Source of the DNA: Actinomycetes bacterium
Lineage (GTDB): Bacteria > Actinomycetota > Actinomycetes > Streptosporangiales > Streptosporangiaceae
Assembly: GCA_021792855.1 (NCBI GenBank)
Contig: JAJYTW010000010.1
Location: 1-44,569 of the forward strand
Length of the DNA stretch: 44,569 nt
Direction of reading: 5' to 3'
Made by a program: the position numbers and the translations under genes. How positions within the stretch are numbered: position 1 is the stretch's first letter; each line of letters opens with the position of its first letter. Below the pieces are notes generated by a model. The model was not told the DNA's origin, did no database searches, and was given only the letters and a program-made list of their open reading frames with translations. This document shows, one piece after another, positions 1 to 44,569 of the stretch.

Positions 1-84
1 AGGGCCGGTCCCCCCTGGAGCGATCGCCAGCACGTGCTCCCGCCGGTCCATCCCCCCAGGACCGGTCCCCCCGGAGCGATTGCC
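1..84. repeat. Imperfect 27-28 bp direct repeat
   Basis: Two copies lie at 1-28 and 58-84. They differ by two substitutions and one C/T insertion-deletion next to a run of six C. The stretch lies downstream of the MmpL stop codon, and the first copy may continue left of the window. Too little is visible to assign it to a repeat family. Confidence 0.6.
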
Positions 85-99
85 GCGCGCCGATCACCC

Positions 100-134
100 C
101 TGGCTAGCCGGCCGGCCCCCGGCCGGCTAGCCAG
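100..134 (-). terminator. Strong hairpin after the MmpL gene
   Basis: A perfect inverted repeat (CTGGCTAGCCGGCC at 100-113 against its complement at 121-134) extends inward to a 16 bp stem with a 3-nt loop. It starts 15 bp past the stop codon of the exporter gene. No T-run follows on the minus strand, which is common for actinobacterial terminators. It could act on transcripts from either side. Confidence 0.6.
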
Positions 135-149
135 GATCCAACCCGACGC

Positions 150-2339
150 CTATTCCGCGGCACCCGGCGCACCGACCGCCGGTTCACGGACCGCCGGTTC
201 ACGGACCGCCGGCGACGGCTCGACCCGCAGCAGTCGGGCCGCCCAGACCGGCAGCCACCAGTTCCACCGGCCGAACAGCGACACCAGCGCCGGCACCAGC
301 AGGGAGCGGACCACCGTGGCGTCCAGCAGGATGCCGGCCCCCACCCCGGTGGCGAAGATCTTCAGGAACGTGAACGGCGCGCTGGCCAGCGCGGCCATCG
401 CCAGGAACAGGATGAGCGCGGCCGAGGTGACCAGCCGACCGGTGCGCCCGATGCCGGTGACGATGGCCTGGGTAGTCGACCCGGTGGCGTCGTACTCCTC
501 CCGCATCCGGGCCAGGATGAACACCTCGTAGTCCATCGACAGGCCGTACAGGAACGCGAACACGAACAGCGGGATCCAGGCCGTGATGGCGCCGGTGGCT
601 GGCAGCCCCCAGATCAGGTTCGAACCATGCCCCTCCTGCCAGACCAGGACCATGACCCCGTACACCGCTCCGACCGAGAGCAGGTTGAGGATCACCGCCT
701 TGGCCGGGAGCAGCAGCGACCTGAATGCCCGCGCCAGCAGGATGAAGGTGATCGCCAGCAGACCGATCAGGACATAGATGAAGTTGCCGTAGGTGGCATG
801 CACCTGGTCGACCAGGCTGGCCCCGTAGCCGCCGACCTGCGCGGCGGGTTCCGCCGCGGCGAGCACCCGGCGGACCTGGCTGACGGTCGCCTGACCGGCC
901 GAACTCGCCCCGTCGACCTTCGGCAGGATCGCCACCAGGGCGGTGCCGGACCGCTGCCAGGACGGCCCGGCCGGCGCGACAACGCCGTGCACGCCGGGCA
1001 GGTGGGCGGTGGCCGAGGTGACCCGGGCGGTCCCGGCCGCGGCCGGCGCCAGCACCTCGATCGGAGTCAGCACGCCGGTCGGAAGGCCGGACCGCTCGAG
1101 CAGCACCACGCCGGCTCTGGGCTGTCCCTGCTGGGACAGTGAATTGACCCCGGCGTCGCCGACATGCATGCCCAGCGCAGCGACGCCGAGGACGACCAGG
1201 ACGGCGAGGCCGAGGATCGCGGCCAGCCACCGCTGGCGGACCACAAGCCGGGCCCACGCCGTCCACCCGCGGGCCGGGGCGGCTTCATGACGTAGTTTCG
1301 GCCAGTCGAACCGTCTGCCGACTCCGGCCAGGAAGGCCGGCAGCAAGGTAATCGACACGGCCACGCTGATCAGCGGGATCAGCATCCCGCCGAGGCCGAT
1401 GCCGCGGATGAACGGGATCGGCAGGGCGATCAGCGCGAGCAGGCCAAGCGCCACGGTGACACCGCTAAACGCGATCGCGCGCCCCGCGGTGGCCATCGCG
1501 ATCGTGATCGCATCCTGGTTCTCCGCGCCGCGGGCGGTCTCCTCCCGCCATCGGGTGATCAGCAGCAGTGAGTAGTCGATCGCGACACCCAGGCCGATCA
1601 GCGAGACCAGGAACTGGGTGGTGAAGTTGATGTCGGTCAGGTACGTCAGGCCAAGAATGGCCAGGAAGGTGGTCGTGATGGAGACCGCGGCGATCATCAG
1701 CGGGACGAGCGCGAGGAACGAGGCGAAGACGAAGGCAAGCACCGCCAGTGCGCCGAGGCCGCCCACGATGGTCTCGCTCAGCACACCGACGCCCTTGGAA
1801 CTGCTCGACTTGGTCAGCGGGGTAATGCCGGTGACCGCGACCGTGCTGCCGTGCGGCAGGTGGGCGAGCAGTGCCTGCTGCACCGCCGGCAGCGGAATCA
1901 CCGGGTCAGTCAGCGGGTTCCCGCTCGTCGGCGTGAAGATCAGGCCGAAGGTGGTGCGGCCGTCTGCCGAGACAAAGGCCGGATTGCCGGTCGTCCCGTA
2001 GGAGGTCACCCTGCTACGGCCGAACGGCCCGGCGCCTACGTCGCTGGCCGCGGCGAAGCCCGCGCGCAGGTCGGCCCGGATGCCCGGATCGGTAACCCGG
2101 CGCCCGGCCGGTAGCCGGATGACCGGGACGAGCGGCGTCTCGACGCCTCCGCTGTGGTAGGTGCCGACGATGGCGGTGTTCGCCCGATAGCTCGCCGTGC
2201 CCGGCACGGAGAAGCTCTGGCTGAGATGTTTGCTGATGGTCGCGGACGCGTAACCGCCCGCCAGCAGGGCCACGAGCCAGAACAACGCGACCAGCCGGCG
2301 ATGCCGCAATACAAACCCCGTGAGAGTGCGCACCGGCAT
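150..2339 (-). CDS. MmpL/RND-family membrane transporter
   Basis: The 729-residue protein belongs to the MMPL branch of the RND superfamily, proton-driven exporters of lipids or hydrophobic compounds in the inner membrane. Visible are an N-terminal membrane segment (about residues 13-33), a periplasmic loop, and two membrane bundles. Each bundle carries the Asp-Tyr signature of the family: GVAIDYS near residue 251 and LSMDYEVF near residue 600, each followed by a basic-acidic stretch. About twelve membrane segments are expected. The C-terminus carries a short in-frame repeat (PAVRE twice, then PAVGAP) encoded by direct repeats near 170-210. The gene stands alone, with a hairpin behind it and an AT-rich operator-like region in front. 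Substrate cannot be inferred; no biosynthetic neighbours are visible. Confidence 0.9.
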   Translation of the reverse strand: MPVRTLTGFVLRHRRLVALFWLVALLAGGYASATISKHLSQSFSVPGTASYRANTAIVGTYHSGGVETPLVPVIRLPAGRRVTDPGIRADLRAGFAAASDVGAGPFGRSRVTSYGTTGNPAFVSADGRTTFGLIFTPTSGNPLTDPVIPLPAVQQALLAHLPHGSTVAVTGITPLTKSSSSKGVGVLSETIVGGLGALAVLAFVFASFLALVPLMIAAVSITTTFLAILGLTYLTDINFTTQFLVSLIGLGVAIDYSLLLITRWREETARGAENQDAITIAMATAGRAIAFSGVTVALGLLALIALPIPFIRGIGLGGMLIPLISVAVSITLLPAFLAGVGRRFDWPKLRHEAAPARGWTAWARLVVRQRWLAAILGLAVLVVLGVAALGMHVGDAGVNSLSQQGQPRAGVVLLERSGLPTGVLTPIEVLAPAAAGTARVTSATAHLPGVHGVVAPAGPSWQRSGTALVAILPKVDGASSAGQATVSQVRRVLAAAEPAAQVGGYGASLVDQVHATYGNFIYVLIGLLAITFILLARAFRSLLLPAKAVILNLLSVGAVYGVMVLVWQEGHGSNLIWGLPATGAITAWIPLFVFAFLYGLSMDYEVFILARMREEYDATGSTTQAIVTGIGRTGRLVTSAALILFLAMAALASAPFTFLKIFATGVGAGILLDATVVRSLLVPALVSLFGRWNWWLPVWAARLLRVEPSPAVREPAVREPAVGAPGAAE

Positions 2340-2382
2340 ATCTTGGCAATGTGCATATTCAGTTGCGCGACCGGGGGGGTAT

Positions 2383-2436
2383 TAATTCGCGCACGACGTC
2401 GACAGCATTTCTAGCGAGAATTAGCCGGAATAATTC
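2383..2436. promoter_or_regulatory. Possible operator: GAATTA/TAATTC half-sites upstream of the MmpL gene
   Basis: A 19 bp inverted repeat (GAATTA, 7 nt, TAATTC) lies at 2418-2436, and a further TAATTC half-site at 2383-2388. These AT-rich words stand out in GC-rich DNA and sit about 45-100 bp upstream of the exporter start. This layout is typical of repressor sites for efflux genes. No regulator gene is next to it in the window, so the binding protein is unknown. Confidence 0.35.
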
Positions 2437-2487
2437 GGGCGCGTGAGCATCGGGAGCACGCCAGCCGGGCATCCCCGTCGCTTCGGC

Positions 2488-3387
2488 TTATTTCAGCATC
2501 AGCGCCATGATCCGGCGGCCGGCCAGCCACAACCCGCTGGCCCCCAGGACGCCAAGGTAGACGGCCGCGAGCAGTTGCGCCGACCCGACGGCCCCGAGGG
2601 TGAGGCCGCGCACCAGGACCACGCCCTGATACAGCGGCGTGCACTCCACGATGATCTGCACCGCCCGCGGATAGACGCTGAGCGGGTAAAAGGTGGTGGA
2701 GAACAGGAACATCGGGAGCGTCGCGAGCGTGACGAACTCGAAATGCTGCCAGCTCTTCATGTACGTGGTCGCCGCCATGCCCGCGCCCGCGAAGGCAAAG
2801 CCGATCAGCAGCGCGGCCGGGACCGCGGCGATCGCCCAGACCGAATGCACCAGGCCCATCGCGAGCATCACGACCATAAAGGCGACCGCGTACAGTCCGC
2901 CCCTGATCAGCGCCCAGCCCACCTCGCCGAGTGCGATCTCGTCCGGCCGCATCGGGGTGGCCAGGGCCGAGTCGTAGAGCTTGGCGTACTTCATCCGGAA
3001 GAAGACATTGAAGGTGGAGTCCATTACCGCGCCGTTCATCGCCGAGGTGGCCAGCAGGGCCGGAGCGACGAAGCTCGCGAACCCGATCGGCCGGCCGTCC
3101 GGCCCGGTCACGGTGCCGACCAGGTGGCCGATCCCGATCCCGATCGACAGCAGGTAGAACAGCGGCTCGAAGAAGCCGGAGATCAGCACACCCCAGGTGT
3201 GCCGGTAGACCCGGGCATGCCGCTCGATCAGGCGACCGCTGCCCCGGCCGCCGAGGCCGGCCCCCCGCAGCAGCGGCCAGGGCAGAATGCGCAGCGGCAA
3301 GCCGCCGAAGCCGGACGGCCCACGACCGGAGGAGACCGTGCCGGCCGTCTCCTGAGGCGCCCGCTCGTTCATTACCCGGTCAGGCAT
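2488..3387 (-). CDS. ABC-2 type transporter permease (second permease)
   Basis: A 299-residue integral membrane protein of the ABC-2 permease type (DrrB/NodJ-like). About 50 hydrophilic, Gly/Arg-rich residues precede the first membrane segment (LISGFFEPLFYLLSIGIGIG). Roughly six segments follow, plus the family's FLFSTTFYPLSVYP stretch in the second half. The start ATG overlaps the stop of the upstream permease by 8 bp (ATGCCTGA), with GGAGG 4 nt before it, so the two are translationally coupled. With the preceding permease and ATPase it should form a heterodimeric exporter for a drug, lipid or polysaccharide. The substrate is unknown. Confidence 0.85.
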   Translation of the reverse strand: MPDRVMNERAPQETAGTVSSGRGPSGFGGLPLRILPWPLLRGAGLGGRGSGRLIERHARVYRHTWGVLISGFFEPLFYLLSIGIGIGHLVGTVTGPDGRPIGFASFVAPALLATSAMNGAVMDSTFNVFFRMKYAKLYDSALATPMRPDEIALGEVGWALIRGGLYAVAFMVVMLAMGLVHSVWAIAAVPAALLIGFAFAGAGMAATTYMKSWQHFEFVTLATLPMFLFSTTFYPLSVYPRAVQIIVECTPLYQGVVLVRGLTLGAVGSAQLLAAVYLGVLGASGLWLAGRRIMALMLK

Positions 3388-4150
3388 ACAACCTCCGCCG
3401 ATAGGTCAGGTTCCCGGCATAGATCCCGGCCGCGGTCACCGCGAGCAGGTAGCCGACGTGCAGCGCGGTCTGGCCCGGCTGGGCCGTGCCCAGGCTGAGC
3501 GAGCGGCACAGCGCGACGCCGTGCCAGAGCGGCGTCAGGTACGCCAACGGCCGGACCACGGCGGGCAGCGAGGTGATCGGGAAGAAGGTGCCGGAGAACA
3601 GGAACAGCGGGATCACGCCGAACCGGAACAGCAGCGCGAACGAGCTGTCCTTCTTGCAGGTCATCGCGTACGCCTCGATCGGCGTGGCGAACGCCAGGCC
3701 GGTCAGCACCGCGGCGGGCAGGCAGGCGAGCACCCAGGGCGATCTGGCCGCGCCGAAGGCGGCCATGATGGCGAGGAAGACCGCCGAGTTCATCGCCAGC
3801 CGGAGCGTGGTGAACATCAGGTGGCCGTGGAACAGGTCGGCCGGCCGGAGCGGCGTGGCCGCCGCCGCCTGATAGGTCTTCAGCCATTTGACCGAGCCGA
3901 AGACCGGATAGGTCGACTCCCCCATCGCGGTCTGCATCGCGGCCGCCGCCATCAGTCCCGGCGCGAGGAACGTCAGGTAGCTGACCCCGCCGAGGCTGGC
4001 CGTGCCGTGCGCGTTCACCAGGCTGCCGAGGCCGACGCCCATCGCGCCCAGATAGAGCACCGGGTTCAGCACGCTGGAGTAGATCGAGCCGCGCCAGGTG
4101 CGCCGGTAGTTGGTCATCCAGAACCGCAGTTGCCGGATCGCTGCCCGCAT
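3380..4150 (-). CDS. ABC-2 type transporter permease (first permease)
   Basis: A 256-residue ABC-2 permease with about six membrane segments. The short N-terminal amphipathic part (RQLRFWMTNYRRTWRGSIYSS) leads into the first segment, and FLFSGTFFPITSLP is the family's conserved stretch. It resembles its downstream neighbour closely enough to be an old duplicate. Its ATG shares one base with the ATPase stop (TGATG), and GGAGG lies 4 nt upstream. It is the membrane half of the three-gene exporter. Confidence 0.87.
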   Translation of the reverse strand: MRAAIRQLRFWMTNYRRTWRGSIYSSVLNPVLYLGAMGVGLGSLVNAHGTASLGGVSYLTFLAPGLMAAAAMQTAMGESTYPVFGSVKWLKTYQAAAATPLRPADLFHGHLMFTTLRLAMNSAVFLAIMAAFGAARSPWVLACLPAAVLTGLAFATPIEAYAMTCKKDSSFALLFRFGVIPLFLFSGTFFPITSLPAVVRPLAYLTPLWHGVALCRSLSLGTAQPGQTALHVGYLLAVTAAGIYAGNLTYRRRLYA

Positions 4151-5115
4151 CAGTCCTCCAGCCTCCGGCCGGTCAGCCGCAGGAACACGTCCTCCAGCGT
4201 GCTCCTCCGCACCAGCGAGGTGACCGGCTCAAGCCCCCTGGCCCGGACCGCACCGAGCGCCGCGTCGCCATCGGCGGTGTAGAGCAGGATCCGGTCGGCG
4301 AGCACCTCGATCCGCTCGGCGGGCACGCCCTCCAGCTTGCCGGCCATCTTCTCGTGCTCGTCCAGGCCGAAGCGGAGTTCCAGCACCTCCGCGGTCGAGT
4401 ACCGGTCGATCAGCTCGCGCGGCGAGCCCTCCGCCGCGATCTTGCCGCCGTCCATCACCACCAGCCGGTCGCACAACTGCTCGGCCTCGTCCATGTAGTG
4501 CGTGGTCAGCACCAGGGTCACGCCCTGCTGCTTCAGCCGGTACAGCCGGTCCCAGACGACGTGCCTAGCCTGCGGGTCGAGCCCGGTGGTCGGCTCGTCA
4601 AGCAGCAGCACCTCCGGGTCGCTGATCAGCGACCTGGCGATGGTCAGGCGGCGCTTCATGCCGCCGGACAGCGGCTCGACCTCATCGTCGGCCCGCTCGG
4701 TGAGCTGCACGAACTCCAGCAGCCGCGCGGTCCGCTCCCGGATCACATCTCGCCGCAGCCCGAAGTACCGGCCGTAGATCAGCAGATTCTCCCGCACGGT
4801 CAGCTCGACGTCGAGGGTGTCCTCCTGCGGTACCACCCCGAGCCTGGCCCTGATCGCCTGGCCATCGCGGACCGGGTCCAGGCCGAAGATCGACAGCTCG
4901 CCGCCACTCGGCGGCGAGACGCAACCGATCATGCGCATCGTGGACGACTTGCCGGCCCCATTCGGCCCGAGGAAGCCGAACACCTCGCCGCGGGTGAGCT
5001 CAAAGTCGATTCCGGCAACAGCCGTGAAGTCGCCGAAAGTCTTAGTCAGGCCCTTGGCGCGAATCAGGATGTCGGGAGCAGCCACGACCGTGACATTACC
5101 CGGGGCTTCGGACAT
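4150..5115 (-). CDS. ABC transporter ATP-binding protein (DrrA-like)
   Basis: A 321-residue ATPase that powers the two permeases downstream. Visible are Walker A GPNGAGKS (residues 50-57), signature LSGGM (149-153), Walker B LLLDEP (170-175) with the D-loop GLDP, and the switch His in TTHYMDEAE (about 206). A C-terminal domain of roughly 80 residues is typical of daunorubicin-resistance-type (DrrA) ATPases. The frame stays open upstream to 5358, but those 81 residues are Arg-rich and unlike the family. I therefore start at ATG 5115 (MSEAPG); its Shine-Dalgarno is weak, so this is moderately sure. It diverges from the GtrA pair across about 250 bp. Confidence 0.9.
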   Translation of the reverse strand: MSEAPGNVTVVAAPDILIRAKGLTKTFGDFTAVAGIDFELTRGEVFGFLGPNGAGKSSTMRMIGCVSPPSGGELSIFGLDPVRDGQAIRARLGVVPQEDTLDVELTVRENLLIYGRYFGLRRDVIRERTARLLEFVQLTERADDEVEPLSGGMKRRLTIARSLISDPEVLLLDEPTTGLDPQARHVVWDRLYRLKQQGVTLVLTTHYMDEAEQLCDRLVVMDGGKIAAEGSPRELIDRYSTAEVLELRFGLDEHEKMAGKLEGVPAERIEVLADRILLYTADGDAALGAVRARGLEPVTSLVRRSTLEDVFLRLTGRRLED

Positions 5116-5362
5116 GGCGGGAGATCCTGGTTCGGCGTGCCCGACCCCGGGCGGCCGGCCCAGTTGGTAGCCTGAACCCGCAAGACGGGCACGTCGCAGG
5201 GACCTCGATCGTTGAGACCAGCGAGCGAGCGCAACACCAGCGTTTCGGGTGTTTTCAGGGTCAACCGTCCCGCCTCGCGCGGTAATGTTTTCCGGCCACA
5301 CGTTGCGGCCGGACTGGCGTGGGTAGCACCGCCAGTGACAGGATCGATCGGAGGCCACCCCG

Positions 5363-5887
5363 GTGAGCAGTGCCCGAAGACTCTATGAGCGTTTCCGGCA
5401 GCTCATTCATGAGGGTGCGAAATTTGGAATTATCGGGATTGTTGGTGTTGTCATCTACAATCTCGTTGACAACGCACTGCTCAGCCTCGGCCCGCTCAAG
5501 GCCGCCACGGTCGCGGTCATCGTCACCACGCTGATCAGCTACGTGGCGAACCGCTACTGGAGCTTCCGGCACCGCGAGCGCACCACCGTGCCGCGCGAGA
5601 CCGTGCTGTTCTTCGCGCTCAACGGCTTCGGCCTGCTGATCCAGTGGGCGGTCGTCGGATTCACGTATTACGGCCTCGGCGAGACCGGCAAGCTAGCCAA
5701 CTTCATCGCCAACAACATCGGCATCGTGCTCGGCACACTGTTCCGGTTCTGGTCCTATCGCAAGTGGGTCTGGGCGAGTAAGGACGAGACCGGTGAGCAC
5801 GAGTCGCTGGAACCCGCACTCGCGGCCACGTCAGCCGGCCCGACGGCGGCTCAGTCCACCGCGGAAGGGGCTGACGAGCCGCATTGA
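5363..5887 (+). CDS. GtrA-family membrane protein (first copy)
   Basis: A 174-residue GtrA/DPMS-like protein with four membrane segments between about residues 20 and 140. It has the family pattern FGIIGIVGVVIYNLVDNALL at the first helix, NRYWSFRHR after the second, and FRFWSYRKWVW after the fourth. Family members help move polyprenyl-linked sugars across the membrane or assist a glycosyltransferase. The start is GTG with GGAGG at 5350-5354, 8 nt before it. The last 35 residues are Ala/Glu/Thr-rich and probably disordered. It overlaps the second copy by 4 bp, so the two are co-translated. No glycosyltransferase of the usual partner type is adjacent. Confidence 0.88.
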   Translation: MSSARRLYERFRQLIHEGAKFGIIGIVGVVIYNLVDNALLSLGPLKAATVAVIVTTLISYVANRYWSFRHRERTTVPRETVLFFALNGFGLLIQWAVVGFTYYGLGETGKLANFIANNIGIVLGTLFRFWSYRKWVWASKDETGEHESLEPALAATSAGPTAAQSTAEGADEPH

Positions 5888-6501
5888 GCCAGGTCAGGAC
5901 GTCGATCCCGGCGGCTGAGTCGCGGCCGGGCCTGTACCAGCGGATTCGGGCGCTGATTGGCGAGGGCGCGAAGTTCGGCATCGTCGGACTGATCGGCATC
6001 GGCGTCACCAACCTGGTCTTCATCCCGCTGCACAACTGGCTCCATCTGGGCCCGCTGACGTCGATCACGGCCGCCACCCTGGTGGCGACCGTGGTCACGT
6101 TCGTCGGCAACCGATACTGGAGTTTCCGGCACCGCGAGGGCGCGGGGACCGGCCGGGAGGGCGTCACCTTCTTCGTACTGAACGGCGTCGGACTGCTGAT
6201 CCAGTACGCGGTGCTCGGTTTCACCAACTACGTGCTCGGCCTGGACAGCAAGCTGGAGAACGTGATCGCGGTCAACCTGGGCATCGGCATCGGCACGCTG
6301 TTCCGGTTCTGGTCCTACCGCAAATGGGTCTGGGTATCACCGGAGGAGCAACTGGCCAGGCTGCGTCGCGGCCGGCACCGCAAGGGCCGTCCCGTGCCAC
6401 TGCCCGAACCGGCCCGGGCAGTGGCGGCGATGCCGGGGCGAGATGATCCGGTCCTGGCGCGGTCCGCACCCGAATCCGGCTACCGGGACGGCGTGGCCTA
6501 G
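5884..6501 (+). CDS. GtrA-family membrane protein (second copy)
   Basis: A 205-residue paralogue of the preceding gene. It shares the opening LYQRIRALIGEGAKFGIVGL, the NRYWSFRHREG motif and the closing FRFWSYRKWVWVS. Four membrane segments are followed by a basic then acidic tail of about 55 residues. The best start is TTG at 5884, which overlaps the upstream stop in TTGA; AAGGGG lies about 12 nt earlier. No ATG or GTG fits the conserved N-terminus. The two copies may form a heterodimer. Its stop TAG shares the palindrome CTAG with the stop of the convergent GT51 gene. Confidence 0.87.
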   Translation: MSQVRTSIPAAESRPGLYQRIRALIGEGAKFGIVGLIGIGVTNLVFIPLHNWLHLGPLTSITAATLVATVVTFVGNRYWSFRHREGAGTGREGVTFFVLNGVGLLIQYAVLGFTNYVLGLDSKLENVIAVNLGIGIGTLFRFWSYRKWVWVSPEEQLARLRRGRHRKGRPVPLPEPARAVAAMPGRDDPVLARSAPESGYRDGVA

Positions 6502-7232
6502 CCCGCCCGGCACCCGCCGGCGTTCGCGACTAGCTGCCGCATCGGCGTGGCCAGCACGATGGCGGCCTCCCTGGTATTCAGCACCCCGGTGGCCACCAGT
6601 CTGGCCACCACGTGCTGCTCGCGGAGCCTGGCGAGGGCCGGATAGCGAAGCGGGTCGTAGGCGGACGGCGCCTGCACCAGGCCGGCCAGGACGGCAGCCT
6701 GCGGCCAGGACAGCCCGCTGGGCTCGGTGCCGAAGTATCCGCAGCTAGCCGCCTGCAGCCCCCAGAAGCCGTGGCCGAAGTAGACCACGTCGGAGTACAT
6801 CCGCAGGATCTCGCTGCCCGGATAGCTGTACTTGAGCTTGACCGCCAGCGCCACCTGCTCAAGCTCGACCAGCACGCCGGACCGGTAGGGGGTGTATAGC
6901 AGCTTGGCAAGCTGCTGATAGAGCGTGGCACCGCCCTGGTCGCCGTGCCCGGTCAGGCGGCCGAGCAGCACCCGGCCGATCGCGAACGGATCGATGCCAG
7001 GCTCGTAGCTGAACCGGTGATCCTCGGTCGCGATCAGCGCGTCGCTGAACTTCACCGGCACGGGAGGACCGGGAAAGGCTACCTTGTGCTGCCGGTCCTG
7101 TGCCCTGGCGATCGCGATCGCGTTACCTGCCGACGGTGCCCAGAGCATGAGCGCGACCCCGGCGAATACGACGACCACGGCCAGCACCGCAACCGCCACG
7201 CCGAACCGGCGCAGGACCCGACCCGCTCGCAT
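6498..7232 (-). CDS. Monofunctional glycosyltransferase family 51 (peptidoglycan transglycosylase-like)
   Basis: A 244-residue protein with one N-terminal membrane anchor (about residues 10-32) and a GT51 domain, the glycan-polymerising half of class A penicillin-binding proteins. It lacks a transpeptidase domain. The motifs are recognisable but off consensus: EDHRF with the catalytic Glu near residue 70, GGATLYQQLAK where GGSTITQQ is usual, and the second catalytic Glu in YPGSEILRMY near 141. The usual His of the EDxxFxxH motif is Glu here. ATG 7232 is preferred, with AGGGTGG 8 nt before it; GTG 7244 has the same ribosome-binding site too close. It may polymerise peptidoglycan, or a related lipid-linked saccharide supplied with help from the convergent GtrA proteins. 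Confidence 0.82.
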   Translation of the reverse strand: MRAGRVLRRFGVAVAVLAVVVVFAGVALMLWAPSAGNAIAIARAQDRQHKVAFPGPPVPVKFSDALIATEDHRFSYEPGIDPFAIGRVLLGRLTGHGDQGGATLYQQLAKLLYTPYRSGVLVELEQVALAVKLKYSYPGSEILRMYSDVVYFGHGFWGLQAASCGYFGTEPSGLSWPQAAVLAGLVQAPSAYDPLRYPALARLREQHVVARLVATGVLNTREAAIVLATPMRQLVANAGGCRAG

Positions 7233-7378
7233 TCGCGGCACCACCCTGCCTGTGCTCGGCCTGTGCTCGCACGCTCCGAAACCGATGCAAGAGCGATAAC
7301 GACGACTTGCACCGGTGATGCAACGATTCGGGTGACTTCAAAGTGCCCGCGCTCACGCCCGGGCACCGATCGGAAGAG

Positions 7379-7453
7379 TCGGGACGCCGGGATTTGAACC
7401 CGGGCTCTCTGGTCCCCCAGACCAGCGCCTTAACCAAGCTGGGCCACGTCCCG
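7379..7453 (-). tRNA. tRNA-Pro (anticodon GGG)
   Basis: A full cloverleaf is visible on the minus strand. The 7 bp acceptor stem is CGGGACG/CGTCCCG with discriminator A. The anticodon stem CTGGT/ACCAG closes a 7-nt loop with U33 and anticodon GGG, and the T arm contains GGTTCAAATCC. The 3' CCA is not encoded. A TATTAT -10-like box on the minus strand at 7474-7479 lies at a suitable distance upstream. Confidence 0.97.
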
Positions 7454-7556
7454 TCGCCCTGTCGGACGCTCAGATAATAGCGCATTGTCCGGCACCGCCG
7501 CGGCCCGCGCCGCCGGGCGGGCGACGATCACGCTATGCTCGCCCCAACGCGCCGAC

Positions 7557-7812
7557 GGAGACAAGTAGCACCGGTCACCGCGAGCCAAGAGAGCCGCCGG
7601 AAGCTGAGAAGTCGGCCTCGCGCACCGGTCGCGAAGACACTCCCGAGCGCGGGGAGGAACGGCCACCGCCGCCAGCGGCCGGCCCGATGCCCCGCCGGCC
7701 TGCCCCCGTGACCGGGCACAACCGAGGCCGTCATCGACGGCGAAGGTGCGGTGGCACCGCGAGTCCCTTCTCGCCCGCACTCCCAAGGGCCGTGACTACC
7801 CAGGAGTGCGAC
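7557..7812 (+). promoter_or_regulatory. Translational T-box riboswitch, Asp-specific, controlling aspS
   Basis: The leader has all T-box elements. Stem I closes with GGAG (7557-7560) and CTCC (7640-7643). CGCGAG pairs with CTCGCG, and ACCGGT pairs with itself. The AAGTAG (7563-7568) and AGAGAG (7588-7593) motifs are present. The specifier position reads GAC (Asp) at 7636-7638, after GAA. A stem III-like hairpin lies at 7727-7741. In the T-box, A1 is 7746-7751/7775-7780, the bulge is UGGCACC at 7752-7758, and A2 is 7759-7763/7770-7774. The UGGC of the bulge would pair with GCCA, the uncharged end of a tRNA with discriminator G, as in tRNA-Asp. The 3' strand of A1 overlaps CGCACTCC (7776-7783), which can instead pair with GGAGTGCG (7803-7810) and hide the ribosome-binding site. 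Uncharged tRNA should therefore free translation. A -10-like TATGCT lies at 7534-7539. Confidence 0.85.
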
Positions 7813-9117
7813 ATGACTTCTGACCGGGTCCTGGCCAGCGAACTGAGCACGCGCGTCGGCCACGACGTCACCATCGCCGGATGGCTGCACCGCAAGCGGC
7901 AACTGAAGGCCGTTACCTTCCTGATCGTCAGGGACGCGACCGGCCTGGCTCAGGTCGTGCTCTCCGGCCCGGCCGCGCCGTCCGCCGCCGAACTGACCGA
8001 GGAGACTCCGCTGAGCGTGACCGGCACGGTCGCCGCGAGCGCGCGGGCGCCCGGCGGCGCGGAGATCGTCCAGCCGGTGATCACGGCGCTCAGCGAGCCG
8101 GCCGAGCCGCCGCCATTCGATCTGTACCGGCCGGTCGTCACGGCTTCGCTGCCGACCGTGCTCGACCACGCGCCGACCTCGCTGCGGCACCCGCGGCTCC
8201 GGGCCGGCTTCGCCATCTCGGCCGCGAGCGTGGCCGGCTTTCGCGCCGCGCTGGACGCCGCCGGGTTCACCGAGATCCATACCCCGAAGATCGTCGGGTC
8301 GGCGACCGAGTCCGGGGCGAACGTGTTCGGCCTGGACTACTTCGGCCGGCCCGCGTTCCTGGCCCAGTCGCCGCAGTTCTACAAGCAGGCGATGGTCGGC
8401 GTCTTCGAGCGGGTCTACGAGACCGGGCCGGTCTTCCGGGCCGAGCCGCACGACACCGCGCGGCATCTGGCCCAGTACGTCAGCCTGGACGCCGAACTTG
8501 GCTTCATCTCCGGCCAGCAGGACGTGATGGCCGTGCTCAGGCAGGCGCTGGCCGGGATGGTCGCCGCGGTCGCCCGCCGGGCCGGCCCCGAGGCCGACCT
8601 GCTCGGCGTCCGGCTGCCCGAGGTTCCCGCCGAGATCCCACAGATCCACTTCGCGCAGGCGCAGGACCTGATCGCGCGCGAGGCCGGGTGGGACCCGCGC
8701 GGCGAGCCCGACCTGTCCCCCGCCGACGAGCGCTTCCTCGGCGACTGGGCGCTGCGCGAGCACGGCAGCGAGTTCTGCTTCGTCACCGGCTACCCGATGG
8801 CCAAGCGGCCGTTCTACACCCAGCACGACCCCGGCCGGCCCGGCTACTCGGTCAGCTTCGACCTGCTCTTCCGCGGGCTGGAACTGGTCACCGGCGGCCA
8901 GCGCCTGCACCGTCACCGCGACTACCTGGCCGCCTTGGCCGCCCGCGGCGAGGACCCCGCGGACTACGCCAGCTACCTGGAGATGTTCCGGCACGGAATG
9001 CCGCCGCATGGCGGCTTCGCGATCGGCCTTGAGCGGTGGACCGCGCGGCTCACCGGCGCGCTCAACATCCGGGCGGTCACACTCTTCCCCAGGGACCTGC
9101 ACCGGCTGGCGCCGTAA
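7813..9117 (+). CDS. aspS: Aspartyl-tRNA synthetase, archaeal type (possibly non-discriminating Asp/Asn)
   Basis: A 434-residue class IIb synthetase that charges tRNA-Asp, and perhaps tRNA-Asn. It has the short archaeal/eukaryotic architecture, without the large insertion of bacterial AspRS (about 590 residues). The N-terminal OB fold (residues 1-105) contains GWLHRKRQLKAVTFLIVRD. The catalytic domain has TEIHTPKIVGSATESGANVF, DYFGRPAFLAQSPQFYKQ, motif 2 FRAEPHDTARH, and motif 3 GGFAIGLERWTARLTG near the C-terminus. The start is ATG with AGGAG at 7802-7806; the longer open frame to 7687 runs through the riboswitch. It is monocistronic, convergent with a lipoprotein gene. Whether a standard bacterial AspRS exists elsewhere cannot be seen. 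Tolerance for tRNA-Asn cannot be read off safely. Confidence 0.92.
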   Translation: MTSDRVLASELSTRVGHDVTIAGWLHRKRQLKAVTFLIVRDATGLAQVVLSGPAAPSAAELTEETPLSVTGTVAASARAPGGAEIVQPVITALSEPAEPPPFDLYRPVVTASLPTVLDHAPTSLRHPRLRAGFAISAASVAGFRAALDAAGFTEIHTPKIVGSATESGANVFGLDYFGRPAFLAQSPQFYKQAMVGVFERVYETGPVFRAEPHDTARHLAQYVSLDAELGFISGQQDVMAVLRQALAGMVAAVARRAGPEADLLGVRLPEVPAEIPQIHFAQAQDLIAREAGWDPRGEPDLSPADERFLGDWALREHGSEFCFVTGYPMAKRPFYTQHDPGRPGYSVSFDLLFRGLELVTGGQRLHRHRDYLAALAARGEDPADYASYLEMFRHGMPPHGGFAIGLERWTARLTGALNIRAVTLFPRDLHRLAP

Positions 9118-9131
9118 CCGGGACGGCGCGC

Positions 9132-10265
9132 TCAGACTCCGGTCGGGATGCCGACCGTCTGACGCCGCCGCCAGCCGCCGCCGGAAAGCTCCCAGACCGA
9201 TACCGTGCCGGTGCCGGGCACCAGTGCCGACACCGGGCTGCCGGGCACCACGGTCGCGTCCGCTCCCGGCAGCCTGCCGGGCAGGTAGCGGGCCGTTCGG
9301 GGGCCTATCAGGACCGCCCGGGAGTTCGCCAGCGCGACCCCCCATTGGCCACCCGGCCCGGCCGACGCGAACCGGGCGGCCGTGTGCCCGACGGCGATCG
9401 GCGGACCAGCCGTCCACCCGGACCCGCTGCCGGAGGTCGCTGCCAGCAGGACGGTGCCGGCCGGTCCGGCGACCGCGATCAGCGCCGCCGCGCCACCGTT
9501 GGTCGCCAGCAGGCGGAGCACGGTGACCCGCGCCGTGCGCAGCGCGGCGGGCAGCGCGATGTCGGCCAGCGCCCAGCCGGGGCCGACCCGGCGGAAGAGC
9601 CCCACCCGGCCCGGCCGGGCACAGTCCCCGGCGAGCAGCGGAACGCCGCCCGGCGCCGCCGCAGCGGTCAGCGAGCGCAGGCCGCAGGCACGCCCGGCCG
9701 GGCTGGCGGCCAGCGCTGCCTCGGTCACCAGGGGCCGCCACCGGGCACCGGACGGGCCGGACACCTCGGCCGCCCGCGCGGTCACCGCGATCAGCGCGCC
9801 GGCCGGCAGCGTGCTCAGCGCGTCCGGCCGGCCGGCCAGGCGCTCCGGCAGCAGACCCTGCGACCAGTGCGCGCCGCCATCGCCGGTCACCGCAAGCGGC
9901 GTGAAGGTGAGCAGGTCCGCGGGCACGAAGGCGACGGTCAGCGACCCGCCGGGCGGGCCGGCCACCACCAATCCGGCGTTGTCGGCGACACCGGGCGGCG
10001 TGGCCAGCCGCCAGGCCGCGCGGCCGGCCGGCCGGACCAGCAGTTGCCAGTAGGCGGTGGTCGTCCCGGCCGGCCCGGGTACCGGCAGGGTCGCCCAGGC
10101 CGCGCCCGATCCGCCCGCGGCCGCGGTCGCCAGCCCGATCGGCGGGGGCGCCGCGGCGGGGCCCCCCGGCCGGGCCGACTGCCCGGCCGAGCAGCCCGCC
10201 AGCGCCAGCCCGGCAGTCGCGGCGATGGCCGCCGCGGCGGCAGCGGCGGCTCGAGCCCGGCTCAT
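9132..10265 (-). CDS. Secreted lipoprotein of unknown function, probable beta-propeller
   Basis: A 377-residue protein with a lipoprotein signal: basic MSRAR, an Ala-rich hydrophobic core, and lipobox LALAGC with the lipidated Cys at 25. A Gly/Pro/Ala-rich linker follows. The body has spaced beta-strand-like blocks and one Asp-box-like element (TGDGGAHW, near residue 130), as in BNR-repeat propellers. No catalytic residues can be named. GGAGGG lies about 8 nt before ATG 10265. It is convergent with aspS, 14 bp apart, and separated from the reductase gene by about 90 bp. The extracytoplasmic location is well supported; the function is unknown. Confidence 0.75.
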   Translation of the reverse strand: MSRARAAAAAAAAIAATAGLALAGCSAGQSARPGGPAAAPPPIGLATAAAGGSGAAWATLPVPGPAGTTTAYWQLLVRPAGRAAWRLATPPGVADNAGLVVAGPPGGSLTVAFVPADLLTFTPLAVTGDGGAHWSQGLLPERLAGRPDALSTLPAGALIAVTARAAEVSGPSGARWRPLVTEAALAASPAGRACGLRSLTAAAAPGGVPLLAGDCARPGRVGLFRRVGPGWALADIALPAALRTARVTVLRLLATNGGAAALIAVAGPAGTVLLAATSGSGSGWTAGPPIAVGHTAARFASAGPGGQWGVALANSRAVLIGPRTARYLPGRLPGADATVVPGSPVSALVPGTGTVSVWELSGGGWRRRQTVGIPTGV

Positions 10266-10357
10266 CGCGGCACCACCCTCCTGACTCTCGGCAGGCGCAT
10301 CCTATGGCAGAAAGCGACGCTTTTCCGGTACGCGGCAAAACTGACTAGTAGCGAAGA

Positions 10358-11305
10358 TCACTCGCCGCCGAGCGTGATCGCGTCGATCTCGGCGAGATCC
10401 GCCGCGGACGGGATCCAGTCCGCCGCGGCCGCGTTCCCGGCGACCTGCTCCGGGCTCATCGCACCGGCGATTACGCTCCCGCATCCCGGCTGCTCGGCCA
10501 GCGCGGCGATCGCGACAGCCAGCAGCGAGACGTCGTGCTTGGCGCCCCAGTCCGCCAGCGCCTCGACCACGTCCAGCTTGGCCTCGGTGACGTAGCCGTC
10601 CCGGCCGGCCAGCCTGGTCCCGTCCGGGGCCGGGCTGCCCCGTCGGATCTTGCCGGTCAGCAGCCCGTTCGCGAGCGGGAAGAATGGCAGCACGCCGACC
10701 CCGAAGTGCCGGGCGGCGGGCACGACCTCGGTCTCCACCGCTCGCTCAAGCAGCGACCAGTGGTTCTGCGCGGAGACGAACGGCACGCTGCCGGTGGCCT
10801 CGGCGACGCAGGCCGCCTCGGCGATCTGCCAGCCGGTGAAGTTCGAGCTGCCGATGTACCTGATCTTGCCCTCGGCGACCAGTTCGGTCAGCGCCGCCAG
10901 GGTCTCCGCGATCGGGGTGGCCGGGTCCGGGGTGTGCAGCTGGTACAGGTCGATGTAGTCGGTGCGCAGCCGGCGCAGTGACTGCTCGACCGCGCGCCGG
11001 ATGTAGCCGCGGCCGCCCTTGGCGCCCGCGGCGGGCCCGTATCCCATGTCGTAGCCCTGGTGACCGAACTTGGTGGCCAGCACCACCTGGTCCCGGCGGC
11101 CCGCGAGCACCTCGCCGAGAAGCTCCTCGGAGCGTCCGCCGCCGCCGTAGATGTCCGCGGTGTCGAACAGCGTGATTCCCGCGTCGATCGCCGCGTCGAC
11201 CACCGCCCTGGTGCCCGCGAGGTCGAGCCTGCCGCCGAAGTTGTTGCAGCCCAGACCGACCACGGAAACGGTGAGGCCGGACTGACCAAGTGCGCGATAC
11301 CGCAT
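10358..11305 (-). CDS. Aldo/keto reductase
   Basis: A 315-residue NADPH-dependent oxidoreductase of the aldo/keto reductase superfamily, the branch resembling potassium-channel beta subunits and YghZ. It begins MRYRALGQSGLTVSVVGLGCNNFGG. The catalytic tetrad is visible: Asp and Tyr in LFDTADIYGGGGRSEELLG, Lys in VVLATKFGH, and His in DLYQLHTPDP. The C-terminal cofactor part contains IAGAMSPEQV. The frame can be read from 11344, but ATG 11305 matches the family N-terminus and has AAGG upstream, so I use it. The substrate is unknown. It diverges from the XRE regulator gene across about 180 bp. Confidence 0.9.
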   Translation of the reverse strand: MRYRALGQSGLTVSVVGLGCNNFGGRLDLAGTRAVVDAAIDAGITLFDTADIYGGGGRSEELLGEVLAGRRDQVVLATKFGHQGYDMGYGPAAGAKGGRGYIRRAVEQSLRRLRTDYIDLYQLHTPDPATPIAETLAALTELVAEGKIRYIGSSNFTGWQIAEAACVAEATGSVPFVSAQNHWSLLERAVETEVVPAARHFGVGVLPFFPLANGLLTGKIRRGSPAPDGTRLAGRDGYVTEAKLDVVEALADWGAKHDVSLLAVAIAALAEQPGCGSVIAGAMSPEQVAGNAAAADWIPSAADLAEIDAITLGGE

Positions 11306-11483
11306 GGACCTGCCTTCGCTGTCGATGATGGTGACGGGGCGCAACCGGGGCGCCGTACCGCAGATCGTACCGACCGCGCCGCTGGCCGCCGGAGGCAGCG
11401 GCCCACGCCACCGCCCCGCGGCCCCGGCCGATGGCGATATCCTGTGCCGCGCACGGTGTCCGCGGCAGTTCGGAGCGCACCAG

Positions 11484-12347
11484 ATGAGCGATCAGCCAGC
11501 CGGCTCCGCGATAGCGCGGATCAGGCTCGGCGCGCGCCTGCGGCGACTCAGGGAGGCGCGGGGCGTCACCGCTCAGCAGGCCGCGGCAGCGATCGGCGGC
11601 TCCGACTCCAAGATCAGCCGGATCGAGCTTGGCAGGCACGCGGCAAGGGAGATCGACGTGGTCGACCTGCTGACGCTCTATCAGGTCACCGATTCCGGCC
11701 AGCGCGAGGAGTTGCTCGACCTGGCCAGCCAGGCGCTGGCCGCGCCGTGGTGGCAGCACAGCGCGGACCTGCTGCCGCCCTGGTTCCAGGCCTATCTGGG
11801 GCTGGAGGAGGCGGCGGCCGGCATCCTGAGCTACGACACGCACGCCGTTCCCGGCCTGCTGCAGACCCCCGACTACTGTGCCGGTCTGCTCGGTGCGGCG
11901 GACTTCGATGCGGAGGAGACGCGCCGCCTGGTTGAGGTGCAGGCACAGCGGATCGAGCGATTCGCGGCCCGCGGCTGGCGGCTCCGAGCTGTGATCGACG
12001 AGGCGGTGCTGCTGCGCCCGGTGACCGGCCGTCAGGTGCACGCCGACCAGCTTCGGCACCTGCGCGAGGCGGCCGGCTGGTCCGGGGTCACGCTCCGGAT
12101 CAGGTCGCTCGCGGCCGGCGCCGCGGCCGCCCCGGCGGGATTCACGATTGTCCAGATGGCCGACCCCGACCTGCCCGACGTGGTCTACACCGAACAGCTA
12201 ACCGCCGCGAGTTACCTGGACCGGCCCGCAGACGTGCGCCGGTATGTCCGGGCCTTCGGCAGCCTCGAGGGCAGCAGCCAGCCGGCCAGCCGCACCGGTG
12301 CGGCGCTCGACAAGCTGCTTGCCGATCTGGATCGGTCCGCCTGCTAG
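11484..12347 (+). CDS. XRE-family regulator with DUF5753 domain (first copy)
   Basis: A 287-residue regulator of the WhiJ-like type common in Streptomyces. A helix-turn-helix domain (about residues 10-65, ARLRRLREARGVTAQQAAAAIGGSDSKISRIE) is followed by the DUF5753 effector-like domain. The latter has the typical start WFQAYLGLEEAAAGILSYDTHAVPGLLQTPDY and the later VVYTEQLTAASYLD. The start is ATG 11484 with GGAG at 11472-11475; the 60 extra upstream residues read from 11304 are not family-like. Such proteins usually work with a small DUF397 protein and an anti-sigma ATPase. The ATPase is 1.1 kb away, but no DUF397 gene was found. Its stop TAG shares CTAG with that of the convergent second copy. 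Confidence 0.88.
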   Translation: MSDQPAGSAIARIRLGARLRRLREARGVTAQQAAAAIGGSDSKISRIELGRHAAREIDVVDLLTLYQVTDSGQREELLDLASQALAAPWWQHSADLLPPWFQAYLGLEEAAAGILSYDTHAVPGLLQTPDYCAGLLGAADFDAEETRRLVEVQAQRIERFAARGWRLRAVIDEAVLLRPVTGRQVHADQLRHLREAAGWSGVTLRIRSLAAGAAAAPAGFTIVQMADPDLPDVVYTEQLTAASYLDRPADVRRYVRAFGSLEGSSQPASRTGAALDKLLADLDRSAC

Positions 12348-13201
12348 CGGTACTGGCCGGCCAGATCGCGGATCAGGGTGAGCGATTCGGCGGGCCCGAT
12401 CGCGGCGCTGGCCAGCGCTCCGAACGTCGCGATGAGCGCGCGCACCTGAGGCGCCCGGTACTCGAGCAGCACCTGCCCGGGCAGGCCGGGGACGCAGGCC
12501 AGGTCCGGATCGGCCGCCTCGGTAAAGCGCAGGATCCCGAACGACGGCGTCAGCACGGTCCGCACCCCGGCCAGCGGTAGTACCTGGACGGTAAGCCAGC
12601 CGTCGCCGGCCGCCGCGGCCAGCGAGGTAAGCTGCTCGGCCATCACCACGCGCGATCCGAGCACCCGGTGCAGCACCGACTCGTCCAGCACCAGGTGCAG
12701 CCGGAGTCCGGCGGCCCCGCGCACCTGCTGCCTTCGTAGCTGCACGTCGGCCAGTCGGCCCGCGTCCTCGGCGGCGAGGTCCGGGCGGCCCGCGGCGATC
12801 ACGGCCCTGGCGTATCCGGGTGTCTGGATCAGTCCGTGCAGCACCTGCGCGCCGAACGCGAGCACCTGATCGGCTTCGGCCTCCAGGCCCAGGTAGGTTC
12901 CCGCGCCGGCCGGCAGCAGATCGTCCGCGCTGGACCACCAGCCCTTACGCTGCCCCTCCCTGGCCAGGTCAAGCAGCATCCGGCGCTGATCGGCGTCCTG
13001 GACGCCGTACAGATCGAGCATGACGGACAGGTAACTGGTCCTGGTCGGCGCCTTCCCGGTCTCGATCCTGGACAGCGTGGACGGCGCGACTCCCAGGTGC
13101 TCGGCGACCTCGTCCAGCTTGAGCGAGCGGGCCTCCCGCAGTCGCCTTAAGTCGGTTCCCAGCCTGCGGCGCCGAATGGTCGGTCCGGCCATCGCGCACA
13201 C
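12344..13201 (-). CDS. XRE-family regulator with DUF5753 domain (second copy)
   Basis: A 285-residue paralogue of the convergent gene. The helix-turn-helix lies at about residues 12-66 (DLRRLREARSLKLDEVAEHLGVAPSTLSRIETGKAPTR), followed by DUF5753 with TYLGLEAEADQVLAFGAQVLHGLIQTPGYAR and VLLEYRAPQVRALIATFGAL. The GTG start at 13201 has GGAGAGG just upstream; ATG at 13192 (residue 4) is an alternative. It diverges from the anti-sigma ATPase gene, and the shared spacer holds a palindrome that could be its operator. It probably regulates that ATPase and itself (inference). Confidence 0.88.
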   Translation of the reverse strand: MCAMAGPTIRRRRLGTDLRRLREARSLKLDEVAEHLGVAPSTLSRIETGKAPTRTSYLSVMLDLYGVQDADQRRMLLDLAREGQRKGWWSSADDLLPAGAGTYLGLEAEADQVLAFGAQVLHGLIQTPGYARAVIAAGRPDLAAEDAGRLADVQLRRQQVRGAAGLRLHLVLDESVLHRVLGSRVVMAEQLTSLAAAAGDGWLTVQVLPLAGVRTVLTPSFGILRFTEAADPDLACVPGLPGQVLLEYRAPQVRALIATFGALASAAIGPAESLTLIRDLAGQYR

Positions 13202-13340
13202 ACCGCCTCTCCTCGCCAGACGACACCGGAGCGGATCGCCGGCCCGGGCTCGTGCCTACCTGGTGAGCCTATAGCAGCACCCGGCACGGCGGCTCGCTGC
13301 GCAATCCTGAGGCATGCAATCCCAGATCGGCTATCTGCTC

Positions 13341-13377
13341 AATGCACTTGCATTCGCTGCACTCCCACAGTCAGTAT
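13341..13377 (+). promoter_or_regulatory. Candidate promoter with palindromic operator upstream of the anti-sigma ATPase
   Basis: The perfect 14 bp palindromic site AATGCACTTGCATT (6 bp arms, 2 nt centre) lies at 13341-13354. Its right end supplies a -35-like TTGCAT. Exactly 17 nt later is a -10-like CAGTAT (13372-13377). Further TGCA words flank it (13316-13320 and 13358-13362). A site over the -35 suggests repression, most simply by one of the adjacent XRE proteins. Confidence 0.4.
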
Positions 13378-13460
13378 GGACCTGGGTCTGGCGCGGAGGA
13401 TCTGGTTTTCCCGCACACGCACAGGTGCTGACGCCGACGGCGGCCGGAAGGAGCCCGCAC

Positions 13461-13895
13461 ATGCCAGCAGATCTCGTTCACCCCAGCGATTCCGAGCAGG
13501 TCTTACTACTCGCCTGGACCGTCGTCGGACGGCTGACCATGCCGGGCAGCCCCGAGTTCGTCAGGAACGCGCGGCGCTTCACTGCCCGCACGATCGGCGC
13601 CCACCCGCGCGCCGAGGACGCGCTGCTGCTGATCTCCGAGGTGGTTACGAACGCGGTCCTGCACAGCCGTTCGGGGCTACCCGGCGGCAAGATCGTGGTT
13701 ACCGTCGCCAAGCTGGCCGACGCGCTGCTGATCAGCACCGCCGACGACGGCGCCGAGGAATGCCTGCCGCGAGTCGCCGCGGCAGCCGACCGGGGACATG
13801 GCCTGGTCCTGGTCGATGGCCTCGCGGACCAGTGGGGCTACCAGCGCGACCAGGCCGGCACCACGGTGTGGTTCACGCTGGGCGGCGGGCCCTGA
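13461..13895 (+). CDS. ATP-binding anti-sigma factor-like protein (HATPase_c_2)
   Basis: A 144-residue stand-alone GHKL ATPase domain of the RsbW/SpoIIAB type, which in other systems binds and phosphorylates anti-anti-sigma factors or holds a sigma factor. The N box is EVVTNAVLHS (about residues 59-68). The following ATP-lid elements are DDGAEE and DRGHGLVLVDGLADQWG, and the closing strand is GTTVWFTL. ATG 13461 has AAGGAG 8 nt upstream; 49 further in-frame residues upstream are not family-like. Its place beside two XRE-DUF5753 genes matches the WhiJ-type regulatory clusters of streptomycetes. No sigma factor is adjacent, so its partner is unknown. Confidence 0.82.
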   Translation: MPADLVHPSDSEQVLLLAWTVVGRLTMPGSPEFVRNARRFTARTIGAHPRAEDALLLISEVVTNAVLHSRSGLPGGKIVVTVAKLADALLISTADDGAEECLPRVAAAADRGHGLVLVDGLADQWGYQRDQAGTTVWFTLGGGP

Positions 13896-13901
13896 CCGCG
13901 A

Positions 13902-15272
13902 TCAGGTCCGGCTCCGGCTGCGCCCGGAACCGGCGGACCGCTTCTCCCGCAGGCGCATCGACAGGTGCACCGGGGTCCCGGCGAAGCCAAACTCTTCCCG
14001 CAGTCGGCGCTCGATGAATCGGCGGTAGCCGGCCTGCAGGAAGCCAGAGGTGAACAGCACAAAGTGCGGCGGGCGCACGCCCGCCTGGGTAGCGAACATG
14101 ATCTTCGGCTGCCGGCCGCCGCGAACCGGCGGCGGGGTGGCCGCGACCAGGGCGGACAGCCATGCGTTGAGCCTGGCCGTCGGCACCCGGGTTTCCCACC
14201 CGTCCAGCGCCGTCCGCAAGGCGGGTACCAGCCGGTCGACGTGCCAGCCGGTGGCGGCCGACAAGTTCACCCGCGGCGCCCAGCGTGCGTTGTGCAACTG
14301 CCGGTCGATCTCCCGGTCCAGGAAGTACCGGCGATCCTCGTCGACTAGGTCCCACTTGTTGTAGGCGATCACCAGCGCGCGGCCAGCATCGATCACCATC
14401 GAGATGATCCGCAGATCCTGCTCGGCGAGCGGCTGGCTGGCGTCGACCAGCACGACGGCGACCTCGGCCCGTTCCAGCGCGCGCTCGGTCCGCATGGCGG
14501 CGAAGAAGTCAGCGCCCTGGGTCTGGCTCACTCGCCTCCGGATCCCGGCGGTGTCGATGAACCGCCAGGTCTGCCCGCCAAGCTCGACCAGTTCGTCGAC
14601 TGGGTCGCGGGTCGTGCCGGCGGTCGCGTCAACCAGCACCCGCTCCGATCCGGCGAGCCGGTTCAGCAGGCTGGACTTCCCGACGTTCGGCCGCCCGATC
14701 AGGGCGATCCGGCGCGGCCCTTCGGGCTGGGTGAGCAACTCGGCCGGAGCCGGCGGCAGCGCGGCGAGCACCACGTCGAGCAGGTCGCCGCTGCCCCGGC
14801 CGTGCAAAGCGCTGACCGGGTACGGCTCACCGAGTCCCAGCGCCCACAGCGAGTGCGCCCCGGCCTCGGCGGGCGCGTCATCCACCTTGTTCGCCGCGAG
14901 CACCACGGGCTTGCCCGAGCGCCTGAGCACGGCGGCCACCGCCGCGTCGGCGTCGGTGACGCCGACCACCGCGTCGGTCACGAACAGCACCGCATCCGCC
15001 GCGTCCACCGCGACCCGGGCCTGGGCGGCGACCTTGGCGGCAAGATCCGCCGAGCCCTCCACGGCCGGCTCCCAGCCGCCGGTGTCGACGATCGTGAACG
15101 CCCTGCCCCGCCAGGAGGCGTCGTAGGTGACCCGGTCCCTGGTCACGCCGGGCACGTCCTCGACGACCGCCTGTCTGCTGCCGAGGATGCGATTCACCAA
15201 TGTCGACTTGCCGACGTTCGGGCGCCCCACCACCGCGAGCACGACCGGTGCGGCTTCGGGTTCGGTCATCAC
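13902..15272 (-). CDS. der: Ribosome-assembly GTPase Der (EngA)
   Basis: A 456-residue protein with two tandem GTPase domains and a C-terminal KH-like domain. It acts in 50S subunit assembly. The first P-loop GRPNVGKS is at residues 16-23 with DTGG near 63; the second GRPNVGKS is at 193-200 with DTAG about 50 residues later; NKVD and NKWD are the base-recognition motifs. The C-terminus ends in a basic Ser/Arg tail. It starts at GTG 15272 inside the cmk stop (GTGA overlap) behind GGAGG; ATG three bases later is also possible. It is the last gene of the tyrA-cmk-der unit. Confidence 0.97.
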
Positions 15273-16024
15273 GCCTCCGCCAGTTTGGCCGCCGCCAGGG
15301 CGGTGATCCGCGCGATGACCTCGTCCAGCCCGAGGTTGGTCGCGTCAATCTCGACGGCATCCGCCGCCAGCTGGGTCTGGGCGGCGTCCCGGCGATCCCG
15401 CCGGTTCTGCTCCAGCCTGGTCACCGCCGCGGACGGCGCCTCGTCGGCGGCCAGGTCGACCTGGCCGTCCGCCTGCCGTGCGGCCAGTTCGGCGGCCCGG
15501 CGCTCGGCCCTGACCTGCTCACTCGCGGTCAGGAAAATCTTCACGTCGGCATCCGGCGCTACGACGGTGCCGATGTCCCTGCCCTCAGCGACGATCCCGC
15601 CGCCCGACTCGACCGCGGCGGCGATAATCTCCCGCTGCAGCGCGATCAGCTGCCTGCGTACCTCGGGCACCGACGCGACCAGGCTGACCACGTTCGACAC
15701 CCGGCGGTTCCGGATCTCGACCGTCACGTCGATGCCGTCTATGCGGACCCACTGTTCGCCGGGATCGGTGCCGATCTCCACCGCGCGCAACTGGGCCTGC
15801 CCGGCCACCGCGGCCGGATCGGAGACATCGACCTCGTGCTCGAGCAGCCACCAGGTCAGCGCCCGGTACGTCGCCCCGGTGTCCAGGTAGCGCAGGCCTA
15901 GCGCGGTCGCCACGCCCCGGGCCGCGCTGGACTTGCCCGAGCCCGACGGGCCATCGACCGCGACGACCAGCCGGGGCCCGGTGCCGGAATCTGAACGCCG
16001 CAGTTCCGCGGCCGAATGTGTCAC
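15269..16024 (-). CDS. cmk: Cytidylate kinase
   Basis: A 251-residue CMP/dCMP kinase, which makes CDP for RNA, DNA and lipid precursors. P-loop GPSGSGKSS lies at about residues 25-33, then [13 protein letters not shown] (acceptor site), [25 protein letters not shown], and the lid [10 protein letters not shown]...RRDRRDAAQ. It overlaps tyrA by 4 bp (GTGA) and der by 4 bp, so it is translationally coupled on both sides. The cmk-der pairing is conserved in actinobacteria. Confidence 0.96.
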
Positions 16025-17130
16025 GAAGGCGATGCTACCGGCCAGCCAGCCGCCGACAGCGCGGCCGACAGCTCCCTGGCCCGCTCGGGCCGCACGGACA
16101 GCTCGGCGATACCGACCTCCAGGCCGGGCGTGTGCTCGATCCTGATGTCTTCCACGTTGATTCCGGCGGCCCCAGCGGCGGCGAAGATTCCGGCCAGCTC
16201 GCCGGGCCGGTCCCCGATCACGACCTGCACCACGGCGTAATGCGGGGCGGGGCCGCCCCGCTTGCCCGGGATTGCCTCGGCGCCCGCCTGCCCGGCCGTC
16301 AGCACGGCCGCCAGGCCCTTAGCGGCGTCCTGCTCGCCGGCGGCCACGGCGGCCAGGTCGCCGGCGGCCGTGGCCAGTCGGTCGGCGACGGCCACCAGCA
16401 CCTGGCTCACCGCCGATGCGTTGGCGGTCAGGATCTCGGCCCACAGATCGGGATCGCCGGCCGCGATCCTGGTAACGTCCCGCAGCCCCGGGCCGGCCAG
16501 GGCGAGCGCTGCGGCGGGCGCCAGGCCGCACTGGGCGGCCATCGCCGCGGCCACCAGGTGCGGCGCGTGCGAGATCAGGGCGACCACCTGGTCATGCTCC
16601 TGGGCAGGCATGGTGACCGGCTGGGCGTCGCATGCCAGCGCGAGACCGGTCACGGCATCGACGCATTCCGGTGCGGTCTCCGGCGCCGGGCAGATGACCC
16701 AGGCCCGGCCGGCGAACAGATCGGCCTGAGCCGCCGACGGACCGGACCGCTCCCGGCCGGACATCGGATGACTCGGGACGAAGCTGGCCAGGTCGCAGCC
16801 GGCCTGCCTGGCCTGCTCCAGTGGCAGTTGCTTCACGCTCGCGGCGTCGGTGTAGCACCTGGCCAAGCCGGACCGCTGGGCCTCGGCCAGGGCGCCGGCG
16901 ACCGCGCCCGGCGGCACGGCAAGCACCGCGATATCGGCCGGCTGGCCGGCCAGCGCGCCCAAGGTCAGCAGCCGGCCGGCGCCAAGCTCGGCCGCCATCG
17001 CCGCGGCTGCCGGATCGCGGTCGCTCAGCCAGACCTCGACCTCGTGCTTGCGCAGCGCCAGCGCGATCGAGGTCCCGATCAGACCGGTCCCGATCACCAC
17101 CACGCTGCCGGGTCGCGGAGCGCTCAGCAC
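16021..17130 (-). CDS. tyrA: Prephenate dehydrogenase with C-terminal ACT domain
   Basis: A 369-residue enzyme of tyrosine biosynthesis, oxidising prephenate to 4-hydroxyphenylpyruvate. The N-terminal NAD-binding fold has GTGLIG at residues 14-19. Catalytic-region His residues lie in SFVPSHPMSGRE and ISHAPHLVAAA. An all-helical dimer domain follows. The C-terminal 75 residues form an ACT domain (VVQVVIGDRPGELAGIFAAA), which suggests feedback control by an aromatic amino acid. The start is GTG 17130. The chorismate mutase gene just upstream supplies its substrate. Confidence 0.95.
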   Translation of the reverse strand: MLSAPRPGSVVVIGTGLIGTSIALALRKHEVEVWLSDRDPAAAAMAAELGAGRLLTLGALAGQPADIAVLAVPPGAVAGALAEAQRSGLARCYTDAASVKQLPLEQARQAGCDLASFVPSHPMSGRERSGPSAAQADLFAGRAWVICPAPETAPECVDAVTGLALACDAQPVTMPAQEHDQVVALISHAPHLVAAAMAAQCGLAPAAALALAGPGLRDVTRIAAGDPDLWAEILTANASAVSQVLVAVADRLATAAGDLAAVAAGEQDAAKGLAAVLTAGQAGAEAIPGKRGGPAPHYAVVQVVIGDRPGELAGIFAAAGAAGINVEDIRIEHTPGLEVGIAELSVRPERARELSAALSAAGWPVASPS

Positions 17131-17146
17131 CGGATCGACCGCTCGC

Positions 17147-17512
17147 TCACTGGGCGATGTCCAGCCGCAGCGCGGCCGCCCCGCGCAGGTAGACGTGCCG
17201 GATCTCGGACCGCGGCCGGTCGACCTCGACGTGCATCATCAGCCGAACTACTCGCGGCATCGCCTTCGGCACCGCGATCTCGGTGCAGCACAGCAGCGGC
17301 ACGTCCGCGAAGCCCAGCGCCCGGGCCGCGAGCGCGGGAAATTCCGCCGTCAGGTCCGGCGTGGCCGAGAACAGCACGCTGATAACCGATTCGGTGCTGA
17401 TCTCGTTCCTCGCCAGCACCTCGGTCACCAGCTCCGACGTTCCCTCAAGAATCGACGCCGGCTCGTTGGCAGCGACCTGAACCGCTCCCCTGATGGCTCT
17501 GACCGCCACCAC
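17147..17512 (-). CDS. aroH: Chorismate mutase, AroH class
   Basis: A 121-residue monofunctional chorismate mutase of the trimeric AroH fold, converting chorismate to prephenate. Recognisable are VRAIRGAVQVAANEPASI at the start, VISVLFSATPDLTAEFPALAAR in the middle, and the active-site stretch PLLCCTEIAVP followed by Arg-containing MPRVVRLMMHV. The GTG start has GAGGAG upstream. It lies 16 bp before tyrA, so the two steps to 4-hydroxyphenylpyruvate are encoded together. The C-terminus matches the usual family length. Confidence 0.95.
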   Translation of the reverse strand: MVAVRAIRGAVQVAANEPASILEGTSELVTEVLARNEISTESVISVLFSATPDLTAEFPALAARALGFADVPLLCCTEIAVPKAMPRVVRLMMHVEVDRPRSEIRHVYLRGAAALRLDIAQ

Positions 17513-17520
17513 TGCTCCTC

Positions 17521-17562
17521 TCCCCCGGGACCAGCCCGGTTCTCCCCCGGGATCAGCCCGGT
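17521..17562. repeat. Two tandem 20 bp repeats between rluB and aroH
   Basis: Copies at 17521-17540 and 17543-17562 differ at a single base. They contain CCCGGG, fill the spacer between the rluB stop and the aroH ribosome-binding site, and the second touches the rluB stop codon. They look like a local duplication; no regulatory role is evident. Confidence 0.7.
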
Positions 17563-18491
17563 CACATGCCGACCGCGGCGTAGAGGTTGCCCACCTCCGC
17601 CGCGGTCAGCCGCCTCGTCGCCGCTGGGCGCAGCGAACCGAGACTAACCGGCCCCACCTGCGTGCGAACCAGGCGGCTGACCGGATGCCCGAGTTCGGCG
17701 AACATCCGCCGGACGACGTGCTTGCGGCCCTCGTGCACGGTGACCTCGACGAGCACCCGAGGGCCTGCCCGGTCGACCACCTTGAACCGGTCCGCGACCA
17801 CGACCCCGTCGTCAAGCTGCACGCCGGTGGTCAGCTTGCGGCCCAGGTCCTTCGGGACCGGGCCGGTGACCTCGGCCAGATAGGTCTTGAGCACCCCGTA
17901 CCGCGGGTGCGCCAGCCGGTGGGCAAGCTCGCCGTCGTTGGTGAGCAGGATGAGGCCCTCGGTCTCGTAGTCCAGCCTGCCCACGTGGAACAACCGCTGG
18001 GTGGGGTCGGGCAGCAGGTCGGCGATGGTCCGGCGGCCACGATCGTCCGACATCGCGCTGATCACGCCGACTGGCTTGTTCAGCGCCAGGTACACCAGGT
18101 CCCCGCTGGCCGGGATGCGCTTGCCGTCCACCCTGATGACCTGCCGCGCCGGATCGACCCGGGCGCCAAATCGGCGCACCGTCTCGCCGTCCACCTCGAC
18201 CCGGCCGGCCCCGATCAGCTCCTCGCAGTGCCTGCGGCTGCCGATCCCGGCCGCGGCAAGCACCTTCTGCAACCGGACACCGCCAGGGACGTCGGTCAGC
18301 GAATCCCGCTCGCCCGGCTCGATCCCCCAGTCCTCGTCGTCGTCCCACGAGTCGGCCCGGGCCGGTGCTGGCCGGGGCGGTGCTGGTCGGGCCGGTGCCG
18401 GCCGGTTCGACGCCGGCCGACCGCCAGCCCGGCGCTGGGACCGGCCCGGCTGGGAGTCGCGCCCTGGCCGGTCAGGTTTCCGCGTGGCCAT
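17562..18491 (-). CDS. Pseudouridine synthase, RluB/RsuA family
   Basis: A 309-residue rRNA pseudouridine synthase. A disordered Arg/Pro/Ala-rich N-terminus of about 60 residues precedes an S4 RNA-binding domain (VRLQKVLAAAGIGSRRHCEELIGAGRVEVDG). The catalytic domain carries GRLDYETEGLILLTNDGE with the nucleophilic Asp near residue 174. The most likely substrate is 23S rRNA, as for RluB (family knowledge). I place the start at ATG 18491, where AGGA lies about 9 nt upstream; ATG 18509 lacks a ribosome-binding site. It overlaps scpB by 20 bp. The order parA-scpA-scpB-rluB is conserved in actinobacteria. Confidence 0.93.
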   Translation of the reverse strand: MATRKPDRPGRDSQPGRSQRRAGGRPASNRPAPARPAPPRPAPARADSWDDDEDWGIEPGERDSLTDVPGGVRLQKVLAAAGIGSRRHCEELIGAGRVEVDGETVRRFGARVDPARQVIRVDGKRIPASGDLVYLALNKPVGVISAMSDDRGRRTIADLLPDPTQRLFHVGRLDYETEGLILLTNDGELAHRLAHPRYGVLKTYLAEVTGPVPKDLGRKLTTGVQLDDGVVVADRFKVVDRAGPRVLVEVTVHEGRKHVVRRMFAELGHPVSRLVRTQVGPVSLGSLRPAATRRLTAAEVGNLYAAVGM

Positions 18492-19062
18492 GCTCGGTGT
18501 CCTGTTCATCGTCGATGTGCTCGGGCAGGAACGGCGCCAGGTCCGGCAACTGGTCCAGGCCGGCCAGGCCGAGCCGTTCGAGAAAATACCCGGTTGTGCG
18601 GAACAGCGCCGCCCCGGTCTCGCCGTCCGCCCCGGATTCCTCGATCAGCCCGCGCAGCGTCAGGGTCCGCATCACGCCATCGCAGTTCACGCCGCGCACC
18701 GCCGACACCTGGGCCCGGCTGACCGGCTGCCGGTACGCGACCACGGCTAGCGTCTCCAGCGCGGCCTGGGTCAGCCGCACCTCCTGGCCGTCCCGGACGA
18801 ACTTCTCCACCACCGGCGCGTGCTCCGTCCGGGTGTAGTACCGCCAGCCCCCGGCCACCTGCCGCAGGTCGAATCCCCGGCCCTGCTCGGTGTATTGCTC
18901 CGCGAGCCGCTCCAGCGCGGTCCCGACCACCCCGGTGGGCAGCTCGAGCACCTGAGCCAGCACCACGTCGGGCACCGGTTCGTCGGCGACCAGCAAGATG
19001 GCCTCCAGGCTCGGCAGCAGGTCCGGCCGCTCGCCGGGGTCGTGCCGCGTCGCGTCATTCAT
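18472..19062 (-). CDS. scpB: Segregation and condensation protein ScpB
   Basis: A 196-residue kleisin-associated protein made of two winged-helix domains. The family stretch LTQAALETLAVVAYRQPVSRAQVSAVRGVNCDGVMRTL lies in the middle. With ScpA and SMC it forms the bacterial condensin that compacts and segregates the chromosome. SMC is not in the window. It shares ATGA with the scpA stop. The acidic, His-rich tail (HIDDEQDTEHGHAET) is probably disordered. Confidence 0.96.
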   Translation of the reverse strand: MNDATRHDPGERPDLLPSLEAILLVADEPVPDVVLAQVLELPTGVVGTALERLAEQYTEQGRGFDLRQVAGGWRYYTRTEHAPVVEKFVRDGQEVRLTQAALETLAVVAYRQPVSRAQVSAVRGVNCDGVMRTLTLRGLIEESGADGETGAALFRTTGYFLERLGLAGLDQLPDLAPFLPEHIDDEQDTEHGHAET

Positions 19063-19886
19063 ATCTGCCCGCCGTCGTCCTCCGTCCCGGCGCCGTTCTC
19101 GGCGTCGGGGATCCAGCTCAGGTACAGCTCGCCAAGCGGCGTTTCCTGCTCGAAGGCGACCCGCTTGTCCCGGTACAGCTCGAGCACGGCCAGGAACCTG
19201 GCTACCACCTCGTAGGTATCCTCGCAGTCCGCCGATAGCTCGCGGAACGAGGCCCGGCCCGCGGCCGCAAGCAGCGCGGCCAGTCGGGTGGCCTGCTCGC
19301 GCACCGTGGTCCTCGGCATGTGCAGGTGCGCGGTCGGCACCTCGGGCGGCTTCCTCGGCGTGAGCGCGGCGGCCGCGATCCGCGCGAACTGCTCCGGGCC
19401 AAGCCCGAGCAGCACCTCGGGCAGCAGCGCGGCGAACCGCGGCTCCATCGGCACCCGGCGGGGGAACCGGCGGCCCTGAGCCGCCATCTGCCCGGCCAGG
19501 ACCGCGGCCACCTCCTTGTAGGCGCGGTACTGCAGCAGCCGGGCGAACAGCAGGTCCCTGGCCTCCAGGATGGCCAGGTCCTCCTCGTCCTCCACCTCCC
19601 CGGCCGGCAGCAGCCGGGCCGCCTTGAGGTCGAGCAGGGTCGCCGCGACCACCAGGAAATAGCTCGCCTGGTCCAGGTCCCAGCTATCGGCCAGGGCCCC
19701 GATGTAAGCGATGAACTCATCGGTCACGGCGGACAGCGCGACCTGGGTGATGTCGAGCTTGTGCTTGCCGATCAGCGCGAGCAGCAGGTCGAACGGGCCC
19801 TCGAAGACGTCCAGATGGACCTCGAACCCGCCGGCGGCGGGAGCCGGCGCTGCCTCGCCCGGCTCATCGGCGGTCACGGCCGTCAA
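19059..19886 (-). CDS. scpA: Segregation and condensation protein ScpA (kleisin)
   Basis: A 275-residue kleisin that bridges the SMC heads. The N-terminal kleisin motif FEVHLDVFEGPFDLLLALIGKHKLDI starts near residue 21, followed by YFLVVAATLLDLKAARLLP. The C-terminal winged helix ends the protein at about residues 195-260. The start is TTG 19886, overlapping the upstream stop in TTGA; a GTG three codons in is an alternative. It is coupled to scpB by another 4 bp overlap. Confidence 0.95.
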   Translation of the reverse strand: MTAVTADEPGEAAPAPAAGGFEVHLDVFEGPFDLLLALIGKHKLDITQVALSAVTDEFIAYIGALADSWDLDQASYFLVVAATLLDLKAARLLPAGEVEDEEDLAILEARDLLFARLLQYRAYKEVAAVLAGQMAAQGRRFPRRVPMEPRFAALLPEVLLGLGPEQFARIAAAALTPRKPPEVPTAHLHMPRTTVREQATRLAALLAAAGRASFRELSADCEDTYEVVARFLAVLELYRDKRVAFEQETPLGELYLSWIPDAENGAGTEDDGGQI

Positions 19887-20209
19887 TGTCCCTCGCGCAG
19901 CCGCCGAACCATCAGACTCGCTTCCCCTTCGGCATCGAGATCGGCGAGCAGCACGGCGAGGGCCTCCCGCACCAGCCGACCGCGATCGACGGCGATGCCG
20001 TGCCCGCGCAACGTCAGCTTGGCCCGCTCCAGATCCAGGAACTCAGTATCGGATAGATACACCGTGATCTTATGGGAATGGCCTTCCCGGCCGCTGGCCG
20101 ACCGCTGGCCCGTCTCGGCCGGAACCTCGGCCGGCGGGCGCAGCAGTTCGGCTATGCCTGGGACCTTTACCCGGCGCTGACCGGGTCCGCGAGCTCGGCC
20201 CTGCGCCAC
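19883..20209 (-). CDS. Small ribbon-helix-helix-like protein between parA and scpA
   Basis: A 108-residue protein. The N-terminal 45 residues are basic and Pro-rich. The C-terminal part (HKITVYLSDTEFLDLERAKLTLRGHGIAVDRGRLVREALAVLLADL) reads as one strand and two helices, as in CopG/ParG-type ribbon-helix-helix DNA-binding proteins. The only usable start is GTG 20209, giving a 43 bp overlap with parA. It also overlaps scpA by 4 bp, so all three should be co-expressed. By position it is a candidate DNA-binding partner of this ParA, analogous to ParG beside ParF. That is inference; I know of no defined function. Confidence 0.75.
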   Translation of the reverse strand: MAQGRARGPGQRRVKVPGIAELLRPPAEVPAETGQRSASGREGHSHKITVYLSDTEFLDLERAKLTLRGHGIAVDRGRLVREALAVLLADLDAEGEASLMVRRLREGH

Positions 20210-21069
20210 CGGTCAAGCACCTCCCTGGCGAGCTCACGGTACGAGGCCGCTCCGGCCGACGACGGATCGAACATCGTGATGGGCTCGCCGGCCACCGACG
20301 CGTCGGGGAACCGCACCGTCCGGTTGATGACGGTGTGAAAGACCTTGTCGCCGAAGCCGGCCACGACACCGGCGAGCACCTCGCGGGTGTGCAGCGTACG
20401 CGAGTCGTACATGGTCGCCAGCAGTCCGTCCATGGCCAGCTTCGGGCTGAGCCTGGTGGAAACCTTATCGATCGTCTCCATCAGCAGGGCGACGCCCCGC
20501 ATCGCGAAGTACTCGCACTCCAGCGGCACGAGTACGCCGTCCGCGCAGGCCAGCGCGTTGACCGTGAGCAGTCCGAGGGACGGCTGACAGTCGATCATGA
20601 TCACGTCGTACTCGGGGATCAGCGGCGCCAGGACCCGGCCGAGCACGAACTCCCTGCCGACCTCGTGCACAAGCTGCACCTCGGCACCGGACAGGTCGAT
20701 GTTGCTCGGCAGCAGGTCCATGTTCTCGACCTTGGTCGGGAACACCACGTCCCTGGCGGTGACCCCGGCTTCCATCAGCACGTTGTAAACCGTCGCGTCA
20801 AGCTCATGCGGCTGGAACCCCAGGCCGACCGAGAGCGCGCCCTGCGGATCGAAATCGACCAGCAGCACCCGGCGGCCAAGCTCGGCCAGCGCGGCACCCA
20901 GGCTGATAGTGGTCGTGGTCTTGCCGACCCCGCCCTTCTGGTTGCAGACCGCAACCACGCGGGCCGGCCCATGTCTTAGCAGCGGCTCGGGCATCGGAAA
21001 CACCGGCAGCGGGCGGCCGGTCGGGCCGATCGTACCGGCAGACGCCTCGGAGAGTCCGGATACTGACAC
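20167..21069 (-). CDS. parA: ParA/Soj-family ATPase
   Basis: A 300-residue deviant Walker ATPase. Walker A VCNQKGGVGKTTTTISLGAAL carries the signature Lys. The Walker A' region is VLLVDFDPQGALSVGLG, and the hydrolysis region is DVIMIDCQPSLGLLTVNAL. ATP-bound dimers of this family coat the nucleoid and position DNA or protein cargo. The frame is open to 21285, but the upstream 72 residues are unlike the family. GTG 21069 has GGGGAGG 9 nt upstream and is preferred. No parB gene is adjacent. This is the orphan ParA of the scpAB cluster rather than the one next to oriC (inference from synteny). Confidence 0.94.
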   Translation of the reverse strand: MSVSGLSEASAGTIGPTGRPLPVFPMPEPLLRHGPARVVAVCNQKGGVGKTTTTISLGAALAELGRRVLLVDFDPQGALSVGLGFQPHELDATVYNVLMEAGVTARDVVFPTKVENMDLLPSNIDLSGAEVQLVHEVGREFVLGRVLAPLIPEYDVIMIDCQPSLGLLTVNALACADGVLVPLECEYFAMRGVALLMETIDKVSTRLSPKLAMDGLLATMYDSRTLHTREVLAGVVAGFGDKVFHTVINRTVRFPDASVAGEPITMFDPSSAGAASYRELAREVLDRWRRAELADPVSAG

Positions 21070-21122
21070 GGCGGCTGCACCTCCCCGGCAGACTCGCACA
21101 CTGCGGACTGCTGCGTTCTGCG

Positions 21123-21151
21123 ACTTTAGATGCTGGGTGTGGGGCCGGCAA
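21123..21151 (-). promoter_or_regulatory. Candidate promoter for the parA-scpAB operon
   Basis: On the minus strand a -35 TTGCCG (21146-21151) and a -10 TAAAGT (21123-21128) are separated by exactly 17 nt. They sit about 55 bp upstream of the parA GTG. Spacing and position fit a housekeeping sigma factor promoter; the -10 is not perfect. Confidence 0.45.
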
Positions 21152-21232
21152 GCCGACTCACCGGGTACGGCAGAAGACGCAGGTTGATCTGTCCCGGTAT
21201 GGTGCGGCCTGTCGCAACTTCGGTTGCCTCGC

Positions 21233-22171
21233 TCAGCCGAGCGCTCGCGGGTGCGCCGCCGCGTAGACCTCCCGCAGCCGGTCAACGGTCACCTGCGTGT
21301 AGACCTGCGTAGTGGCCACCGACGCGTGACCGAGCAGTTCCTGGACGACCCGGACGTCGGCGCCGCCGTCCAGCAGGTGAGTGGCGAAGGAGTGCCGCAG
21401 CATGTGCGGCGAGACGTCGGGCAGCCCGGCCCTGACGGCCGCGGTGCGGAGCGCGCCCCAGGCACCCTGCCTGGTCAGCCTGCCGCCACGGGCGTTGAGG
21501 AACACCGCTGGGCTCGGCTGGCCGGACCGCGCGTGCCCGGCGAGCACCGGCCGGGCCTGCACCAGATAGGCCTCCAGGGCCCGCAGCGCATAGCTGCCGA
21601 TCGGGACGATCCGCTCCTTGCCGCCCTTGCCGGCCAGTCGCACGGTCGCTACCTCGCGATCCGCCCCGGTCAGCTCGAGATCGTCCAGGTCCAGGCCGAC
21701 CGCCTCGGAAATCCGGGCGCCCGTGCCATAGAGCACCTCGAGCAGCGCGCGGTCCCGGCGCTGGGCCGGAGCGTCGCCGGGCACCTGGAGCAGCCTGGCC
21801 ACATCGGACACCGGAATCGCCTTCGGCAGCCGCCGGGGCGGGGTCGGCGGCCGGACGGCGCGCGCCGGGTCACCCGGCGCCATCTGCTCGGCCGCGGCGA
21901 ACGCGTGCAAGCCGCGGACCGCGACCACCGCCCGGCCGGCCGAACTGGCCGCGAGAGGGGGATGGTCGGCATCCCCCTCCCGCAGCCCGGCCAGGTACTC
22001 GGCCACGTCGACGGTCGTCACCGCGCCGATCTCGGTGGTCCCGCGGGCCGCCAGCGTCGCGGCATACCGGTTCAGATCGCGCCGGTATGCCTCGATCGTG
22101 TGGGCGGCCAGGCCGCGCTCGACGGTGAGGTGGTCGAGATAACGGCGGACCGCCGCGGTGACCTCGGTCAG
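21233..22171 (-). CDS. xerD: Tyrosine recombinase XerD, probable CTG start
   Basis: A 312-residue site-specific recombinase that resolves chromosome dimers at dif with XerC. The catalytic set is complete: Arg in GTGARISE (about 153), Lys in GKGGKER (182), HxxR in SPHMLRHSF (256, 259), His in LLGHAS (282), and the Tyr nucleophile in TTQVYTQV (291). The conserved N-terminal DNA-binding domain ([25 protein letters not shown]) is in frame but upstream of the first ATG/GTG/TTG start, GTG 22021. Between the in-frame stop in the ald terminator codon and that GTG, the only near-cognate start with a ribosome-binding site is CTG 22171, with GGAGG 7 nt before it. The SAM-like domain is therefore kept only with CTG initiation. 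Confidence 0.92.
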
Positions 22172-22216
22172 CTCGGTACCTCCGTCAGCTCGGCACCCGG
22201 ATTCGGATGACGACCG

Positions 22217-23332
22217 TTAGGCCAGCACGGCGGCGACCGTGGTGTACTCCAGGCCATGCGCCTGCGCGACCGGCTCGCAGGTCACGGCGCCTGCGTGGGT
22301 GTTCAGCCCGGGCGCGAACGACGCGTCCGCGCGCAGCGCCTCCCGCCAGCCGCGGTTCGCGATCTCCATCACATATGGCAGCGTCACGTTGGTCAGCGCG
22401 TAGGTGGAGGTGTGCGGCACCGCGCCCGGCATGTTCGCGACGCAATAGAACACCGAGTTGTGCACCAGGTAGGTCGGGTCCGCGTGGGTGGTCGGCCGGG
22501 AGTCCTCGAAGCAGCCGCCCTGGTCGATCGAGATGTCCACGAGCACCGAGCCCGGCTTCATCCGGGACACCAGCTCGTTGGAGATCAGCGTCGGCGCCTT
22601 GGCACCGGGCACCAGCACCGCGCCGATGACCAGGTCTGCGTCGATCACGGCCCGCTCGATCTCGTAGGCGTTGGAGGCGACCGTCTGGCAGTGCCCCTGG
22701 TAGATGGCGTCGGCCGCACGAAGCCTGGCGACATTCTTGTCGATCAGCAGCACCTCGGCCTGCATGCCGAGCGCGATCGCCGCGGCGTTCATGCCGGACA
22801 CACCCGCGCCGAGAACCACCACCTTGGCCGCGTAGACGCCGGAAACGCCGCCCATCAGGACACCGCGGCCGCCGCCGTCACGCTGCAGGTGATGCGCGCC
22901 GACCTGCGGCGCCATCCGCCCCGCGACCTCCGACATCGGAGCGAGCAGCGGCAGCGAGCCGTCGGGAAGCTGCACGGTCTCGTACGCGATGGCGGTGATC
23001 CCCGAGGTCAGCAGCGCATCGGTGCACGCCTTGGAGGCCGCCAGGTGCAGGTAGGTGAACAGCACCTGGTCCTTGCGCATCCGGTGGTACTCCTCGGCGA
23101 CCGGCTCCTTGACCTTCAGGATCAGGTCGCCGGCCTGCCACACGTCGTCCGCGGTCGGCAGGATCGTGGCGCCCGCGCCGACGAAGTCTGCGTCCGGGAT
23201 CGACGAGCCGGTACCGGCGTCCTGCTGCACGAAGACCTCGTGACCGGACCGGACCAGCTCGTGCACGCCAGCCGGGGTGATGGCAACCCGGTACTCGTGG
23301 TTCTTGACTTCCTTAGGAATGCCAACCTTCAT
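22217..23332 (-). CDS. ald: Alanine dehydrogenase
   Basis: A 371-residue NAD-dependent L-alanine dehydrogenase, interconverting alanine with pyruvate and ammonia. It starts [23 protein letters not shown]. The catalytic Lys lies in ILKVKEP (about 75) and the His in YLHLAA (96). The NAD fold is [20 protein letters not shown], and the C-terminal stretch is [13 protein letters not shown]. Length and motifs are complete. It lies 45 bp upstream of xerD on the same strand and is probably a separate unit from nudix-pyrG, because a terminator-like hairpin separates them. No adjacent Lrp-type regulator is visible. Confidence 0.96.
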
Positions 23333-23365
23333 GGCAGTTCCAGCCCTTCCTTCTGTTCACGACAA

Positions 23366-23383
23366 CCTGGCACCGATGCCAGG
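23366..23383 (-). terminator. Terminator-like hairpin after the Nudix gene
   Basis: A perfect 7 bp stem CCTGGCA/TGCCAGG with a 4-nt loop lies 31 bp past the Nudix stop codon. On the minus strand it is followed by TTGT. It separates pyrG-nudix from ald. Confidence 0.5.
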
Positions 23384-23413
23384 CCGCACGTCTTGGCGCC
23401 GGGAGGCCGGCGA

Positions 23414-25779
<2,366 letters not shown>

Positions 25780-25854
25780 TCAGATTATCAGGAACCGACC
25801 CCGGCTAGCTGGACCGACGCCAAGTCGGCTGGCGAATGGGACAGCTGAGCCTGG

Positions 25855-26955
25855 CTACCGCGGCAGTTGCCTGCGCTGGCCGGAGGTCAGTACCTGCCCG
25901 GGGCCAGCGTCTTCCTGGCCGGAAATTTCGGCGGCCCAGTGACCGCCGGGCACCGCGGACTGCGGCGCGGTCGGGGCATCGTCCGGGCCATCGTCGGCGG
26001 CCGGGTCATTATTGGCAACATGGCTGGCCGCCGAGCGATCGCCGGCCGCACCGGCACCTGCGGCACGCGTCCTGGCCGGGCCGACTGACCCGGCCGCCTC
26101 CTCGCTCGCGCCCTCGCCGAACCTGGCCAGGGCGATGGCGCTGACCAGTGCGATGATGAAGCCCGCGACCGCCACCGGAGTCATCCCGGGCCGGGTGCTG
26201 TCACCGAGCAGCATCACCCCGACCAGAGCGGGCGGGATGGTTTCCAGCAGGATCACCGCCGCGGTGGCCGTCGTCACGCTGCCGCCCTCCAGTGCCGAGG
26301 CATACAGCATGAACGACACGATGGCGGCCGCGATCAGGGTGTACGCCGACGGCGACCGGATCAGCAAGTGCACGCTGAAGCCCGGCAGGATCCGCGCGCA
26401 GACCGCGAGCACTCCGTAGCCGAGGCCGGCGAACGCGCCGAGCACCGGCGTCCGGATCGGATTGGGCAGCCGCGCGGCGGCCACCCCAGCCACTGCGATC
26501 GCGGCTAGCGCGGCGAGCAGGGCCAGGTGGAAGTCGACCCCGACCTTGGCCGCCCCCTCGGCGCCGGCCGACGAGCCAAGCAGGCCGACGCCGATCACCA
26601 CGGCGATCACCGCCGCCCACTCCCGCCAGCGCAGCACCGTGTGCATCAGCCAGGACGCGAACACAGCCGTGACTGCCAGGTTGGCAGCGATGATCACCTG
26701 AACCTCGAACAGCGGCAGTCGCCGCAGCGCGACCAACTGGCCGATGAACCCGATTAGGTCGATGACCAGGCTGGCGAGGAAGGGCCACTGCCTGAGCAGC
26801 CGGATGAACATGCCCGGGTCGACCCGACCGCCCGATCCGCCCGCCGCGGCAAGCATCGGACGTCGCGACGACGCCCGGACGGCGATCGCCTGCATAACCG
26901 CCCCGAGGCCGTAACAGAAGGCCGCTAGCAGGGCCGCCAGAAGGCTCACGAGCAC
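25855..26955 (-). CDS. DMT-superfamily (EamA-like) membrane protein
   Basis: A 366-residue protein with about nine to ten membrane segments over the first 280 residues (AALLAAFCYGLGAVMQAIAVR first; GMTPVAVAGFIIALVSAIALARFG last). The pairwise layout fits the drug/metabolite transporter superfamily. The last 80 residues are Ala/Gly/Asp-rich and disordered, probably cytoplasmic. The start is GTG 26955. It stands alone between uvrB and pyrG. Substrate unknown. Confidence 0.75.
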   Translation of the reverse strand: MLVSLLAALLAAFCYGLGAVMQAIAVRASSRRPMLAAAGGSGGRVDPGMFIRLLRQWPFLASLVIDLIGFIGQLVALRRLPLFEVQVIIAANLAVTAVFASWLMHTVLRWREWAAVIAVVIGVGLLGSSAGAEGAAKVGVDFHLALLAALAAIAVAGVAAARLPNPIRTPVLGAFAGLGYGVLAVCARILPGFSVHLLIRSPSAYTLIAAAIVSFMLYASALEGGSVTTATAAVILLETIPPALVGVMLLGDSTRPGMTPVAVAGFIIALVSAIALARFGEGASEEAAGSVGPARTRAAGAGAAGDRSAASHVANNDPAADDGPDDAPTAPQSAVPGGHWAAEISGQEDAGPGQVLTSGQRRQLPR

Positions 26956-27021
26956 ACAGTCGACCTTACGCCGGCACCGATCGTCACGACCGGTCAGTAT
27001 GGCAAGTCGGCCGGGGCGGTA

Positions 27022-29154
<2,133 letters not shown>

Positions 29155-29176
29155 TAGCTCTCCTCATCACCATCTC

Positions 29177-29199
29177 ACTCTAGGCCGGGGTTCCGACAC
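29177..29199 (-). promoter_or_regulatory. PafBC-type (RecA-NDp) DNA-damage promoter of uvrB
   Basis: On the minus strand GTGTCGGAA (29191-29199), 8 nt, then TAGAGT (29177-29182) resembles the actinobacterial LexA-independent damage promoter TTGTCRGTG-N8-TANNNT. The core TGTCGG, the exact 8-nt spacing and TAGnnT match; three outer bases differ. The predicted transcript start is about 15 nt before the uvrB ATG, leaving just room for the ribosome-binding site. Confidence 0.5.
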
Positions 29200-29304
29200 T
29201 TGGTCTCGGAGCGATGGCTGACGAATGAATTTGCACGCTAATCGCGAACCCGCCGGCCCGGCTAGTAGTACGGTCTCAGACACTCGACTGCGACAGGGGA
29301 AGCC

Positions 29305-29790
29305 ATGTACCAGCCCTATCCGAGCGGCGACGGGAACCAGATGCCGCAGCGCCCGCCGATGCCGCGATCGGTGCAGATGGCCGTGAACTTCATGTACGGC
29401 GGGGCGGCCCTGAGTCTGATCGAGCTGATCATCGGCCTGGTGACAATCGGCAGCCTGCGCACCGCCATTCACAACGCGAGCCCGAGCCTGACCCCGTCCC
29501 AGGTACACACCGCCGAGGTGGCCGGCGTGGCGCTCGCGGTCGTCTCAGGGCTGATCGGCGTCGGCCTGTGGCTCTGGATGGCCTGGGCCAACAAGGGCGG
29601 CAGGCGGTGGGCCAGGATCGTCGCCACGGTGCTCTTCGCCCTCAACACGCTCGACCTGATCGCCCAGGTCGCCCGCCCGCACGCGCTGCTCAGCCTGGTG
29701 CTGTTTATCCTGGTCTGGCTGGCCGGTCTCGGCGCGATCGTGTTCCTGTGGCAGGGCGATTCGTCGGCCTACTTCCGCGCCACTAGCTGA
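29305..29790 (+). CDS. Small four-helix membrane protein of unknown function
   Basis: A 161-residue protein. A Pro/Met/Gln-rich N-terminus (MYQPYPSGDGNQMPQRPPMP) precedes four predicted membrane segments starting near residues 30, 72, 104 and 130, with a Gly/Trp/Lys-rich turn WANKGGRRWARI between the second and third. It ends in a short polar tail. The architecture resembles other small actinobacterial membrane proteins with Pro-rich N-termini. AGGGG lies just before ATG 29305. It diverges from uvrB and converges on the ABC exporter. No function can be assigned. Confidence 0.8.
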   Translation: MYQPYPSGDGNQMPQRPPMPRSVQMAVNFMYGGAALSLIELIIGLVTIGSLRTAIHNASPSLTPSQVHTAEVAGVALAVVSGLIGVGLWLWMAWANKGGRRWARIVATVLFALNTLDLIAQVARPHALLSLVLFILVWLAGLGAIVFLWQGDSSAYFRATS

Positions 29791-29839
29791 CGCCACTGGC
29801 GGCGCTGATGCCACTGACTGCGCTAGCGGCCGGGATCCG

Positions 29840-30682
29840 TCAGGCGTCGCGGCGGCTGAGCAGCAGACCCGCCGCGACCAGCAGAACCAGCGTCCAGGCG
29901 CAGAACACCCCGAATCCTTGCCACGGACTCAGCAACGCGCTAGCCGCCGGCCTGGCCTGATAGATCAGCGCGCCGGCCTGCTCGGGCAGGTAGGCGTTAA
30001 GGTGGGCGCCCCAGCTACCCGGCAGCAGCCCGGTCAGGATCGGCACGACCAGCACCACTCCGATCACGGCCGCGATCGCACCCGCGGTGTGCCTGATCAG
30101 CGCCCCGATCGCCAGCGCGAACAGGCCGAGCACGGTCAGGTACAGGCCGACGCCGACGGTCGCGCGGGTAACGCCGGGATCGCCGAGTGCCACCGGCACC
30201 CTGCTGTGCAGCAGGGCCGACCCGGCGAAGAACGAGCCGAAGGCGACGATCTCGGCCACCACGATCAGCAGCGCGGCGAACACCGCGGACTTCGCGACCA
30301 GCATCGGGATCCGGCGCGGCACGGCCAGCAGGGACGCCCGGATCACCCCGGTCGAGTACTCGGTCGTGATCACCAGCACGCCGAGCACGCAAATGGTGAG
30401 CTGGCCGAGGCCGATCCCGGCCCCGAAGATGAATCCGGCCGGATCGGCCGCGATCGTCGCGTTCCTGGCCGCCGAATGCGGCGCGTTCCAGTTCGCGGCG
30501 ATCAGCGCGGTGAGGCCCGCGGTCAGGCCTACGGTCAGCACCACGAACAGGATCAGCGTCCACAGGGTCGAGCGCACCGATCGGATCTTGGTCCACTCCG
30601 CGAGCAGCAGCCCGCCGAAGCCACCGTGCGGTAGCCGATCTGAGTTTCTGGCGGCGTGCGCTCCTGACGCGCGAGCGGTCAT
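29840..30682 (-). CDS. ABC-2 family transporter permease
   Basis: A 280-residue membrane protein with six predicted segments. The first follows a basic stretch (LLLAEWTKIRSVRSTLWTLILFVVLTVGL), typical of ABC-2 permeases paired with bacitracin/lantibiotic-type ATPases. TTEYSTGVIRASLLAVPRRIPMLVAK is the family's intracellular loop. It overlaps the ATPase stop in ATGA. The pair should form an exporter, often for peptide antibiotics or membrane-active compounds. The substrate is unknown. Confidence 0.87.
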   Translation of the reverse strand: MTARASGAHAARNSDRLPHGGFGGLLLAEWTKIRSVRSTLWTLILFVVLTVGLTAGLTALIAANWNAPHSAARNATIAADPAGFIFGAGIGLGQLTICVLGVLVITTEYSTGVIRASLLAVPRRIPMLVAKSAVFAALLIVVAEIVAFGSFFAGSALLHSRVPVALGDPGVTRATVGVGLYLTVLGLFALAIGALIRHTAGAIAAVIGVVLVVPILTGLLPGSWGAHLNAYLPEQAGALIYQARPAASALLSPWQGFGVFCAWTLVLLVAAGLLLSRRDA

Positions 30683-31725
30683 CGCTGCTCCTCGGGCCCG
30701 GTCGCCGGGGCCGTCGGCCCGGCGTCAGATTCGCCGCCGCCGTACTCCAGGCTGCCCGAGGTCAACTCGAGGAATGCCGCCTCCAGCGAGGCAAGCTGCG
30801 GCGTCAGTTCGTGCAGCACGATCCGCGCCGCGGCGGCGATCTCACCGATCCTTGCCGCGGGCACCTCCCGCACGGTCAGCACATCGGCGCCGGCGGCCGG
30901 GCCGGCGGGACCGGTGGCCGACCCAGCGCGATCCGTGACCGGGCTCGCAGGACCTGCGCCCAGCCCGGCACTTCCGGCACCGCCGCCACGGCTGACCTGG
31001 CCGCCGGCCGCGACGATCAGCCCGGCCAGCTGGTCCGCCTGCGGCGACCGGACCAGCACCGACTTCTCGGTGCTCCGCTCGATCACGTCGGCGGTGCTGG
31101 CGTCCGCGATCAGCCGCCCCCGGCCGATCACGATCAGGTGATCGGCGGTAACGGCCATCTCGTTCATCAGGTGACTGGAGACGAAGATCGTGCGGCCCTC
31201 GGCCGCCAGCCGCTTCATCAGCGTCCTGATCCACAACACGCCCTCTGGGTCGAGGCCGTTCACCGGCTCGTCGAGCAGCAGCACCCTCGGGTCGCCGAGC
31301 ATCGCCGCGGCGATGCCGAGCCGCTGGCTCATGCCGAGTGAGTAGCCCCCGGCCCGCTTGCCGGCGACGCTGGTGAGACCGACAAGCTCGAGCATCTGAT
31401 CCGCCCGCCGGGCCGGCAGTCCCTGCGATTGCGCGAGGAACAGCAGGTGGTTGCGCGCGGTTCGGCCGCTGTGGATGGACCTGGCCTCCAGCAGCGCGCC
31501 CACGGTGCGCAACGGGTCGGGCAGGTCGCGGTACCTGCGGCCATCGATGGTCGCGGTACCGCGCTGCGGGTAGTCGAGCCCGAGAATCAGCCGCATGGTG
31601 GTGGACTTCCCCGCGCCGTTCGGACCGAGGAATCCGGTCACCCGACCGGGTTCGACGGTGAAGCTCAGATCGTCCACCGCAGTCTTCTGGCCGAACCGCT
31701 TGGTCAGGCCGCGTACCTCGATCAA
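30679..31725 (-). CDS. ABC transporter ATP-binding protein with Gly/Ala-rich insert
   Basis: A 348-residue ATPase that partners the permease downstream. Walker A GPNGAGKST lies near residue 40. The signature is SLGMSQR in place of LSGGQ. Walker B VLLLDEPVNGLDPEG and the switch His in VSSHLMNE follow. About 50 residues of Gly/Ala/Pro-rich sequence (SRGGGAGSAGLGAGP...) interrupt the C-terminal region. The longest frame starts at 31827, but TTG 31725 has GGAGG 7 nt upstream and matches the family start (LIEVRGLTKRFG). It lies 65 bp downstream of coaE on the same strand and could be read from the same transcript. Confidence 0.9.
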   Translation of the reverse strand: MIEVRGLTKRFGQKTAVDDLSFTVEPGRVTGFLGPNGAGKSTTMRLILGLDYPQRGTATIDGRRYRDLPDPLRTVGALLEARSIHSGRTARNHLLFLAQSQGLPARRADQMLELVGLTSVAGKRAGGYSLGMSQRLGIAAAMLGDPRVLLLDEPVNGLDPEGVLWIRTLMKRLAAEGRTIFVSSHLMNEMAVTADHLIVIGRGRLIADASTADVIERSTEKSVLVRSPQADQLAGLIVAAGGQVSRGGGAGSAGLGAGPASPVTDRAGSATGPAGPAAGADVLTVREVPAARIGEIAAAARIVLHELTPQLASLEAAFLELTSGSLEYGGGESDAGPTAPATGPEEQR

Positions 31726-31790
31726 GCGACCACCTCCCGCCCGCGTCACCAACCCTAAGCGAGCGAGCAGCCGCGCTGGGTGCAATGGGG

Positions 31791-32399
31791 TCAGCTGGCG
31801 CGTCGCCGCCGGTCCAGTTCGGCCCATACCCGGTCCACCTCGCCGTCCAGCGCGGCGATCGGCCCGGAATTGTCGATCACCAGATCGGCGATCGCGATCC
31901 GTTGCGGCCGGCTCGCCTGGGCGGCCATCCGGGCCCGCGCCTGCTGCTCGGGCATGCCGCGACGGCGGACCAGCCGGTCGATCCTGACCTCATCCGGCGC
32001 GTCGACCACCAGAACCAGGTCATACCCAGACGCCAGCCCGTTCTCCGCGAGCAGCGGAACATCGTGCACGACGATCGCGTCCGGCCCGGCCTGCCGGTCA
32101 AGTTCGGCCATCCGGTCGCGCACCAGCGGATGCACGATCGCGTTCAGCCGCTCCCGCTGGCCAGCGTCGGCGAACACGATCTCGGCGAGTCGCTGCCGGT
32201 CAAGCGCGCCGTCGGTGAGCACCTGGTCGCCGAAGGCCGCCACGATCGCGGCCAGGCCGGGCGTGCCGGGTGCGACCACCTGTCTGGCCACCGCGTCGGC
32301 GTCGATCAGCAGCGCGCCACGAGCGGCCAGCCTGCTGGCCACCTCGCTCTTGCCCGAGCCGATGCCGCCGGTCAGGCCGACCCTCAGCACGGTGTCCAT
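31791..32399 (-). CDS. coaE: Dephospho-CoA kinase
   Basis: A 202-residue kinase for the last step of coenzyme A synthesis. The P-loop GGIGSGKS is at residues 11-18. [29 protein letters not shown] and [12 protein letters not shown] are typical, and the lid region is [20 protein letters not shown]. It lacks the extra C-terminal domain of mycobacterial CoaE. ATG 32399 ([12 protein letters not shown]) or GTG 32390 is the start; neither has a classical ribosome-binding site. The start lies inside a 20 bp tandem repeat. The neighbourhood polA-rpsA-coaE-uvrB is conserved. Confidence 0.94.
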
Positions 32400-32461
32400 C
32401 CGATAAGCACGGTGTCCGTCCGATAAGCACGGTGTCCGTCCGATAAGCACGGTGTCCGTCC
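32391..32461. repeat. 20 bp tandem repeat (3.5 copies) over the coaE start
   Basis: Full units at 32391-32410, 32411-32430 and 32431-32450, plus an 11 bp partial at 32451-32461, differ only at one base in the first unit. On the minus strand each unit reads GTGCTTATCGGACGGACACC, so every copy brings a GTG. With a 20 bp period, neighbouring GTGs are in different frames. Confidence 0.9.
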
Positions 32462-32476
32462 AGTCCCGATAACGGA

Positions 32477-32510
32477 GTGGCGGGCGATCCTGGTAAGGAC
32501 CGCCCGCCAC
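32477..32510 (-). terminator. Hairpin after rpsA
   Basis: A perfect 10 bp stem GTGGCGGGCG/CGCCCGCCAC with a 14-nt loop lies 28 bp past the rpsA stop codon, before the coaE repeat region. Only scattered T residues follow on the minus strand. It likely separates rpsA from coaE. Confidence 0.6.
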
Positions 32511-32537
32511 GTTCATGACGGCTGTAACGCCAGCGAC

Positions 32538-34010
32538 CTAGTTGCGGCCGCCAGACAGCTTCTCGCGCAGGGCCGCGAGCGCCTCGTCCGAGGCGAGCGC
32601 GCCACCTGGCTCGGTGGATCCGCCCGAGGTGTGCGAGCTTGCGCCGCCCATGTCCTCGTCCTCGTCCTCGGAGCGGGTGCGGGCCTCGGCGACCTGCCGC
32701 TGGTGCGCCTCAAACCGCGCCCTGGCCTCGGCGTACTGCCGCTCCCACTCCTCGCGCTGGGTCTCGTACCCCTCGAGCCACTCACCAGACTCCGGATCGA
32801 AGCCATCGGGGTAGACGTAGTTGCCCTGCTCGTCGTAGGTGGCCGGCATGCCGTACAGGGTCGGGTCGAAGTCCTCGGCGCTCATGTCGCCGATCGCGCC
32901 CTCGTTCGCCTGCTTCAGCGACAGGCTGATCCGGCGGCGGTCCAGGTCGATGTCGATGATCTTGACGAAGATCTCGTCGCCCACCTGAACGACCTGCTCC
33001 GGGATCTCCACATGCCGGTCGGCAAGCTCGGAGATGTGGACCAGGCCCTCGATGCCCTCCTCGACCCGGACGAACGCGCCGAACGGCACCAGCTTGGTGA
33101 CCCGGCCGGGCACGACCTGGCCGATCTGGTGCATCCTGGCGAACTGCTGCCACGGGTCTTCCTGGGTGGACTTCAGCGACAGCGAGACCCGCTCGCGGTC
33201 CATGTCCACGTCCAGTACCTCGACGGTGACCTCCTGGCCGACCTCGACCACCTCACCCGGGTGGTCGATGTGCTTCCAGGACAGCTCGGACACGTGCACC
33301 AGGCCGTCCACCCCGCCAAGGTCGACGAACGCGCCGAAGTTGACGATCGAGGACACGACGCCCTTGCGGATCTGCCCCTTCTGCAGGGTGTTCAGGAAGT
33401 TCTGGCGGACCTCGGACTGGGTCTGCTCGAGCCAGGCCCGGCGGGACAGCACCACGTTGTTGCGGTTCTTGTCCAGTTCGATGATCTTGGCTTCGATCTC
33501 CTTGCCGACATACGGCTGCAAGTCGCGAACCCGGCGCATCTCGACCAGGGACGCGGGCAGGAAGCCGCGCAGGCCGATGTCCAGGATCAGGCCGCCCTTG
33601 ACGACCTCGATGACCGTGCCGGTGACGACGCCATCCTCGTCCTTGATCTTCTCGATCGTGCCCCAGGCGCGCTCGTACTGCGCGCGCTTCTTGGACAGGA
33701 TCAGCCGACCCTCCTTGTCCTCCTTCTGCAGGACAAGGGCCTCGATGTGATCACCGGTCTTGACGACCTCGTTCGGATCGACATCGTGCTTGATGGACAG
33801 CTCGCGTGACGGGATGACGCCCTCGGTTTTGTAACCGATGTCGAGCAGGACCTCGTCCCGGTCGACCTTGACGACGGTCCCGTCGACAATGTCGCCGTCG
33901 TTGAAGTACTTGATGGTCTCATCGATAGCGGCGAGGAAGGCCTCCTCGGAACCGATGTCGTTGACCGCTACCTGCGGAGTCGAGGTGGCCTCGGTGCTGC
34001 TCGTCGTCAT
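32538..34010 (-). CDS. rpsA: 30S ribosomal protein S1
   Basis: A 490-residue protein with four S1 RNA-binding repeats at about residues 35-105, 120-190, 205-275 and 290-362. The third and fourth are the most canonical (GAFVDLGGVDGLVHVSELSW and GAFVRVEEGIEGLVHISELA). It has the four-repeat form usual in actinobacteria, against six in E. coli. The C-terminal 110 residues are acidic and disordered and end in LASDEALAALREKLSGGRN; in mycobacteria this tail binds tmRNA. It lies downstream of polA but is read from its own promoter. Confidence 0.98.
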   Translation of the reverse strand: MTTSSTEATSTPQVAVNDIGSEEAFLAAIDETIKYFNDGDIVDGTVVKVDRDEVLLDIGYKTEGVIPSRELSIKHDVDPNEVVKTGDHIEALVLQKEDKEGRLILSKKRAQYERAWGTIEKIKDEDGVVTGTVIEVVKGGLILDIGLRGFLPASLVEMRRVRDLQPYVGKEIEAKIIELDKNRNNVVLSRRAWLEQTQSEVRQNFLNTLQKGQIRKGVVSSIVNFGAFVDLGGVDGLVHVSELSWKHIDHPGEVVEVGQEVTVEVLDVDMDRERVSLSLKSTQEDPWQQFARMHQIGQVVPGRVTKLVPFGAFVRVEEGIEGLVHISELADRHVEIPEQVVQVGDEIFVKIIDIDLDRRRISLSLKQANEGAIGDMSAEDFDPTLYGMPATYDEQGNYVYPDGFDPESGEWLEGYETQREEWERQYAEARARFEAHQRQVAEARTRSEDEDEDMGGASSHTSGGSTEPGGALASDEALAALREKLSGGRN

Positions 34011-34174
34011 GTGTGAATGGGCTCCGGATACGGACAGGTTTTGTTTGGGCGCGCCATGCGCAGCGCATCCGACATGGTGGCTGGACTTGCCTGGTCAGGA
34101 ATCCCGGTCGGGTTCAACAGACCCGCAGAGCGGCCTGACCATGGCGGATTGCAAGAGATCACAACGCAACGTTC

Positions 34175-34203
34175 AGCATATGAGAGCCCGGGCGGCTGGT
34201 CAA
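34175..34203 (-). promoter_or_regulatory. rpsA promoter
   Basis: On the minus strand TTGACC (34198-34203), exactly 17 nt, then TATGCT (34175-34180): a near-consensus housekeeping promoter. It predicts a leader of about 155 nt before the rpsA ATG, long enough for translational control. No known leader motif was recognised in it. Confidence 0.7.
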
Positions 34204-34253
34204 TCGGAGCGCCAGCCGGGGCCACATCGTAACCAGGCCGAGACGTACCCGCC

Positions 34254-34299
34254 GTCTGGCCAGGCTGGCCAGGCTGGCCGGCCAGGCCGCCAGGCCGCC
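34254..34299. repeat. Short GGCCAGGCT repeats after polA
   Basis: Tandem GGCCAGGCT units and a perfect palindrome CTGGCCGGCCAG (34274-34285) occupy the 45 bp after the polA stop. On the minus strand they could fold into alternative hairpins and act as a terminator, but no single stem dominates. The rest of the 290 bp polA-rpsA spacer holds the rpsA promoter and leader, and no gene. Confidence 0.5.
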
Positions 34300-34300
34300 G

Positions 34301-37048
34301 TCAGTGTGCCGCATCGGCCCAGCTACGGCCGGTCCCCATCGAGACCTCCAACGGCACGGTGAGCGTGAACGCGCCGCACATCGTGGTCCTGACCAGGCCC
34401 CGCAACTCGTCAAGCTCGCCGGGCGCGACCTCGAACAGCAGTTCGTCGTGCACCTGGAGCAGCATCCGCGAGTGCAGCTTGCGATCCCGGATCCCGCGGT
34501 CCACCGACAGCATCGCGACCTTGATGATGTCCGCCGCCGAGCCCTGGATCGGCGCGTTCAGTGCCATCCGCTCGGCCATCTCCCGGCGCTGCCGGTTATC
34601 CGAGGTCAGGTCCGGCAGGTAGCGGCGACGGCCGAGGATCGTCTGGGTGTACCCGTCCTGGCGGGCCTGGCCGACCACCTCGCGCAGGTAGTCCCGCACG
34701 CCGCCGAAGACCGCGAAGTACTCGTCCATGTACCCGCGCGCCTCGGCCGCGGGAACGGCTAGCTGCTGGGACAGGCCGTACACCGACAGGCCGTAGGCGA
34801 GGCCGTAGTTCATCGCCTTGACCTTGCTGCGCAACTCGCCCGTGACCTGCTCGGGCGGCACGCCGAAAACGCTGGCCGCGGTGGCCGCATGGAAGTCGTG
34901 CCCGGAGCCGAACGCGGCGGCTAGCGCCTCGTCGCCGGACAGGTGCGCCATGATCCGCAGTTCGATCTGGCTGTAGTCGGCGGTGAGCAGGCACTCATAG
35001 CCTGCGCCGACCACGAACCCCTGCCGGATCCGGCGGCCCTCCTCGGTCCGGATCGGGATGTTCTGCAAGTTCGGGTCGGTCGAGGACAGCCGCCCGGTCG
35101 CCGCGATCATCTGGTTGTAGGTGGTGTGGATCCGGCCGTCGGCTCCGGCCATCGGGATCAGCGAGTCGACGATGCTCTTCAGCTTGGCCACGTCCCGGTA
35201 CCGCAGCAGGTGCTCGAGCACCGGGTGCCCGGTCTGGGCCAGCAGGCCGGTCAGCGCCTCCGAGTCGGTGGTGTAGCCGGTCTTGATCCGCTTGGTCTTG
35301 GGCAGCTCAAGCTCGGTGAACAGCACTTCCTGCAACTGCTTGGGCGAGCCGAGGTTGAACTCGTGCCCGGTGGCCGCGTACGCGCCCTGCTCGGCCGCCT
35401 TGACCTCGCCGCCCAGGCTGTCCGACATCTGGGCGAAGTGCTCGGTGTCGGCCGCGATGCCGGCCTGCTCCATCTCGGCGAGCACGCCGACCAGCGGCAA
35501 CTCGACGTCGGCGAGCAACTCGGCCGCGCCCCTCCTGGCCAGATCGGCGTCCAGCGCGTCGGCGAGCACGGCGGTGGCGAGCGCACGCTGCGCGAGCGCC
35601 CGGGCGGTGTCGGCCTGATCGGTCATCTCCAGGCTGAGCTGGCCGGCGGCCGGCTCGGCCGGGCGCAACTCGGTCCCGGTGTACCGGAGCGCGAGGTCGG
35701 CGAGATCGAACGAGCGCTGCCCAGGCAACGCCAGGTAGGCCGCGAGGGCGGTGTCGCTGGTCAGTCCGGCCAGCCGGAGGCCGCGCGCGGCCAGCGCGTG
35801 CATCGGCCCCTTGGCGTCGTGCAGCGCCTTGGGCACGGACGCGTCGGCCAGCCAGTCGGCCAGCGCGCGCTCGTCCGTCTCGGTCAGCGTCACCGGGTCC
35901 AGGTACACGGCGTCGGCCGCGGATTCGCCGGCCGGGCAGGCCAGCGCGATCCCGTCCAGGTCGCCGGTACCGCGGCCCCACCGCCCGCTGACCGCCACGC
36001 CGACTCGCGCGGGCCCGGCGTGCGCCGCCAGCCACCCGGCCAGCCGGCCCGGCGCCGGCTCGGCCAGGCGCACCTCGAAGCCAGGCGCGGACTCGGGCTC
36101 GGCGGCCGGAGCGGTCAGCCCGGCGATCCCGTTCGGCAGCGTCGCGTACAGCCGGTCGCGCAGCACCCGGAACTGGAGCGTGTCGAACAACTGGTGGATC
36201 TGCTCCCGGTCCCACGGCTCGGGCACCAGATCGTGCGGGCCGACCGGAAGCGGCACCGCGCGGTCCAGTTCGGTCAGCTGGCGGTTGCGCAGCACGCTGC
36301 CGAGGTGCTCGCGCAGGCTGTCCCCCACCTTGCCCTTGACCTCGCCGACCCGGTCGACCAGCGCGTCCAGCGAGCCGAACTCGGTGATCCACTTCGCGGC
36401 CGTCTTCTCCCCGACCCCGGGGATGCCAGGCAGGTTGTCGCTCGGATCGCCGCGCAGCGCGGCGAAGTCCGGGTACTGCGCCGGAGTGAGCCCGTACTTC
36501 TCGGTCACCGCGGCGGGCGTGAACCGGGTCATGTCGCTGATGCCGCGCCTGGTCATCAGCACCGTCACCGAGTCATTGACCAGCTGGAGGGTGTCCCGGT
36601 CCCCGGTCACGATCAGCACGTTCATGCCGTTCGCGGCGGCCTGGGTGGCCAGCGTGGCGATCACGTCGTCGGCCTCGTACCCGGCCGCCGAAAGCTGCGG
36701 GATGCCCAGCGCGCCGAGCACCTCGTAGATCAGGCTGAGCTGACCGGTGAAGTCGGCCGGAGTCTCCCTGCGGTTCGCCTTGTATTCGACGTACTGCTCG
36801 TGCCGGAAGGTGGGCTCGCTGCGGTCGAACGCGACGGCGATGTGGTCCGGCTTCTCATCCCGCAGGACGTTGATCAGCATCGCCGTGAACCCGTAGACCG
36901 CGTTGGTCGGCTGCCCCGTGGTGGTCGAGAAGTTCTCCACGGGAAGCGCGAAGAACGCCCGGTAGGCGAGCGAGTGTCCGTCCAGCAGCAGCAGTAGATC
37001 CCGCTGGCCGGGGGCGGCCGGCCCAGGGGCCGGATGAGTGTCAGCCAC
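34301..37048 (-). CDS. polA: DNA polymerase I
   Basis: A 915-residue polymerase for gap filling and Okazaki fragment processing. The N-terminal 5'-3' exonuclease (residues 15-310) has FDRSEPTFRHEQYVEYKANR, ADDVIATLA, TGDRDTLQLV and PGIPGVGEKTAAKWI. The middle 3'-5' exonuclease-like domain lacks the acidic metal-binding residues, as in other actinobacteria, so proofreading is not expected. The polymerase domain shows motif A DYSQIELRIMAHLSGDEAL, motif B KAMNYGLAYGLSVYGLSQQL and motif C QVHDELLFEV. A GGGGTGG sequence 8 nt before ATG 37048 can serve as ribosome-binding site. It diverges from the thioesterase gene across 60 bp. Confidence 0.98.
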   Translation of the reverse strand: MADTHPAPGPAAPGQRDLLLLLDGHSLAYRAFFALPVENFSTTTGQPTNAVYGFTAMLINVLRDEKPDHIAVAFDRSEPTFRHEQYVEYKANRRETPADFTGQLSLIYEVLGALGIPQLSAAGYEADDVIATLATQAAANGMNVLIVTGDRDTLQLVNDSVTVLMTRRGISDMTRFTPAAVTEKYGLTPAQYPDFAALRGDPSDNLPGIPGVGEKTAAKWITEFGSLDALVDRVGEVKGKVGDSLREHLGSVLRNRQLTELDRAVPLPVGPHDLVPEPWDREQIHQLFDTLQFRVLRDRLYATLPNGIAGLTAPAAEPESAPGFEVRLAEPAPGRLAGWLAAHAGPARVGVAVSGRWGRGTGDLDGIALACPAGESAADAVYLDPVTLTETDERALADWLADASVPKALHDAKGPMHALAARGLRLAGLTSDTALAAYLALPGQRSFDLADLALRYTGTELRPAEPAAGQLSLEMTDQADTARALAQRALATAVLADALDADLARRGAAELLADVELPLVGVLAEMEQAGIAADTEHFAQMSDSLGGEVKAAEQGAYAATGHEFNLGSPKQLQEVLFTELELPKTKRIKTGYTTDSEALTGLLAQTGHPVLEHLLRYRDVAKLKSIVDSLIPMAGADGRIHTTYNQMIAATGRLSSTDPNLQNIPIRTEEGRRIRQGFVVGAGYECLLTADYSQIELRIMAHLSGDEALAAAFGSGHDFHAATAASVFGVPPEQVTGELRSKVKAMNYGLAYGLSVYGLSQQLAVPAAEARGYMDEYFAVFGGVRDYLREVVGQARQDGYTQTILGRRRYLPDLTSDNRQRREMAERMALNAPIQGSAADIIKVAMLSVDRGIRDRKLHSRMLLQVHDELLFEVAPGELDELRGLVRTTMCGAFTLTVPLEVSMGTGRSWADAAH

Positions 37049-37109
37049 CCCGCAATCCTAGGCTGCGACAAGCGGCGAGCAGGCGTCCGCGGCGAACTCG
37101 GAGGTGGCG

Positions 37110-37619
37110 GTGACAGACTCGGCGGACCAGCCGGATTTCAGCGGTGTTGACCTGGTCCCTGCGGACTCGCTGGCGAGCCGGATGGGGATCGTGATCACGC
37201 AGGCCTCGGCGGAGCGCGTGGTCGGCACCATGCCGGTGGCCGGTAACACCCAGCCCTACGGCCTGCTGCACGGCGGCGCGTCCTGCGTGCTGGCCGAGAC
37301 CCTCGGCTCGGTCGGCGCCGCGCTCGGAGCCGGCCGGGACCGGTTCGCGGTCGGCATCGAGATCAACGCGACCCACCACCGGTCCGCCTCGGCCGGGCTG
37401 GTGACCGGCGTGGCCACCCGGGTGCACGGCGGCCGCACCCTCGCCAGCTACGAGATCGTGCTCACCGACGAGTCCGGACGGCGGGTCTGCACGGCCCGGC
37501 TGACCTGCCTGCTCAGGGACGCGGTACCCGGGAGCACGGTGCCCGGGAACACGGTGCCCGGGAACACGGTGCCCGGGAACACGGTGCCCGGGGACGGTGC
37601 GGGGGCGGGGCGGCCCTGA
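37110..37619 (+). CDS. PaaI-type hotdog thioesterase with VPGNT repeat tail
   Basis: A 169-residue acyl-CoA thioesterase of the PaaI/4HBT hotdog family. The active-site helix begins at YGLLHGGASCVLAETLGSVGA, and EINATHHRSA is the typical second motif. GTG 37110 has GGAGG 5 nt upstream and is preferred; GTG 37104 overlaps that site. The catalytic fold ends near TARLTCLLRDA. Then follow four to five copies of a five-residue repeat (VPGNT and variants) and a Gly/Ala tail, encoded by a 15 bp tandem repeat. Its stop TGA shares one base with the next ATG (TGATG). The acyl substrate is unknown. Confidence 0.88.
   Translation: MTDSADQPDFSGVDLVPADSLASRMGIVITQASAERVVGTMPVAGNTQPYGLLHGGASCVLAETLGSVGAALGAGRDRFAVGIEINATHHRSASAGLVTGVATRVHGGRTLASYEIVLTDESGRRVCTARLTCLLRDAVPGSTVPGNTVPGNTVPGNTVPGDGAGAGRP
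37523..37595. repeat. 15 bp in-frame tandem repeat in the thioesterase gene
   Basis: About 4.9 units of GGTGCCCGGGAACAC at 37523-37595 encode VPGST, VPGNT (three times) and VPGD. The period is a multiple of three, so copy number can change without frameshift. The middle three copies are identical, suggesting recent expansion. Confidence 0.9.
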
Positions 37620-38443
37620 TGCGCGGCCTCGGCACGCTGATCAACGTCCTGGCGGTGCTCGCCGGCTCGTCGATCGGCGTCCTGATCGGCGACCGACTGC
37701 CGCACCGGACCAGGGACGTGGTCACCGACGGGGTCGCCCTGGTCGCCCTGATGGTGGCCGTGCTGGACGGGGCGAGCGTGCTCGACCCGGCGCTGCGCCG
37801 GGCGGTCGGCTCGTCCGCGCCGGTGCTGATCGTGCTGGGTGCGATCCTGATCGGCGGCATCACCGGCTCGCTGCTCCGAATCGAGGACCGGCTGAACGCG
37901 GTCGGCGGGGTACTCCAGCGCCGACTGGCCCGCTCGCGCCCGGTCAGCGACGTGGTGCCCGATGGCGGCCTGGCCGAGGGTGTCGTCGAGGGCACGCTGG
38001 CCGGGACCGGGCCTGCCGGAGCGGACGCCGAGCGGGCCAGGTTCATCGAGGGCTTCGTCACGGCGTCGCTGGTGTTCTGCGTCGGGCCGCTGACGATCAT
38101 CGGCTCGCTCCAGGATGGCCTCGGCGACGGCTTCTCCCAGCTTGCGCTGAAGAGCGTGCTCGACGGCTTCACCTCGATCGCGTTCGCGGCCTCGCTCGGC
38201 TGGGGAGTCGCCGCCGCCGCGCTCAGCGTGCTGGTCATCCAGGGCTCGCTCACCGCCGCCGCGGCGGCGATCGGCGGCCTGATCCCGGCGGCCGGGATCG
38301 CCGCGCTGACCGCGACCGGCGGCCTGCTGCTGGCCGGCGTCGCGCTGCGACTGCTGCGGGTGCGGACCCTGCCGGTCGCCGACCTGCTGCCCGCGATCGT
38401 GGTAGCACCGCTGCTGACCGCGCTGGTCAGCGCCGTGCGCTGA
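37619..38443 (+). CDS. DUF554 (YdfK-like) membrane protein
   Basis: A 274-residue protein with about seven membrane segments. It matches DUF554: GTLINVLAVLAGSSIGVLIGDRLP at the start, GILIG-like GAILIGGITGSLLRIEDRL, FIEGFVTASLVFCVGPLTIIGSLQDGL, and LKSVLDGFTSIAFAASLGWGVAAAALSVLVIQG. A short polar, acidic insertion (about 105-140) lies in a loop. Family members are conserved in bacteria, but I know of no proven substrate. It is translationally coupled to the thioesterase by TGATG. Confidence 0.9.
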   Translation: MRGLGTLINVLAVLAGSSIGVLIGDRLPHRTRDVVTDGVALVALMVAVLDGASVLDPALRRAVGSSAPVLIVLGAILIGGITGSLLRIEDRLNAVGGVLQRRLARSRPVSDVVPDGGLAEGVVEGTLAGTGPAGADAERARFIEGFVTASLVFCVGPLTIIGSLQDGLGDGFSQLALKSVLDGFTSIAFAASLGWGVAAAALSVLVIQGSLTAAAAAIGGLIPAAGIAALTATGGLLLAGVALRLLRVRTLPVADLLPAIVVAPLLTALVSAVR

Positions 38444-38778
38444 GCCGGCCGAATTCTTAGGGCAGCCTGCCCAGCATGCCGATCGGCGCGCGGCCCCGCG
38501 GCAAACCCGGGCCACCGCACGCAAGACCGGGCAAGACCCTGCCCGACCTGCCGTGATCAGTCATGATCAGCCAGCCCAGCTTTCGCCCAACGGATGTTGC
38601 GCGCATACCGGCCCGGTAACTGGACTGACCCCGCATGAGCTGCCGCCGGTCGCTACGGTGTTCCCCGGAGCTCGCAGATGTCGAGTAGAGAACGTGTCGG
38701 TCCGGGGAAGGCCGACACGGCACCAAAGGATCCGCGGGCTCCGGCACCGTTGCTGACGAACGGCAGCAACGCGCGGCA
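38444..38778. other. Gene-free stretch with two perfect hairpins
   Basis: No coding sequence with family features is seen. At 38693-38719 CGTGTCGG pairs with CCGACACG (8 bp, 11-nt loop). At 38748-38771 CGTTGCTG pairs with CAGCAACG (8 bp, 8-nt loop). Together with the larger hairpin that follows they make three stems within 145 bp. This could be a structured 3' region of the ANTAR regulator mRNA, or a small RNA on either strand. No convincing promoter was found. Confidence 0.4.
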
Positions 38779-38837
38779 GCAAGCGAGCGGGCGCCAGGTC
38801 TGTGCGGGGGGCAACCGACCTGGCCCCGCTCGCTTGC
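38779..38837 (-). terminator. Large hairpin after the ANTAR regulator
   Basis: A 13 bp outer stem (GCAAGCGAGCGGG/CCCGCTCGCTTGC) and an 8 bp inner stem (GCCAGGTC/GACCTGGC), with one bulged C, close a 16-nt loop. On the minus strand the loop carries six C. It begins 10 bp after the stop codon of the regulator. No T-run follows. It would stop transcripts from both sides. Confidence 0.65.
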
Positions 38838-38847
38838 GTACCGGCGG

Positions 38848-39540
38848 TCAGTCGGTCTGGGCCTGACTCGTTCCGGCATCACCAGCGCCGGCGTCGGCCG
38901 CGCCGTCAGCACCGGCGCCAGCCGGCCGGGCAGTGGCAGACGGCTGATCCGGGCCGACCCCGGACTCGATGATCTGGCTGGCGAGCGCCCGCATGGTCAT
39001 CCGGCGATCCATCGAGGTCTTCTGGATCCACCGGAACGCCTGTGGCTCGGTCATCTGGTAGGTCGCCTGCAGCACGCCCTTGGCCCGGTCGAGCAGCTTG
39101 CGCATCTCCAGCCGCTCACGCAGGTTGGTGACCTCGGCCTGGAGCCCGGTCAGCTCGGCGAACCTGGTCACCGCGATCTCGATCGCGGGGATCAGGTCGG
39201 CTCGGCTGAAGGGCTTGACCAGGTAGGCCATCGCGCCGGCGCTGCTCGCTCGCTGGATCAGGTCCCGCTGCGAGAACGCGGTCAGGATCACCACCGCCGC
39301 CAGGGCACGGGACGTGATCTGCTCGGCAGCCGAGATCCCGTCGAGCACCGGCATCTTGATATCCATGATGACTAGGTCTGGCCGCAGTTCCTCGGCTAGC
39401 TTGACGGCGGTGCCGCCGTCGGATGCCTCGCCGACCACGACGTAGGCGTTCTCGCCCGGCTCCTCGAGCATTTCCTTGAGGTCTAGCCGGATCAACGCCT
39501 CGTCTTCGGCGATCACGACACGATAGGGAGTCTGGCTCAC
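38848..39540 (-). CDS. pdtaR: ANTAR-domain response regulator (PdtaR-like)
   Basis: A 230-residue two-component regulator. The receiver domain has acidic residues in VVIAEDEALIRLD, phosphoacceptor Asp about 60 in LVIMDIKMPVLDG, and Lys in YLVKPFSRADL. A short coiled linker leads to an ANTAR RNA-binding domain (about 140-195: RKLLDRAKGVLQATYQMTEPQAFRWIQKTSMDRRMTMRALASQII), which stabilises antiterminator hairpins in target mRNAs. An Ala/Gly-rich tail follows. The start is GTG 39540; the frame extends to ATG 39582. In mycobacteria the orthologue at this locus pairs with kinase PdtaS, which is not in the window. Confidence 0.93.
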   Translation of the reverse strand: MSQTPYRVVIAEDEALIRLDLKEMLEEPGENAYVVVGEASDGGTAVKLAEELRPDLVIMDIKMPVLDGISAAEQITSRALAAVVILTAFSQRDLIQRASSAGAMAYLVKPFSRADLIPAIEIAVTRFAELTGLQAEVTNLRERLEMRKLLDRAKGVLQATYQMTEPQAFRWIQKTSMDRRMTMRALASQIIESGVGPDQPSATARPAGAGADGAADAGAGDAGTSQAQTD

Positions 39541-39598
39541 CCACTGAAGCTTATCCACAGCCGCTACATTGAGCAGTGGCACGGCACCCCCTGCCGCC

Positions 39599-39674
39599 GC
39601 CCCGGTAGACCAACGGCAGAGTCAATGGCCTCAAAATCCATCAAGTGTGGGTTCGAATCCCACCCGGGGCACCA
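39599..39674 (+). tRNA. tRNA with anticodon CAA (Leu), short variable arm
   Basis: The acceptor stem GCCCCGG/CCGGGGC is perfect, with discriminator A (39671) and an encoded CCA (39672-39674). T arm GTGGG/CCCAC with loop TTCGAAT is perfect. The anticodon loop CTCAAAA gives CAA (39632-39634), reading UUG (Leu). Oddities: only 73 nt before CCA, a 5-nt variable region where tRNA-Leu normally has a long arm, a C-U mismatch closing the anticodon stem, and a three-pair D stem. The 3' part overlaps the end of the antisense lgt-like gene by 34 bp. Confidence 0.8.
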
Positions 39675-40537
39675 TCGGGCGAGGCGTCATCCCGGTTCTG
39701 GCCCCCCTCAGGCAGGGGCCTGCTGAACCACCGGGCGGCCCGCAGCGACTCGGGGCCGCGATCCGACCTGGTCGCCACCAGGTACACCCCAGCGGCGATA
39801 ACGGCACCCACCGCGGTTACCTGACCAGCGCCGATGGCCGGTCCGGAGAGCACGAACGAGATCGCGACCAGCCAGCCGAGCGCGTACAGGCCGACGCCGA
39901 GTACCAGGGCCCGCACCCCGGTCAGCGCAAGTCGGTCGATCAAGTAGACCAGCAGTCCGGCCACCGCGACGTCGACCAGGGCCTGGTACAGGAAGATCGG
40001 CTGGAAGTAGCTGACGCTCTCGAACCCGGCCGCCCGGTGGTACGGGGAGATCTGGACCGCCCAGGCCATCGCCGACGGCGGACCATACATCGACTGGGTG
40101 AACCAGGTGCCGGTCACCGCGGCGGCCAGGCCGAGCGCCAGGCCGGGCAGCACCGCGGTGAGCACCGGGCCGATCGCTAGGTCGTCTCGGCGGCACCAGA
40201 GCCAGGTCGCGGCCAGACCGCCGGCCGCCGCACCGGGCAGGCCGACGCCGCCGTCCCAGATCCGCACCGCGCCAAGCCAGCCGCCGTAGGGCAGCGCGCC
40301 CGCCTGGGTCCCGGCCACCAGCCGGAACAGCCAGCCGCCGAGCAGCGCGGCGGGCACCGCGACGGTCGCGATGTCCCAGATCAGCCAGCGCCGCCCGCCC
40401 ATGCCGGTGTACCGGCGCTCCCCCAGGGCGATGGCGATCACGACCCCGGCCACCAGGCACAGCGCGTACAGGTGCACCGGGATGGGTCCCAGGTGCCACT
40501 GCCCGCTGGCGGGACTCGGCAGGTAGGCGAGCGGCAT
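39641..40537 (-). CDS. Divergent Lgt-like prolipoprotein diacylglyceryl transferase
   Basis: A 298-residue seven-segment membrane protein clearly related to Lgt, which lipidates the lipobox Cys. MPLAYLPSPASGQWHLGPIPVHLYALCLVAG, VRIWDGGVGLPGAAAGG and FQPIFLYQALVDV match the family. The signature IGRxGNFxNQE is changed to AVTGTWFTQSMYG (about 140-152), losing the essential Arg and Asn. The Arg near GGRLY is Trp, and the late Arg-containing motif is LGWLVAISF. The last residues (GAPGGIRTHT) are encoded antisense to the tRNA gene. Catalytic activity is doubtful; it may be a paralogue with another role. A standard Lgt is not in the window. Confidence 0.82.
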   Translation of the reverse strand: MPLAYLPSPASGQWHLGPIPVHLYALCLVAGVVIAIALGERRYTGMGGRRWLIWDIATVAVPAALLGGWLFRLVAGTQAGALPYGGWLGAVRIWDGGVGLPGAAAGGLAATWLWCRRDDLAIGPVLTAVLPGLALGLAAAVTGTWFTQSMYGPPSAMAWAVQISPYHRAAGFESVSYFQPIFLYQALVDVAVAGLLVYLIDRLALTGVRALVLGVGLYALGWLVAISFVLSGPAIGAGQVTAVGAVIAAGVYLVATRSDRGPESLRAARWFSRPLPEGGQNRDDASPDGAPGGIRTHT

Positions 40538-40571
40538 GCTTGGAGATTACGCCGGTCCGGGTGGTGGCCAG

Positions 40572-42053
<1,482 letters not shown>

Positions 42054-42063
42054 CGTCGCTCCC

Positions 42064-44569
42064 TCATCCGCGCGCCGCGGCCATCACGGCCTCGGCGACG
42101 TCGTGGCCGTCCTGCCTGGCCCGCCTGGTCGCGGCCAGCACCCGCTGGTAGTCCCTGGGCAGCACCCGCCGGAACCTGGCCAGCGCGCCGTCGGGATCGG
42201 CGAGCAGGCCGGCCGCCACCGGCGAGCCGGTCTGCTCGCGGTACCGGGCCAGCAGGTCGAGCAGGAACTCGGCGTCGGCGTCGTGGACCGGTCCGACGTC
42301 CACCATCTCGGTGTTGATCAGATCGGGGTCGGCGTCGAGCAGGTACGCGATACCGCCGGACATCCCGGCCGCGAAGTTCCGGCCGGTCGGCCCGAGCACT
42401 ACCGCCCGGCCGCCGGTCATGTACTCGCAGCCGTGGTCCCCGACGCCCTCGGCGACCGCGGTGGCGCCGGAGTTCCGGACGCAGAACCGCTCTCCGACCA
42501 CCCCGCGCAGGAACAACTCGCCGCTGGTCGCGCCGTAGCCGATCACGTTCCCGGCGATCACCTGCTGGTGTGCCTCGAACGTCGACCGGGGGTCGGGTGT
42601 CAGCACGACCCGGCCGCCGGACAGGCCCTTGCCGACGTAGTCGTTGGCGTCCCCGGACAGCCGGATCGTCACGCCGCGGGGCAGGAACGCGCCGAGCGAC
42701 TGGCCAGCCGAGCCGCGCAGGCCGACCAGAATCGTGTCGTCCGGCAGTCCCGCGCCGCCCCACCGCCTGGTCACCTCCGCGCCCAGCATGGTCCCGACCG
42801 CCCGGTCGGTGTTCCGCACCGGAAGGTCGAGCCGGACCGGGCCATCGCCGGCCAGCGCGCCGGCCGCCCGCTCGATCAGGGTGCGGTCGAGCACCGCCGC
42901 TAGACCGTTGTCCTGGCTGGTGGTCCGATGCCGGGCAGCGCCCTCTGGCAGGTCGGGCAGGTGCAGCAGCGGACCGAGGTCGACCGCGGCCGCCTTGGCC
43001 AGCCCATCTGAACCAGCGGCCGCCGCACCGCCGGTTGCCGGGATCTGGCTGAGCAGGTCGGCCCGGCCGATCGCCTCGTCCAGGGTCCGGAAGCCGAGCC
43101 TGGCCAGGTACTCCCTGACCTGCTCGGCGATGAACTCGAAGAACCTGACCACGTACTCCGGCCGCCCGGTGAACCGCCGGCGCAGGTCGGGGTTCTGGGT
43201 CGCGACGCCGACCGGGCAGGTATCGGAGTGACAGGCCCGCATCAGCACGCAGCCGACCGTGACCAGCGGCGCGGTCGCGAACCCGAACTCCTCGGCGCCG
43301 AGCAAGGCCGCGATCAGCACGTCCCGGCCGGTCTTGAGCTGACCGTCGACCTGCACCACGACCCGCTCCCGCAGTCCGTTGCGGAGCAGCGTCTGCTGGG
43401 TTTCGGCCAGGCCGAGTTCCCACGGCGCGCCCGCGTGCTTGATGCTGGTCAGCGGCGAGGCGCCGGTGCCGCCGTCCCGGCCGGAGATCAGCACCACGTC
43501 GGCATGCGCCTTGGTGACCCCGGCCGCGATGGTCCCGACCCCGACCTCGGAGACCAGCTTGACGCTGATCCTGGCCGCCGGGTTGGCGTTCTTCAGGTCG
43601 CTGATCAGCTGGGCGAGATCCTCGATGGAGTAGATGTCGTGGTGCGGCGGCGGCGAGATCAGCCCGACGCCGGGCGTGGAGTGCCTGGTCTTCGCGATGT
43701 GCGGGTAGACCTTGTGGGCTGGAAGCTGGCCGCCCTCCCCCGGCTTGGCGCCCTGCGCCATCTTGATCTGGATGTCCTCGGCGCTGACCAGGTACTCGCT
43801 GGTCACCCCGAACCGGCCGCTGGCCACCTGCTTGATCGCGGACCGGCGCAGGTCGCCGGAGGCGTCCGGCACGGACCGCCCGGCATCCTCGCCGCCCTCG
43901 CCGGAGTTAGACCGGCCGCCTAGCCGGTTCATCGCGATCGCGAGTGTCTCGTGTGCCTCGGCGGACAGCGAACCGTAGGACATCGCGCCGGTGCAGAACC
44001 GCCGCACGATCGCGCTGACCGGCTCGACCTCGTCCAGCGGGACCGGCTCGGCCGGCGGGGTGTCGATGCCGCGGATCGCGAGCATGCCGCGCAGCGTCAT
44101 CAGCCTGGCCGCCTGGTCATCGATCAGGGCCGTGTACTCGCCGAACACGTCCCGGTCCCCGGTGCGGGTGGCGTGCTGCAGCCGGAAGATCGCCTCCGGG
44201 CTGAACAGGTGCGCCTCGCCCTCCCGGCGCCAGTGGTGGTCGCCTCCGATCTCCAGGGTGCGATGCGCGGCGACCGCAGCCGGCCGGTAGGCGTGCCTGA
44301 GCCGGGCCGAGCAGTCCGCGGCAAGCTGGTCGAACCCGATCCCGCCGATCCTGGACGGGGTGCCGGCGAAGCACTCGTCGATCACCTCGGGGCCGAGCCC
44401 GATCGCCTCGAAGATCTGCGCGCCGATGTAGGACGCCACCGTAGAGACGCCCATCTTCGACATGATCTTCAGCAGGCCCTTGCCCAGCGCCTTGCGCAGG
44501 TTCGCCGCGGCCTTCCGGCCGCTGATGCCGCCGAGCAGGCCGGCGCCGGCCAGATCCTCGACCGTCTCG
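42064..44569 (-). CDS. gltB: Glutamate synthase, large (alpha) subunit, 3' part
   Basis: The frame is open to the window edge; 834 C-terminal residues are seen of about 1,500. The visible part holds the end of the central domain, the FMN-binding synthase domain ([40 protein letters not shown]), and the [3Fe-4S] Cys in [17 protein letters not shown]-terminal beta-helix domain with Gly-rich repeats follows ([39 protein letters not shown]). It makes two glutamates from glutamine and 2-oxoglutarate with GltD. The N-terminal glutaminase domain is outside the window. Confidence 0.98.

Follow-up and report, generated by a model that had tools for sequence, protein, structure and literature searches.

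Translational T-box riboswitches of actinobacteria are known from leaders of ileS (Seliverstov 2005, PMC1262725), and the structure of the Nocardia farcinica ileS element is discussed in PMC10651847. A review notes that a few translational T-boxes are long, a truncated stem I being typical of them but not defining (PMC7583486), and actinobacteria were scanned with a class II model for TBDB (PMC7778990). Translational T-boxes for Asp or Ser are not described in the literature examined, which has ileS only (PMC1262725, PMC7583486, PMC10651847); TBDB may list them, and some of the Asp and Ser leaders reported below may already be predictions there. T-boxes on archaeal-type synthetases have been described before aspS2 of Clostridium acetobutylicum and its kin (Saad et al. 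2012/2013, cited in PMC4206432) and before Bacillus cereus lysK, which encodes the class I enzyme LysRS1 (PMC2916919). PMC4206432 also notes an additional AspRS in an Amycolatopsis, in passages that do not mention a T-box for that gene.

Here we analysed a leader in a 44,569-nucleotide stretch of actinomycete DNA (the window), which the original prediction had read as an Asp-specific translational T-box. The elements named there (AGUA, AGAGAG, GAC, UGGCACC and the sequestrator) are all present in the sequence at the positions given for them. The leader and its gene were assigned the following features:

7534..7539, plus strand: -10 box TATGCT (all 27 leaders tested have TAnnnT, at 22-25 bases upstream of GGAG in stem I)
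7548..7649, plus strand: stem I, long form, with GAA-GAC specifier loop (RF00230 alignment; covariation in 25 leaders)
7564-7567, plus strand: AGUA motif of stem I (sequence)
7588-7593, plus strand: AGAGAG distal motif of stem I (sequence)
7636..7638, plus strand: specifier GAC (Asp), predicted partner anticodon GUC (invariant in 89 distinct long leaders)
7650..7694, plus strand: stem II (CGGGG/CCCCG) with AGGAA...AUG internal motif (direct reading; motif also in relatives)
7696..7718, plus strand: stem IIA/B pseudoknot region with CCGUGA (canonical CCGUUA) and helices CGG/CCG and UGCCC/GGGCA
7745..7781, plus strand: antisequestrator (covariation)
7745-7751/7775-7781, plus strand: helix A1 (covariation)
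7752-7758, plus strand: T-box bulge UGGCACC, the N of UGGN being C (sequence)
7759-7763/7770-7774, plus strand: helix A2 (covariation)
7765..7789, plus strand: helix CCCUU 7765-7769 / AAGGG 7785-7789, pairing the A2 apical loop with the A1 3' flank (covariation)
7776..7810, plus strand: Shine-Dalgarno (SD) sequestrator CGCACUCC 7776-7783 / GGAGUGCG 7803-7810 (perfect complementarity; GGAGUGCG contains the SD)
7802..7806, plus strand: Shine-Dalgarno AGGAG, six bases before the ATG at 7813
7813..9117, plus strand: aspS2, 434 aa, read as a single-gene transcription unit (NF003483, 530 bits)

Because the conserved -10 box lies so close upstream, the transcript should start with the T-box, immediately ahead of stem I. 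A tRNA-Pro(GGG) gene lies directly upstream of the leader on the minus strand (window 7379-7453), and the ORF next to aspS2 (9132-10265) is on the opposite strand. No conserved partner gene was found around aspS2, whose neighbours are transporters, LplA, GltX and similar genes.

Rfam at its gathering threshold returned no T-box over the window, and its E-value mode then gave a significant match, as the original prediction had anticipated for the T-box covariance model: positions 7543-7781 aligned end to end with RF00230, from the first to the last model position (41.8 bits, E 4e-8). This score is below the gathering score of 93 bits, which is a curation threshold and not a biological feature. 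No T-box in 60 relatives, ileS leaders included, rose above that threshold, so the low score reflects the make-up of the model and not a weakness of the window copy. The match is the single one genome-wide (RF00230, E 1e-7). Folded over its full length, the leader had a minimum free energy that was only weakly unusual (z -1.66), and thermodynamics alone would therefore not have revealed the element.

The leader lies upstream of a synthetase gene (AspRS2). The specifier loop of its stem I places AGUA across from GAA and holds a triplet that agrees with the gene downstream, and a UGGN-ACC bulge separates A1 from A2. As in class II T-boxes, the sequestrator pairs with the SD and excludes A1, with which it shares 7776-7781, and no terminator with a U-run follows: there is no T run between the T-box and the ATG. 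These results agree with the translational platform and mutually exclusive folds originally proposed. The truncated stem I without distal tRNA-elbow motif that is typical of class II was not seen, the window stem I being long and carrying AGAGAG. We consider it very probable that the leader acts as a translational T-box for tRNA-Asp(GUC) through which a second AspRS (AspS2) is made as a spare when tRNA-Asp is uncharged.

The aspS2 product scored 530 bits against NF003483, an NCBIfam equivalog with a cut-off of 353, and 337 bits against TIGR00458, under the cut-off of 368. Its best solved relative is the non-discriminating AspRS2 of T. thermophilus (1n9w). At two positions that we take to separate non-discriminating (H/P) from discriminating (W/K) enzymes, AspS2 has H and P, the same as 1n9w, whereas the discriminating T. 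kodakarensis enzyme aligns with W and K. AspS2 is thus predicted to be an archaeal-type, non-discriminating AspRS. Since the window genome also encodes a full bacterial AspS (695 bits), the predicted T-box controls the second AspRS and not the housekeeping enzyme. GatB is likewise encoded, and no AsnRS over cut-off was found in the window genome. Separately, one locus in another genome (L175, G020:C4:673193-674479) scored 235 bits to AsnRS, under the cut-off, and has no T-box.

A protein scan of named genomes yielded 62 loci of close relatives (L002-L062, L075), nearly all actinobacterial, and a T-box lay directly before the gene in 61 of them. A predicted T-box before aspS2 is common in actinobacteria and not the curiosity of one genome. 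The exception, L002, encodes the AspS2 nearest by protein (78% identity) and has no T-box upstream of 3585, which may reflect loss or an assembly fault. When 27 antisequestrator regions were aligned, A1 and A2 were paired in 97.8% of cells, and their covariation scored 0.28, compared with 0.127 for shuffled alignments and at most 0.06 for slid controls; none of 500 shuffles scored as high. The second A2 pair, for instance, is C-G in 19 leaders, G-C in seven and A-U in one. Stem I showed compensatory changes in 17 of 27 consensus pairs across 25 leaders, and the stem IIA/B helices also showed compensatory changes in relatives, weaker yet above their own controls.

The sequestrator was tested leader by leader, and its direct alignment was left out of the counts because it is out of register by one base in Micromonospora-type leaders. 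Complementarity to the SD was present in 25 of 27 leaders and varied together with A1, such that the SD side is altered to match where A1 reads GUGUG/CACAC in place of GUGCG/CGCAC. The window duplex (-16.3 kcal/mol) was reached in 13 of 5000 dinucleotide shuffles; of the 27 leaders, 18 have a sequestrator stronger than their shuffles (p<0.05), and it is weak in L033, L042 and L056. The alignment of orthologous leaders that had been suggested thus supports A1, A2, stem I and the SD sequestrator by covariation, and GAC and UGG[CU] are kept in relatives before the same gene. The putative switch logic is well supported by this comparison.

Covariation also revealed a helix that the original prediction does not name, between CCCUU and AAGGG, which was paired in 95.6% of cells with a score of 0.28 against 0.125, a value reached in 0 of 500 shuffles. 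The two strands change together (CCCC/GGGG, CCCG/CGGG), and the helix recurs in most held-out Asp leaders, being absent in L149 and L151. In ileS leaders no counterpart was seen at a constant position. The helix probably belongs to the OFF fold, since a 3-base linker would scarcely be long enough to connect the base of A1 with the apex of A2. Together with the sequestrator this helix would build an H-type pseudoknot (loop lengths 6, 1 and 13 bases) or, should A2 stay closed, a kissing complex of two hairpin loops.

Which tRNA is read depends on the specifier frame. In ileS T-boxes of the same group the loop reads GAA-N-AUC-A. The Asp loop, GAA-GAC-[A/C], is shorter by one base, so spacing alone leaves the frame ambiguous. 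The ileS spacing, found in the same genomes, would allow a GAA-G-ACA reading and hence sensing of tRNA-Thr (ACA/ACC, +1), and a -1 shift would give AGA for tRNA-Arg(UCU), which also has G73; to these shifted frames we give almost no weight. The T-box sequence, UGGC or UGGU in relatives, fits G73 of tRNA-Asp and misfits U73 of tRNA-Thr. In the window, UGGC fits the discriminator G73 of tRNA-Asp from the same genome, where among the tRNAs read only tRNA-Asp, Asn, Arg and Trp have G73 (Thr has U73 and Ile A73). In ultrashort leaders, described below, a U precedes GAC, and the -1 frame would read the stop codon UGA. Eleven sister T-boxes with UGGC (L184, L221, L223-L229, L233 and L234, the G264 family) carry UCC at the same position as GAC, before serS, and the specifier frame is therefore fixed: shifted frames would read AUC (Ile) or CCC/CCA (Pro) there instead of UCC (Ser), and the genes under control encode AspRS and SerRS. 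All four sister-leader proteins scanned passed the SerRS cut-off. The frames AGA (Arg) and ACN (Thr) were accordingly rejected on U73, the UGA stop, the UCC sisters and gene identity, and the predicted specifier is settled as GAC by its invariance, the discriminator, the ultrashort leaders and the UCC sisters. The Asp specificity of the original prediction holds on the same grounds.

In its proper frame the leader might still sense tRNA-Asn, AspS2 being the non-discriminating kind of enzyme that makes Asp-tRNA-Asn for GatCAB. AspS2 does have the H and P residues of 1n9w, and tRNA-Asn of the window genome also has G73. Moreover, of eight T-boxes inspected upstream of clostridial aspS2, seven have AAC (Asn) (L063, L064, L072, L073, L076, L078 and L079), with GAC in L077; these specifiers were read by eye at loci where Rfam at gathering gave no T-box. 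Clostridial aspS2 T-boxes act on transcription. Against this reading, GAC is present in all actinobacterial aspS2 leaders inspected, AAC was not found at their specifier, and the anticodon GUU could read GAC only through an unexpected G-U pair with its first base. Sensing of tRNA-Asn is thus very unlikely, and tRNA-Asp is the preferred ligand.

Specificity is held constant while stem I is not. Most orthologues have a long stem I, which is reduced in L056 and L151 (GGAG[CAGACA]CUCC in L151), and in Kineosporia, Longispora, the f28 genomes and G207 only a short hairpin is left, with GAC in its loop. This ultrashort hairpin mostly has a 4-bp stem and a 9-base loop, such as GAGG[CCUGACACC]CCUC, and a promoter is close upstream here too; the hairpins of Longispora (L058) and G207 (L157) were placed by eye, and their predicted folds differ. 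Mapped on the AspS2 tree, the ultrashort and the reduced label require two changes each, though a single ultrashort origin is possible given the starred branches.

We then asked how the T-box relates to enzyme redundancy. Of 297 genomes drawn from the class, 27 encode AspS2; one of these is the window genome, and the 26 others were compared. Seventeen encode AspS2 together with bacterial AspS, and all 17 have the T-box, directly before AspS2 in 16; in the 17th, G047, it precedes a 5' fragment of a broken aspS2. At that locus (L177, G047:C895:1-5200) the T-box and a 289-codon 5' part of aspS2 lie at the contig start and a further AspRS2 part follows 3.5 kb downstream, so that aspS2 appears broken. 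The remaining nine genomes have AspS2 without bacterial AspS and no T-box (0/9), all from one family (f38), so the 26 genomes are not 26 independent events. A tenth f38 genome, G207, encodes bacterial AspS as well as AspS2, and the T-box is present there. Phylogenetically, AspS2 copies with a T-box group in a single clade (100/100), far outside which lie the f38 copies without one, three of them being included in the AspS2 tree. A model built from antisequestrators matched 20 genomes in the same draw, with two matches beyond the AspS2 count: the serS leader of G264 and an ultrashort Asp leader before bacterial aspS in G168. An ultrashort Asp T-box with GAC in the hairpin loop precedes bacterial-type aspS in both G168 and G687 (L185, L240), so the T-box is not confined to second enzymes.

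The elements, their covariation, the specifier, the discriminator match and the second-enzyme status rest on sequence and comparison, from which we infer tRNA binding, the direction of the response and the spare function of the AspS2 circuit as follows. RNA from a promoter at about 7534 would present GAC in the stem I specifier loop. Uncharged tRNA-Asp would pair its anticodon with GAC and its free GCCA end with UGGC, holding A1 and A2 together so that the SD stays free and AspS2 is made. With charged tRNA-Asp, A1 would open, its 3' strand would pair with the SD and translation would stop, the OFF pairing probably being reinforced by the CCCUU/AAGGG helix. A gene turned on by uncharged tRNA is established T-box behaviour. 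AspS2 would then be added only when housekeeping AspS fails to keep tRNA-Asp charged, as when aspartate is scarce or AspRS is inhibited. That AspS2 is a spare induced by starvation or inhibitors is suggested by the redundancy with AspS, the B. cereus lysK precedent and the T-box-controlled SerRS of G264, which is the second of two SerRS genes there. Resistance to a synthetase inhibitor is a possible pressure behind such a spare, and second synthetases with a role in inhibitor resistance have been reviewed (PMC9437257).

AspS2 might instead serve mainly tRNA-dependent asparagine synthesis, its Asp T-box linking the supply of Asn-tRNA to Asp charging. The non-discriminating residues of AspS2 agree with this, as does the lack of an AsnRS over cut-off in a genome that has GatB, where Asp-tRNA-Asn must be made. 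However, most relatives lack both AspS2 and AsnRS, so bacterial AspS there must already serve tRNA-Asn, and the sister T-box controls a SerRS (the second in G264), an enzyme without a role in amidation. We judge a main role in asparagine synthesis unlikely, though less so than the alternative ligands. That the element is a degraded or non-functional remnant might be argued from its sub-gathering RF00230 score, but T-boxes of relatives, ileS included, score below the threshold too, every helix tested shows compensatory changes, and promoter, SD and specifier are intact, making this the least probable reading. With AspS2 as an inducible spare, a broader and more tentative proposal is that one actinobacterial T-box lineage drives spare synthetases that replace a blocked enzyme, through an OFF state in which a pseudoknot hides the SD, with the long stem I repeatedly reduced to an ultrashort hairpin at constant specificity. 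Its targets would be AspRS2 and, once the specifier had changed from Asp to Ser, a second SerRS as well, the blocker being for example a synthetase-targeting antibiotic of the habitat.

These results add Asp, with Ser, to the translational T-boxes, which the literature examined describes before ileS only. They tie the T-box to gene redundancy in the sampled genomes, where the T-box is present if AspS2 is a second enzyme and absent if AspS2 is the sole AspRS. Long, reduced and ultrashort forms of stem I at a constant specifier and gene make the origin and tRNA binding of ultrashort T-boxes testable, and the UCC/serS sisters offer a natural specificity change. The leader also points to Asp-tRNA shortage and AspRS inhibitors as conditions under which to seek the function of the spare enzyme.

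Compared with known systems, the Asp leader belongs to the same family as RF00230 and TBDB class II, with matches in relatives below the RF00230 gathering score. With the actinobacterial ileS T-box it shares the T-box bulge, A1/A2, the SD-hiding sequestrator and actinobacterial hosts. It differs in its specifier (GAC, or UCC in serS sisters, against AUC), its T-box sequence (UGGC against UGGU), its mostly long stem I with AGAGAG, the missing spacer base between GAA and specifier, the extra CCCUU/AAGGG helix and control of a second synthetase. The C. acetobutylicum-type system likewise places an orthologous archaeal-type AspRS under a T-box, but differs in its specifier, AAC in seven of the eight clostridial loci inspected, and in acting on transcription. 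B. cereus lysK shares a T-box on a second, archaeal-type synthetase beside a housekeeping enzyme of another type, but is Lys-specific and from a Firmicute, whereas the Asp leader is Asp-specific with a translational platform. New relative to these systems are the predicted erosion of stem I to an ultrashort hairpin whose loop holds GAC and the helix, supported by covariation, that would join the A2 loop to the 3' flank.
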